Below, in pieces: positions 1 through 40,648 of a DNA stretch of 40,648 bases. The notes under the pieces were generated by a model that saw only the letters and a list, made by a program, of their open reading frames with translations, was not told the DNA's origin and made no database searches. Where the stretch lies: assembly GCA_018304105.1 (NCBI GenBank), contig JAGVWX010000005.1, positions 1-40,648 of the forward strand. The letters are read 5' to 3'. Both the position numbers and the translations under genes were made by a program. The DNA comes from Candidatus Pacearchaeota archaeon (lineage in GTDB: Archaea > Nanobdellota > Nanobdellia > Pacearchaeales > GW2011-AR1). The stretch's first letter is position 1. Each line of letters begins with the position of its first letter.

Positions 1-457
1 TTTCACCTTACAGATACTAGTATTGCTGAAGACTTAATTATTTAAATATGTTTGTATTTGTTTATCGTCGTTGAAGAATAAATTTGCCGACGATGCGGCG
101 GTTCTATTTGGGGTGGCCTCTTACTGCGTGTGACTGGCCAGCGATTAAGCGGTATTTGTGTATTTGGCTACGGATATGATTTTGTTTATTTCATCGTTCT
201 CGGTGTTTGGATTGTTGATTAAACGAATTTGGGGCTGTTTGTTTATTACGCATACAAGAATCTGATTATGTTTTTTGTAATAGAAGATTATCGACGACAA
301 CTGCTGTTTTAGTTGTCCAAACGGCTGTTTTTATTAGTGTTCTTGGTGTTTAAGTTTGTTTTTTGGCTGTTTATTACTTTAAACACTTGTATCTTTAATC
401 AATGTTTATTCTCTGTTTTTAAGGCTTAAAAGAATAAAATTTAAATAGTATGGCTGT
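1..457. other. Intergenic, no gene recognised
   Basis: No convincing gene is visible on either strand. The stretch is T-rich and repeats short words such as ggctgttt. One piece near 318-335 (gtccaaacggctgtt) resembles the linker-coding DNA of the following gene near 776-796, so part may be a decayed relative of that gene; this is weak. A TATA-like TTTAAATA at 440-447 at the right end is the probable promoter of the gene starting at 470. Confidence 0.4.
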
Positions 458-469
458 TTGTATGTTGTT

Positions 470-1084
470 ATGTTTTGGTGGTCTTCTAAAAGTAAGGTGA
501 AAGAACTTGAAGAAAAAACAGAAAAATCTTTTTCTGCAGTAAAGAAAGATATGGATGCCGTTGGAAAATGGGTTAAACACCTTGATAGCAATGACAAACA
601 GCTGTTTGATGTTGTTTTTTCCTTAAAACAAGATATATCGACGTTGAATGAGGAAATTGCTGCAATGAGAGAAGGCATCGAACTGGCTGTTGAAGAACAG
701 AGAAACAAACAGGTGTTCAAAAGATTACCTGTTTTGGGCAAACAAACATCTGTTGAGGATGTTCAAAAGACTGTGCAAACGGCTGTCCAAACAGATAATA
801 TTTATGGAATTTTGAAAGGCTTATCTGGAAATGAAAGATTAATAGTTTTCACGCTTCTGAACAGTGAAATGAAATTGAGCTATGAAGACATGGCTTTGCT
901 TTTGGGAAAAGAGAGGTCGACAGTAAGAGGACAAATAAATGCAATCAAACAGAAAACAGATGGTTTGATTCAAGAGATTGTTGAGAGCAATGGAAAAAAG
1001 AGGGTTTTCATACCTAACGAAGTAAAGTCAAAAATGCAGAAATATGCTAAAGGGAGAATGGGCAAATTGGGGGAAAAAGAATGA
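470..1084 (+). CDS. Coiled-coil protein with C-terminal HTH resembling sigma region 4
   Basis: I recognise no named family. The protein starts FWWSSKSK and continues as a long charged coiled coil (about residues 5-75), then a Gln/Thr/Val linker with the repeated motif VQTAVQTD, then a C-terminal helix-turn-helix near residues 115-165 (LSGNERLIVFTLL ... SYEDMALLLG ... STVRGQINAIKQK). This follows the general pattern of sigma region 4/LuxR-type HTHs: an ER motif, a first helix, LGK, then a TVR recognition helix. DNA binding is inferred. An in-frame TTG exists at 458, but ATG 470 is preferred because TTTAAATA at 440-447 lies about 25 bases upstream, giving a leaderless message. It shares its architecture with the minus-strand gene at 1580-2341. 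The next ORF overlaps it by ATGA. Confidence 0.7.
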   Translation: MFWWSSKSKVKELEEKTEKSFSAVKKDMDAVGKWVKHLDSNDKQLFDVVFSLKQDISTLNEEIAAMREGIELAVEEQRNKQVFKRLPVLGKQTSVEDVQKTVQTAVQTDNIYGILKGLSGNERLIVFTLLNSEMKLSYEDMALLLGKERSTVRGQINAIKQKTDGLIQEIVESNGKKRVFIPNEVKSKMQKYAKGRMGKLGEKE

Positions 1085-1287
1085 AGCCTTGTTTAGAACT
1101 GGCTGAAAAAATGCAAAAAAGAGAGTTAGGGACTGGAAGATTGAGTAAGATACCAAAAAAGATCGTCTTTTTTGATGAACTTTTTGGAAATAAAGGAAAA
1201 GTGAGAACTAAGGGTTATGAAGTTCGTGTTAATCTTGATTTAAATAATCTGTTTGGGGCAGAAAATGCAAAAGTGAGGATTAAATGA
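1081..1287 (+). CDS. Small basic hypothetical protein (68 aa)
   Basis: The start codon overlaps the stop of the coiled-coil HTH gene (ATGA), so the two are probably co-transcribed and translationally coupled. The product is 68 residues, Lys/Arg-rich in its first half (PKKIVFF) and ends in a short stretch that looks like beta strand followed by NLDLNNLFGAENAKVRIK. No motif or known domain is seen. It may be an accessory partner of the upstream protein, but no function can be assigned. Coding status rests mainly on the overlap and uninterrupted frame. Confidence 0.5.
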   Translation: MKPCLELAEKMQKRELGTGRLSKIPKKIVFFDELFGNKGKVRTKGYEVRVNLDLNNLFGAENAKVRIK

Positions 1288-1382
1288 AATTAAAAAATCG
1301 AGAAATGCGAGAAAATATATGGAAAAGTGAGAGAAAAATGCAAAGATGTGTTCTAGGAAAGAAGAGTGAGGATAATTTGTGA
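1284..1382 (+). CDS. Possible 32-aa coupled peptide
   Basis: An ATG overlaps the stop of the preceding 68-aa gene in another ATGA arrangement and opens a 32-codon frame rich in Lys, Arg and Glu (begins MKLKNREMRENIWK). The only support is the repeated stop-start overlap; there is no recognisable domain. It may be spurious. Confidence 0.25.
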   Translation: MKLKNREMRENIWKSERKMQRCVLGKKSEDNL

Positions 1383-1579
1383 GAAAAAATGGAATGGGGG
1401 AACGTAAACTAAAAAAGATCGTTTCATGTAAAAAAGAGAGTACATTAAACGAACTAGTTTCGTGCTAATAAGGGAAAAAGAATGAAAATGAAGGCCTTGG
1501 CCAGATTCGTTTTTCTAGGAAAAAACAAATGGAGGTAGAGAAAACTGTAGAAGTTATTCGGTTAAAAGAAGAAGTGGCT
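1383..1579. other. A-rich gap with mini-ORFs
   Basis: A purine-rich stretch on the plus strand. It holds short frames, for example 1394-1468 (24 codons, begins MGERKLKKIV) and one at 1482 (18 codons, begins MKMKALARF). None has enough length or context to be called a gene. No tRNA, hairpin or clear promoter is seen. Confidence 0.3.
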
Positions 1580-2341
1580 TTAGATACTTCTTAGTGAGAT
1601 GATTGTCTCTAAGGATGTCATTCTTTTGAATTCAGGGGGAACTGCGAGTAAAATTCGCTTATTATTTTCTCTTGTTTTTTCAAGAGGAATGCCCTTTTTG
1701 AGAAGTTTTTGGACATAATCCCTAATCGAACTTTCAGAGAGGCCGGTTTTCTTGGAAAGGATGGAATAATCGACGTCAATTGCTTGATCGGTAAGCTGAT
1801 AGATTGTAGAATAAACCAACATCTCTTGAGGGGTGAGTCGTTTGAACTGCCTTCTTAAATCCTTTTTTAAGGCATCTAAGGAATTAATCAATTCTGCGAC
1901 TTTCCCTATCTTTGTTACCGGATCTTCTGTTGTTTCATTCAATGCGAACTTTTGATTAGATTCCGATGGGTGCTGCGTTGAAGTGGATAAATATTTGTAA
2001 TTGTTGGTTTGTCTGTCTGTCTGTTGGTTTGTCTGTCTGTCTGTCTGAACCCCCCTATTTCCTGTGGAAATGTTTGAATTTTGCCATTTGGGCACTTCTA
2101 GAGGCTGTTTAATAATCATATTTTTTTGAGTTGTCTGATATGTCTGAGTATCTGTCGGTATTGCTGGACCTTGTGTCTGCATAAAAAAATTATCTGTCTG
2201 TCTGTTGGTTTGTCTGTCTGTCTGTCTGAAAGTTCGTTTAAGACTTTTTATTTCTTCGGTTATGCTGTTTAGTTGCTCACGCAACAGAATCATGTCTTCT
2301 TTAACTTTTTGAAATGCTTCTTTGATTTTATCTTCGGCCAT
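1580..2341 (-). CDS. Coiled-coil/HTH protein with QTDR repeat linker
   Basis: 253 residues. An N-terminal coiled coil (about 1-38, MAEDKIKEAFQKVKEDMILL) is followed by a low-complexity linker (about 39-125) containing two blocks of QTDR/QTNR repeats, then a C-terminal winged-helix-like region (about 160-245: LTPQEMLVYSTIYQLT ... YSILSKKTGLSESSIRDYVQKLLKKGI) and a basic tail. The order coiled coil, Q/T/D linker, HTH is the same as in the gene at 470-1084, so they are probably distant paralogues. The repeat blocks are encoded by tetranucleotide tracts, which makes this gene prone to slippage. Function is unknown; DNA binding is inferred from the HTH. Confidence 0.7.
   Translation of the reverse strand: MAEDKIKEAFQKVKEDMILLREQLNSITEEIKSLKRTFRQTDRQTNRQTDNFFMQTQGPAIPTDTQTYQTTQKNMIIKQPLEVPKWQNSNISTGNRGVQTDRQTNQQTDRQTNNYKYLSTSTQHPSESNQKFALNETTEDPVTKIGKVAELINSLDALKKDLRRQFKRLTPQEMLVYSTIYQLTDQAIDVDYSILSKKTGLSESSIRDYVQKLLKKGIPLEKTRENNKRILLAVPPEFKRMTSLETIISLRSI
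2012..2049. repeat. TCTG tetranucleotide tract, copy 1
   Basis: Three TCTG units, an interrupting TTGG TTTG, then four more TCTG units, all in the same 4-base register. Read on the minus strand the tract encodes Gln-Thr-Asp/Asn-Arg repeats. Because CAGA repeated reads as QTDR in all three frames without a stop, unit gain or loss changes only the frame downstream. Confidence 0.9.
2193..2230. repeat. TCTG tetranucleotide tract, copy 2
   Basis: Same interrupted structure as the tract at 2012-2049 (3 units, TTGG TTTG, 4 units) and essentially identical over 38 bases. The pair is a direct repeat 181 bases apart inside one coding region, so deletion between copies is possible as well as slippage within each. 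Confidence 0.9.
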
Positions 2342-2386
2342 AAAATTTAAGGACTTATCTAAAATATAAACATTCCCTTTTTAGAA

Positions 2387-2656
2387 TCATTGTTGTTTGG
2401 AATAGGCTTCGAACGCCAAATTAGACAATCTCCATCTGCGCCTTCGGAGGTAATCTTGTCCTAAACCGTTTTTGGCTACTTCTGCAATTAGTCCTTGGGA
2501 TTTGAGCTCGCCCAGAAGGTACTTTGTGAACTCTTCATCCCGGGCGATTTCTCTGGCGATTTCTGCAGTGAACAAAGACTGCGGCGCTACTGAAAACAAA
2601 TGGTGAAGTATCTGTTCTGAAATCTTATCTTTTTTTTGCTGGGACACATTTGGCAT
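2387..2656 (-). CDS. Small winged-helix protein
   Basis: 89 residues. The middle (about 12-60) reads as a winged HTH: ISEQILHHLFSVAPQSLFTAEIAREI, then ARDEEFTKYLLGELKSQGLI as the recognition-helix region, and a basic wing (YLRRRRWRLS). It is probably a small DNA-binding regulator. It is divergent from the Lhr helicase gene at 2734, with 77 bases between, so it could control either direction; that is inference. The start ATG is the only good one and no signal peptide or membrane segment is present. Confidence 0.6.
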   Translation of the reverse strand: MPNVSQQKKDKISEQILHHLFSVAPQSLFTAEIAREIARDEEFTKYLLGELKSQGLIAEVAKNGLGQDYLRRRRWRLSNLAFEAYSKQQ

Positions 2657-2733
2657 GGTGTTATCAACAAAAAGGTTTTTATAAGGTTTTTCTTATGCGT
2701 TATGGACAACATTTTTGAACATGGACAAGGAAT

Positions 2734-5322
2734 ATGACACAAACGCTAAAATTGATGAGGCCTTATGGCTCGGAAGAAGTGAAAGGGCTATTGAATCCGC
2801 TTGTTAGAGAGTGGTTTTTTTCTAAGTTTAAGGATTTCAGTGTGACGCAACTTTATGGTGTGAAGGCGATAAACGACAGGAAGAACATTCTTGTTTCTGC
2901 GCCGACGGGGGGAACTAAAACTCTCACCGCCTTTTTGAGTATTTTGAACTATCTCGTGGAGCTTGCCTTAAAGGAGGAATTAGAAGACAAAATTTATGCT
3001 GTTTATTGCTCTCCTTTGAAAGCACTTTCCAATGATATTTATGTTAACCTTGTTAGGCCGCTGGAAGAGATTCGGGAAATGGCTGCTAAGAAAGGAATGA
3101 AGATGCAAAATATAAGGATTGGTTTGAGAACGGGGGATACAAGTGTTTCTGAAAGGGCGAAAATGGCGAGAAAGGTGCCGCATATTTTTGTTACGACACC
3201 TGAAACTTTGGCGATTGTGCTGACTACTTCAAAGTTTGTTGAAAAACTTTCAATGCTTGAGTTTATTATTGTGGACGAAATTCATGCTTTAATGAATAAA
3301 AGGGGCGTTTATCTCTCCCTGACATTGGAAAGGCTGAATGAGCAGAGTACGATTGAACCTGTAAGAATAGGCCTTTCGGCTACGATTTCCCCATTGGAAG
3401 AAATTGCAAGGTTTCTTGTTGGAAACGACCGAGATTGCTTGATTGCTGATGTCAAGCTTGTGAAAGAGATTGAGATAGACATGGATTTTCCGGGGAAGGA
3501 AATTTTGGATGCTTGGACGAGCACGAGCCATAGAGAACTTTATGACATGCTTGACGAAATAATTGAGAAGTATAGAACGACTTTGATTTTTACTAACACG
3601 AGGGCGGCAACAGAAAGGGTTGTGCATCATTTGAAAGAGCAGTTTCCTGGAAAGTATGTTGGGCTGATTGGGGCACACCATAGTTCTATGAGCAAAGACA
3701 GAAGATTTGAGATAGAAAATATGTTAAGGGAAGGAAAGCTGAAAGCAGTTGTTTCTTCGACTTCGCTGGAGCTGGGTATTGATATTGGGAGCATTGATTT
3801 TGTTGTGCTGCTAACTTCTCCGAAGGGGTCTGCGAGGGCGCTGCAAAGAATTGGGCGGGCGGGACATCAGTTGCATTCTAATCCAAAGGGAATGTTTATT
3901 GTTTTAGACAGAGACGACATGGTTGAGTGCGGGGTGCTGATGAAAGAAATGATTGAAAAGAAGATTGATAGAGCAGAGATTCCAAAAAATGCGCTTGATG
4001 TTCTGGCGCAGCAGATTTATGGAATGGCGATTTCAAAAGTTTGGGATGTTGAAAAGATGATTGACACTATAAGAAAGAGTTATTGTTACAAAGAGCTGAC
4101 ACGGGAGGACTTTTTTGCTGTTGTCTCGTATTTAGCAGGAGATTATGCGCTTGAACATAGAAATGTTTATGCAAAGATATGGTTTGATCCTGTTGAAAAG
4201 AAGATTGGGAAAAAGGGGAAGATGGCGCGGGTGATTTACATGACTAATCTTGGAACGATTCCTGACGAAAGCCACATTACTGTTGTGATTGCTACGCCGG
4301 CTGACAAGAAAGGACAGCATGTTGGAATGGTTGACGAAGGCTTTTTGGAGAGGATGAAAAGAGGAGACGTCTTTGTTCTTGGGGGACAGAAGTATCAGTT
4401 TTTGTATTCAAGAGGAATGAAAGCGTTTGTTAAGTCTGATGTTTCAAAGAATCCGACAATTCCTTCGTGGTTTTCTGAGCAGCTGCCTTTGACTTTTGAT
4501 GTGGCTTTGGAGATTGGGAAGTTTAGGAAGCTTTTGAGGGAAAGAGTGAACAAAAAACAAGAAGCTGTCGAATTTATTCAAAGTTATTTGTATTGCAATA
4601 GACGTATTGCTGAAGAAATTTATAATTACTTTTATGAACAAGCGAGTTTCTCCGAGATTCCTGATGAAAAGACGATTGTTGTTGAAAAGTTTAAAGACGA
4701 AAAGGAATATTTGCTTTTTCATTCAATGTATGGGCGGAGGGTTAACGATGCATTGTCAAGGGCATACGGGTTTGCAGCGGCGAGATTGAAAATGAGAGAT
4801 GTTGAGCTCGGAATTGGGGATAATGGATTTTTTATTGCGGGGGAAAGCCTTGATGAAAACAAGATTTTGAAATGGGTTAAATCTAAAGATTTGAAAGAAA
4901 TATTGAAAGAGACAATTGAAAGGACTGATGTTTTGAAGAGAAGGTTCAGACATTGTGCGGGGCGCTCACTTATGATTTTACGGAGCTACAGGGGGAGGGA
5001 GAAAAGTGCGGGAAAGCAGCAAGTTGCGAGCGAGTTTTTGTATCGAGCAGTAAAGAAAATTTCTAATGAATTTCCTATTTTGAGGGAAGCAAGAAGAGAA
5101 GTAATGGAAGACTTGATGGATGTTAAGAACGCAGAGCAGGTTTTGAGGTGGATTGAATCTGGAAAAGTAAAATTTAAAGTTATTAGAACGCCGATTGTTT
5201 CGCCGTTTGGATTGGGTTTGAATATGACTGGAAGAATGGATTTGATAAGAATGGAAGACAGGGCAAAGTTTTTGAGAAGAATGCATGAACTTCATCTTAA
5301 AGCGATTTCAAACAGAATATAA
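2734..5322 (+). CDS. lhr: Lhr-type superfamily 2 ATP-dependent helicase
   Basis: An 862-residue SF2 helicase with the full Lhr-core order: Walker A-like APTGGTKT (56-63), SPLKALSND (motif Ia, 93-101), TTPETLA (motif Ib), VDEIHAL (DExH box, 180-186), LSATI (motif III, 214-218), IFTNTR (motif IV), SSTSLELGIDIG (motif V, 341-352) and QRIGRAGHQ (motif VI, 371-379), then the long Lhr C-terminal region. Archaeal Lhr proteins are 3'-5' helicases linked to DNA repair. The length fits an Lhr core. The oddity is the P-loop: the usual GSGKT reads GGTKT, so the Gly before the catalytic Lys is Thr. ATG 2734 follows a short AAGG; a TATA-like TTTTTATAAGG lies near 2686. Confidence 0.92.
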   Translation: MTQTLKLMRPYGSEEVKGLLNPLVREWFFSKFKDFSVTQLYGVKAINDRKNILVSAPTGGTKTLTAFLSILNYLVELALKEELEDKIYAVYCSPLKALSNDIYVNLVRPLEEIREMAAKKGMKMQNIRIGLRTGDTSVSERAKMARKVPHIFVTTPETLAIVLTTSKFVEKLSMLEFIIVDEIHALMNKRGVYLSLTLERLNEQSTIEPVRIGLSATISPLEEIARFLVGNDRDCLIADVKLVKEIEIDMDFPGKEILDAWTSTSHRELYDMLDEIIEKYRTTLIFTNTRAATERVVHHLKEQFPGKYVGLIGAHHSSMSKDRRFEIENMLREGKLKAVVSSTSLELGIDIGSIDFVVLLTSPKGSARALQRIGRAGHQLHSNPKGMFIVLDRDDMVECGVLMKEMIEKKIDRAEIPKNALDVLAQQIYGMAISKVWDVEKMIDTIRKSYCYKELTREDFFAVVSYLAGDYALEHRNVYAKIWFDPVEKKIGKKGKMARVIYMTNLGTIPDESHITVVIATPADKKGQHVGMVDEGFLERMKRGDVFVLGGQKYQFLYSRGMKAFVKSDVSKNPTIPSWFSEQLPLTFDVALEIGKFRKLLRERVNKKQEAVEFIQSYLYCNRRIAEEIYNYFYEQASFSEIPDEKTIVVEKFKDEKEYLLFHSMYGRRVNDALSRAYGFAAARLKMRDVELGIGDNGFFIAGESLDENKILKWVKSKDLKEILKETIERTDVLKRRFRHCAGRSLMILRSYRGREKSAGKQQVASEFLYRAVKKISNEFPILREARREVMEDLMDVKNAEQVLRWIESGKVKFKVIRTPIVSPFGLGLNMTGRMDLIRMEDRAKFLRRMHELHLKAISNRI

Positions 5323-5372
5323 TGTTTGATAAACACAATAATGTTTAAGTATAATTGAAACCGTTTTTTAGT

Positions 5373-5861
5373 ATGGAATTTAGGGAAGGATTAAGACGGG
5401 CGCTTTATGCAGGAATTGAAGACGCTGTTAAAATAAATCGCCCGCTTGGATTTTGGCAAGATTTTAGGAAAAAGAATGGGGCTGTGGTAAGGGCGCTTTA
5501 CGAGCAAGGTGTTGTTAGCGATATGGACATTGAAATAGCTTTGAAAAGGGGCGTTGTTGCTCGAGCGCAAAGAGATTATGAAAAGGTTGTTAGAAGCGGG
5601 GCGAGAAATTATAATCAATGGGAACACATCATTAAGGAACCAGAGTTCCTTGCGTTTGCTCTTCATGCCGGAGAGTTTTCTATGATGGACCTAAAGCCGT
5701 TATTTACAAGTGATACTGAGCAAAAAAGTTTTATGGCAAGCACTTTGAGACCAGGGCCTGGATTGTTGGCGAGGCTTCGCGGCGAGTTATTGACACCTGT
5801 GGAAGATTTAGCTTTGACTAGCATAGGTTCCGGAACGGAATGTTTTGAATGCGGACACTAA
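5373..5861 (+). CDS. Hypothetical protein ending in CFECGH
   Basis: 162 residues from ATG 5373 (a TTG at 5355 would add six residues). ATG 5373 is preferred because a TATA-like TTTAAGTATA lies near 5343-5352. The protein is mostly helical and basic, with Trp and aromatic residues (FWQDF, YNQWEHI), no membrane segment and a C-terminal CFECGH that could bind metal. No family is recognised. It follows the lhr-like helicase on the same strand but has its own promoter-like element. Confidence 0.6.
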   Translation: MEFREGLRRALYAGIEDAVKINRPLGFWQDFRKKNGAVVRALYEQGVVSDMDIEIALKRGVVARAQRDYEKVVRSGARNYNQWEHIIKEPEFLAFALHAGEFSMMDLKPLFTSDTEQKSFMASTLRPGPGLLARLRGELLTPVEDLALTSIGSGTECFECGH

Positions 5862-5897
5862 GGAAAGAATTATAAAGAAAGAAGCCTTGTTTTCAAA

Positions 5898-6227
5898 ATG
5901 AATCATAGAGGAGCTTTGGGGTCGGTTATTGTTGTTTCAATTATATTCGCTTTAGGCGGGCTTGGTTATATTTATGTGTTTTCTCCCGTTCTAGGAAACG
6001 AATTTTATTTGAACCCGACAGACGCGGGAGCGGGAATACAAATGAGCCCTTCAGCGAATTGCCAAAAAGTTTGTGTTGATGGAGTTTTTATGGGGTGCGA
6101 GGGCTTGTCTCAGGATTTGATGTGCGGGCTGTCCTGCAGGGGCGTGGTAAATGCAGGTTCGGAAAAAAGAAAGTTGCCAAATATCGGTTCTACGCTTTGC
6201 GAGTTTGTGAATTGTGTTTGCAATTAA
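5898..6227 (+). CDS. Membrane-anchored Cys-rich small exported protein
   Basis: 109 residues. Residues 8-29 form one hydrophobic segment (LGSVIVVSIIFALGGLGYIYV) after a short N-terminal MNHRGA, consistent with a signal anchor. The rest is outside-facing by inference and has nine Cys, including CQKVCVDG, CEG, MCGLSC and CEFVNCVCN, suggesting disulfides or a metal site. A TATA-like AATTATAAAG at 5869-5878 sits about 25 bases before ATG 5898, giving a leaderless start. No family is recognised. Confidence 0.65.
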   Translation: MNHRGALGSVIVVSIIFALGGLGYIYVFSPVLGNEFYLNPTDAGAGIQMSPSANCQKVCVDGVFMGCEGLSQDLMCGLSCRGVVNAGSEKRKLPNIGSTLCEFVNCVCN

Positions 6228-6276
6228 GAGTTTACTTGTACAGAAGTTTTAAAACCGAAGGGAAATGGGTTTGGGG

Positions 6277-6984
6277 ATGGAATTTATAGGAAAATGTTTG
6301 CTTGTTGAAACGCTTGAAAAGAAAATTTTGACAGTCGGCGACTTGCATTTTGGATTTGAGGAGGCGTTAAACCGGGGCGGTGTGTTTGTTTCAAGGAAAA
6401 TGTACCAAGAAACGATTGAATATTTAGAAAGAGTTTTTGAGAAATGCGGAAAGGTTGACGAGGTTGTTTTGCTTGGAGATGTTAAGCATGTTTTTGGAGA
6501 AGTTATAAGACAAGAATGGGATGAAGTTTTGGGAATTCTGAATTATCTTAAAGAAAAAGTGGGGAAGGTTGTTATTGTAAAAGGCAATCACGACAAAATT
6601 GTAGAACCGATTGCGAGAAGGGCGGGCGTAGAAACTAAAGATTATTATGTTGCTGGAGAACTTTGTTTTTTACATGGCGACAGGGATTTTATTGAAAACT
6701 ATGACAAAAAAATGAAATGCTGGATTTTAGGGCACGGGCATCCGGCTGTTAAAATTAGCAGCGGAGTGAAAGTTGAAAAATTCAAATGCTTTTTAGTTGG
6801 CGAATTCAAAAAAAAGAAGATTGTTGTTGTTCCTAGCTTTTTCGATTATAGCATTGGGAGCGATCCAAGAGAAAGCGACTTGGGATTTGCCTGGCCATTT
6901 AATTTTAAAAATTTTGAAGTTCTTGTTGTGCAGGACGAAAGTTTAAAAGTTTTAAATTTTGGAAAGTTAAAGAAAATAAGATAA
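6277..6984 (+). CDS. SbcD-related metallophosphoesterase
   Basis: A calcineurin-like phosphoesterase with all the metal-binding signatures in order: GDLHFG near residue 22, LLGDVKH near 65, KGNHDK near 107, LHGDRD near 132 and GHGHPA near 149. Length (235 aa from ATG 6277; 239 from ATG 6265) fits the archaeal SbcD-related phosphoesterase family (TIGR00024-like), single-domain cytosolic enzymes of unknown substrate. It is much shorter than true Mre11/SbcD and lacks a capping domain. The second ATG is preferred because a TATA-like TTTTAAAAC at 6247-6255 lies about 25 bases before it. Confidence 0.85.
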   Translation: MEFIGKCLLVETLEKKILTVGDLHFGFEEALNRGGVFVSRKMYQETIEYLERVFEKCGKVDEVVLLGDVKHVFGEVIRQEWDEVLGILNYLKEKVGKVVIVKGNHDKIVEPIARRAGVETKDYYVAGELCFLHGDRDFIENYDKKMKCWILGHGHPAVKISSGVKVEKFKCFLVGEFKKKKIVVVPSFFDYSIGSDPRESDLGFAWPFNFKNFEVLVVQDESLKVLNFGKLKKIR

Positions 6985-6992
6985 TTTTGTGC

Positions 6993-7415
6993 TTATTCTT
7001 CTTTCTTTTGCTGTAGTTTTGGCATTGGCGTGTGTATTGGAAGAGAAACTTCGTCTTCTAGGAAGATTGCTTTAGGTGTGCAACGCCTCAAAATGAAATT
7101 GAAAAGGATTATGTTCATGGGGCTCGGAAGCTTTTTCTTTTTCCAATCTTTAGTTATATTTTTAGATTCTTCTTTTGTAACCGAAAGAGCAACGTCTCCT
7201 TGAAAAATGACTTCTCCTTCTTTGCTGCTTTCTTGTTCACCATAGGAAACAGAATATTTGAAGGAAAGTTTTATTATTTTTTCATCTTTTAAAAATTCGG
7301 TTTTGTCTTCTTTTAAATCGAGAAATTCTATTGAAGTGGATGGTTGTTTTTTTATTGTTTCTTTTGAAATTCTTTCTGCAGAAATTTTTGTTAAATTAAA
7401 TCCGATTATTTTCAT
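6993..7415 (-). CDS. Conserved-looking hypothetical, possible SecB-like fold
   Basis: 140 residues, no signal or membrane helix. The predicted pattern is several beta strands (LSFKYSVSYG, GEVIFQGDVALSV) followed by a helix (NIILFNFILRRCTPKAI) and a loop ending LPIHTPMPKL. This strand-strand-helix-Pro-rich pattern recalls bacterial SecB-like chaperone subunits, where a helix precedes an FPPL.L motif, but the resemblance is only by eye. The Lys/Glu-rich tail is low complexity. It converges with the phosphoesterase gene, 8 bases apart. Function unassigned. Confidence 0.55.
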   Translation of the reverse strand: MKIIGFNLTKISAERISKETIKKQPSTSIEFLDLKEDKTEFLKDEKIIKLSFKYSVSYGEQESSKEGEVIFQGDVALSVTKEESKNITKDWKKKKLPSPMNIILFNFILRRCTPKAIFLEDEVSLPIHTPMPKLQQKKEE

Positions 7416-7454
7416 GAGAGTTATTAAAGACGTTTGTTTTTAAGCTTTATTGTT

Positions 7455-7715
7455 TTATACTAAATCTTCTTCGGAGACGACAACGAAATCGCCAACTGCA
7501 ATTATTGAATTGTAAGGAATTAAAACTTCTTTTCCCCCAGATATTTCAAGGTTTAAATTTCGAGTGTGTGCTGTTGGTTCTTTCAAAAGAAGTTGAATTA
7601 ATTCGCCGGTGTTTGTTTCAAAGGTTACGTCTTTAACCATGCCCAATCTTTTTCCTTCTTTTGTGACAACAAGCTTATTTAAGATATCTTTTAAGGGTTT
7701 TCTTTCGAATGCCAT
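7455..7715 (-). CDS. PRC-barrel domain protein
   Basis: 86 residues making a single PRC-barrel: LKDILNKLVVTKEGKRLGMVKDVTF gives the first strand pair with the conserved GKRLG.V.D turn, and EVLIPYNSIIAVGDFVVV the last strands. Small stand-alone PRC-barrel proteins are frequent in archaea; roles in RNA metabolism and cell division have been proposed for some (CdpB-type). Which of these applies here cannot be told. A TATA-like element (CTTTATATAC on the minus strand, about 7735-7745) is about 25 bases upstream, so the message is probably leaderless. It is the last gene before the origin region. Confidence 0.8.
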   Translation of the reverse strand: MAFERKPLKDILNKLVVTKEGKRLGMVKDVTFETNTGELIQLLLKEPTAHTRNLNLEISGGKEVLIPYNSIIAVGDFVVVSEEDLV

Positions 7716-7928
7716 TACTTATTTAAATTGAAGGTGTATATAAAGTTTTCTTCAGAAGAATATCTATTTTGTTTGGGATTATTGTTTATTAATGGAATAT
7801 TAAATGCTTATGGGCGGGCCGTTTTTTGATTTTTCGAGTCGAATGAGGATAACTTTTTGATATGGATCTGCTTTTTTAATGTAAAAATAATTTTTGGCAT
7901 AAATTTGATTCTTTAATATGAAATGACT

Positions 7929-7971
7929 CCTTGGTTTTGCATATGGGGTGACTCCTTGATTTCGCATGGAG
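7929..7971 (-). repeat. Two degenerate inverted ORB-like motifs
   Basis: CCTTGGTTTTGCATATGG (7929-7946) and CCTTGATTTCGCATGGAG (7954-7971) form a 25-base direct repeat, each preceded by TGACT. The second matches the reverse complement of the ORB-like motif at 13 of 18 positions. They face the rightward pair across the AT-rich tract. Whether the initiator binds them is untested. Confidence 0.5.
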
Positions 7972-8035
7972 ATTTTGAAAATTAGGGGAGGATTTAAATA
8001 ATGAAAGCAAACGTCTTTGTTTCTTACTTTCTTTT

Positions 8036-8100
8036 TTAAATATTTATATTATATTATATATATTATCTAATATATTCTATAAAATGTATATAAAATTTCT
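8036..8100. other. AT-rich candidate duplex-unwinding element
   Basis: About 65 bases of almost pure A and T with only two C and one G, rich in TATA/ATAT steps, the most AT-rich stretch in the origin region. Its position between inverted ORB-like motifs suits a DNA-unwinding element. Confidence 0.6.
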
Positions 8101-8157
8101 TTTAATCTTATAATTGTTAAAATATACAAAAGTTCTTTTAATCTTATAATTGTTAAA
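8097..8157. repeat. 25-bp perfect direct repeat in the origin
   Basis: Copies at 8097-8121 and 8133-8157, starting 36 bases apart; extended to 30 bases (8092 and 8128) there is a single mismatch. Core word: CTTTTAATCTTATAATTG. They lie between the AT-rich tract and ORB element 1 and could bind an unidentified origin factor. Confidence 0.85.
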
Positions 8158-8183
8158 GATGTGTAATCGGAGTAATTTTTATT

Positions 8184-8201
8184 TTCCATCGGAAATGAAG
8201 G
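8184..8201 (+). repeat. ORB-like element 1
   Basis: TTCCATCGGAAATGAAGG. It matches the core of the archaeal origin recognition box (TTCCAGTGGAAACGAAGG-type) at most positions and 17 of 18 bases with the second copy at 8260. Confidence 0.8.
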
Positions 8202-8259
8202 TGTATGCTGTTTTCAATAAAATTGTCAAAATTAGTCAAATAATCAAGATTAAACGAAT

Positions 8260-8277
8260 TTCCATCGGAAACGAAGG
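8260..8277 (+). repeat. ORB-like element 2
   Basis: TTCCATCGGAAACGAAGG, the best match to the archaeal ORB core in the window. It lies 76 bases after element 1 in the same orientation and 60 bases before the orc1/cdc6 start, overlapping the likely promoter zone, so Orc1/Cdc6 could also autoregulate. Confidence 0.82.
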
Positions 8278-8337
8278 TTAAAAAATAGACAGGTTTATAA
8301 GTTTCGTTTTCTAAAAAATAAAGTTAAAAGAGGAAAA

Positions 8338-9543
8338 ATGGACAAGCTTGATCAAATTTTTGATTCGTACGTGGCAAGTAATTTATTTAAAAATAAATCA
8401 GTATTGCAATCAAGTTATTCTCCTGAAATAATTTTACATCGAGCAACGCAAATAGAAAACATAGCTTCTATTCTGGGACCGACCCTTTTGGGAGAAAGAG
8501 CAAGTAATATTTTTTTGTACGGAAAAACGGGAACTGGAAAAACTTTAAGCGCAAAGTTCATCGGCGATAAACTCGAATCAAAGGTTAAGTCGGCAGGAAA
8601 GTCTCATTTGAAATTTATTTATATTAATTGCAAATCTAAAAAGGTTTCGGATACCGAATATAGGATTATTGCAGAACTAATTGCACAATTGGGGGGGAAA
8701 GTGCCTACAACAGGATTGCCCACAGACGCGGTTTATTCAAAATTTATAGACATGATAGATAGTAAGAAACAAATTGTTGTTTTGGTGTTAGACGAAATTG
8801 ATCAAGCGGTTAAAAAAATCTCAGATACTTTTATTTATACTTTAACGAGGCTTAACTCAGAATTAAAAAATGCACAAATAAGCTTGGTTGGAATAAGCAA
8901 TAGCCTGACTTTCATGGATAACCTGGACCCGAGGGTAAGAAGCTCTCTTGGAGAAGAAGAAATTATTTTTGCACCGTACAATGCGTTGCAATTGAGAGAT
9001 ATTTTAACGGAAAGGGCGAAAGCGGCCTTTAACGATGACATCTTGGAAGAAGGAGTTATTGCAAAGTGTGCTGCTTATGCCGCAAGAGAACACGGCGATG
9101 CGAGGCGGGCTTTAGACTTGCTAAGGGTTGCAGGAGAAATTGCAGTAAGGGAGGGAGAAACGAAAGTCAAACTTGCGCACATAGATGCGGCAAATCAAAA
9201 AATTGAAAAAGATAAAATGCTAGATATTATAGAAAGTGAGCCAGCGCAATTTCAATTGGTTTTATACTCGATAATGGCTCTTGACAAAGATAAAAAGTAT
9301 GGAACGATTTTTACAGGAGATGTTTATAATATTTATCAAGAGATTTGTGAGAAAACAAGGAACGAAGTTTTAACGCAAAGAAGAGTTTCAGATATATTGG
9401 GCGAATTTGACATGCTGGGGCTTATTAATGCAAGGGTCATTAGCAAAGGGAGGCAAGGCCGCACTCGCGAGATCAAACTTTCCCTTTCCCCCAACATAAA
9501 GGAAAGGGCAGAAGACATACTCAAGAAAGCTCTTGGTTTGTAG
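8338..9543 (+). CDS. cdc6: Orc1/Cdc6 replication initiator
   Basis: 401-residue AAA+ initiator that recognises ORB sites and loads MCM. Walker A is GKTGTGKT (62-69), Walker B VLDEID (150-155), sensor 1 lies in VGISN, and the arginine/sensor 2 region in HGDARRALDLLRVAG. The C-terminal 100 residues form the expected winged helix (KTRNEVLTQRRVSDILGEFDMLGLI). Length is normal for archaeal Orc1/Cdc6. ATG 8338 follows GAGG; a TATA-like box near 8291 implies a leader of roughly 20 bases. It heads a cluster with both PolD subunits (stop and next start share one base at 9543), an arrangement like the cdc6-PolD clusters of Thermococcales. Confidence 0.96.
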   Translation: MDKLDQIFDSYVASNLFKNKSVLQSSYSPEIILHRATQIENIASILGPTLLGERASNIFLYGKTGTGKTLSAKFIGDKLESKVKSAGKSHLKFIYINCKSKKVSDTEYRIIAELIAQLGGKVPTTGLPTDAVYSKFIDMIDSKKQIVVLVLDEIDQAVKKISDTFIYTLTRLNSELKNAQISLVGISNSLTFMDNLDPRVRSSLGEEEIIFAPYNALQLRDILTERAKAAFNDDILEEGVIAKCAAYAAREHGDARRALDLLRVAGEIAVREGETKVKLAHIDAANQKIEKDKMLDIIESEPAQFQLVLYSIMALDKDKKYGTIFTGDVYNIYQEICEKTRNEVLTQRRVSDILGEFDMLGLINARVISKGRQGRTREIKLSLSPNIKERAEDILKKALGL

Positions 9544-11126
9544 TGGACAAGAAGATTTTGGATGTGATTCGGGAAAAGGGCCTTTTACTTGAAAAAGACG
9601 TCTATGATTTAATTGACGGATTTAACGATTCTAATTTTGCAAAGACTTTTCTGGAACAGCTTGAAAGAATTTCTGGGGAGAAGATGATTACGAAAAAGGT
9701 TTTGACAAAAAACGTTGGCTATGTAAAAGAATTCGTCGGAAAACTTCCCGGAGAAGACAAGAATTTTGTTGAAAAGGTTTTTGTCAGGCTTGGCGTGAGC
9801 TTGGAAGTCCGGGCAGAAAAAGAGGTTGTTGAAAAAGAAAAATTGCCGGCAAGCGATTACAAAATATTCTATGCAGAAACGGCTCCGGACAAAAAAATAG
9901 AAGTGAAAGATTTTGTGGGGCATTTCCGTGCGAGGTTTCAGCAATTGCAAAGGATTTTGATGCAAAGAAGCGAACTGCAAAAGAATTTGATTTCGATAAA
10001 CAAAATTTCTTCGGAAAGAGCGAGCCTTAGCCTGATTGGAATCGTAAAGGAAAAAAGAATCACTAAAAACAAGAATATGATGATTTCCCTGGAAGATTTG
10101 ACAGGAGAAATAAAAGCGCTTGTCAAGTTTGACAGCGAAATATTCGAAAAGGCGGACGAACTGCAGCTTGATGACGTGATTGGCGTCAGGGCTTCTGGAA
10201 ACAGGGATATTGTGTTCATTCATGACATTTTTTATCCCGACGCGTTTCTTTTTGATAAAACAAAGTTTGACAGCGACGTGAATGTTGCTTTCTTTTCAGA
10301 TACTCACTGCGGGAGCGACAGGCACCTCGGAAAGAGCCTTAACCATTTTATTGACTGGCTTGGCTCGGAAGATCCGACGGCAAAAAAGATAAAGTATATT
10401 TTTTTTGTTGGAGACACGGTTGACGGGATTGGAATTTTTCCAAATCAAGAAGATGTTCTTAAATTGAAATCTATGAACGAGCAATATGAACTTCTCGCGA
10501 GTTATTTGAGAAGGATTCCAAAGAACATTACTATTTTTATTTGCCCGGGGCAGCACGACGCGACGCGAGTGGCCGAGCCGCAGCCGTTAATAAGCAAGAG
10601 GTATGCGCCGCAGCTTTACGAACTGGAGAACGTACAACTAGTAACTAATCCGACAATGGTCAAGCTAATAGAAGGAGATAAAGAGTTTAAGGTTTTGATG
10701 TATCATGGGGCAAGCATTCATGTTTTCATTGATGAAATTAAAGAACTTAGAATGATGAAAGCGGCGAAGTGCCCGGCGAATGTGATAAAGCATTTGCTGA
10801 AACGAAGACATTTAGCTCCAATGCATGGGGTTTCGCCTTCGATAGTTTATATTCCGAATGCAGAGGCAGACCCATTAGTCATTTCCGAAGTGCCGGATGT
10901 TATAACGACTGGAGAAATGCACAGGGCAGACGTGAGCAGTTACAATGGAGTTTTAATAATTGCAAATAGCTGCTGGCAGGCGCGAACGCCGTTTGAAGAA
11001 AAAATAGGGAACGAACCAGATCCGGCGAAAGTTCCCGTGCTGAATCTGAAAACAAGGGAGTTGAAAATTTACGACTTTAGAGATGAAAGCGAAGTTGATG
11101 AAAAAGGGGGCTGGGTTGGAGGATAG
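9543..11126 (+). CDS. polB: DNA polymerase D small subunit (DP1), 3'-5' exonuclease
   Basis: 527 residues from a GTG that shares its G with the orc1 stop. An N-terminal helical region binds other replisome parts in homologues; an OB fold (about 160-235, LSLIGIVKEKRITKNKNMMISLEDLTGEIKALV broken across strands) leads to the Mre11-like phosphodiesterase: FSDTHCGSD (251-259), GDTVDG (290-295), PGQHDA (335-340), YHGAS and GEMHRADVS. These metal ligands are intact, so proofreading nuclease activity is likely. GQHD stands where many relatives have GNHD. It works with the large subunit encoded two genes downstream. Confidence 0.95.
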   Translation: MDKKILDVIREKGLLLEKDVYDLIDGFNDSNFAKTFLEQLERISGEKMITKKVLTKNVGYVKEFVGKLPGEDKNFVEKVFVRLGVSLEVRAEKEVVEKEKLPASDYKIFYAETAPDKKIEVKDFVGHFRARFQQLQRILMQRSELQKNLISINKISSERASLSLIGIVKEKRITKNKNMMISLEDLTGEIKALVKFDSEIFEKADELQLDDVIGVRASGNRDIVFIHDIFYPDAFLFDKTKFDSDVNVAFFSDTHCGSDRHLGKSLNHFIDWLGSEDPTAKKIKYIFFVGDTVDGIGIFPNQEDVLKLKSMNEQYELLASYLRRIPKNITIFICPGQHDATRVAEPQPLISKRYAPQLYELENVQLVTNPTMVKLIEGDKEFKVLMYHGASIHVFIDEIKELRMMKAAKCPANVIKHLLKRRHLAPMHGVSPSIVYIPNAEADPLVISEVPDVITTGEMHRADVSSYNGVLIIANSCWQARTPFEEKIGNEPDPAKVPVLNLKTRELKIYDFRDESEVDEKGGWVGG

Positions 11127-11127
11127 C

Positions 11128-11595
11128 ATGAGCGAAAGATGTGTATTTTGTGATGTTAATTCGATGAACGGAAGAATATTAGACGAAAGTAAAAATACTA
11201 TCACAATATTAAGCAACCCCTGCCTGGTTAAAGGACATGTTTTGGTTATGCCGAAAAGACACGTTGAAAAATTATCTGAATTTAATAAAGAAGAAAGAGT
11301 CGAGCTGATAGAACAAGTTACAAAGATTCAAGAAAAATTGTTAGAAAAATTTAAAGGATGCGATGTAAGACAAAATTATAGGCCCTTTCAAAAAGAAGAC
11401 GGATTGAAAATTGACCACTTGCATATTCATCTTCAGCCGAGAGAATTGTTTGATGAGCTTTATGAAAAATGCCAAGTTCACGAAAAGAAGATATTTAAGA
11501 AATTAAATAAAGAAGAGCTGGACGATTTGACGAAGGAAGTTTTCCAAACCAATCCAATGACTGACGATTCAATGAAGGAGATTTTTGAAAAATGA
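11128..11595 (+). CDS. HIT-family nucleotide hydrolase/transferase
   Basis: 155 residues from ATG 11128, which lies one base after the DP1 stop and has a strong Shine-Dalgarno GGAGG inside the DP1 end; an in-frame upstream ATG at 11083 overlaps DP1 and is unlikely. It has the HIT motif HLHIHL (DHLHIHLQ) and the early CVFCD motif of the histidine-triad family, plus KGHVLVMPKRHVE, the usual second strand and helix. HIT proteins hydrolyse nucleoside phosphoramidates or dinucleotides. It sits between the two PolD subunits and overlaps the next start by ATGA, so it is made with the polymerase; a role in nucleotide clean-up is inference. Confidence 0.9.
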   Translation: MSERCVFCDVNSMNGRILDESKNTITILSNPCLVKGHVLVMPKRHVEKLSEFNKEERVELIEQVTKIQEKLLEKFKGCDVRQNYRPFQKEDGLKIDHLHIHLQPRELFDELYEKCQVHEKKIFKKLNKEELDDLTKEVFQTNPMTDDSMKEIFEK

Positions 11596-14500
11596 GCGCG
11601 ATAAATAATCATTTCAAATATATTGAAACTGGGACGAATACTTGCTACGATTTGGCGAGAGAAGCAAGAAAAAAAGGAGTTGATCCCGTTAATGATGTTG
11701 AGACACCGATAGCAACGACTCTTGCCGAAAAGGCGATAGGACTGATTTCTGTTTTGTATCCGCAAATTCAGGACAAAAGAATTATTGATCGAATTTTAGA
11801 ATTAGAAAAAGAATACGGACAGCTTGACCCGGGGGTTGCGTTTAAGATTGCTGAAGAAATTGCAAAAGAAAGATATTGCAAGTTCACGAGCCAGATGGAA
11901 GCGATAGACGCTGGAATTAGAGTTGGGTTTTCTTACATTACTCTCGGGGTTGTTTCTTCGCCGATTGAAGGATTTACCGGTTTGAAACTGGGAAAGACGC
12001 GGGATGGGAAAGAATATTTCAAGGCTTATTTTTCTGGGCCGATAAGGAGCGCAGGAACTACGGCAAGCTGCATGGTACTCATGCTTATTGATTATCTCAG
12101 GGAAACATTCGGGTATGCAAAATATGACCCAGATGAAAATGAAGTCAAGAGATATGTGACTGAAAATTATGATTACCATGAAAGAGTCACGAATTTGCAG
12201 TATCTGCCGACGGAAGCAGAGATAGAATTCCTGGCAAGAAGACTCCCAATCCAAATCGCTGGCGAGCCGTCGGAGAAGAGGGAGGTTTCAAACTATAAAG
12301 ATTTGGACAGAGTTGAAACTAATTTTATAAGGGGGGGAATGTGCCTGATTTTTTCGGAAGGGTTGGCGCAAAAGGCACAGAAAGGAATAAGGCTGCTGAA
12401 GAAAGGAGTTAAGGACAGAGGGTTTACTTCAACGGGATGGGACTATCTTGAGGAATTTATAGAAAAGTTCAAGATGAAAAAGAAAGAAGGCGACAAAGTA
12501 GAAGGAAAGCCTGTTTATATCAAAGACATTGTCGCGGGAAGGCCCGTCTTTAGTCATCCATCGAGGTCTGGAGGATTTAGATTTAGATATGGGCGGAGTA
12601 GGAGCGGAGGATTTTCTGCAACGCTCGTGCATCCGGCGACGATGGCAATTTCGAATAATTTTCTTTCTTCTGGAACGCAGTTGAAAATAGAAAAGCCAAC
12701 GAAAGGGTGTGCGATAACTGTTTGCGATGAAATTGACGGGCCAATTGTGAAGCTGAAAAACGGAAGCGTGAGAAAACTTAAAGATTTTGACGAAGCTAAG
12801 AAACTTTACAGGCAGACTGAAGAAATAATTTACCTAGGAGACATTCTTTTCCCATTGGACGACGTGATTAATAGAAATTACGTTTTGCTGAAGCCGGGAT
12901 ATGTGGAAGAGTGGTGGGAACTTGAATTGGAAAAAGCGGGGGGGCGCGTTAGTGACAAGTTTAAAGTCGATTTTGATGAAGCAGCAAAACTTTCTGGGAA
13001 GTTTAACGTTCCATTGCATCCAGAATATATTTATTATTGGACTCAGATAGACAAGGAACTATTTTTTTCATTAATTGACTGGATTGGGCATGGAGAATTT
13101 GCGGATTCAAAAATGATTCTGCCTTGGAACAAAAGCGATAAAGAAAGATTTGTAAAAGGAAAGCGGGCGCTGGAGTTGATTGGGGCAGAGCACGAAGTAA
13201 CCTTGGAAAATGTCGTGCTGAACAGCAAAGACACCAAGGCGTTATTGTTTAATTTAGGTTTTGATGTTTCTATTGTTGACAAAGAAACTTTTGAAGCGCA
13301 GTTCGATAAAATGTTAAACAAAGTAAAGGCGTGCGACAAAGAGCAAGTGCTTGAAGTAATTAATGAAATCTGCAAGGTAAAAATAAAAGATAAAGCGGGG
13401 TCGTTTATAGGGGCGAGGATGGGAAGGCCGGAGAAAGCGAAACTGAGAAAATTGAAAGGAAGCCCGCATGTTTTGTTTCCTGTCGGAGAAGAGGGGGGAA
13501 GGCTTAGAAGTTTTCAAGCGGCACACGATGCAGGAAGCGTGAAAGCAGACTTTCCATTTTTTTATTGCAAGAATTGTGAAAGGGAAGAAGTTTATGGAAA
13601 ATGCTTGGTTTGCGGGGAGCAGTGCATAAGAAGAAAGGAAGAGGGATTTGACTACGGGGAAAAGAGAATTGACTTGCGGGAGTATTTTGACCATGCTAAG
13701 AAAATTGCGGGAGTCAGCGCAGACGAAATTCCAATCGTAAAGGGTGTCAAGGGGACAAGCAATGCAGACCACGTAACGGAATTTTTGGCGAAGGGACTGT
13801 TAAGGTCAAAACATAATTTGCATGTTAACAAAGACGGGACTATAAGATATGACATGACTGAAATGGCTTTTACTCATTTTAAGCCAAAGGAAATAGGAAC
13901 GAGTGTTGAAAAGTTGAAAAGCATGGGTTATGAAACTGACACCTTGGGGAAGAAACTTGAGAATGACGAGCAGATATTGGAATTGTTTCCGCACGATGTT
14001 GTTCTGCCGGCATGCCCCGAAACACTGGATGAAAAAGCAGATGATGTTTTTTTGAGAATCTCACAATTTATAGACGACGAATTAGATAAGATTTATGGAT
14101 TGAAACATTTTTATGATGCGAAAAAGCCAGAAGATTTGATTGGGCATTTGGTTGTTTGCATTGCGCCGCACATATGCACGGCGAGCGTTGGGAGAATAAT
14201 AGGCTTTTCTAAGATTCAAGCACTGCTTGCTTCGCCTTATATGCACGCGGCGATGAGAAGAGACTGTTTGGGTTATGATAATTTTGTGTCTATTAAGGAG
14301 AACGGGTTGTGGAGAATAAAAAAAATTGGGGAATTTATTGAGTCGTCAAATCCACGAGAGTTGATAGATGGATTTGGGACTTTGGGGAAAAAGATGGGCG
14401 GACTTGGTGTATGGAGCAATCCGGGCGAAGGGAAAATTAAAGAAATCACTAAACATTCCCCCGGGAAACTATTGAAATTGTTCCTGGAAGATGGGCGAGA

Positions 14501-16382
14501 AATCAAATTAACAGAAAATCATAAAGTTTATACAAAGGGTAAGCTAGAGAAGAAGGCACTGGAGCTTTCTGTTGGGGATAAACTTACTGTTAGTTACAAT
14601 AAAAATATTGAAGAGAGAGACATCGACTGGCTGTTCTTGCCGGAAATTTTTTCAGGAAGGAAAGATGTTATGCTTCGGAACATTAATTCTTTTCTTGGCA
14701 AGTTTGAAGAATTGGATAAACATCGGAATTTTTATCAGAGAGACAGCTATCCAATAAGTTTTGTTGAAGAGTTCTTAAGGAGACATAAACTTGGGCTGAA
14801 GAATTTGCCGGACGAAGTCAAAATAGCAATAAAAAGAGACAATGTCGACCTTCCTATCAGAATACTCCTTGAGAAAGAGCTTTTAGAAGTTATCGGCCTT
14901 TATATTGCAGAAGGCTATCTGAGGAAGAATGATTCTAAGAAAGGATTTTACCAGATTTCTATAGCAGGCAACGGAGAAATTAAAGAATTTGTCAAAAAGG
15001 TTTTTCATTCTTATTTTGGATTGCGAGAATCCTATGAGAATGCTGACCAGGTTGTTTTTTCTTCGCGCTTAGTTTATGAACTGTTTAAGGATTACCTTGA
15101 CGTGGGGGAGGGGGCGAAAGGCAAAAGAATACCTTATAGGTTTTTGGATTTGAAAAAAGAAAAACTCGCCGCGTTGCTGAGGGGATATTTCGAGGGGGAC
15201 GGCAGCGTCAGTTTAGGCGACGTGAGAGTTTGCTGCGATAGCGTCAGCGAAGGCCTGAAACACGATTTAAGCTTTGCCTTGGCAAGATTCGGCATCCTTA
15301 CTAAGTTTTATGATTATGAAAAAAAGCCTGGAAAAATCGTTGGCGATTTTTATTTGAAGAAAGGCAGAGAAATTCCTACTTTTAGGATAACTAAAATAAC
15401 AGTCTTATCAAATTTCGTTAAGAAGTTTAAGCAGATTGGTTTTATCTCGGATAGAAAGAATAAAATCTTAGAAGAAATCTGCAAGCGCAAACCGTACGGG
15501 ACAAGAATTGATTTCGATGATAACTATGCCTATCCAAAAATTGTGCGAATTGAAAAGATGGAAGAAGAACCGACATATTGTTTTAACGTTGCTTCAGAAC
15601 ATAACTTTTTCGCAAACGATATTTTGGTTCATAACTGCGACGGAGACGAGGCGGCTGCTATGCTGCTGATGGATTTATTGCTGAATTTTTCAAAGAAGTT
15701 TTTGCCTGCGCACAGAGGAGGAACTCAAGACGCTCCATTGGTTTTGAATACACACATCAGGGCAGGAGAAGTCGATGACCAGATTTTAGATTTTGTTCTT
15801 GGGAAGTATGACTTAGAAATTTATGAATTGGCCGAACAAGGAAAGCATAGTTCTGAAGTAAGGGTTGATAATGTGAAGTCGAGGCTTGCGAACGGACAAG
15901 ATCCGTTTACACACATACAGTACACGCACGAGACGACCGATTTTAATGCAGGAGTGATAAACTCGTCTTACAAGATTTTGCCGACGATGCAGGAAAAAGT
16001 TTTTGAGCAGATGGACTTATGCAAAAAGATAAGGGCCGTTGATGTTGCAGATGTTGCAAGGCTTGTAATAGAGAGGCACTTTATTAGAGATACAAGAGGC
16101 AATCTGAGGAAATTTTCTATGCAAGGGTTTAGATGTGTGAGCTGCAATGCGAAATACCGAAGGCCACCATTGGCGGGGAAGTGCACAAAATGCGGGGGAA
16201 AGATTATTTTTACAATTTCTGAAGGAAGCATTTTGAAATACATGCAACCAGCATTAGATTTAGCCAAAACTTATGGGGCTTCACCATACTTATTAGAAAA
16301 TTTGGAATTGACTGAGATGTATATTCATTCGATATTTGGAAAGGAAAAGGAAAAACAGGCGGGGTTGAGTGAGTTTTTTTGA
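11592..16382 (+). CDS. polC: DNA polymerase D large subunit (DP2) with intein
   Basis: 1596-codon precursor of the archaeal replicative polymerase catalytic subunit; removing the intein (codons 892-1348) leaves 1139 residues, close to the family's normal size. Conserved DP2 stretches include SGPIRSAGTTAS near residue 150, RMGRPEKAK near 610, a zinc site CKNCEREEVYGKCLVCGEQC near 660 and a second (CVSCNAKYRRPPLAGKCTKCGG) near the end. The spliced active site reads RRD-CDGDE, with the two catalytic Asp from the C-extein; relatives have RRNCDGDED. The last eight residues QAGLSEFF fit a PCNA-interacting PIP box (Q-x-x-L-x-x-F-F). Start ATG overlaps the HIT stop. Confidence 0.96.
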   Translation: MSAINNHFKYIETGTNTCYDLAREARKKGVDPVNDVETPIATTLAEKAIGLISVLYPQIQDKRIIDRILELEKEYGQLDPGVAFKIAEEIAKERYCKFTSQMEAIDAGIRVGFSYITLGVVSSPIEGFTGLKLGKTRDGKEYFKAYFSGPIRSAGTTASCMVLMLIDYLRETFGYAKYDPDENEVKRYVTENYDYHERVTNLQYLPTEAEIEFLARRLPIQIAGEPSEKREVSNYKDLDRVETNFIRGGMCLIFSEGLAQKAQKGIRLLKKGVKDRGFTSTGWDYLEEFIEKFKMKKKEGDKVEGKPVYIKDIVAGRPVFSHPSRSGGFRFRYGRSRSGGFSATLVHPATMAISNNFLSSGTQLKIEKPTKGCAITVCDEIDGPIVKLKNGSVRKLKDFDEAKKLYRQTEEIIYLGDILFPLDDVINRNYVLLKPGYVEEWWELELEKAGGRVSDKFKVDFDEAAKLSGKFNVPLHPEYIYYWTQIDKELFFSLIDWIGHGEFADSKMILPWNKSDKERFVKGKRALELIGAEHEVTLENVVLNSKDTKALLFNLGFDVSIVDKETFEAQFDKMLNKVKACDKEQVLEVINEICKVKIKDKAGSFIGARMGRPEKAKLRKLKGSPHVLFPVGEEGGRLRSFQAAHDAGSVKADFPFFYCKNCEREEVYGKCLVCGEQCIRRKEEGFDYGEKRIDLREYFDHAKKIAGVSADEIPIVKGVKGTSNADHVTEFLAKGLLRSKHNLHVNKDGTIRYDMTEMAFTHFKPKEIGTSVEKLKSMGYETDTLGKKLENDEQILELFPHDVVLPACPETLDEKADDVFLRISQFIDDELDKIYGLKHFYDAKKPEDLIGHLVVCIAPHICTASVGRIIGFSKIQALLASPYMHAAMRRDCLGYDNFVSIKENGLWRIKKIGEFIESSNPRELIDGFGTLGKKMGGLGVWSNPGEGKIKEITKHSPGKLLKLFLEDGREIKLTENHKVYTKGKLEKKALELSVGDKLTVSYNKNIEERDIDWLFLPEIFSGRKDVMLRNINSFLGKFEELDKHRNFYQRDSYPISFVEEFLRRHKLGLKNLPDEVKIAIKRDNVDLPIRILLEKELLEVIGLYIAEGYLRKNDSKKGFYQISIAGNGEIKEFVKKVFHSYFGLRESYENADQVVFSSRLVYELFKDYLDVGEGAKGKRIPYRFLDLKKEKLAALLRGYFEGDGSVSLGDVRVCCDSVSEGLKHDLSFALARFGILTKFYDYEKKPGKIVGDFYLKKGREIPTFRITKITVLSNFVKKFKQIGFISDRKNKILEEICKRKPYGTRIDFDDNYAYPKIVRIEKMEEEPTYCFNVASEHNFFANDILVHNCDGDEAAAMLLMDLLLNFSKKFLPAHRGGTQDAPLVLNTHIRAGEVDDQILDFVLGKYDLEIYELAEQGKHSSEVRVDNVKSRLANGQDPFTHIQYTHETTDFNAGVINSSYKILPTMQEKVFEQMDLCKKIRAVDVADVARLVIERHFIRDTRGNLRKFSMQGFRCVSCNAKYRRPPLAGKCTKCGGKIIFTISEGSILKYMQPALDLAKTYGASPYLLENLELTEMYIHSIFGKEKEKQAGLSEFF
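14265..15635 (+). mobile_element. Intein with LAGLIDADG homing endonuclease in PolD large subunit
   Basis: 457 residues. The first residue is Cys (CLGYDNFVSI, block A), block B carries TENH (intein residues 83-86), and the end is FFANDILVHN with the terminal His-Asn followed by Cys+1 of the C-extein: all splicing residues are present. Two LAGLIDADG-type helices (VIGLYIAEGY near residue 208 and LLRGYFEGDGSV near 304) keep the acidic residues, so the endonuclease looks intact. The insertion is between D and C of RRD|CDGDE, the same catalytic-site position used by known PolD inteins of Pyrococcus. Splicing is required for an active polymerase. Confidence 0.95.
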
Positions 16383-16426
16383 GAAGAAAAAGGTTTTTAA
16401 CAGGTCGTTTTTTAGAGTAATAAGTT

Positions 16427-16600
16427 GCCTCTATAGCTCAAGGTTTAAAATAAACAGAACTATAGCGACAAGGTTGCCTCTATAGCTCAGGGGAAACAAA
16501 GTTTCTGAGCCATAGCAACAAGGTTGCCTCTATAGCTCAGGGGAAACAAAGTTTCTGAGCCATAGCGGAAACAAAGTTTCTGAGCCATAGCAACAAGGTT
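16427..16600 (+). repeat. Three truncated tRNA-Thr 5' copies, each with a hairpin
   Basis: The first 14-18 bases of the adjacent tRNA-Thr (GCCTCTATAGCTCAGGGG) occur at 16427, 16476 and 16526 before the real gene at 16601. After each, the sequence folds back: in copies 2 and 3, CTATAGCTCAG pairs with CTGAGCCATAG through an inner GAAAC/GTTTC stem, then CAACAAGGTT leads to the next copy. Units are 49, 50 and 75 bases; the last contains an extra 25-base tandem duplication of its second half. Copy 1 is more diverged (CTATAG...CTATAG with GTTTA/TAAAC). Confidence 0.85.
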
Positions 16601-16672
16601 GCCTCTATAGCTCAGGGGTAGAGCAGTGGTTTTGTAAACCAAAGGTCGGGGGTTCGAATCCCTCTAGAGGCT
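16601..16672 (+). tRNA. tRNA-Thr (UGU)
   Basis: Folds as a full cloverleaf of 72 bases: acceptor GCCTCTA/TAGAGGC, D arm GCTC AGGGGTA GAGC, anticodon loop TTTGTAA with anticodon TGT, T arm GGGGG TTCGAAT CCCTC. The anticodon stem has one mismatch at its base (G27 against A43). The discriminator base is T, as in many archaeal tRNA-Thr. CCA is not encoded. No intron. It follows the polC gene and is flanked by truncated copies of its own ends. Confidence 0.93.
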
Positions 16673-16774
16673 TGGCTTTGCCAAGCCATGCGGCAAACAA
16701 TGTTTGCCTAGAGGCTTAATTTGCATAGCAGATTAAGCATCGCGATGGTTTCTGAAGGAAACGCATCTAGGGGC
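16669..16774 (+). repeat. Hairpin series with repeated tRNA-Thr 3' acceptor ends
   Basis: The tRNA's 3' acceptor strand CTAGAGGC (16664-16671) recurs at 16708-16715 and as CTAGGGGC at 16767-16774. Between copies are near-perfect hairpins: 16669-16687 (8-bp stem, TTT loop), 16692-16708 (7 bp, AAT loop), 16715-16737 (10 bp with one G-T, ATA loop) and 16744-16767 (GATG-GTTTC / GAAAC-CATC, one bulge). This mirrors the truncated 5' copies on the other side. Confidence 0.8.
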
Positions 16775-16829
16775 TTTGAACTAAAATAGCTTAACCAAAA
16801 TTTATAAGCCAGACGTGCCTTTGTAATAT

Positions 16830-16937
16830 ATGAAAAAGAAACTTCTTAGAGTGTTATATTGGATATTCTTCTTATTTGGGATTTTGGTAATTGGCGCGGG
16901 AATCTTCTTGATATTGAGGAATTTAGGAGTTGTTTAA
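16830..16937 (+). CDS. 35-aa single-span membrane peptide
   Basis: MKKKLLRVLYWIFFLFGILV and onwards to LGVV: a basic N-terminus followed by one long hydrophobic helix (about residues 6-30). A TATA-like ATTTATAAG at 16799-16807 lies about 25 bases before the ATG, so the start is leaderless and probably genuine. The stop is followed immediately by the GTG of the next small membrane gene, suggesting a two-gene unit. Function unknown; too short for family assignment. Confidence 0.6.
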   Translation: MKKKLLRVLYWIFFLFGILVIGAGIFLILRNLGVV

Positions 16938-17129
16938 GTGGACTCCAGAATCTTGGAGTTAATGAATCAGTTGATAGTGCTTGTCGTTTATGGAATTGTA
17001 TTATCTATGGAAATATCGCACGAGAGCTTGGACACATTGAATACATTGATAACTGTCGGAGGAATTGTATTTAGTGTGGTGCTTATGTTCTTTACTTGGT
17101 ATTTGAAATCTGAAAAGATTGTTGTTTAG
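16938..17129 (+). CDS. 63-aa two-span membrane protein
   Basis: Starts with GTG directly after the TAA of the 35-aa peptide gene, an arrangement that implies coupled translation. The protein has two probable membrane helices (about residues 8-25, LNQLIVLVVYGIVLS region, and 38-56, ITVGGIVFSVVLMFFTWYL) and a short basic tail. No family recognised. It converges on the MazG-like gene with two bases between. Confidence 0.55.
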   Translation: MDSRILELMNQLIVLVVYGIVLSMEISHESLDTLNTLITVGGIVFSVVLMFFTWYLKSEKIVV

Positions 17130-17131
17130 TA

Positions 17132-17521
17132 TTATTTGATTTGTGAGTCAAATTCTTTATTATCATGTCCACCAGCAAGCTTATTTGCGTGCCCAACTTT
17201 TTTCATGACTTCTGGAGGCATTCTTTTTTCATATTCGTTTAGGGTATTTTGTAAAGACACGGAAGAATCTATACCCATTTGATTAGAAAGTTTTAGCAAA
17301 AGAAACAAAGTATCGCCAATAAAATCAGAAGCTTCTTCTTTGTTGTTTTTGATAACTTCTTTTTGTTTCTCGTCGTTAATCCATTTAATTAAACTCCAAA
17401 ACTCTCCGACTTCTTCTGTTATGTTTAGAGCCAAGTCCTTTAAATTCCAGTTGTTTTCCCAGCCCCCGGCAATATCAAACTGTTTAATCTTTTTCTGAGC
17501 TTCTTTTATTTCCATGGACAT
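17132..17521 (-). CDS. MazG-like nucleotide pyrophosphohydrolase
   Basis: 129 residues of the all-alpha NTP pyrophosphohydrolase superfamily. The metal-binding motif is split as expected: EEVGEFW near residue 36 (EExxE type) and EEASDFIGDTLFLLLKLSNQMG near 62-83 (ExxD). Such enzymes hydrolyse NTPs or dNTPs to the monophosphate and pyrophosphate, often removing aberrant nucleotides. It is single-domain, unlike the two-domain MazG of bacteria. A second, different member of the superfamily is encoded at 26357-26722. Start MSMEIKEAQ; no signal or membrane segment. Confidence 0.85.
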   Translation of the reverse strand: MSMEIKEAQKKIKQFDIAGGWENNWNLKDLALNITEEVGEFWSLIKWINDEKQKEVIKNNKEEASDFIGDTLFLLLKLSNQMGIDSSVSLQNTLNEYEKRMPPEVMKKVGHANKLAGGHDNKEFDSQIK

Positions 17522-17554
17522 CGATAATCAAACTTGTTTATATTTGTTTTCTTG

Positions 17555-18115
17555 TTAGTTTTCATCCACTAATCTGGCTTTGCCGCCCTGGATGAAGATT
17601 TTGGCGATGTCAGAGTGAAGGTTTGCAAGCTGGCCGGACTTGAAAGGGCCGATAGTGCTGCCAGTATGGTCAATGAAAGGATCTACATTTTCCTTGAAGA
17701 TTATCATTTTATTTTTTTCTTCTTTTTTTGAGCTTTCTCCGTTTAGGATTCTTGTAATATCCTTGTCTCCTTGTTCGAATGCTTTGATGACTTCTTCAAA
17801 TAATTGTTTTTCGATGGGAAGCATGTTTTCGTAATCTCTTTTCATAATTCCGGTCTCGGTGGCCACCAATACGAGATTAAGGAGTTTGCGTTTTCTTTTT
17901 AGAATTAATTCCCTAAACAACGAAATCGCATTCTCCAGTTGTTTTTTTGATTTTGCGATAGAATCTGAAAAGAGGTTGTCTTTGTTTGATTCGAGGGGTT
18001 TGTTTTCTTCAAGATACTCTTTGAATTCTTCGACGAATTTTTTTGGAAGGTTTTGAAGCTGTTCTGAATATTTCTCTTTTCTCAGGATTTCGTATAATTC
18101 ATTATAACCAATCAT
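17555..18115 (-). CDS. Archaeal GINS subunit (Gins51-like)
   Basis: 186 residues from ATG 18115; an ORF extends 19 codons further, but a TATA-like TTTTTATAAAC (about 18137-18147) just upstream favours the internal MIGYNELYEILRKEKYSEQL start. The helical A domain fills the first two thirds (LPKKFVEEFKEYLEENK ... IMKRDYENMLPIEKQLFEEVIKAF) and a small B domain the last 55 residues (VDPFIDHTGSTIGPFKSGQLANL then IFIQGGKARLVDE), the A-then-B order of Gins51. GINS binds MCM and Cdc45/GAN (RecJ-like) in the archaeal replicative helicase; a RecJ-family gene is at 35004. The identification is by pattern and not fully certain. Confidence 0.75.
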   Translation of the reverse strand: MIGYNELYEILRKEKYSEQLQNLPKKFVEEFKEYLEENKPLESNKDNLFSDSIAKSKKQLENAISLFRELILKRKRKLLNLVLVATETGIMKRDYENMLPIEKQLFEEVIKAFEQGDKDITRILNGESSKKEEKNKMIIFKENVDPFIDHTGSTIGPFKSGQLANLHSDIAKIFIQGGKARLVDEN

Positions 18116-18205
18116 AGAATTACCTCTGTTCGGGTGTTTATAAAAATTAGGGTAGTAAACTTTGGAGTGCAATAATTATTTAAACGGCGTTTACCCTGAG
18201 AGCAT

Positions 18206-21046
18206 ATGAAAAAGAGGAGTTTGAGGTTTGTTTATCCAGTTGTGATTTTGCTTCTGCTTTTCGCGGCTATTCTTTTTCTCGCTTACGATTTAAAAAATAT
18301 TCCTTTAGAAAGTCCACCGATAAAAGAGAAATCACAAACGAGTAATGAAGTAATTTTAGAAGGCCAGCTAGACGTTATTGTAGTAGATGATTTCGAGAAT
18401 AAGCACAGTTGGAATGAATATTATTTAAATTTGGATGGAAAAGATATTCGTAAATTGGACATAACAAATACTCCAGAATATAAAAATATTGAGCCAGGCA
18501 CGAAAATTAGGGTGAGTGGAACTACGGATAAAACAAAAAAAGAGCTTCGTGCGAAATCTATTACAAAGGTTGAGCAAGAACTATCCTACGGAAAAAATCA
18601 ATTAACAGAAGAAAATGTTTATTTTAGCCCGATTGATGACTCGTCTGTTTTGGGTGAGAAAAAGATTGTTGCAGTGTTAGTTAATTTCGCAGACGATCAA
18701 TCCCAGCCAATTAGTATTCAGCAAGCACAAGATAGATTATTTAATTCAAATAGATCTTTAGCATCTTATATGTCTGAAGTATCATATGGAAAAATGAACT
18801 TAACAGGACAGGTTTATGGGTGGTTTACTTCATCTTTAACACAATCAGAAGCTTCAGAATATCCATTTCCGACTATCAAAGAAGTAATAACTTATTTAGA
18901 TCCCGTTGTGTATTTTCCAGATGTAGATTATGTAATGATAATTTATGGTCCTCATCTTAATACGTCTTGGGCCGGATCTGCTGATCTCGGGAAAAGGAAA
19001 GTTCAAACATGGGATGGTGAATCGTATCTAGGAGTAACATTGATAAATGATAATCTGAATTATTTTTCAAATGGAAATACATTAGGAGGAATACCGATTC
19101 ACGAGTTGGGTCATAATATTGGATTGTATCATGCTAATAATTTGGAATGTGGTGATGTGTCAATAGCGAATAATTGTATATCTGACGTATACGGGGACAT
19201 GTTTGATATAATGGGATCTCATCAGCCAGGGGTATGGGGGCAGTTTAATGGATTTCATAAATCTAAAATAGGGTGGCTAAATTCTGAGAATATAATAGAA
19301 GTTAACGGTATAGTAAATCAAGACTTTACTATTTATCCGATAGAATTGCCGGGTTCACAATTAAAGATGTTAAAAATAGATACTCCTTATTTTAATTATT
19401 CTGTGGAATATCGAAAACCAATCGGATTTGATAAAGGGTTTGATAAATTTTATAATGCTCAGAACGTTATGTCTTTTGTAGAAGAAGTTTACGACGGGGC
19501 TCTTGTTCATATAGATTTGTTTAATCTTGGAGATACACAACTTATTGATATGAGTCCGCACCATGGTACAGATTTATTTGATATGCGTCTTGATAATCAG
19601 GTAGCTGTTCTTCGTCCTGGTCAGATTTTTTCTGATTCCTCTAGGGGATTGTCAATTACAACATTAGAAGCGGCAGACAATTATCTAAAGGTTCATATTA
19701 AGTATGAACTGCCATGCATAGACTCAGACAATGGAATAAACTATACCATTAAAGGAAATTTAAGTTACAACCCGCTTCCCAATGGAAGCTATCAATACAC
19801 TGTTTGGGATAGTTGTTCAGGTAACAAAAATGTTTTTGAAAGATATTGTGATGCAAATGGCGCTCCCAAGGATACGACATATACTTGTCCGATAAACTGT
19901 CTCAATGGCGCTTGTACTAACCAGCCAAAATGTATAGACTCCGATAACGGAATAAATTATAATGTGAAAGGAATTCTCCAATATAATCTATTATCCAACG
20001 GAGCATATCAATATTCAGTAACTGACTCTTGTTCAGGAAACAAGAATGTATTTGAAAGATATTGTGATGCAAATGGCGCTCCGAAAGATATAACATATAC
20101 TTGTCCGATAAACTGTCTGAATGGTGCCTGTACCAATCAACCAAAATGTATTGATAGCGACGGCGGACTGAGTTATAACGTGAAAGGGAAATTAAACTAC
20201 AATTTACTTAGCAACGGAAGTTATCAATACACAGTTTGGGATGGATGTACTGGAGTAAGCAGTGTTTTTGAGAGGTATTGTGATGCAAATGGAGCTACCC
20301 AAAGTACAACTTATACATGTCCTTATGGGTGCTCTAACGGGGCGTGCAAACAGCAACAAGTGCTTGGATGCAGCGATTCAGACGGCGGATTAGATTATTT
20401 TACACAAGGAACAATTCAGTACGGCCAAATTATAAATGGGAATTACCAATATTCGGCAAATGATATTTGTTTAGGAAATACATTGATTGAAAGCACATGC
20501 AATGGTATCAATCCGCAGTCGAATTATTATGAATGCTCTAATGGCTGCTCAAATGGCGCTTGCTCGCCAATAGATTCTACAGGGTTGGCAGTAATAACGG
20601 ATTGTCTTAGTGGTAAATCTATTGCAGAGGTTTCTTGGAATGGAAATCTACCTCTCGGTCTCTGGATAATGATAAATCAAGGTTTTACGCCTAATGGAAA
20701 CGATTATTATGCAAAAGCATTTCCAACCACAAATAATGCAGTTATTCCTACTGGTTTTGTTTCACGTTCACAAATCACAGTAAACAACGGAGCTCTTCAG
20801 CCAGTTCCAGAATTAGTTTTGCAGCAAGGTAATCAATACGCTATTTGGATTTGGGATGGTAGCAAAAATTCTCGGGCAGCAACATTTGCAGCCGCAACTT
20901 GTTCCCAAGTATGCGGTGGTGACCACCAGCCATGTTGTGGTACAGATTCAGATTCTATAAACGTCAGATGCCCTCGCGTTAGTATTTCTTCTAGTTCATA
21001 TTGTGAAGCAAGCACAAATCTTTGTAGACCTGGACCAGTAAATTAA
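18206..21046 (+). CDS. Secreted M11-like metallopeptidase with Cys-rich repeats
   Basis: 946 residues. Residues 1-29 are a signal anchor (KKRSLRF then a long hydrophobic run). After an OB-like strand-rich domain comes a metzincin domain with zinc site HELGHNIGLYH (299-309) and downstream YGDMFDIMG, the pattern of M11 (gametolysin-like) peptidases. Four Cys-rich repeats of about 72-75 residues follow (near 503, 575, 647, 722), each with C-x-DSD-x-G, an NGxYQY core, and a terminal Cys cluster ending SNGAC or LNGAC. Then a beta domain (about 790-905) and a tail CCGTDSD...C. It probably acts outside the cell on proteins or partner surfaces. TATA-like TTATTTAAAC near 18176 gives a leaderless ATG 18206. 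Confidence 0.85.
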   Translation: MKKRSLRFVYPVVILLLLFAAILFLAYDLKNIPLESPPIKEKSQTSNEVILEGQLDVIVVDDFENKHSWNEYYLNLDGKDIRKLDITNTPEYKNIEPGTKIRVSGTTDKTKKELRAKSITKVEQELSYGKNQLTEENVYFSPIDDSSVLGEKKIVAVLVNFADDQSQPISIQQAQDRLFNSNRSLASYMSEVSYGKMNLTGQVYGWFTSSLTQSEASEYPFPTIKEVITYLDPVVYFPDVDYVMIIYGPHLNTSWAGSADLGKRKVQTWDGESYLGVTLINDNLNYFSNGNTLGGIPIHELGHNIGLYHANNLECGDVSIANNCISDVYGDMFDIMGSHQPGVWGQFNGFHKSKIGWLNSENIIEVNGIVNQDFTIYPIELPGSQLKMLKIDTPYFNYSVEYRKPIGFDKGFDKFYNAQNVMSFVEEVYDGALVHIDLFNLGDTQLIDMSPHHGTDLFDMRLDNQVAVLRPGQIFSDSSRGLSITTLEAADNYLKVHIKYELPCIDSDNGINYTIKGNLSYNPLPNGSYQYTVWDSCSGNKNVFERYCDANGAPKDTTYTCPINCLNGACTNQPKCIDSDNGINYNVKGILQYNLLSNGAYQYSVTDSCSGNKNVFERYCDANGAPKDITYTCPINCLNGACTNQPKCIDSDGGLSYNVKGKLNYNLLSNGSYQYTVWDGCTGVSSVFERYCDANGATQSTTYTCPYGCSNGACKQQQVLGCSDSDGGLDYFTQGTIQYGQIINGNYQYSANDICLGNTLIESTCNGINPQSNYYECSNGCSNGACSPIDSTGLAVITDCLSGKSIAEVSWNGNLPLGLWIMINQGFTPNGNDYYAKAFPTTNNAVIPTGFVSRSQITVNNGALQPVPELVLQQGNQYAIWIWDGSKNSRAATFAAATCSQVCGGDHQPCCGTDSDSINVRCPRVSISSSSYCEASTNLCRPGPVN
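19710..20575 (+). repeat. Four tandem repeats coding Cys-rich domains
   Basis: Repeats begin near 19713, 19929, 20145 and 20370 inside the metallopeptidase gene, about 216-225 bases each. Copies 1 and 2 are the most similar at DNA level (for example a shared run from AATGTTTTTGAAAGATATTG), copy 3 less so and copy 4 most diverged, indicating stepwise duplication, with the first two the most recent or homogenised by recombination. Confidence 0.85.
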
Positions 21047-21095
21047 GAATTTCCAAGGTAAAAAGAGTTATATACATAATTTGTTTTTTTAATGC

Positions 21096-21674
21096 ATGGA
21101 AAAGGGACTGAGGATTTATCTTTTCAGGCATGGGCAGACGACTTATAACCGAGATAAAAGGTTTACGGGGTGGAGGGACCCTGAATTGACTAGGTTGGGA
21201 AAAGAGCAGGCAAGAGTGATTGCAAGAAAATTGAAGGGAAAGAAGTTTGAAGTTGCGTTTCAGACTAGATTAAAGAGGTCTAAAGAAACGCTTAAGGAAG
21301 TTTTGAAGTATCATCCTGAATGCAGGAAAGTTGTTATTGATGATAGGATGATAGAAAGGAACTACGGAAAATTGAACGGGGTTCTGCACAAAGATTTTAT
21401 TGCCGAATACGGACAAGGAGAGTTTGATAAGATACATAGAGGTTTTAGTGTTAAACCGTCAAAGGGTGAGAGTTTTGCGATTGTTGAAAAAAGGGTAAAG
21501 AGTTTTATTGACGATTTGAAGAAATTAATGAAGAAAGAGAAAGTTAATGTTGCGATTTCTGCGCATGGGAATTCTATACGACTTTTTAGAAAGCTCATGG
21601 AAAAAGCAAATGTTAAGAAAACTGTTTCTTGGACAATTCCATATTTGGATTATTTTGAATATACGATTTGGTAA
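21096..21674 (+). CDS. Phosphoglycerate mutase-like histidine phosphatase
   Basis: 192 residues of the histidine phosphatase superfamily. FRHGQTTYNRDKRFTGW holds the catalytic His, followed by DPELTRLGKEQA, ERNYGKLNG and SAHGNSIR with the second His; KGES is also present. These match cofactor-dependent phosphoglycerate mutase (GpmA type) better than generic phosphatases, though the protein is shorter than the usual 230-250 residues and the TSxLxRAxxT motif reads QTRLKRSKETL. It may be a reduced PGM or a related phosphatase. A TATA-like TTATATACA near 21067 precedes ATG 21096 by about 25 bases. Confidence 0.82.
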   Translation: MEKGLRIYLFRHGQTTYNRDKRFTGWRDPELTRLGKEQARVIARKLKGKKFEVAFQTRLKRSKETLKEVLKYHPECRKVVIDDRMIERNYGKLNGVLHKDFIAEYGQGEFDKIHRGFSVKPSKGESFAIVEKRVKSFIDDLKKLMKKEKVNVAISAHGNSIRLFRKLMEKANVKKTVSWTIPYLDYFEYTIW

Positions 21675-21725
21675 TGCATTATTTATTGACATAAAGATTA
21701 AAAACAAACGAGGTTGGTTTTTTAA

Positions 21726-21941
21726 ATGGCTAAGGAAGGTAAGAGATATATAATTGGTGTTAGATTACCTGGAGTGAATGTTGATTTTTTTAGCGGGTTG
21801 CTTGTCTCTCCCAGAGAAGTTGTTGCAGTAGTGCAAGATATGAGGCTAAATCAAATTTATAATGCCAGACTATACGATGTATCTGATGGGGCAGAAGTTA
21901 ACGAGTCTGATTTGCTCGAGTTAATTGCCGAAGCGCATTAA
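21726..21941 (+). CDS. Small hypothetical protein (71 aa)
   Basis: 71 residues, soluble, beginning MAKEGKRYIIGVRLPGVNVD and ending DLLELIAEAH. No known motif. It has a TATA-like AGATTAAAAAC (about 21694) upstream. The stop codon overlaps the stop of the convergent secreted-protein gene by two or three bases, with no terminator space between. Confidence 0.5.
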   Translation: MAKEGKRYIIGVRLPGVNVDFFSGLLVSPREVVAVVQDMRLNQIYNARLYDVSDGAEVNESDLLELIAEAH

Positions 21942-23602
21942 TTTTCTGTTTGAGTGGTTTTTGTTACACTAACGTCTATCGCGTCTTCGTTTTCAAGAGA
22001 GCCGATAGTTACATCGTAATTGCCGACTGTTGTGGTGCTAAATTCTTTTACGGTTTTTTCGGTTATTGTGTCTCCGTCCACTAATTTAACCTTTAGGAGT
22101 TTGTCTCCCCAGGGGTTTGGGAAAATTCCCAGAAGCTTTTTTCTCTCAATCTTTTCGGGAACTATATAAGTTTCTTTTGATTCAGATTCGCTCAAGATTT
22201 CGGATTCTTTCGGTCGGCCCTGCCGGATTGTCACGACTTCTTCCTTGTTTATTGTTTTTGTAACAGGCGTGTCTGGCTGCGCTACGACTATTTCGTTTTC
22301 AAATACGCTGTTTTGTTTTCCTGTAATGGTAAGAGCCCAGTATTGGTTTGGATAATCATTATTCTTAAAGACGAGCCCTCCGTGAAGGACCATGAAATTA
22401 TTGAACCTCCTGATTTCGCCGTTGAATTCTCCAACGCTTTGGCCAAAGCCCGGGTCTTCAGGATTAAAGATGCTAAGGTTTATTTGAGTTCCAGAATCTG
22501 AGACTTCGCCTTTCAAAGCATATGAATCTTTATTAAATGTCATCTTGCCCCGAGTTTCTTCATCGTCGCCAAGTAAATGCATGGCAACCAGAACGCCTTC
22601 TGATTTGTCTTCATTTGTCGCGAAGCCTTCGCCTTTGAGATATGAATAAGACTCTGAAGCGGGTTGAGGTTCTTGTGGTTCTTTGCCGTAAACTAAAAGG
22701 CCCCTTACGCTTTTTTCATAGTTTGGTGCTTTCGCATAAACTTTGAAGACGTAAGTTCCTTTTTCTTTAGCAGTAATTTTTAAAGCCAGTGATTTTTTTT
22801 CTCCCGAACTAACTGAGACAAGATTTGAGCCCTTGAACTCGCCACCTAACCGCCCTTGTTCTGAAACAAGGACGAGTTCATATTCCTGCGCAGGGTAAAC
22901 GCTGGTGCATTCAATGTTGTTGTAGCAGGGTGTTTCGAAAGGCCGGTAAACGGTCAGCACATATTCTGAAGTGCCGTTTTCTGTGTATTGCTTCTCGGGT
23001 TGGAGGTCAAGTTTTATCTTGTGAGAAGCGGTGTTAGAGTCTAGCACAGACAACAGCCCTTCAGCTTTGGCTTCGTTTCCGTTTTCGTTTACAACTCTTA
23101 CTGCAAACTTATGCTCTCCAGAATTTTCTGCATAAATATTCAACTCAACCGTTATTTTTCCATTGGGTTGAAGAGTAAATTTTTCCGTGCTAAATTTCCC
23201 CTTAAGATTTTGATCTTCTGGCTCGAAATAGAGTTGGTACTCTGAAGCTCGAAGAGAATCTGAGTCTGGCAGAAAGAGCGATTTGACAATTATATTGTAA
23301 GTCGCTTCGCCATTTGCAGAGGTCTGCTTTCGAGGACTAAGACTTATAGAGATGTTATTCTTAGGGAGAGTTTCGGAAACTTTAGTTTCCGTATGGTTTT
23401 TACTTTCAGATTGGGTTTTTGTCAGAGTCGAGTTTGCCGGAGAATAAGATGTTTCAGTCGAATTATTATCTGAATACTCTGCAAAATCAATGTTGCTTAC
23501 GGCAAAGACACCGGAAGTTAGGAGCATAACTAATAGCAATATTGCTAGAGGTTTTGCTAACGCAATCTTTTTTCCTCCTTTCAACTCTTGGGATATTTTC
23601 AT
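21938..23602 (-). CDS. Secreted/anchored beta-rich protein
   Basis: 554 residues from ATG 23602 (an ORF extends 15 codons further). MKISQELKGGKKIALAKPLAILLLVMLLTSGVFA broken after the hydrophobic run is a signal peptide, with cleavage likely after VFA. The mature part is Ser/Thr/Asn-rich, then at least two Ig-like or CARDB-like beta domains (NNISISLSP..., HKIKLDLQPEKQYTENGTSEYVLTVY), and a C-terminal region with TETEN-like end. No enzymatic motif. The gene overlaps the end of the upstream membrane-wHTH gene by 116 bases, and the two are probably one operon; the secreted protein could be the ligand or partner of the membrane regulator. That link is inference. Confidence 0.7.
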   Translation of the reverse strand: MKISQELKGGKKIALAKPLAILLLVMLLTSGVFAVSNIDFAEYSDNNSTETSYSPANSTLTKTQSESKNHTETKVSETLPKNNISISLSPRKQTSANGEATYNIIVKSLFLPDSDSLRASEYQLYFEPEDQNLKGKFSTEKFTLQPNGKITVELNIYAENSGEHKFAVRVVNENGNEAKAEGLLSVLDSNTASHKIKLDLQPEKQYTENGTSEYVLTVYRPFETPCYNNIECTSVYPAQEYELVLVSEQGRLGGEFKGSNLVSVSSGEKKSLALKITAKEKGTYVFKVYAKAPNYEKSVRGLLVYGKEPQEPQPASESYSYLKGEGFATNEDKSEGVLVAMHLLGDDEETRGKMTFNKDSYALKGEVSDSGTQINLSIFNPEDPGFGQSVGEFNGEIRRFNNFMVLHGGLVFKNNDYPNQYWALTITGKQNSVFENEIVVAQPDTPVTKTINKEEVVTIRQGRPKESEILSESESKETYIVPEKIERKKLLGIFPNPWGDKLLKVKLVDGDTITEKTVKEFSTTTVGNYDVTIGSLENEDAIDVSVTKTTQTEN

Positions 23603-24365
23603 ATTTTTTATAAATGGTTTTGGTATATCTAGTTGTAGAAGGAACATTTATGGAACTAAGTGGAACTAGTTTCACTAATTTGTTTTTGCCTTCTCCTTCT
23701 CTGACAATCAATTTTTTCTTTTCGAGATTTACCATGTATCTTGAGAAACTGGCTTTCGGTACATTCAGATGGCTGCGAAGTTCTTTTTGCCTCATCGGTC
23801 TTTTCATTAAAACATCGACGATTTGCTGTTCTTTGTCACTGATAATTGGAAGGATATTTTCGAATCTTTCTCTTCTTTTTGTGGCTTTTTTATAGGCTAA
23901 GAAGCCGCAAAAAAGCAAGACCATTGCCGCGAGCCAGTAAGCCCAGGAATAGTCTTTTTGTTTTTTAAGAATGTATGACATCGTGAATTCGAGTTTTCTG
24001 GAGTCTGCAATTGTTACAGTTTTTTCTTCAATGTCAATTATATTGTCAGAGCCCTGAACAGATTTTATGGAAACCAAGTTTTTAGGCAGGTGAATTTCAA
24101 GGAAAATGTCGTCGTATTCCTCAAGAGAAATGTCAAGTGTCCAAATCCCCCCTTTCAAAGTTAATAGCTGATTTGTAGTTCCGGAAAGATGATTGTTTTC
24201 AAAAGTTGTTCCGGGAAGATCAACGGCTTGATCTGTGTCAACATCGAATTCGGCGTTTCCATTTTCGTCAAGATAAACATTTCCTGTGATGTATGACGCG
24301 GAAACTTGATTAAGAAATAGGGCCATTACTAAAAGTGCAAGGACGAAAAAGAATTTTGTTCTCAT
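23487..24365 (-). CDS. Membrane-bound winged-helix regulator
   Basis: 292 residues: signal peptide (1-23, ending VSA), an extracytoplasmic beta domain (about 24-135), one membrane helix (AYWLAAMVLLFCGFLAYKKA, about 145-164) and a cytoplasmic winged helix (about 170-230: ISDKEQQIVDVLMKRPMRQKELRSHL, VPKASFSRYMVNLEKKKLIV). This outside-domain/TM/wHTH order is known in archaeal membrane regulators and suggests transmembrane signalling to DNA. The last 35 residues (after TRYTKTIYKK) are basic and Cys/Ser-rich and read through the signal-peptide region of the next gene in another frame, so a frameshift or an overlong 3' end is possible. Confidence 0.72.
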   Translation of the reverse strand: MRTKFFFVLALLVMALFLNQVSASYITGNVYLDENGNAEFDVDTDQAVDLPGTTFENNHLSGTTNQLLTLKGGIWTLDISLEEYDDIFLEIHLPKNLVSIKSVQGSDNIIDIEEKTVTIADSRKLEFTMSYILKKQKDYSWAYWLAAMVLLFCGFLAYKKATKRRERFENILPIISDKEQQIVDVLMKRPMRQKELRSHLNVPKASFSRYMVNLEKKKLIVREGEGKNKLVKLVPLSSINVPSTTRYTKTIYKKYENIPRVERRKKDCVSKTSSNIAISYAPNFRCLCRKQH

Positions 24366-24453
24366 GATTTTCGCAATAAAGGCGAGTTTATAAATTTGGT
24401 TGTCACACCGAAGGAATTGGAAGTTTTATAAATGCCGGGGATTTTGAAATAAG

Positions 24454-25791
24454 ATGTTCAAGTTCTTGAAAGAAAAGCTAAGCGGATGGTTTGGGAAGAA
24501 GGAAGAACCAGAGAAGAAAAAATCTTCTGTAAGCAAGAGTGCCCACCCTGCTCGCGACCACGCTCCGCAACATGCTGAAAAATACTCGTCGCCTAATCGC
24601 TCGCCCGCCCTAAAAGGAAAGCAAAAGAAGATAAAAGAAAAGAAGCCAGTTGAGGAAAAACTGAAGAAGAAAACAGGGAAGATAAAGAAAGAGAAGAGGG
24701 GCGAATCAAAAGGCGCGGAAGAAAAGATTATAGAAGAAGAATTCAAGAGGGAGAAGGTTGATGCGAGGGCCGAGGAACTTGAAGAAGAAATTGAAGAAAA
24801 AGAAATCGAATGGGCGAAGGAGAAAGACGAGCCTCTGAAGAAATGGGAAGTTAAAGAAGAAGTTGAAAAGGTGCTGCGCGAGGACCGCCCGGATGTGGCT
24901 GTTCCTGAGAAGATGGGATTTTTTGGATTTTTGGCGAGGAAGCTCACGACTTCGGAGTTGAATGAAGAAGACTTTAACGCAGGGTTTGATGAACTTGAAA
25001 TGACTCTGCTGGAAAATAATGTTGCGCTTGGAGTTGTTGACAAAATTCGAGAGGGGTTGAAGAAAGAGCTTGTTGGGAAAAGATACGGGAAGAAAGAAGT
25101 TGAAGGAAAGATTCTTTCTGCGCTGAAGAAGTCGATTGATGTTTTGCTCATTGAGCCGCCAAATTTGATTGAACAGATAAGGGCGAAGAAAGACTCTCCG
25201 TTTGTTATTTTGTTTTTTGGGATTAACGGAAGCGGAAAGACGACGTCGATTGCAAAGCTTGCCTGGAAGCTGAAGAAACTTGGCTTGGAACCGGTGCTTG
25301 CGGCGGGAGATACATTCAGGGCGGCTTCGATTGAACAGCTTGAGACTCACGCTCAGAAAATTGGAGTTGAAATTGTAAAAGGAGAGTACGGGAAAGACCC
25401 TGCTTCAGTGGCATTTGACGCGATTGCTTATGCGAAGAAGAACCACAAGAAAGTTGTTTTGATTGATACTGCAGGAAGAATGTATACGAAACAGAATTTG
25501 ATGAAGGAGATGGAGAAAATTGTGAAAGTCTCAAAGCCCGATTTGAAAATATTTGTTGGGGAATCGATAACTGGGAATGATGCGACGGAGCAGGCAAGGA
25601 TGTTTGAAGAAACTGCAGGAATTGATGGAATAATTCTTAGCAAGGCAGATGTTGATGAAAAGGCTGGAACTATTTTAAGCGTTAGCTTTGTGACCGGAAA
25701 GCCAATTTATTTTTTAGGAGTCGGGCAGGAATATGGGGACTTACAGGAGTTTAGCAAGAAGAGTGTTTTGAAGGGGCTGGGACTGGAGTGA
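24454..25791 (+). CDS. ftsY: SRP receptor FtsY
   Basis: 445 residues. A long Lys/Glu-rich acidic-basic N-terminal region (1-150) precedes the NG GTPase: GINGSGKTT (256-264, G1), DTFRA (286-290), IDTAGR (337-342, G3), SKADVDEKAG (396-405, G4) and GQEYGDLQEF near the end. FtsY docks SRP54-bound ribosomes at the membrane; srp54 lies 1.8 kb downstream. The N-terminal region carries a foreign-looking in-frame peptide (about residues 30-54, HPARDHA ... YSSPNRSPALK) coded by a GC-rich 71-bp repeat that also occurs in bud32. A TATA-like TTTTATAAAT near 24425 suits ATG 24454. Confidence 0.95.
   Translation: MFKFLKEKLSGWFGKKEEPEKKKSSVSKSAHPARDHAPQHAEKYSSPNRSPALKGKQKKIKEKKPVEEKLKKKTGKIKKEKRGESKGAEEKIIEEEFKREKVDARAEELEEEIEEKEIEWAKEKDEPLKKWEVKEEVEKVLREDRPDVAVPEKMGFFGFLARKLTTSELNEEDFNAGFDELEMTLLENNVALGVVDKIREGLKKELVGKRYGKKEVEGKILSALKKSIDVLLIEPPNLIEQIRAKKDSPFVILFFGINGSGKTTSIAKLAWKLKKLGLEPVLAAGDTFRAASIEQLETHAQKIGVEIVKGEYGKDPASVAFDAIAYAKKNHKKVVLIDTAGRMYTKQNLMKEMEKIVKVSKPDLKIFVGESITGNDATEQARMFEETAGIDGIILSKADVDEKAGTILSVSFVTGKPIYFLGVGQEYGDLQEFSKKSVLKGLGLE
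24541..24611 (+). repeat. GC-rich 71-bp element, copy A, in frame in ftsY
   Basis: Begins GCCCACCCTGCTCGCGACCA and ends AATCGCTCGCCCGCCCT. Same length as copy B in bud32 (30149-30219), with near-identical ends and a variable middle of about 15 bases. It contributes the peptide AHPARDHA...YSSPNRSPAL. Its base composition is far more GC-rich than the surrounding gene. Confidence 0.9.
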
Positions 25792-25794
25792 AAT

Positions 25795-26268
25795 TTATTG
25801 AGTGACACAAGAAATTTTGACATCGCTTTCCTTGCATGTCTTTTTATTTCCCTCTTCGTCGCTGACCACTATTGCTACATTTGCCACTAGTTCTGAAGGG
25901 GCTATTGTGGCGTTTTCGTATGAAACAGTTATCTTCTGAGTATCTGTTATGGGGCCGTTGTATCTGGATATGAACATTGAATATGTTTGCGGGTCTTCTA
26001 GTATTGCTATAGCTTCGCTTGCTTCGCCCTGCGACACGCGGAATGTTACATCTGCAGTCTTGCGCGTTTCGTCTAATGTACAAGAAATAACTTCTGCATC
26101 GGTTTGGAAACAAAGGCTGTCCAAGACTGCTCTATTTTGTGCTGTGATGATTTCTTCCCGGTCAGAATCGAATTGTTTGCTAACAAGAAAACTTGCGCCA
26201 ACAACCAGAATGATTAATACAATTAATGCTATCAAAATAATTGCTAACGTGCCCAGCCCTCTTTTCAT
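25795..26268 (-). CDS. Pilin-like/single-span exported protein
   Basis: 157 residues: MKRGLGT followed by one long hydrophobic helix (8-30, LAIILIALIVLIILVVGASFL), then a soluble beta-rich domain with four Cys (CFQTDAEVISC, KKTCKESDVKISC). The short basic leader with a Gly before a hydrophobic H-domain recalls archaeal type IV pilin-like proteins, but the class III processing site is not clearly seen, so a simple membrane anchor is equally possible. It converges with ftsY, three bases apart, and has a TATA-like element near 26288-26298 on its own strand. Confidence 0.6.
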   Translation of the reverse strand: MKRGLGTLAIILIALIVLIILVVGASFLVSKQFDSDREEIITAQNRAVLDSLCFQTDAEVISCTLDETRKTADVTFRVSQGEASEAIAILEDPQTYSMFISRYNGPITDTQKITVSYENATIAPSELVANVAIVVSDEEGNKKTCKESDVKISCVTQ

Positions 26269-26356
26269 TTTATCATAAAAATTGCAGGATATTTATATTT
26301 TAGCAATGTTGCGTTTGGAGTGAAGATATATTTTTATAATTGGACTTGTTCTTGAG

Positions 26357-26722
26357 ATGATGGATGAAAAAGTTTCTTCATTGAGGGAATATCAGGAGCT
26401 TTGCAAGGCGACGGCGAAGAAGTTTGAGAGCAAAGAGAAAGAAATTATGACTTGGGGGCTTGGAATTGCTGGAGAAGCGGGGGATGTCGCAGGGTGCATA
26501 AAGAAGACGTTCGCGCACGGCAACGACCAGAAAGAAGGGATAAAGGAAAACATAGGAGATACTTTATGGTATACAGCGATGATTTGCAATTTTTTTGAGT
26601 GGGACATGCAGGAAATTCTGAACGGCAATATTGAAAAGTTGAAAAAGAGATATCCAAAAGGATTTACGACGGAGAACGCAAAGCGAGAGAATAAAAGAAT
26701 TGATTGGAACGAGAAGAGTTAG
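26357..26722 (+). CDS. MazG-family nucleotide pyrophosphohydrolase
   Basis: 121 residues. WGLGIAGEAGDVAGCIKKTFAHG (about 30-52) and KENIGDTLWYTAMICNFF (about 62-80) are the two helices with the acidic metal ligands of the MazG/all-alpha NTP-PPase fold (EAGD and ENIGD); the family hydrolyses non-canonical or excess nucleoside triphosphates. It differs from the other member at 17132-17521 in sequence type. A TATA-like TTTTTATAAT (about 26328) is about 25 bases before the start; ATG 26360 is an alternative. The 3' end overlaps the convergent membrane gene by four bases. Confidence 0.88.
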   Translation: MMDEKVSSLREYQELCKATAKKFESKEKEIMTWGLGIAGEAGDVAGCIKKTFAHGNDQKEGIKENIGDTLWYTAMICNFFEWDMQEILNGNIEKLKKRYPKGFTTENAKRENKRIDWNEKS

Positions 26723-26994
26723 TTATGTCTCTTTCCAATTTCTGTGCCTTTGTGCCATTGAATGTGACCGTGCAGAATCTTGTCTACATTCGCTAACTTG
26801 CTACTGATGTTTATGATGTATCCAGCAAGACCGAAGATTAATGTAATTATAAGAATAAGCAAAGCAAGAGTAATGTCCTGAATGTCCCACGAGCCCCCTA
26901 AAATGATTTTAATTAATTGGTAAAGGATTAGGACTATAAGCAATATGGACAATGCCAACGCTATTGCAGATATTACGCCTAATATTTTTCCCAT
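26719..26994 (-). CDS. 91-aa membrane protein, third gene of RHH operon
   Basis: Two hydrophobic spans (about residues 5-30 and 40-62: GVISAIALALSILLIVLILY and TLALLILIITLIFGLAGYII) and a hydrophilic tail ending GTEIGKRHN. Its ATG overlaps the TAA of the 34-aa peptide gene (TAATG), so it is the last of three coupled genes headed by an RHH protein. No family recognised. Confidence 0.6.
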   Translation of the reverse strand: MGKILGVISAIALALSILLIVLILYQLIKIILGGSWDIQDITLALLILIITLIFGLAGYIINISSKLANVDKILHGHIQWHKGTEIGKRHN

Positions 26995-27098
26995 TATGTG
27001 TAAAGCCGTTGAATAAGCCAGACAGAAGAAAGGATTAGAAGTAATGCTAGCAAGACCATAATTATCTTCAAAAGTGAATTAATGATTTTATTTTCCAT
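26994..27098 (-). CDS. 34-aa membrane peptide
   Basis: MENKIINSLLKIIMVLLALL and on to WLIQRLYT: a single hydrophobic helix of about 20 residues. Both ends overlap neighbours by TAATG (upstream stop with this ATG at 27098, this stop with the next ATG at 26994), strong evidence that it is translated although it is very short. Role unknown; a small hydrophobic partner of the next membrane protein is possible. Confidence 0.6.
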   Translation of the reverse strand: MENKIINSLLKIIMVLLALLLILSSVWLIQRLYT

Positions 27099-27286
27099 TA
27101 GCAATACTTATGCATCGGATGAGTTTCTTTATTTGAATGTGAGGCTATTTCTGGGGAGTTTATTTTTTCAAGTTCTTGCTTGATGAAATTTTCGACTTTT
27201 TTTGACATGCTGACTCCGTTCTTCTTGCAATGGTCGGAGAATTGTTTGTAAACTTCTTTGTCAAGGTTGAATGTTTTTAATGCCAA
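27098..27286 (-). CDS. Ribbon-helix-helix small DNA-binding protein
   Basis: 62 residues from TTG 27286, chosen because GGGAGG at 27293-27298 (minus strand) sits six bases upstream; TTG 27304 and GTG 27292 are alternatives. MALKTFNLDKEVYKQF gives the antiparallel strand and first helix, and GVSMSKKVENFIKQEL the second helix of an RHH fold (CopG/Arc-like). It probably binds DNA as a dimer, perhaps at the palindrome at 27398-27413 upstream of its own operon. The tail (NSPEIASHSNKETHPMHKYC) is unstructured with His/Cys. Confidence 0.65.
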   Translation of the reverse strand: MALKTFNLDKEVYKQFSDHCKKNGVSMSKKVENFIKQELEKINSPEIASHSNKETHPMHKYC

Positions 27287-27397
27287 GCCCACCCTCCCGC
27301 CCAAGATATGGACGGATTTTGGTATTAATTAAAGTTATTTAATGTTAATAAACTTTTCTCAAATTTTAAGTTGAAGGAGGGTTATTTAATGTTATTT

Positions 27398-27413
27398 AAG
27401 GTTTATTAACCTT
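27398..27413. promoter_or_regulatory. Candidate operator palindrome
   Basis: AAGGTTTATTAACCTT, 6-bp perfect arms, lies between the RHH operon (minus) and the srp54 region (plus). A repeated word GTTATTTAATGTTA occurs at about 27331 and 27381 beside it. A site for the RHH protein is a reasonable guess only. Confidence 0.4.
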
Positions 27414-27510
27414 GGTTCGTTTGAGGAGAATTATGAAAGAGAAATAAGGTACGGGACTAACAAGCAGCAACCACAAACTTCTTAATAGTTAGATTTCTTG
27501 GATTTCATAT

Positions 27511-27616
27511 CATAATGCTAATGCAAAATAAAATACAGATAAGCAAAATCAAGATGGGAATTTCATAATGCTAATGCAAAATAAAATACAGATAAGCAAA
27601 ATCAAGATAGGAATTT
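27511..27616 (+). repeat. 53-bp tandem duplication before srp54
   Basis: Two adjacent copies (27511-27563, 27564-27616) differing at one base (gatggg versus gatagg). The period is 53 = 18 codons minus one shared base, exactly what preserves a chain of stop-start overlaps. The following CATAATGG of srp54 continues the pattern. Confidence 0.95.
27515..27568 (+). CDS. Upstream ORF 1 of srp54 (17 aa)
   Basis: Encodes MLMQNKIQISKIKMGIS. Its TAA shares a base with the ATG of uORF 2 (TAATG). A TATA-like TTCTTAATAG near 27480-27489 is about 30 bases upstream, so this ATG may be the first codon of a leaderless transcript. Part of a 53-bp tandem duplication. Translation is likely only if the upstream TSS is correct. 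Confidence 0.55.
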   Translation: MLMQNKIQISKIKMGIS

Positions 27617-27621
27617 CATAA
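27568..27621 (+). CDS. Upstream ORF 2 of srp54 (17 aa)
   Basis: Second copy of the tandem repeat, encoding MLMQNKIQISKIKIGIS (one Met to Ile change). Its stop shares one base with the srp54 ATG at 27621, so ribosomes ending here would be placed on the srp54 start. The coupling suggests translational control of SRP54; this is inference from layout. Confidence 0.55.
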   Translation: MLMQNKIQISKIKIGIS

Positions 27622-28985
27622 TGGTACTTGAAAAACTCGGAAACGTGCTTCGGAAGGTTACGGATAAAATAGCGAATGCCGTGTTTCTCGATAAGAATCT
27701 TGTTGATGGAATTGTTAAGGAACTGCAGAGGAGCTTGATTGAAGCAGATGTGAACGTTCAACTTGTTATGAAATTATCTAAGAAGATAAAGCAAGAAGCA
27801 TTTGACGAAAGGATTAAGGGCGTTGAAAAGAAAGAGCATATAATCAAACTGCTGCATGATGAACTGCTCAAGATCTTGGGAAAGAAGAGAGAGCTGGTTT
27901 TGGGGAAGAACGAAGTTTGGTTGATGGTTGGGCTTTATGGGGCAGGAAAGACGACGACGATTGGGAAACTTGCTTCGTACTATGCAAAACGAGGAAGGAA
28001 AGTTTGCGCGATTGGACTTGACGTTCATAGGCCTGCGGCGCCGGAACAATTGAGACAGGTTTGCAAGAAAGTAAATGTTGAATGTTTCATTTCTCTTGGA
28101 GAAAAAGATCCATTGAAAATTTGGAAAAAATACGAGAAAGAAATGAAGGAATATAATTTGATTATTGTTGACACTGCGGGGAGAGATGCGCTTGATGAAG
28201 AACTTGTTGATGAAATCAAAAAGATATCTAAGACGGTAAAGGCAACGGAAAGCTTTTTAGTGATGCAGGCAGATATTGGGCAGGCAGCGAAGAAACAGGC
28301 GCAGGCTTTCAAGGAGGCGGCGGGAGTGACTGGAGTTATAATTACAAGGATGGATTCGACGGCAAAGGCGGGAGGAGCTTTGACTGCGTGCGCGGAAGTT
28401 GAAGCGCCAGTTGTGTTTATTGGAACGGGAGAAACGCCGGCAGATTTGGAGACGTTTGACCCAGAATCTTTCTTATCGCGACTTTTGGGAATGGGAGATT
28501 TGAAAGGACTGATGGAAAAAATTCATAGCGTGATGGACGAGAAAGAAATCGAGAGACAGCAGAAGAAATTAACGGAAGGGAAATTTACCTTGAGAGATTT
28601 GCAGACGCAGTTGGAAAGCATGGAAGGACTTGGGAGTATGGATAAAATTATGGGAATGATTCCCGGGTTTGGGAAAGTAAAGGAGAAAATTGGGGAAGGG
28701 GCTTTGGAAGGACAGCAAGCGAAAGTTAAGAAATGGAAACACGCGATAAATTCTATGACTCCTGAAGAAATTGAGAATCCTGAAATTTTGGAGAAGCAGA
28801 CGAACAGATTGAAGAGGATTGCCCACGGAAGTGGATGTACGACTTCAGATATTAGAATGCTGATTAAACAATGGAAAATGCTGAATGAAATGATTAAGTC
28901 GCAATCGCAGCTTGGCGAGGGCAAAATGGACCAGAAGACGATGATGAAGTTGGCGAGGAAATTTGGAAAAAAGGTGCGCCTTTAG
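27621..28985 (+). CDS. srp54: Signal recognition particle GTPase SRP54
   Basis: 454 residues with N domain (1-85), GTPase G domain (GLYGAGKTTT at 104-113, DVHRPAAPEQL, IIVDTAGRD, TRMDSTAKAGGAL) and Met-rich M domain (about 295-445: MGDLKGLM, MEGLGSMDKIMGMIPGFG, MTPEEIENPEIL, RIAHGSGCTTSDI), the last holding the 7S RNA-binding helix-turn-helix. SRP54 binds signal peptides emerging from the ribosome and passes them to FtsY, encoded upstream. P-loop GLYGAGKT differs slightly from the common GLQGSGKT. Start ATG overlaps the preceding 17-codon uORF. Confidence 0.97.
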   Translation: MVLEKLGNVLRKVTDKIANAVFLDKNLVDGIVKELQRSLIEADVNVQLVMKLSKKIKQEAFDERIKGVEKKEHIIKLLHDELLKILGKKRELVLGKNEVWLMVGLYGAGKTTTIGKLASYYAKRGRKVCAIGLDVHRPAAPEQLRQVCKKVNVECFISLGEKDPLKIWKKYEKEMKEYNLIIVDTAGRDALDEELVDEIKKISKTVKATESFLVMQADIGQAAKKQAQAFKEAAGVTGVIITRMDSTAKAGGALTACAEVEAPVVFIGTGETPADLETFDPESFLSRLLGMGDLKGLMEKIHSVMDEKEIERQQKKLTEGKFTLRDLQTQLESMEGLGSMDKIMGMIPGFGKVKEKIGEGALEGQQAKVKKWKHAINSMTPEEIENPEILEKQTNRLKRIAHGSGCTTSDIRMLIKQWKMLNEMIKSQSQLGEGKMDQKTMMKLARKFGKKVRL

Positions 28986-29118
28986 CGCGCGCTCGCCACA
29001 AATGTGTCAAGCTTGAGGATGTAGGTGGGAGAATCATTTGTTAATATGCGATGTTTACAAAACCTTAAATACTTGTTAATTAATTATTATTACAAGTTGA
29101 TAACTAAAGACTACGAAT
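28986..29118. promoter_or_regulatory. Promoter and inverted repeat before wHTH gene
   Basis: A TATA-like CCTTAAATAC at 29063-29072 is followed at once by ACTTGT (29071-29076) ... ACAAGT (29092-29097), an inverted repeat over the expected transcription start. That position suits an operator, possibly for the wHTH product of the next gene. The first part (28986-29010) is GC-rich (GCGCGCGCTCGCC). Confidence 0.4.
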
Positions 29119-29403
29119 ATGGCTGTGAAAAAAATGGCGCAGAAAAATAAGGCAACTCATTGGCCGACGCTGAATACCGTGATTATGGTAGAAGAAACTC
29201 TGAAGAAGATGGAAGGAAGCGTGATGTCGGTTGCAGAGATAAAGAGAAAACTGCCGAGGCAGGTTAATCATGCGACTCTGATGCTTGTCCTGAAGTATCT
29301 GGAGGAGAGCAATAAGATTTATGTTTCTTTGAAGGGAGTTACATGGATTCACAATCCGTCTTTGAAACTTAGGAAAGCGATAGCAAACGGTTTTGAAATA
29401 TGA
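29119..29403 (+). CDS. Small winged-helix protein
   Basis: 94 residues. After a Lys-rich start (MAVKKMAQKNKATHW) comes a wHTH: LNTVIMVEETLKKM, SVMSVAEIKRKLPRQVNHATLMLVLKYLEESNKI (recognition region) and YVSLKGVTWIHNP (wing). It overlaps the next gene (truncated RelE-like) by ATGA, an antitoxin-toxin-like arrangement, so it may be, or derive from, an antitoxin-type regulator; equally it may be a stand-alone regulator. Confidence 0.6.
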   Translation: MAVKKMAQKNKATHWPTLNTVIMVEETLKKMEGSVMSVAEIKRKLPRQVNHATLMLVLKYLEESNKIYVSLKGVTWIHNPSLKLRKAIANGFEI

Positions 29404-29588
29404 AAACTTTCAGGATTGTCCTGTCTGATGAAGCAAGAGAAGTTTTTGAACATTTGAATAAAGGGGCGGTTCATTCAAAAACTGATCGGATGATTCTTAA
29501 CGGAATTAAACAGAAGATAGAACTGATAAGACAAGATATTGTTGACCACAAAGATTATAATAAACTGTTTGGCTATCGGAAAAGATGA
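29400..29588 (+). CDS. Shortened RelE/ParE-like protein
   Basis: 62 residues. MKTFRIVLSDEAREVFEHLN and MILNGIKQKIELIRQDI look like the first strand and two helices of RelE/ParE-type toxins of archaea, but the protein ends at GYRKR before the C-terminal strands with catalytic residues, so toxicity is unlikely. Whether this is a decayed toxin or a kept short form is unknown. Overlaps the neighbours at both ends (ATGA at 29400 and at 29585), so it is in the bud32 transcription unit. Confidence 0.55.
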   Translation: MKTFRIVLSDEAREVFEHLNKGAVHSKTDRMILNGIKQKIELIRQDIVDHKDYNKLFGYRKR

Positions 29589-30508
29589 AAGAAAAACTTA
29601 TAGCTCAGGGAGCGGAGGCAGTTTTGATTAAGAAAAAGGCGAGTACGGCGCAATTGCTCGCCGATAATCGCGATGCTCTTTCGGCTCGACATATTCAGGG
29701 CTCGCTCCGCTCGCTTACCCGCTCGGCGCCGCAGTTCATAGTTTTGAAACGCCGAGTTCGAAAAGGATATCGAATTGCTGAAATGGATGAGAAGATTAGA
29801 AAGTTGAGGACGCGGAGCGAGGCGAAGCTGCTTGAGAAAGCGGGGAAAATAATTTCTGTGCCGAAGGTTTTGAAAGTTGATGAGAAGAGCAAAGAGATAG
29901 ATATGGAATTTATCTCTGGGGAGAAGTTGTCTGATAAACTTAATGGGATGAAAAATTGGAAGGACGTCTGTTATGAGATTGGGAAGAACATTGCTCTCTT
30001 GCATGACGCTGGAATAATTCATGGAGATTTAACGACAAGCAATATGATTTGGAAATTGGACTCGCAAGCGAGTCTTAATGACTCGGCTCGTTCCACTCGC
30101 AAATTATCATCCCAACCCGCCAGACCAAAGAGTGTTTCTGTTGCTGGTGCCCACCCTGCTCGCGACCATGCTCAGAAACCATATCTAAAATACTCATCGC
30201 CTAATCGCTCGCCCGCCCTGAAACATATCGATAAGAAATTATCTAACCGCAAGGTGTCTACATCTCAAGAATATGGTAGATTATATTTTATTGATTTTGG
30301 ATTGGGATTTGCTAACGGCCGCGTGGAAGATAAAGCAGTTGATATTTATTTGATTAAAGAAGCGCTTGAAGCGAAGCATTTTTTACATTTTGAGAAATTT
30401 TTTAAGGTGGTTTTGGAAGGTTACAAGAAAACTTCGAAACATGCAGCGGAGGTTTTGAAGAGATTGGAAAAGGTTGAGAAGCGAGGAAGGTATAAACAGA
30501 ATTATTGA
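29585..30508 (+). CDS. bud32: Bud32/KEOPS kinase with two in-frame insertions
   Basis: Small atypical kinase-like ATPase of the KEOPS complex, needed for t6A on ANN-decoding tRNAs. Signatures: KRRVRKGYR (56-63), MEFISGE (108-113), HGDLTTSN catalytic loop (146-153), DFGLGF (237-242), EDKAVDIYLIKEAL (248-261). Family members have about 210-230 residues; this one has 307. Extra segments: residues about 18-50, between the first strand and KRRV, and about 158-231 (74 residues) between the catalytic loop and DFG, where relatives have only a few residues. Both extra stretches are GC-rich, with unusual codons; the second contains copy B of the element found in ftsY. The frame is open throughout, so the kinase is probably still made. 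Confidence 0.9.
   Translation: MKEKLIAQGAEAVLIKKKASTAQLLADNRDALSARHIQGSLRSLTRSAPQFIVLKRRVRKGYRIAEMDEKIRKLRTRSEAKLLEKAGKIISVPKVLKVDEKSKEIDMEFISGEKLSDKLNGMKNWKDVCYEIGKNIALLHDAGIIHGDLTTSNMIWKLDSQASLNDSARSTRKLSSQPARPKSVSVAGAHPARDHAQKPYLKYSSPNRSPALKHIDKKLSNRKVSTSQEYGRLYFIDFGLGFANGRVEDKAVDIYLIKEALEAKHFLHFEKFFKVVLEGYKKTSKHAAEVLKRLEKVEKRGRYKQNY
29636..29737 (+). repeat. GC-rich in-frame insert 1 in bud32
   Basis: About 100 bases with many CTCG words (CTCGCC, GGCTCG, GGCTCGCTCCGCTCGC, CCCGCTCGG) between kinase strands where relatives have little sequence. It resembles the 71-bp element in word content (GCTCGC followed by acCCGC) but does not align cleanly, so it may be a distant or composite member. 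Confidence 0.55.
30059..30074 (+). repeat. Perfect GC-rich hairpin in bud32 insert 2
   Basis: GACTCGC AA GCGAGTC, a perfect 7-bp stem with a 2-base loop at the left edge of the 74-codon insert. ACTCGGCTCG and ACTCGC follow closely, so insert 2 seems built from more than one CTCGC-type unit. Confidence 0.75.
30149..30219 (+). repeat. GC-rich 71-bp element, copy B, in frame in bud32
   Basis: Begins GCCCACCCTGCTCGCGACCA and ends AATCGCTCGCCCGCCCT, as in ftsY copy A, in the same reading frame, giving AHPARDHA...YSSPNRSPAL. Only the 15-base middle and a few single bases differ. Confidence 0.9.
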
Positions 30509-30565
30509 ACTAGCGAAAAATGCAGCACTAGAAAGAGTTAAAAAAAGATTTTGCTTGTTTGTTTT

Positions 30566-31216
30566 ATGAGTTTGCTGTTTGTGGATGGGGTGACAAAGTC
30601 TTTTGGACGAAAAAAGATTTTAGACAATGTTAGCTTTTCTGTTTCTCCTGGAGAAGTGGTGGGTTTTGTCGGGAGATCTGGAGCCGGAAAGTCGGTTTTG
30701 ATAAAAATATTAATTGGATTTTATAAACCAGATAAAGGTTACGTTTTAATTAGTTCTAATTCAAAGGACCCAATAGGATACTCAATGCAGGACAATGCAC
30801 TTTATGACCAACTTACCATCAGACAAAACTTGCATTATTTTTCTGAGATTCATAAAATTTCCAGGAGGATAAAGAAAGAAAGAGTCGAGTTATTAATTAA
30901 TAGGCTTAATTTAAAAGAATATGAAAATGTTTTGCTGAAAAACCTTTCGGGGGGAACTAAGAAAAGGGTGGACGTTGCCTGCGCTTTGTTAACTGATCCG
31001 GAAATAGTAATATTTGATGAGCCGTTTTTGGGATTGGATCCGATGCTGACAGACGCATTGGCAGATTTCATTATTGCGCTTGGAAAATCAGGCAAGGCTG
31101 TTTTTGTCTCTTCCCATCAAACTGATGTTTTGAATAAAATTTCTACCAGAGTTGTGATGCTTAAGGGCGGGAAACTTTATGCTATACAGAAGTCTCAAAT
31201 GCGGGAGGTATATTAA
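30566..31216 (+). CDS. ABC transporter ATP-binding protein
   Basis: 216 residues from ATG 30566 (a TTG at 30551 is less likely; TATA-like GTTAAAAAAAG near 30537 suits ATG). Walker A GRSGAGKS near residue 37, Q-loop region MQDNALYDQ, signature LSGGTKKR near 132, Walker B VIFDEPFLGLDP near 153, H-loop SSHQ near 186. This is the ATPase subunit of an ABC-2-type exporter; its stop overlaps the start of the permease gene by TAATG. Substrate unknown. Confidence 0.9.
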   Translation: MSLLFVDGVTKSFGRKKILDNVSFSVSPGEVVGFVGRSGAGKSVLIKILIGFYKPDKGYVLISSNSKDPIGYSMQDNALYDQLTIRQNLHYFSEIHKISRRIKKERVELLINRLNLKEYENVLLKNLSGGTKKRVDVACALLTDPEIVIFDEPFLGLDPMLTDALADFIIALGKSGKAVFVSSHQTDVLNKISTRVVMLKGGKLYAIQKSQMREVY

Positions 31217-32844
31217 TGGGTTTCTGGCCGGTCCTAAAGAAAAATTTTAGGATTATGTTTAACTCTAAACTTTCAATATTAATTTTGATATTCGGGCCGT
31301 TATTTCTGATGGGAATAATGGGCGCTGCTTTGCAGAACAACGAACTGAGAGATATTCAGGCGAGCGTTTTTTCCCATGAAGAATCCATCGATTATTTATT
31401 GGAAAATGATTGGTATGTTGACAGCTATTTGGACCAATTAAGACAAAATTCTTTTATTGTTAGGCAAGTTAATTCGATAAACGAGTGCAAGGATGATGTT
31501 CTTAACTCTCGGGCTCATGTTTGCATAGAAGTTGTGAAAAAGCCGCCAATTAAGCTGCCCAACACAAAATTCTCTCAAGATATTAATTATGAAACTCAAG
31601 CCTATGTAGACTTTTCCAAGTCGAGGATTGTTTGGGGGGTGATTGCAAAGACGCAAGCAGTTTCCGAGTCGCATTCTAAAGTCTTAGTTCAAAATGTCCT
31701 TGTTCAGTATAAAGAAAAACTGGAACAGCCGATGAATGATTTACGCGGCGCCTATGCAGAATTAGACAACGCCTTAGTTTTGTTAGACAATATCGATTCT
31801 AATCTTAATTCTGCAAAGGAAAAGCAGGACCAATTAAATGCAGATAGTAAATCTTTGAATATTGCATTTGGTAATTTGAAGTCGAAGGTTCAGACAACTG
31901 TCAGCACAGTTAATAAAATTGCGGGCTTGGATTCTTCTATTTATAATTCGGTTAATGAATTGAATACTGCTTTTCAGGAGACTGACGCTAAATATCAAAC
32001 GCTTTATTCAAAACTAAATATGGGAGACGTTCTTAGTTCAATTAATAACGCTCAGAGTTTTGTTAGCCAAGTAGATGGCAATCTTCGGACGGTAAAAAAC
32101 AAAATTGACAACGTTTTGGAAGTCTGGAACGGAATCTCCCAGATGAATTATGCAGATTTGGCGCCACTTTCTTTTAGCTATCAATCTGTAACCGAAGATT
32201 CTCAAATCAAAGGAACGGTGTCTAGGCCCCGCCTTGAATTTTTGGATTATTTATTTCCCAGTTTTTTAATGTTCTTTATTATCTTTGTTTCGCTGGTTTT
32301 TGCGACGGTTACAACTTTCAAAGAACGTTCATCTAAAGCCCATATAAGAAATGTCACGAGCAGGACAAGCGCGGTTTCTTTTATTTTGGGAAATTTTATC
32401 AGCATATTCTTTATTTTGGCTTTGCAGATTGCGGTTATTTTGGGAGTTTCTGTTTTCTTTTTGAGGGCAAGTATACTCGCAAATTCCTTTCCCCTGGTTG
32501 CTTATTCATTTATCGGGATTGTTTTATTTGCTCTTTTGGGAATTGCTTTAGGCTATATATTTAATTCACAGGATGGCGCTGTAATTGCTTCTGTTTCTTT
32601 ATCTCTTTTGTTTCTTATTTTTCTTCCGGTCATAACCGCCCCGGAGACCTTACCTCTTGGGTTTTCTAAGATTGTTAACGTTATGCCTTTTGTGATATTA
32701 GAAAGCAAGCTAAGGTTGGCTTCGATTTTTAATATCTTCTCCGTACCTTCAGCTTTAGAGTTTTTGTCTTTAGCCTGTTCATTTTTAGTAAGTGTAATCT
32801 TGATATTTTATTTTTATTACAGAAGAAGGCGACTTGAGATTTAG
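31216..32844 (+). CDS. ABC-2 type transporter permease with large outer domain
   Basis: 542 residues. One N-terminal membrane helix (about 18-40, LSILILIFGPLFLMGIMGAA), a 310-residue extracytoplasmic segment with a long coiled coil (about 165-300, DLRGAYAELDNALVLLDNIDSNLNSAKEKQ region cut by heptads), and five or six C-terminal helices (about 345-540) ending in RRRRLEI. The layout is that of ABC-2/YhgE-like permeases. It pairs with the ATPase encoded just upstream. The outer coiled coil may reach a cell-surface partner or shape an export channel; substrate cannot be told. Confidence 0.88.
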   Translation: MGFWPVLKKNFRIMFNSKLSILILIFGPLFLMGIMGAALQNNELRDIQASVFSHEESIDYLLENDWYVDSYLDQLRQNSFIVRQVNSINECKDDVLNSRAHVCIEVVKKPPIKLPNTKFSQDINYETQAYVDFSKSRIVWGVIAKTQAVSESHSKVLVQNVLVQYKEKLEQPMNDLRGAYAELDNALVLLDNIDSNLNSAKEKQDQLNADSKSLNIAFGNLKSKVQTTVSTVNKIAGLDSSIYNSVNELNTAFQETDAKYQTLYSKLNMGDVLSSINNAQSFVSQVDGNLRTVKNKIDNVLEVWNGISQMNYADLAPLSFSYQSVTEDSQIKGTVSRPRLEFLDYLFPSFLMFFIIFVSLVFATVTTFKERSSKAHIRNVTSRTSAVSFILGNFISIFFILALQIAVILGVSVFFLRASILANSFPLVAYSFIGIVLFALLGIALGYIFNSQDGAVIASVSLSLLFLIFLPVITAPETLPLGFSKIVNVMPFVILESKLRLASIFNIFSVPSALEFLSLACSFLVSVILIFYFYYRRRRLEI

Positions 32845-32904
32845 CGAAAGGTTTTAAAGAGGTTTTATTTTGATTGATTTGGGAGTTAAGATTGTTATTA
32901 GACT

Positions 32905-32977
32905 AGCCCTATAGTCTAGTGGTCAAGGACGTCGGGTTTTGGTCCCGGAAACCGCGGTTCGAATCCGCGTAGGGCTA
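32905..32977 (+). tRNA. tRNA-Gln (UUG)
   Basis: 73-base cloverleaf: acceptor AGCCCTA/TAGGGCT, D arm GTC...GAC, anticodon stem TCGGG/CCCGG with loop TTTTGGT and anticodon TTG, variable AAAC, T arm CGCGG TTCGAAT CCGCG, discriminator A. No intron, no encoded CCA. A decayed copy of its 3' end lies about 100 bases downstream. Confidence 0.94.
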
Positions 32978-33081
32978 AAGAATCTTTGATTCGCTATTGC
33001 TACGGGCATCCTCGTCTGGCTCACGCCGACTGTGGTGCTCCTCGCAGCTGCGAACAAAGAGGTTCAAACATGGTAGGGCTA
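32978..33081 (+). repeat. Hairpin-rich insert with duplicated tRNA-Gln 3' end
   Basis: Starts right after the tRNA. Contains hairpin GAATC TTT GATTC (32980-32992), a GC-rich imperfect hairpin (about 33006-33038) and palindrome TCGCAGCTGCGA (33042-33053), then GGTTCAAACATGGTAGGGCTA (33061-33081) here cut: GGTTCAAACATG then GTAGGGCTA. This last stretch copies the T-loop and acceptor end of the tRNA (GGTTCGAATCC...GTAGGGCTA). The final nine bases are identical to the tRNA end at 32969-32977. Confidence 0.75.
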
Positions 33082-33117
33082 TTTATTGAATGAATTTTAT
33101 TTAACGTGATTAAAAAT

Positions 33118-33768
33118 TTATGCCAGGTTTGTTTCTTCTTCTGTAATTTGTTTTTCATCTATTGCTTCTTTTGGTTGTTCCTTTGCCGGGCCGAGAATTT
33201 CAAACATCCTTATTTCGCAGAGCGCCAACGGATAAATCTTTTTGAGCTTGATGGCAAGCTGTTTTTGCAATTTGTTTGAAATGATTTCTGAAAAGATTTC
33301 TTCGGCATTGCGGGTTCTCAAATGGGGAATTAATTGTTTCTTTGCCGATTCGCGAAGAGATGCTAGAATTTTTCTAGAGACTCTTCTTCTTGTTACCATT
33401 AACGGTTTTATTCTAACCTGGAAATCCCTGCAGTTTGCTTCAAAAGAATCTTCACTGTAGTCTGTGCCCTTTCTTACGATTTTTCTTACATAGGAACTAA
33501 CTAGATTTACAGATTCTGGAACGCCTATTAATTTTTCGTTTTCATTTTTTATTCTAAGGATTAATTCGAGGTTTTTACCACGCAGGCTTTTTGTGAGATC
33601 GATTTTTACAGTGCGATTGTTGAGTTCTTGGGGAGAAGAAGCATAAAGCTGGATTTTTGTTGAAATCAAAGGGGCGGAAACTTCGAAGAACATTTTTTTT
33701 ACGACTTTTTTACTCTTGACCTTTTGCTTCATTTCTTTTTTTGGTTCTTGTGGTTGTTCTTTTGCCAT
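33118..33768 (-). CDS. rps3ae: Ribosomal protein eS1 (S3Ae)
   Basis: 216 residues with the eS1 core: KKMFFEVSAPLI, TVKIDLTKSLRGKNLELILRI, SSYVRKIVRKGTDYSEDSFEA and VTRRRVSRKILASLRESAKKQL. The N-terminal 25 residues are a Lys/Gln/Glu-rich extension and the C-terminus (KEQPKEAIDEKQITEEETNLA) is acidic, both outside the conserved fold. Small-subunit protein. Its ATG overlaps the eL42 stop, so both genes form one transcription unit. Confidence 0.95.
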   Translation of the reverse strand: MAKEQPQEPKKEMKQKVKSKKVVKKMFFEVSAPLISTKIQLYASSPQELNNRTVKIDLTKSLRGKNLELILRIKNENEKLIGVPESVNLVSSYVRKIVRKGTDYSEDSFEANCRDFQVRIKPLMVTRRRVSRKILASLRESAKKQLIPHLRTRNAEEIFSEIISNKLQKQLAIKLKKIYPLALCEIRMFEILGPAKEQPKEAIDEKQITEEETNLA

Positions 33769-34097
33769 TATTTAGACACCTTTTCTCCGATTTCGATTCT
33801 TCCAGTACGAATTGCTTTTTTTATTTGATGAGTTTTTTTGCATATTTTACATTTGTATTCTACTGTGATTCTTTTTGTCGTTTTTGTTTTTCTGTTCCAT
33901 GATTTTACTGAAGGTTTGGAATATTTTCCTTTGCTTCCTGTTCCTGAACGAAGGCCTCTGGCGATGAGCCTCATATTTGAGCCGCGAGAAAGTGGGTGGG
34001 TTGCGGAACGTGCTCGCTGTTTTGCGGTTCCGACTGTATGAACTGTGTGTTTTCTACATGTTGGACAATATCGGTTTGTTTCTTTAGGTAATTTCAT
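33768..34097 (-). CDS. rpl44e: Ribosomal protein eL42 (L44e)
   Basis: 109 residues from ATG 34097 (MKLPKETNRYCPTCRKHTVH), which matches the family N-terminus; a further ORF extension to 34142 adds 15 residues and is rejected. Zinc-binding Cys pairs CPTC and CKIC are present, with the SRGSNMRLIARGLRSGTGSKG loop typical of L44e. Large-subunit protein near the E site. TATA-like TCTATTAAGA about 25-35 bases upstream on the minus strand. First gene of the pair with eS1. Confidence 0.94.
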   Translation of the reverse strand: MKLPKETNRYCPTCRKHTVHTVGTAKQRARSATHPLSRGSNMRLIARGLRSGTGSKGKYSKPSVKSWNRKTKTTKRITVEYKCKICKKTHQIKKAIRTGRIEIGEKVSK

Positions 34098-34142
34098 TTG
34101 ATCAGAGTCGACTTCACATGGAACGTCGGTCTTAATAGACAA

Positions 34143-34296
34143 GCTCGCCTGACACGATCAGTGTGAGGGTCGTTGCTTTGACTAGGTTGGGAGTTGGGTG
34201 TTTTTAAATGTTTTGGGATTTTAAATATAATATTGCGATTTTTCTCAGAATTTTCTAGACCATAATGTTTTTAAAAGAACATTTCGAGTAAGAAAG
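34143..34296. promoter_or_regulatory. Divergent promoter region with hairpin
   Basis: Region between eL42 (minus) and uS15 (plus). CCTGACAC GATCA GTGTGAGG at about 34149-34169 is an imperfect hairpin (one mismatch in the 8-bp stem). A TATA-like TTTTTAAAAG at 34266-34275 precedes the uS15 ATG. Confidence 0.45.
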
Positions 34297-34653
34297 ATGA
34301 GCGAACAAGAAGTTGTTGAAGAGAAAAAATCTGCAAGGCCTAGCTGGATGAAGATGAAACCTGCGGAACTTGAGAAGATAGTCTTGGAATTAGCGAAGAA
34401 AGGCGAATCTCCTGCAATGATTGGTTTGATATTAAGGGATAAACACGGTGTTCCGAAGGCAAGACTCTTGGGAAAGAAAATAGTTCAGATTCTGAAAGAA
34501 AACAATATTACCTTGAAAGATGAAGAGAGCGCCATGAATGACAAAATTTCAAGTTTGAAGTTGCATACAGGAAAGAACAAGCACGATTATAGCGCGACGA
34601 GAGCGCTGACAAGAAGGCTTTGGGATCTTTATCATATTAAGAAGAAGGCTTAA
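34297..34653 (+). CDS. rps15: Ribosomal protein uS15
   Basis: 118 residues. RPSWMKMKPAELEKIVLELAKKGESPAMIGLILRD then HGVPKARLLGKKIVQIL are the archaeal/eukaryotic N-terminal extension; KLHTGKNKHDYSATRALTRRLWDLYHIKKK is the conserved uS15 helix pair, shortened compared with the roughly 150 residues usual in archaea. Binds 16S rRNA in the small subunit. TATA-like element about 25 bases upstream gives leaderless ATG 34297. uS15 followed by a RecJ-like gene is a recurrent archaeal order. Confidence 0.95.
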   Translation: MSEQEVVEEKKSARPSWMKMKPAELEKIVLELAKKGESPAMIGLILRDKHGVPKARLLGKKIVQILKENNITLKDEESAMNDKISSLKLHTGKNKHDYSATRALTRRLWDLYHIKKKA

Positions 34654-34682
34654 CGATTTAATGTTTAAATGGCTTAAATTTT

Positions 34683-34757
34683 CTGGTTCGCCTTACTCGC
34701 AACCTCGCTCGTAATTATATTAAACTTACTCTCGCAAAATTGCTCGCGCCCACATAA
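34683..34757 (+). repeat. Diverged intergenic copy D of the CTCGC element
   Basis: CTCGCAACCTCGC (34696-34708), then about 15 variable bases, then ACTTACTCTCGCAAAATTGC TCGCGCCC (about 34724-34749). This keeps the order and spacing (within one base) of the 71-bp element in ftsY and bud32 with many changes. The stretch 34654-34890 has no gene. Confidence 0.55.
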
Positions 34758-34894
34758 AATATCTTACCACCACTCCAAATCGCTTTGTGAACAGGTTTCT
34801 ATTGTAAATTAAAGGATTTGTCGAATATAATTATTTAGTTTGAGAAAAAGTTAAATACCTTGTAAATAATTTAGGGTATATAAAAAATTAAGCT

Positions 34895-34977
34895 ATTCGA
34901 TGCGCAATTGGACTTGCCGTTGCGAAAGTCTGCAAGTCACATAATTGTTGCGCGTAGAACGCGCTCGCGCATCGAAT
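34895..34977 (+). ncRNA. Structured three-way-junction element before recJ
   Basis: Outer stem ATTCGATGCGC (34895-34905) with GCGCATCGAAT (34967-34977), 11 perfect base pairs. Inside: hairpin 1, CAATT/AATTG and GACTTGC (34911-34917)/GCAAGTC (34932-34938); hairpin 2, GCGCG TAGAA CGCGC (34950-34964). A TATA-like GGGTATATAAA at 34873-34883 would start transcription near 34900. It could be a small RNA, a leader of the recJ-like gene, or a GC-rich mobile palindrome. After it, TTAGTTCAGTTGGTAAAAG (34983-35001) looks like a tRNA D arm, but no tRNA follows. Confidence 0.45.
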
Positions 34978-35003
34978 TAACTTAGTTCAGTTGGTAAAAG
35001 AGG

Positions 35004-36323
35004 ATGTTGTTTGATAAAATAAAGGAAGCGATAAGGCGAATTGAAGTGGCTAGCCAAACTAAGTCATTGAGAGTTATAAGTCATTTTGATACTGATGGTG
35101 TGACGAGCGCTGCGATTTTTTCAAGGGCGCTGGCGAGGTGGGGAAAGTCTTTTTCCATGGAAATTGTGAAAAGCCTGGATGAAGATTTTGTCAAAGGGAT
35201 TGGGGAGAAAGACGTTCTGATTTTTCTTGATTTGGCTTCGGGAAGCCTGGATTATCTGAAAGACAAGAAGACAGAAGTTTTTGTTTTTGACCATCATGAG
35301 ATTGTGCAGGAAGTGCCTAGCAATGTTTTCATGGTGAATCCTTCTTATGAGAAAGAAGAGAATTTGTGCTCTGCTACGATTTGTTATCTGTTTGCTAAAG
35401 AGTTAAGTAACGTGAATAAAGACCTTGCGAATTTGGCGGTGATTGGGACCGTTGGAGATATCATGGATAAGAATTATGGGAAAGTTTTCAGCTCGGTTTT
35501 GAGTGATGCGGAGACGACTGTCAAGAAGGGGATTTTGCTGTATCCTTCAACGAGACCGCTAGACAAGGCGCTGGAATACAGTTCGCAGCCGTACATTCCA
35601 GGAGTTAGCGGGAGCAGAACGGGAGCTCTTGGATTGCTTAGAGATGCGGGAATTGAAAGTGACGGAGGAAAATACAAAGCGCTTTATGAACTGAATGATG
35701 AAGAAATGGGAAGACTGATTACGGCGATTTTGTTGAAGAGCAAGAGTGAAGTCAACGAAGAAGGACTGGTTGGAAATTTGTTTCTTGTAAAGTTTTTTAA
35801 CAAGCTTGAGGATGCGAGGGAGCTTTCTGCTTCGATAAATGCTTGCTCGAGAATGGATTCTCCGGAAATTGCTTTAGGTTTCTGCATGGGAAACAAATAT
35901 TGCAAGGAAGAAGCGGAGAAGGTTTACATAACTTACAAGCAGAGTCTTGTTGCTGCGCTGAAATATGTTTCTGAAAGCGAGAAAGTTGAAGGAAAAGATT
36001 ATATGATTATAAATGCAAGAGATAGGATAAAGGATACAATTATTGGGACGGTTGCTTCGATTCTTTCGCATTCGCCTCTTTACAAGGAAGGGCTTGTGAT
36101 TGTTGCGTTGAGCTATAATGAAGACAAGATAAAAGTCTCGGCGAGAATTGCGGGAAGACAAGGAAGGAATCTTAGAGAACTTTTGCATAGAGTTGTTGTT
36201 CCGATTGGGGGAGAAGTTGGGGGACATCCTAATGCTGCGGGATGTCTGATTTCTCGCGGGGCCGAGGACAAATTTATTGAGGAATTGAGGAAAGTTCTTG
36301 ATGTTGAAGTTGTGAAGGTTTAA
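35004..36323 (+). CDS. RecJ-family DHH phosphoesterase (GAN/RecJ-like)
   Basis: 439 residues. DHH domain: ISHFDTDGVTSAA (25-37), FLDLASGS, VFDHHE (93-98), GTVGDIMD (148-155); DHHA1 domain: SARIAGRQGRNLREL and GGHPNAAGC (about 411-419). These match archaeal RecJ homologues, some of which (GAN) bind GINS and occupy the Cdc45 place in the helicase; a GINS gene is at 17555. Shine-Dalgarno AAGAGG precedes ATG 35004. All metal ligands are visible, so nuclease activity is expected. Confidence 0.9.
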   Translation: MLFDKIKEAIRRIEVASQTKSLRVISHFDTDGVTSAAIFSRALARWGKSFSMEIVKSLDEDFVKGIGEKDVLIFLDLASGSLDYLKDKKTEVFVFDHHEIVQEVPSNVFMVNPSYEKEENLCSATICYLFAKELSNVNKDLANLAVIGTVGDIMDKNYGKVFSSVLSDAETTVKKGILLYPSTRPLDKALEYSSQPYIPGVSGSRTGALGLLRDAGIESDGGKYKALYELNDEEMGRLITAILLKSKSEVNEEGLVGNLFLVKFFNKLEDARELSASINACSRMDSPEIALGFCMGNKYCKEEAEKVYITYKQSLVAALKYVSESEKVEGKDYMIINARDRIKDTIIGTVASILSHSPLYKEGLVIVALSYNEDKIKVSARIAGRQGRNLRELLHRVVVPIGGEVGGHPNAAGCLISRGAEDKFIEELRKVLDVEVVKV

Positions 36324-36333
36324 ACCTTCACAA
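36310..36333. terminator. 24-bp perfect palindrome across the recJ stop
   Basis: TTGTGAAGG TTTAAA CCTTCACAA: perfectly self-complementary, with the recJ TAA (36321-36323) in its centre and, on the other strand, the TAA of a RelE-like remnant. It could act as a hairpin end for convergent transcripts. Archaeal termination usually uses T-runs, which are not prominent here, so the role is unsure. Confidence 0.4.
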
Positions 36334-36495
36334 TGTGATGAATGATTCTTTGAAGTTCTAAATAGCTTAAGAGTTTGCCGATATCTCTCGGGTTTTCTTT
36401 TAATTTTTTAGTTTATTTTCTGCTTCCTGCCGAATTGAGTTATCTAATTTTCTAAAATCTCGAACAAATTCTTTATCGAAAATAAGAGTATGGCT
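36320..36495 (-). pseudogene. Decayed RelE/ParE-type toxin gene
   Basis: Minus-strand reading gives SHTLIFDKEFVRDFRKLDNS and IRQEAENKLKN then a stop; a one-base frame change restores LKENPRDIGKLLSYLELQRI IHHIVKV before a stop at 36320. The joined sequence follows the RelE pattern FDKEFVKDFKKLD...KLKKLKENP...GKPL. There is no start codon in a good place and the C-terminal catalytic strands are poor. This explains about half of the 345-base gap between recJ and rps27e. Confidence 0.6.
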
Positions 36496-36668
36496 CGTCA
36501 AAACAAAACGCCTTAAGACTTTTTAATGTTTTTCTAAATCATCTTTCTTTTTTCAATAATGTGCTAATTGCAAAAGACTATCTTAAAGTTCGGTAAACTG
36601 TAACTTGGATTTTTCAACAAAGCAAAGAGTCTAGAAAAGCTTAAAACGGCTACTTTTTATAACATTGA
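36496..36668. other. Intergenic, promoter of rps27e
   Basis: AT-rich. A TATA-like GCTTAAAAC at 36639-36647 is about 25 bases before ATG 36669. The rest holds nothing recognisable; it may include the lost front of the RelE-like remnant. Confidence 0.4.
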
Positions 36669-36869
36669 ATGGTAAACGATCCGGAAAGCAAGTTTGTTAG
36701 AGCAGTTTGTACGAGGTGCGGGAACAGCCAGGTTTTATTTGGCAAAAGCTCTACAAGAGTGAAGTGCGACAAGTGCAATAAACTGCTTGTTGAGCCGAAG
36801 GGCGGGAAGACAAGAATAAGGACAATGGTTAAGGAGGTGTTTACTGAAGATGGACTTAAAAAAATTTAA
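36669..36869 (+). CDS. rps27e: Ribosomal protein eS27
   Basis: 66 residues with one zinc ribbon, CTRCGN (14-19) and CDKCNKLL (33-40), and the family's VRAVCTRCGNSQVLF ... GGKTRI pattern. Small-subunit protein. It opens the conserved archaeal order eS27, aIF2-alpha, Nop10. Confidence 0.95.
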   Translation: MVNDPESKFVRAVCTRCGNSQVLFGKSSTRVKCDKCNKLLVEPKGGKTRIRTMVKEVFTEDGLKKI

Positions 36870-36916
36870 GTTGAAAAAGAACTTTTTAAATTCCATTTTC
36901 ATTGTAAGGAACTAAA

Positions 36917-37618
36917 ATGGACTTAAAGGAAGATGAGATTGTTCTCTGCAAGGTTAAGAAGATAGAAGGCACGGCGGTATTTCTTGAGATTGAGGGCTGC
37001 GAAATTGAAGGGCATATGGTTTTGAGCGAAGTCGCTGCTGGAAGGATAAGGAACCTTAGGCAGTATGTGTCGCCCGGAAGATTGATTGTATGCAAGGTGC
37101 TAAGAATTAACCCAGAGCATGTTGAATTGAGCTTGAGGAGAGTTACTGGAAGAGAAAGAGATGGCGCTCTTGACTTGTACAAAAAGGAAAAGGCTTTCAG
37201 AAGCGTTTTGAAATTTGTAGGGGAAGATGTTGACAAAGTAATTTCTAAGATAAAAGCGGAGAACAATCTTGGAGAATTCCTTCTGGAAATTCATGAAGAC
37301 GAGTCTTTGCTTGAGAAATACATGGATAAGGAAAAGGCCGCTAAGGTCTTGGATGTTCTTTCAGAGAAAGGAACCGCGGAGAAGGTTGTTACAAACGGGA
37401 TAAAATTAAGGTCTGATTCTGAGGACGGGGCGAATGACATAAAGATGATTTTGGATGTTGACGCAAAAATTCATTATCTTGGAGGAGGAAGGTTTAACAT
37501 CGCTGTTTCTGGAAGGGATTTCAAAGATGCGAATGTGAAAATGCAATCTGTCGTTGGGACGATTGAAAAGAGGGCAAGAGAAAGGAAAGCAGTTTTTGAG
37601 ATAGAGAAAGAAAAATGA
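36917..37618 (+). CDS. eif2a: Translation initiation factor aIF2 subunit alpha
   Basis: 233 residues: S1/OB domain (1-85, EDEIVLCKVKKIEGTAVFLEI, GHMVLSEVAAGRIRNLRQYV), helical domain (RVTGRERDGALDLYKKEKAF, 90-175) and the C-terminal alpha-beta domain that binds the gamma subunit. The loop around ILSEVAxGRIRNL corresponds to the region of the eukaryotic phosphorylation site; here it reads VLSEVAAGRIRNL. aIF2 brings Met-tRNAi to the ribosome. Stop overlaps nop10 by ATGA. Confidence 0.96.
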   Translation: MDLKEDEIVLCKVKKIEGTAVFLEIEGCEIEGHMVLSEVAAGRIRNLRQYVSPGRLIVCKVLRINPEHVELSLRRVTGRERDGALDLYKKEKAFRSVLKFVGEDVDKVISKIKAENNLGEFLLEIHEDESLLEKYMDKEKAAKVLDVLSEKGTAEKVVTNGIKLRSDSEDGANDIKMILDVDAKIHYLGGGRFNIAVSGRDFKDANVKMQSVVGTIEKRARERKAVFEIEKEK

Positions 37619-37749
37619 AACTGAAAAAATGTTCTAATTGCGGGAAGTACGGTTTGGGAGAAAAGTGTTCTGAATGCGGAATGGAAATGAAAGAGGCGTA
37701 TTATAAATTTGTTAGGTTAAGAGATGTGAAAGAAAATGGGAGAGTTTGA
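37615..37749 (+). CDS. nop10: Nop10-like H/ACA RNP protein
   Basis: 44 residues: MKLKKCSNCGKYGLGEKCSE, CGMEM..., YYKFVRLRDVK. Two CxxC pairs form the small zinc ribbon of archaeal Nop10, which helps Cbf5 in H/ACA-guided pseudouridylation and rRNA processing. The position after eS27 and aIF2-alpha is where Nop10 is found in archaea. The short tail differs from the usual PxRFSPxDxYGxYR, so identity rests on the ribbon and position. The start overlaps the aIF2-alpha stop; the end overlaps the next gene by 14 bases. Confidence 0.85.
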   Translation: MKLKKCSNCGKYGLGEKCSECGMEMKEAYYKFVRLRDVKENGRV

Positions 37750-38128
37750 TTTTGGAAGAGATGTTGTTAGCTTTTTGTCTATCTTGATTACGTTTGTCGC
37801 ATTTGTGTTGACGTTAATTTCTCCAGATGAACTTGGCAAATATATCATTCCGTTAATCGTTGTGTTTTTTGTAGTCCTTGGAGTTTACGTGATGAATTAT
37901 TTACGAAAGCTGACAGAATCTCAAGGTATTGAAATAAGAAAACTTAACGAAAAGCTTAATATATACAAAGAGATTGGTGAATTAAGAGCCAAGGTTGATT
38001 TAATATTTAATAGTCAAATGGAAAAAAGAGGAAAGTCTGATGCTGTGGAATTAATTATAAGGGTAATTCAGATTGGGGCGATTCTTTTTGCGGCATATAT
38101 TATTCTTAAAGCTATAAACGTCTTATGA
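37736..38128 (+). CDS. Membrane protein with coiled coil (130 aa)
   Basis: Two N-terminal hydrophobic helices (about 12-31, SFLSILITFVAFVLTLI, and 37-56, IIPLIVVFFVVLGVYVMNYL), a charged coiled-coil stretch (58-100, RKLTESQGIEIRKLNEKL) and a C-terminal hydrophobic helix (107-127). No family is recognised. The start lies inside the nop10 end (14-base overlap), so it may be in the same transcript. Confidence 0.6.
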   Translation: MGEFDFGRDVVSFLSILITFVAFVLTLISPDELGKYIIPLIVVFFVVLGVYVMNYLRKLTESQGIEIRKLNEKLNIYKEIGELRAKVDLIFNSQMEKRGKSDAVELIIRVIQIGAILFAAYIILKAINVL

Positions 38129-38138
38129 TGATGAACTT

Positions 38139-38720
38139 TTAGAAAAGGGTTTTTTGAGCAATTTCTTTCTTAACGATTTCCATGTCGGCTTCCCATTGCC
38201 CCAGAAGAGAACGGTTGTAAATTATTGCGGCGGGGTGAAATAATGGAATGAGTTTTATTTTCATTCCGGAAAGGTTGATGTATCTGACTTTGCCGTGGAC
38301 GGAAGTGATGCCTTGCTGGTCTTTCATCTTTTCAGGATTGCAATCAGAAAGAAAGAATTTTGTTGCGTAATTTCCTAGGGAGCAGATTACTTTTGGTTTT
38401 ATTTCTTCGATTTGTTTTAGAAGCCAGGGAGTGTGGGCTTTAATTTCTTCTGGAAGAGGGTCGCGGTTTTCGGGAGGGCGGCATTTCAAGATGTTTGCGA
38501 TGTAGATATCTTCAAGAGAAAGGCCTACTTTTTTTAACAGCTCATCAAGGTTTTTTCCTGCTGCGCCTACGAAAGGAATTCCCTGCTCGTCTTCGTTTCT
38601 TCCAGGAGCCTCGCCAACAAATAAAATGTCCGCGTTAGGATTTCCTTTTCCGATGACAATGTTTTTGCAGTTCTTGAAAATTTCTGTTTCTTTTACTAAC
38701 CGAATGTGTTCTGGGTCCAT
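38139..38720 (-). CDS. Family 4-type uracil-DNA glycosylase, Fe-S ligands altered
   Basis: 193 residues. VGEAPGRNEDEQGIPFVG (35-52) is the catalytic/uracil motif, ANILKCRPPENRDP (75-88) the second, LFHPAAIIYN the DNA-minor-groove motif (HPAA). These place it in the family 4 uracil-DNA glycosylases. Family 4 has four Cys for a 4Fe-4S cluster: an N-terminal CxxC, one in KCRPP and one about 16 residues on. Here the N-terminal pair is reduced to a lone C18 with a shortened spacer, C80 is kept and the last position is His96. The cluster is probably lost or altered. TATA-like element about 25 bases upstream (minus) supports ATG 38720. Confidence 0.88.
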   Translation of the reverse strand: MDPEHIRLVKETEIFKNCKNIVIGKGNPNADILFVGEAPGRNEDEQGIPFVGAAGKNLDELLKKVGLSLEDIYIANILKCRPPENRDPLPEEIKAHTPWLLKQIEEIKPKVICSLGNYATKFFLSDCNPEKMKDQQGITSVHGKVRYINLSGMKIKLIPLFHPAAIIYNRSLLGQWEADMEIVKKEIAQKTLF

Positions 38721-38753
38721 GGGTGTTTGAAAAGGTGGAAATATATAAGTTTA

Positions 38754-39011
38754 GTGTTGATATATTTTTTAGGTGTAGCGATTGAAAGGAACCCTGTATT
38801 GTTTTAACCATGGGGCCGAATTTCAATAACGAAAGGGCATGTTAATTGTAGGCATGAATAAGCAAAATAATAACTTCACCCTACCGACCGTCTTGTGATG
38901 ATATCTCTTGGAACGGGTGCAAATGAAATGCTCTCTGCTTTAGCCGAAAGTGGTTTAGTTAAACAGTCAAAGGCACAATTTAAAAATAATTTATTCTATA
39001 TTTTAAGATGA
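38754..39011 (+). pseudogene. Remnant of a patatin-like phospholipase gene
   Basis: One plus-strand frame reads YFLGVAIERNPVLF then stop, and 38 codons further RLVMISLGTGANEM. Patatin-family lipases have a [Y/F]xDGGVxxNNPxLxA motif followed about 30-40 residues later by ILSLGTG, in this order and frame. Two stops lie between, and the catalytic DG is degraded. Everything upstream (GxSxG) is missing. The frame ends at 39011, overlapping the next gene's start. Confidence 0.45.
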
Positions 39012-39457
39012 GCAAACGAAAAGTATTTAGATGGCAAGAGAGAACCTGGACGTGCGGGCCGGCAGCATTAAGGCATGCTTTGAGTGGGCTTGGAATAGAG
39101 AAGACGGAAAAGTATCTAGCCAGAGTTTTGAATACGACTAGGCTCAGAGGGACGAAGAATAGAGATTTTGTTAAAGTAGCGAAGCATTTTAATCTGAAGT
39201 TTGTTGTTGAAAAAAATTCTTCGATAGGAAGACTGGGAGATTTGATTGGGCAGGGGTATAAAATAATTGTGTGTTATTTTTCGAAGATAAATGATTCGGG
39301 ACATTATGCAGTAGTAGAAAAGATTGGGAAGAATCTTATTTATTTGGATGACCCTTCTTTGGGACCGAGAATAAAATACACGAAAAGTTATTTTTCGAAA
39401 ATCTGGTGGAGCCAATATGACGAAGAAAGAAAATGGTTTATTGCAATTAGGAAATAG
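39008..39457 (+). CDS. C39-like papain-fold peptidase/domain
   Basis: 149 residues. WTCGPAALRHALSGLG (15-30) has the Cys (or its place) of C39 peptidases, GHYAVVEKIG (about 98-107) the His and LIYLDDPSLGP (about 110-120) the Asp. A single C39 domain without transporter parts or signal peptide: cytosolic, perhaps processing a leader peptide or acting as a deubiquitinase-like fold; substrate unknown. A TATA-like ATTTAAAAAT at 38979-38988 precedes ATG 39008. Confidence 0.82.
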   Translation: MSKRKVFRWQERTWTCGPAALRHALSGLGIEKTEKYLARVLNTTRLRGTKNRDFVKVAKHFNLKFVVEKNSSIGRLGDLIGQGYKIIVCYFSKINDSGHYAVVEKIGKNLIYLDDPSLGPRIKYTKSYFSKIWWSQYDEERKWFIAIRK

Positions 39458-39781
39458 ACCTTGTTGAAAATCTTCTTGTGAATTGTTTGCTACTCGCGAC
39501 CACGCGCGAAGTATGCCAACTAAATACTCGTCGCGTAATCGCTCGCCTACCCGCCCAGATTGTTTTGACTTGCAGTTAACTGACGAAGTCGAACGATATT
39601 CTTCATTCGAAGCAGCCAACGCAAGTCAAATTATTTATCGCAAACAATTCTGATTTTCTGATAGGTTTAGGATTCCCACCCCAACTTTCGAAGCCGCCAC
39701 TCCCATCAAGATAGTAAACTCATAATTTACTTTTTCAACAGAGCTTTGTGATTAGGAAATAATTAAAAAGGCAGATTTTTA
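39458..39781. other. Intergenic containing element copy C
   Basis: 324 bases. Holds a copy of the CTCGC element (39488-39556). After it, ACGAAGTCGAACG and similar words are GC-richer than the surroundings. A TATA-like ATTAAAAAG near 39762-39770 serves ndk. No gene seen. Confidence 0.5.
39488..39556 (+). repeat. CTCGC element, intergenic copy C
   Basis: CTCGCGACCACGC (39493-39505) and AATACTCGTCGC (39523-39534) are exactly 30 bases apart, start to start, as in the ftsY copy (24551 and 24581), followed by GTAATCGCTCGCCTACCCGCCC cut here: AATCGCTCGCC, then CCCGCCC. The middle is again variable. This copy lies outside any gene. Confidence 0.85.
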
Positions 39782-39790
39782 TTGTGGTTT

Positions 39791-40285
39791 ATGGGAACGT
39801 CGGATAAAGAAAGAACGCTTGTTTTGATTAAACCTGATGGGGTGGTTAGGAATCTGATTGGGAAGATAATAACGCGATTTGAAGACGCTGGCTTGAAGGT
39901 TATTGGGATGAAGATGGTTTGGGCGGATGAGGATTTTGCGAGGAAGCATTACAGGGCAGAGCTGGATGAAAGGTATAAAGAAGTTGAGAAGAAATTTGGA
40001 AGGAATGTTAGAAATGAACTGGTTAAGTATATTAAGGAAGGGCCGATTGTGGCTTTTGTTCTGGAGGGAGTTGACGCGATAAAAGTTACGAGAAAAATTG
40101 TCGGGAGCACATATCCTAATGATATTTCAAAGGATTACGCGAACGCTAAGAATGTAATGGTAAGAAATTTGATTCATGCTTCTGAAGACAAGGAAAACGC
40201 AGACATTGAGATTGTTCTTTGGTTTACGAAAAATGAATTGCATTCTTACAAGACAGTTCATGATATAGTCTGCTTTGAGGAATAA
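39791..40285 (+). CDS. ndk: Nucleoside diphosphate kinase
   Basis: 164 residues from ATG 39791; a TTG at 39782 would add three residues. ERTLVLIKPDGVVRNLIG opens the family fold, GPIVAFVLEGVDAIKVTRKIVGST is the central motif, and RNLIHASED carries the active-site His (NxIHxSD; here NLIHASED). Transfers the gamma phosphate between NTPs and NDPs. Two short insertions relative to bacterial Ndk are likely in ERYKEVEKKFGRNVRNELV. TATA-like element about 25 bases upstream. Confidence 0.95.
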   Translation: MGTSDKERTLVLIKPDGVVRNLIGKIITRFEDAGLKVIGMKMVWADEDFARKHYRAELDERYKEVEKKFGRNVRNELVKYIKEGPIVAFVLEGVDAIKVTRKIVGSTYPNDISKDYANAKNVMVRNLIHASEDKENADIEIVLWFTKNELHSYKTVHDIVCFEE

Positions 40286-40340
40286 TTCTACGATAGTTAG
40301 ATTTTAAAAAGATAGTTCTGATTGTATTTTAGTTTAGTGG

Positions 40341-40412
40341 GCCCTCATAGTTTATCGGATAGAACGTGACCTTGCGGAGGTCAAGAGCGAGGTTCAATTC
40401 CTCGTGGGGGCA
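40341..40412 (+). tRNA. tRNA-Arg (GCG)
   Basis: 72-base cloverleaf: acceptor GCCCTCA/TGGGGGC (one G-T), D arm GTTT ATCGGATA GAAC, anticodon stem TGACC/GGTCA with loop TTGCGGA and anticodon GCG, variable AGAG, T arm CGAGG TTCAATT CCTCG, discriminator A. No intron or CCA. Unlike the Thr and Gln tRNAs in the window, its ends are not repeated nearby. Confidence 0.94.
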
Positions 40413-40648
40413 TAAAATAGATATGAAGGTTCTCTCTTATTATTGAGATGAAAGGTTCCAGCTTTAAAAAGATAGCTACTCTGGAGAATAGTCTTTTATC
40501 ATCCTTAAGACAATTTAGGTTTATCAAAAGCCACCCATCTATGTTTGGATTTTAGGAATGCGCCAGAACCCTGCACTGCTTTAGCTGTGAGTTGAATGGC
40601 GCAAGTATTTATTCTAAAAATAATATAAAAAAGTGAACAAGATTGTTG
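40413..40648. other. Intergenic with possible second patatin-like scrap
   Basis: No gene seen before the window ends. Near 40556-40590 the plus strand reads AGAACCCTGCACTGCTTTAG, which resembles the remnant at 38788 (GGAACCCTGTATTGTTTTAA). With one frame change it translates to NPALLALAVS, a patatin-like stretch. Too short to be sure. Confidence 0.3.

Follow-up and report, generated by a model that had tools for sequence, protein, structure and literature searches.

Copies of tRNA gene ends joined to hairpins in Pacearchaeota: a tRNA-Thr array as one site of a possible family of very short mobile modules

Several described systems come close to the arrangement reported here. The IS200/IS605 (HUH Y1) elements and the REP and PATE palindromes are small, hairpin-ended and non-coding, but as a family make no target duplication. 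SINE-like and tRNA-targeting retroelements combine a small structured element with variable-length target duplications and a preference for tRNA genes. In split, permuted and multi-intron archaeal tRNA genes, tRNA ends are separated by structured sequence, and casposons and Cas1-type integrases give rise to repeat-insert-repeat arrays. The archaeal integrative elements (SSV-type at the 3' end, pTN3-type in the 5' half) are about 9-23 kb in length, carry an integrase, target tRNA genes and leave a complete tRNA with a partial copy (PMC9897764; PMC8371274). Integration-derived tRNA fragments are common in archaea (PMC9897764), the 3' ends of tRNA genes being preferred and the 5' half being used by pTN3-like integrases (PMC8371274).

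The locus described here lies in a window of 40,648 nucleotides, which is contig 19 of the 1.06 Mb draft genome of a Candidatus Pacearchaeota archaeon (G000, the own genome in what follows). As the original prediction had read from the sequence of the window, an intact tRNA-Thr gene is preceded by three copies of its own 5' end (20 nt, 95-100% identity, starting at 16427, 16476 and 16526 and thus spaced by 49, 50 and 75 nt) and followed by two copies of its acceptor 3' strand (16708-16717 and about 16766-16776), each copy being joined to a hairpin (Table 1). The first 41 nt are identical between the second and third 5' units, and the third is longer because of its internal duplication. The 361-nt segment was predicted to fold 5.5 SD better than its dinucleotide shuffles (z = -5.5; 0/100 as good). 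In the alignment with relatives, the TATA-like element directly precedes their own 5' copy or tRNA, so that the units of the array appear to have been placed between a putative promoter and the gene. A 1596-aa open reading frame (window 11592-16382) ends shortly upstream of the array; its size and zinc-ribbon-like C-terminus suggest that it encodes the large subunit of archaeal DNA polymerase D. The same window holds a second example, at tRNA-Gln(TTG).

Table 1. Positions of the tRNA-Thr array, of the tRNA-Gln copy and of reversed 3' cores
Feature	Position	Strand	Description
Putative TATA-like promoter element (TTTTTAACAGG)	16394..16404	+	From sequence; ~30 nt upstream of first stub
5' unit 1	16427..16475	+	Stub (tRNA 1-14), AAGG core, inner stem GTTT/AAAC, complementary strand CTATAG
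5' unit 2	16476..16525	+	Stub (tRNA 1-18), hairpin closed by CTGAGCCATAG, tail AACAAGGTT
5' unit 3	16526..16600	+	As 5' unit 2, plus internal 25-nt tandem duplication (GGAAACAAAGTTTCTGAGCCATAGC)
tRNA-Thr(TGT), intact	16601..16672	+	ARAGORN and Rfam; 69.7 bits
3' unit 1	16673..16716	+	Hairpins TTGGC-TTT-GCCAA and GGCAAAC-AAT-GTTTGCC; terminal acceptor 3'-strand copy from 16708
3' unit 2	16717..16775	+	Hairpins GCTTAATTTGC-ATA-GCAGATTAAGC and GATG-GTTTC-loop-GAAAC-CATC; terminal second copy, diverged
3'-end copy of tRNA-Gln(TTG) (gene 32905-32977)	33072..33081	+	94 nt past gene end, after hairpin-rich insert
Reversed 3' core sites (sister genera)	L208, L202, L209, L200, L212 (G256, G244, G286)		Lys/Leu tRNA introns; directly after tRNA-Glu; upstream of 16S rRNA; just before FEN1-like start codon

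Like the integrative elements, the hairpin modules are found at tRNA genes and leave a complete tRNA with a partial copy, as expected of an attL/attR pair. However, no kilobase-sized element and no genes with an integrase lie between the copies: the inserts are 25-140 bp long and gene-less, are found at both ends and at most tRNAs, and the copy is sealed by an antisense strand. The modules differ from SINE-like elements in having one boundary fixed at the tRNA end and an antisense arm, and from split or permuted tRNAs in that the fragments are additional to a contiguous tRNA gene.

Own-end copies (5' end upstream or 3' end downstream, within 300 nt) were found at 28/41 tRNA predictions of the own genome, with 5'-end copies upstream at 18 tRNAs and 3'-end copies downstream at 17. 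The mirror arrangement, with the 5' end downstream or the 3' end upstream, was found at 0/193 tRNAs across all genomes, and a control using the ends of other tRNAs gave about 1% per tRNA in well-sampled genomes. Against 28/41, these two controls exclude chance similarity. Among the sister genomes, which include Ca. Pacearchaeota archaeon UBA73 and two 'Nanoarchaeota archaeon' MAGs, own-end copies were present at 13/20 tRNAs in G004, 5/8 in G008, 3/19 in G003, 2/12 in G009, 2/5 in G002 and 0/10 in G001, rates outside the own genome being rough since tRNA score, or resemblance to the Thr locus, partly guided the choice of loci. All genomes compared are drafts; alignments were made with MAFFT, and several structural comparisons were judged by eye. 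Outside the genus we saw scattered cases only, mostly at the 3' end, two of them in G052, a genome from the same class but a different family. The tRNA-Thr array is thus one case of a genome-wide and genus-wide pattern; what had been presented as the oddity of one locus is real at tRNA-Thr, but it is not single.

The tRNA-Thr locus itself carries units in sister genomes, in a different copy number. In G008 there is a single 5' unit against three here, with the same outer stem and the inner stem changed to GTCC/GGAC. The 5' unit of G004 is present but shorter, and the last hairpin of its 3' unit reads GACG..CGTC instead of GATG..CATC, together with GTTTGC..GCAAAC. The arrangement has therefore persisted at tRNA-Thr through turnover of its sequence. 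Comparable units at the same tRNA in these independently assembled genomes make an assembly artefact very unlikely.

The boundaries of the copies are regular. The 5' copies (n = 45) match from +1 inward over a median of 15 nt (13-23) and stop near D-loop position 14-16, and the 3' copies (n = 42) end at the last base and extend inward 12 to 24 nt, the lower length limits of both being set by the search words. Tandem units excepted, the identity of the 5' copies hardly extends, if at all, outward into the leader. The length of the 5' copies is near the ~14 bp of casposon- or CRISPR-type site duplications, but no filled/empty pair accompanies them; moreover, a casposon duplicates the last few base pairs of the tRNA and the DNA downstream, whereas the sequence duplicated here is internal to the tRNA and goes no further than its end.

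The 5' copy is enclosed in a hairpin by an imperfect antisense strand. Summed over units, the pairing of the 5' stub with its own unit was -438 kcal/mol compared with -308 ± 15 for permuted units (0/500 as strong), so the pairing of the D-stem side with a complementary strand, already proposed for tRNA-Thr, was correct there and is general. At the 3' end the sums were -443 and -408 ± 14 (2/500); neither test is corrected for orthologue kinship. Sealing by antisense is strong at the 5' end and weak at the 3' end.

These antisense copies of the stub make the units near-palindromic. Such units could be left by errors of replication or repair, in which the growing strand turns back on itself at the D- or T-arm, serves as its own template and re-enters at the gene boundary, and the hairpins then promote tandem slippage, with neither an element nor a function involved. 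Identical units in tandem fit this origin, as does the symmetrical behaviour of the two gene ends on the two strands. However, it predicts neither the conserved cores described below nor the recurrence of one core at different tRNAs of different species, and we consider it improbable. The recombination cascade of the original prediction agrees with the tandem amplification of units but not with the conserved cores.

Many 5' units have the order stub, AATC, variable stem, TCAA, antisense; a variant with an AAGG core also exists. The TCAA beside the hairpin recalls an end of IS608. The idea that AATC is simply part of the tRNA D-loop was dropped, as in the Lys and Ile units it comes after the whole D-loop. 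A covariance model of the 5' core (R2) built from seven units and searched in 180 genomes of the order gave 13 matches at E ≤ 0.001, of which 12 were within the genus; the remaining one, from a different genus, lies upstream of an open reading frame starting MGLNIREIVPKKE that is FEN1-like by eye. Six of the genus loci were new (Ser-GGA twice, Ser-CGA, Ser-TGA, Ser-GCT and Glu-CTC), and all six, found blind, lay in the 5' flank of a tRNA and had stubs equal to the 5' end of that same tRNA. In G008 (L139:1-170, G008:C31, minus strand), 54-nt 5' units with the stub GGCCCTGTAAGCTA are repeated in tandem up to a contig end, which suggests that such arrays break assemblies.

Many 3' units likewise have a core in common, which contains a 7-nt TTTCTAA loop. 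Across about 450 kb of the own genome, significant matches to a model of this core (R1) adjoin tRNAs only. Full 3' elements are about 90-145 nt long and contain several hairpins whose stems differ from copy to copy; the unpaired core bases are conserved and the stems variable. Upstream of tRNA-Phe (L048, G000:C16:35617) there are tandem hairpin repeats without a tRNA stub; hairpin units therefore need not carry a tRNA end. Rfam covariance models searched against the flanks, at gathering and at relaxed thresholds, gave tRNA and nothing else credible, and the hairpin modules match no mobile element or RNA family that we found. The arrangement was not described in the open-licence literature searched on tRNA fragments, DPANN, Woesearchaeota, Pacearchaeota, casposons and duplicated leaders.

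The 3' cores are distributed across tRNAs and species. Identity was 100% between the core at tRNA-Ala of G003 and that at tRNA-Thr of G002, and 98% both between G003 Pro and G008 Cys and between G000 Pro and G001 Leu; across genomes, mean identity was 0.67 for the same tRNA and 0.65 for other tRNAs. Near-identical 3' cores thus stand beside different tRNAs in different species, so the 3' core appears to move. Within the own genome, modules were common to the flanks of non-homologous tRNAs (10/25 tRNAs) and were hardly found in ordinary intergenic DNA, the clear exception being a tRNA-Ile array that continues beyond 200 nt. Among sister species, occupancy at the same isoacceptor is patchy. In sister genera the 3' core was also found in reverse orientation, within tRNA introns, after a tRNA, before a 16S rRNA and before a FEN1-like gene (Table 1). 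Together, the distribution across genomes argues that modules are mobile.

The 5' cores look different. The 5' unit of tRNA-Cys was present in 5/5 genomes examined, with stub and antisense tracking each species' own tRNA, and 5' cores look inherited by tRNA type, not jumping. Three further observations concern repeats elsewhere. In the tRNA-Ser intron of G002 (L244:462-665), the loop of a reversed 3' core encloses a second hairpin resembling the F4 module of other tRNAs, which looks like a nested insertion. A tandem hairpin repeat of about 50 nt lies directly 5' of the start codon of another FEN1-like gene (L241:1450-1560, G295). Ordinary intergenic regions of the own genome share other, unrelated repeat families (e.g. 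GACGAAGTCATTCG..CATGAGGCAGCCAG), so repeat proliferation as such is not tRNA-specific there.

No transposase (Y1), integrase (tyrosine recombinase) or Cas1 tracks the pattern. Y1 genes number one in the own genome, none in the unit-rich G004 and five or six in G006 and G002, which together with inserts of 25-140 bp disfavours IS200/IS605. Cas1 was not found in G000, G004 or G008, and among ten genomes, all incomplete drafts, only G003 has it; this and the size of the inserts disfavour casposons. A phage origin was set aside, as viral matches were tRNA-like only and the 3'-core pattern was not in viral contigs. The one tyrosine recombinase found in the own genome is probably the chromosomal Xer protein and, with inserts this short, the earlier statement that no classical integrase footprint explains both sides held. 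The units might instead be ordinary attL/attR scars of tRNA-targeting viruses or plasmids that were later deleted down to hairpins. The abundance of such fragments in archaea (PMC9897764) and the known use of both the 3' end and the 5' half (PMC8371274) speak for this origin, but that most tRNAs are affected, at both ends, by inserts sharing cores and sealing antisense, in a genome with a single tyrosine recombinase and with virus-like matches to tRNA only, makes it very unlikely.

We therefore favour, among the suggestions of the original prediction, that of a hairpin-type mobile element using tRNA ends, on the basis of the 3' cores common to different tRNAs and species and of the patchy orthologous sites. 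The tRNA-Thr array would then be one site of a family of mobile hairpin modules, very short and specific to this lineage, at tRNA gene ends, a reading to which we assign a probability of roughly 0.47. A module would sit at the D-loop side or the T-loop side of a tRNA gene, and the segment between that loop and the gene boundary would be present twice, resembling a target-site duplication of about 12-24 bp; a complete tRNA would always remain beside the module. The outer duplicate would be closed into a hairpin by imperfect antisense around a core (at the 5' end AATC-stem-TCAA or the AAGG variant, at the 3' end the TTTCTAA loop or other modules), and units would then be amplified by tandem duplication. 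The modules would be transcribed as an additional leader or trailer, cotranscriptional sealing would stop the duplicate from capturing a tRNA strand, and RNase P and tRNase Z would excise the tRNA. Modules may be tolerated because the intact tRNA remains and the duplicate is sealed.

The consequences for the precursor were examined by predicted equilibrium folding. Attaching the nearest 5' unit lowered the probability that the real acceptor stem forms from 0.97 to 0.22 (mean of 30 tRNAs), since the stub is able to pair with the 3' strand of the tRNA (predicted probability 0.74) and the antisense takes the real 5' strand. Shuffling the remainder of the unit while keeping the stub gave 0.05 (Wilcoxon P 0.002) and shuffling the whole leader gave 0.57, so that a full rescue of tRNA folding by sealing is supported in part only, the natural unit standing at 0.22. 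The competition between stub and real acceptor strand leads to the prediction that the precursor is bistable. During transcription the stub hairpin should form first, which should favour the correct tRNA.

The same equilibrium preference would be expected if the distal stub were the real 5' exon and the remainder, including the proximal copy, were a D-loop intron that is spliced out, and several tRNAs here do carry introns. However, some stubs have drifted and no longer match the 3' strand (G008 Thr GCCGC and G004 Ser-GGA GCAGGGA have pairing-breaking changes) beside an intact proximal gene, and the proximal copy is therefore taken as the real tRNA. Furthermore, visual inspection of the junction revealed no bulge-helix-bulge, the tRNA is contiguous, and RNase P RNA is present (G000:C16:36110-36411, 70 bits against an Rfam cut-off of 84; close relatives score above the cut-off). 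Splicing of this kind is thus the least probable of the explanations considered. The finding of RNase P RNA, although below the cut-off in the own genome, also led us to reject a loss of RNase P as in N. equitans.

Simple insertion leaves unexplained why the antisense matches the local tRNA. This is the hardest fact for it and points most strongly to selection acting on the RNA, or to self-templated synthesis; we therefore retain both the replication-error origin and a cis-acting function. In the latter, the units would be selected, structured pre-tRNA leaders and trailers that control folding or processing, stub and antisense allowing the 5'-strand partner to be swapped in a bistable precursor. 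This is consistent with conserved unpaired core bases amid changing stems, with stub and antisense following the species' own tRNA at tRNA-Cys in five genomes, with the predicted competition between real acceptor (0.22) and stub chimera (0.74), and with inner-stem changes that preserve pairing at the tRNA-Thr locus of G008 and G004. On the other hand, units are missing at many tRNAs and at the same site in sister genomes, cores jump among unrelated tRNAs, copy number varies widely, and sister lineages manage without units, so that we rate such a function below mobile modules, but as the most serious of the competing readings, ahead of replication error.

Against mobile modules we count that no enzyme tracks the pattern, that 5' cores look inherited by tRNA type, and that an empty and a filled site within one population were not seen. 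The readings can be combined, with an origin by insertion or template switching and upkeep by selection for sealing. More tentatively than mobile modules as such, we propose a new class of gene-less mobile hairpins of 25-140 bp, which would target the structural ends of almost any tRNA gene, duplicate the local tRNA end and acquire a sealing antisense. They would possibly be moved by host repair or by an undescribed nuclease, and would make pre-tRNAs bistable, with a duplicate end able to replace the real one.

Transfer RNA genes are among the most constrained loci, yet most of those in this genome are accompanied by partial copies of themselves, which often stand in tandem. Should these prove to be mobile modules, they would be among the smallest elements specific for a gene class and would illustrate how a parasite may burden essential genes yet leave them intact. 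As functional leaders and trailers, they would instead constitute a layer of tRNA control for which the open-licence literature searched gave no description. On either reading, tRNA annotation, promoter mapping and assembly are affected in this lineage, where one array reaches a contig end, and the predicted bistable precursors make cotranscriptional folding of tRNA directly testable.

Follow-up and report, generated by a model that had tools for sequence, protein, structure and literature searches.

Palindromic segments at the locus

The window, the whole 40,648-nucleotide stretch of archaeal DNA under study, carries two core genes, ftsY (24454-25791; TIGR00064) and bud32 (TIGR03724), each of which contains a GC-rich segment read in frame. 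As a first-pass annotation had described, the segments at 24541-24611 and 30149-30219 are of equal length, with near-identical ends, a variable middle and the same frame. The 71-bp unit delimited there has to be shortened, since the conserved unit is an imperfect palindrome of about 54 nt, CTCGC...GCTCGC, and the remainder is a C-rich flank common to the two in-gene copies. In ftsY the core palindrome spans 24551..24604 (C-rich strand +, folding G-rich strand -; CM R1, E 1.6e-11) within the N-terminal K/E-rich linker, and in bud32 it spans 30159..30212 (+; CM R1, E 7e-13) between SNMIW and LYFIDFG. The further copies noted at 39488-39556 and, in diverged form, at 34683-34757 are true members by CM R1 matches, with intergenic cores at 39493..39546 (+; E 3.2e-16) and 34696..34747 (+; E 3.2e-15), the fold of the latter retaining its stem through G-U pairs. 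Shuffling predicts 0.17 matches to GCTCGCGACCAYGCTC at three or fewer mismatches, against 5 found, and 0.00 exact matches to the 3' word, against 2 found.

Other repeat-derived segments surround these cores. Close to its N terminus, bud32 contains a second in-frame palindromic module (29639..29737, +; 99 nt, or 33 codons), and orthologue alignment marks a third segment, a AATTGGACTCGC... module, at 30050..30148 (+; approximate limits), whose motif AATTGGACTCGC has 21 intergenic copies. The core at 39493..39546 sits inside a composite of nested hairpin modules (39461..39747, +), the outermost arms of which are TTGTTGAAAATC (39461) and ACTTTTTCAACA (~39729-39741), followed inward by GAATTGTTTGC (39480-39490) with GCAAACAATTC (39640-39650) and, after the core, by TTTTGACTTGC (39563-39573) with GCAAGTCAAA (39621-39630). 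The composite element found no match among PLSDB plasmids, and the only Rfam matches in the window are tRNAs.

A multi-copy family of structured hairpins

A whole-genome search of the 1.06-Mb Nanoarchaeota/Pacearchaeota MAG (G000, 89% complete) recovered about 59 copies, which occupy 41 distinct loci, in agreement with the earlier view of a mobile, multi-copy element, and relatives of the element occur in 21 of 75 sampled genomes of the same taxonomic family. Core copies also form head-to-tail arrays with a 53-58-nt period, and they often lie inside larger nested hairpin modules that are likewise oriented. These outer modules recur both with and without the core; in the same genome, empty outer elements are found at C8:28740-28960 and C14:58450-58680, and a filled one at C13:37624. 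In the relative G001 (95% complete), five copies with an identical core occupy differing contexts, which points to recent activity of the element; for G001, G007 and G008, the sequence was taken from part of the contigs.

The palindromic nature implied by the first-pass annotation is borne out by folding and covariation. Among the copies of the studied genome, helix 1 is paired at 97.6%, with both-side changes in 8 of 10 pairs and a covariation of 0.255 against 0.151 after shuffling (0/500 shuffles). Among 72 distinct copies of relatives, whose alignment was fitted to the model, 96.5% of positions are paired, 9 of 10 pairs change on both sides, and covariation reaches 0.429 against 0.187. The G-rich strand gives the better fold in 45 of 49 distinct copies, by a mean of 5.1 kcal/mol, and it alone folds properly, owing to a tandem G·U step that is almost always conserved in its stem. 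The stem of the copy at 39493..39546 is among the two most stable (-23.9 kcal/mol; fold z -2.54 on the - strand and -2.75 on the + strand). The core is thus, in the manner of REPs, a short imperfect multi-copy palindrome with a constrained folded strand. The hairpin base is CTCGC...GCTCGC, and GT[AG]G is not present at its 5' foot. The two nucleotides ahead of CTCGC vary (TA 20, TG 12, AA 7, others), so that GTA or GCA falls at the 3' rather than the 5' foot of the folding strand and is not fixed. By eye, no AAC/GTT core like that of integron attC was noticed.

Orientation along the chromosome

Element orientation agrees with the contig GC skew at 41/41 loci, whatever the gene direction, and with the local third-codon-position skew at 37/37; the first-pass annotation had missed this strand lock, as it had the nesting in hairpin modules. 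The two flanking genes both point the same way as the element at 16 loci, both the other way at 9 and in different ways at 12. The outer modules are also strand-locked (25/25, 16/16, 15/15, 9/9 and 19/21). In relatives the bias of the element is looser (G001 13:4, G077 9:1, G008 18:7). A composition artefact was rejected: on the G-rich strand of the chromosome it is the C-rich strand of the element that is found, whereas strand composition alone would predict the opposite.

With GC skew as a proxy, orientation follows replication as in IS200/IS605 elements, which recapitulate replication direction and prefer the lagging-strand template (PMC5371812). Leading-strand identity was taken from GC skew alone, and highly expressed genes give a mixed polarity, the rRNA of contig C16 lying on the C-rich strand. 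Should the leading strand be the G-rich one, the folding strand of the element would lie on the leading-strand template, opposite to the simplest IS608-like model.

Copies inside genes

Comparison with orthologues argues for insertion rather than a conserved domain. The core segment is missing from the FtsY orthologues of the genus, which is consistent with insertion, and the bud32 evidence is clean: the core at 30159..30212 has no counterpart at that place in the bud32 orthologues compared. The 30050..30148 segment, which received the core in G000, is variable in G006-G008 and missing in G004 and G009; the 29639..29737 module is present in G000 and G004 and not in G005-G008, and its counterpart in G004 holds a core copy in frame. 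The resulting pair of sites reads GCTCGCTTAC followed directly by CCGCTCGGCGCC in G000 and GCTCGCTTAC, a 47-nt core and GCTCGGCGCC in G004, a net gain of 45 nt. No target duplication is visible in the few empty and filled pairs compared. Such comparisons of empty with filled sites support mobility of the element, the cleanest case being this bud32 pair between two species.

Two other genes hold copies: a membrane protein (C17:42528-42581), in a frame that differs from that of the ftsY and bud32 copies, and a reverse-transcriptase gene of G006, in frame and in the opposite orientation. The shared frame reported earlier therefore holds for ftsY and bud32 and does not hold in general. Frame-preserving entry, proposed in the first-pass annotation as a property of the element, is not supported by its distribution, as 38/41 loci are intergenic and 3/41 lie in genes, in a genome that is 82.8% coding (P about 6e-26). 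This depletion, together with the differing frames and both orientations, indicates that the in-frame copies are survivors of selection; they are what selection left, not the product of a coding-adapted element.

Candidate mobilisers and alternative explanations

The element carries no transposase of its own, as had been noted; the genome as a whole does encode one, on another contig. This intact IS200-type Y1 transposase (TnpA, C17:109667-110023) has the HxH motif and the catalytic Tyr region, and it invites the classic archaeal PATE/REPtron explanation, in which the resident TnpA moves hairpins in trans. The replication-locked orientation and the lack of visible target duplication fit this explanation, as do the Y1 genes of several copy-rich relatives, including G008 with its 43 copies. 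However, the protein matches IS200 (NF033573) at 83.6 bits and the RAYT model at 21.2 bits (cut-off 80), the hairpin that follows its gene, CTCGGGGCTTTAGCCCCGAG, is of the ordinary IS-like kind and differs from the core, and no RAYT gene flanked by repeats was found, the only Y1 gene having no core within 10 kb. Core ends homologous to a resident IS605-type transposon were not found either, in an 89% complete genome from which another IS may be missing. Across 75 genomes of the family and 10 of the genus, Y1 transposases and copies do not co-occur: many genomes without copies have the enzyme, and it was not found in the copy-bearing G001 (21 copies), G005, G025, G022, G077 and G068. A Y1 gene overlooked in G001 is possible but unlikely, and the five identical copies there speak against a Y1 enzyme wherever the element is active. 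On mechanistic grounds a Y1 (HUH) transposase would be the first enzyme to suspect; on the evidence as a whole, the PATE/REPtron explanation is unlikely. A reverse transcriptase (PF00078) was also rejected as mobiliser, as it is present in the copy-free G009 and is itself an insertion victim in G006; judged by its neighbourhood, it looks like a DGR reverse transcriptase. The studied genome additionally has one phage-type tyrosine recombinase.

Three further explanations address the nature of the element itself. An element adapted to in-frame entry into coding DNA, like the Rickettsia palindromic elements (RPEs), would account for the in-frame copies in ftsY, bud32, the membrane protein, the bud32 of G004 and the reverse transcriptase of G006, and 33/50 copies are open in one frame of the C-rich strand; the intergenic preference, the differing frames and orientations and a core length that is a multiple of three in only 27/51 copies make it very improbable. 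A family of structured RNAs or transcription terminators, to which covariation with G-U pairs would be natural, has a similarly small chance, since orientation tracks strand skew and not gene direction, copies are not in excess where genes converge (4 convergent against 8 divergent cases) and the window has no Rfam match apart from tRNAs. The least credible explanation is a KOPS- or Chi-like chromosomal landmark read by a replication or segregation machine, in which case selection, and not the insertion event, would account for its orientation. The strict agreement with GC skew and the lack of core copies in certain long stretches (contigs C12, C16, C5, C10 and C18) would suit a landmark, but presence differs between orthologous sites, the core inserts into hairpin modules and forms tandem arrays, the sister species G002, G003 and G009 have few or no copies, and orientation is looser in relatives.

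Comparison with known palindromic elements

According to the excerpted account of Dyall-Smith et al. (2011, PMC3119063), the PATEs and SMR-A of Haloquadratum are archaeal, transposase-free, short elements with palindromic or inverted repeats and no target duplication. SMR-A has terminal inverted repeats, and its targets are palindromes close to the ends of PATEs and IS605-type elements; one repeat is nested in another's palindromes, a 52-bp PATE consists of termini only, and the mobilisation of SMRs is given as unexplained. The core is likewise short, palindromic, nested and without transposase, a likeness of description, and it differs from these elements, as that excerpt describes them, in its replication-strand lock and in-frame gene copies. 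The earlier view that no archaeal counterpart had been described is thus too broad, since palindromic mobile repeats are known in archaea, although it may stand for in-gene copies, of which the papers searched gave no description in archaea. The same literature search found no REP report for DPANN and no miniature inverted-repeat report for Nanoarchaeota.

Bacterial REPs and REPtrons comprise imperfect single-strand hairpins of 21-65 nt, in many copies and clusters, with occasional in-frame gene insertion (PMC6006769, PMC3733652). Unlike REPtrons with their TnpA_REP (RAYT), the core lacks the GT[AG]G foot and a flanking RAYT gene, is strictly oriented to GC skew and is nested in other hairpin modules. 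RPEs measure ~150 bp, with nearly half within ORFs (PMC10969869, citing Ogata et al.), and RPE-4 and RPE-6 correspond to CGTC-tagged repeats (PMC3733652). The likeness to RPEs drawn in the first-pass annotation holds for a palindrome without its own transposase that occurs in intergenic DNA and, in frame, in core genes unrelated to each other, and fails for the frequent ORF insertion reported for RPEs. The orientation with replication and the single-strand transposition proposed here recall IS200/IS605 (PMC5371812), but those elements encode TnpA, whereas this one has no gene of its own and the distribution of its copies does not match that of Y1 genes.

Proposed mode of movement

The 71-bp segment is probably a copy of a non-autonomous mobile palindrome of about 54 nt with a little flank, inserted as a single strand at the fork. 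The element would move in single-stranded form at replication forks, where a trans-acting protein would recognise the hairpin of one strand and join it beside a short CTCGC/GCTCGC-like target, without visible target duplication, the usual target presumably being another hairpin element or C-rich intergenic DNA. As leading and lagging synthesis would expose different strands, insertions would share a polarity relative to fork movement. Gene insertions would persist only in a linker or loop where no stop arises and the frame is kept, as may be the case in ftsY, bud32, the membrane protein and the reverse transcriptase of a relative. Counted against this proposal are the lack of an enzyme tied to the family, the weaker strand lock in relatives and the possible mismatch with the simplest IS608-like model. 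A more specific version, put forward tentatively, is that a non-Y1 fork-associated recombinase, or the replication machinery itself, copies the nested palindromic modules and inserts them single-stranded at forks; such a system would have near-absolute polarity, build matryoshka-like hairpin stacks and occasionally add peptides to essential proteins. The best reading of the element is a new strand-locked, nested archaeal form of REP/PATE-like mobile palindromes, partly RPE-like.

Implications

With this family, palindromes that code for protein segments are extended to archaea, backed by a clean pair of empty and filled bud32 sites. In genomes where no Y1 transposase is found, the family also raises the question of what protein moves the single-stranded hairpins. 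The orientation of the element mirrors chromosome strand asymmetry across the MAG of an uncultured archaeon, and the element could serve as a guide to fork direction in lineages without replication studies.

Unit, copy number and folded structure

The two 71-bp in-gene copies in ftsY (24541-24611) and bud32 (30149-30219) and the two intergenic copies (39488-39556 and 34683-34757) are present in the window as the first-pass annotation described. The equal length of the in-gene copies stands, but the conserved unit is not 71 bp; it is a core of about 54 nt, CTCGC...GCTCGC, and the C-rich extra bases that bring the length to 71 bp are flank common to both in-gene copies. Chance was excluded for the core words by word searches with shuffled controls. 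The genome-wide search for further copies that the annotation had proposed, run over all of this genome (1,055,307 bases in 23 contigs, completeness 89%; the window is its contig C19) in stretches with nhmmer iterated from five seeds, yielded about 59 core copies, and the covariance model of the core, R1, agrees with 58-59 matches. Head-to-tail core arrays with a period of 53-58 nt occur, for example at C3:11089-11306 and, in the related genome G008, at C2:2714-3059. The host is a DPANN archaeon, judging by the labels on FtsY relatives, which read Nanoarchaeota archaeon at 84-87% identity and, in one case at 61%, Candidatus Pacearchaeota.

The core is an imperfect palindrome. When 45 distinct copies are aligned, 97.6% of outer-helix cells are paired and 8 of the 10 pairs have changed on both sides; covariation scores 0.255, more than any shuffle (mean 0.151) or slid control. 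The corresponding values for 72 distinct copies from relatives, whose alignment was fitted to the model and is hence biased towards structure, are 96.5%, 9 of 10 pairs, and 0.429 versus 0.187. On the G-rich strand, two neighbouring U-G pairs predominate, one of them near-invariant, where the C-rich strand would have A-C mismatches; folding is better on the G-rich strand in 45 of 49 distinct copies, with a mean advantage of 5.1 kcal/mol. Covariation, U-G pairs and the better G-rich fold therefore identify what is conserved as a single strand, always of the same polarity, in its folded form.

In core alignments A1 and A2, the G-rich strand has, at positions 8 and 10-11 of the stem, conserved tandem U-G pairs and, close to the base, a bulged T/C, an arrangement reminiscent of the extrahelical T of IS608 hairpins. 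Apex variants such as those at C6:46902, C22:160822 and C4:3352 share the outer stem and differ greatly in the inner hairpin (CATCTTAAT...ATTGGTAATG, GTGCC...GGTGGC), a pattern that looks like apex exchange.

Nesting, mobility and range

Many core copies lie inside larger composite elements built of additional hairpins; TTGTTGAAAATC/GACTTTTTCAACA form the outermost stem, GAATTGTTTGC/GCAAACAATTC the second and TTTCGACTTGC/GCAAGTCGAA the third, among others. These outer modules are also found without the core; an empty outer element stands at C8:28740-28960 and C14:58450-58680, and the corresponding place is filled at C13:37624.

Orthologue comparison for empty sites, likewise proposed earlier, was informative for bud32. 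Its N-terminal module (29639-29737, 99 nt) is shared by this genome (G000) and its relative G004 and absent from G005-G008; within it, G004 carries a core copy and G000 none. The junction reads GCTCGCTTAC|CCGCTCGGCGCC in G000 versus GCTCGCTTAC|47 nt|GCTCGGCGCC in G004, which leaves G004 longer by a net 45 nt with the frame kept. The other bud32 core copy (30159-30212) is absent from the genus orthologues compared, as is the ftsY copy from its orthologues, a weaker comparison at a fast-evolving K/E-rich linker. In G001, five copies with an identical core stand in differing surroundings, which indicates, from sequence, recent spread. Model matches occur in 8 of 10 genomes of the genus and, at family level, in 21 of the 75 genomes sampled; among 279 genomes drawn from across the phylum and searched with a stricter threshold, they were confined to the same family.

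Orientation and strand skew

All core copies on any one G000 contig share one direction, and this direction matches the GC-skew sign at every independent locus (41/41). Agreement is also complete (37/37 loci) with local skew from third codon positions, taken from genes on both strands so that transcription effects cancel. Outer modules are likewise locked (25/25, 16/16, 15/15, 9/9 and 19/21), and element density rises with skew strength (rho 0.47, p 4e-4). The tendency is weaker in relatives (G001 13:4, G077 9:1 and G008 18:7, tandem copies being counted singly; others without clear direction), whose contigs are short and in part of uncertain skew.

Gene direction was ruled out as the cause, the neighbours of 37 intergenic loci both following the element at 16, both opposing it at 9 and being mixed at 12. 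Strand composition alone is likewise insufficient, because the element's C-rich strand sits on the G-rich chromosome strand.

Long core-free regions, several with weaker GC skew, cover contigs C5, C10, C12, C16, C18 and most of C22, possibly because they are far from an origin or terminus or because there are several origins. On C16, rRNA genes and long gene runs lie on the C-rich strand, contrary to the usual rule; GC skew may not mark fork direction here as it does in bacteria.

Copies in genes

Just 3 of the 41 loci are genic, versus 82.8% of G000 coding (P about 6e-26; coding fraction approximate, from a simple in-house hexamer caller): ftsY, bud32 and, on contig C17, a membrane-protein gene in which the reading frame differs from the other two. 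In G006, an in-frame core (C67:1989-2042) lies between conserved motifs of a reverse-transcriptase gene, probably of a diversity-generating retroelement (DGR), in orientation opposite to the ftsY and bud32 copies; G007 has a match at the same place, between two RT segments (C15:3709-3762). With genic loci so rare and frames and orientation differing, the in-frame insertions are best explained by filtering, and not, as first proposed, by a property of the element. Separately, a reverse-transcriptase remnant with an internal stop occurs at C5:16211-16576 (minus strand) in G000; G001, G003, G008 and G009 are stop-free.

Mechanism and relation to known systems

IS200/IS605 elements move as single strands, prefer the lagging-strand template and have an orientation that follows replication (PMC5371812). 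The core would move in a similar mode, which fits its constrained single-strand hairpin, fixed polarity and the absence of visible target duplication in the few empty/filled pairs. If the leading strand is the G-rich one, a choice that rRNA orientation does not decide, the folded strand would be the leading-strand template, in tension with the simplest IS608 model. The HUH-type transposase of this class (Y1) is no more than a candidate mobiliser, because the hairpin of the only IS200-type transposase in G000 differs from the core, no core lies within 10 kb of it, and Y1 presence across genomes does not track core copies. Y1 is present in many core-free genomes and was not found in G001, G005, G022, G025, G068 and G077, single absences that are not proof at completeness of 95% (G001) and 75-88% (others).

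By analogy, the core appears to work like its closest described counterparts: Haloquadratum PATEs and SMRs, bacterial REPs and Rickettsia palindromic elements (RPEs). REPs sometimes sit in genes (PMC3733652, PMC6006769); unlike a REPtron, the core lacks a GT[AG]G foot and a flanking RAYT. Nearly half of RPEs lie in ORFs (PMC10969869), and the proposed RPE likeness therefore extends to the mode of working but not to frequent coding insertion, with 3 of 41 loci genic. PATEs and SMRs are archaeal, short, transposase-free and nested (PMC3119063); unlike PATEs, core ends differ from those of the resident IS. An archaeal counterpart had been thought undescribed, which these elements contradict, although in-frame archaeal copies appear new. 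What we regard as new, within the literature searched, is that a nested palindrome system of DPANN archaea is strictly strand-locked, and that in-frame copies occur in archaea together with an empty/filled pair.
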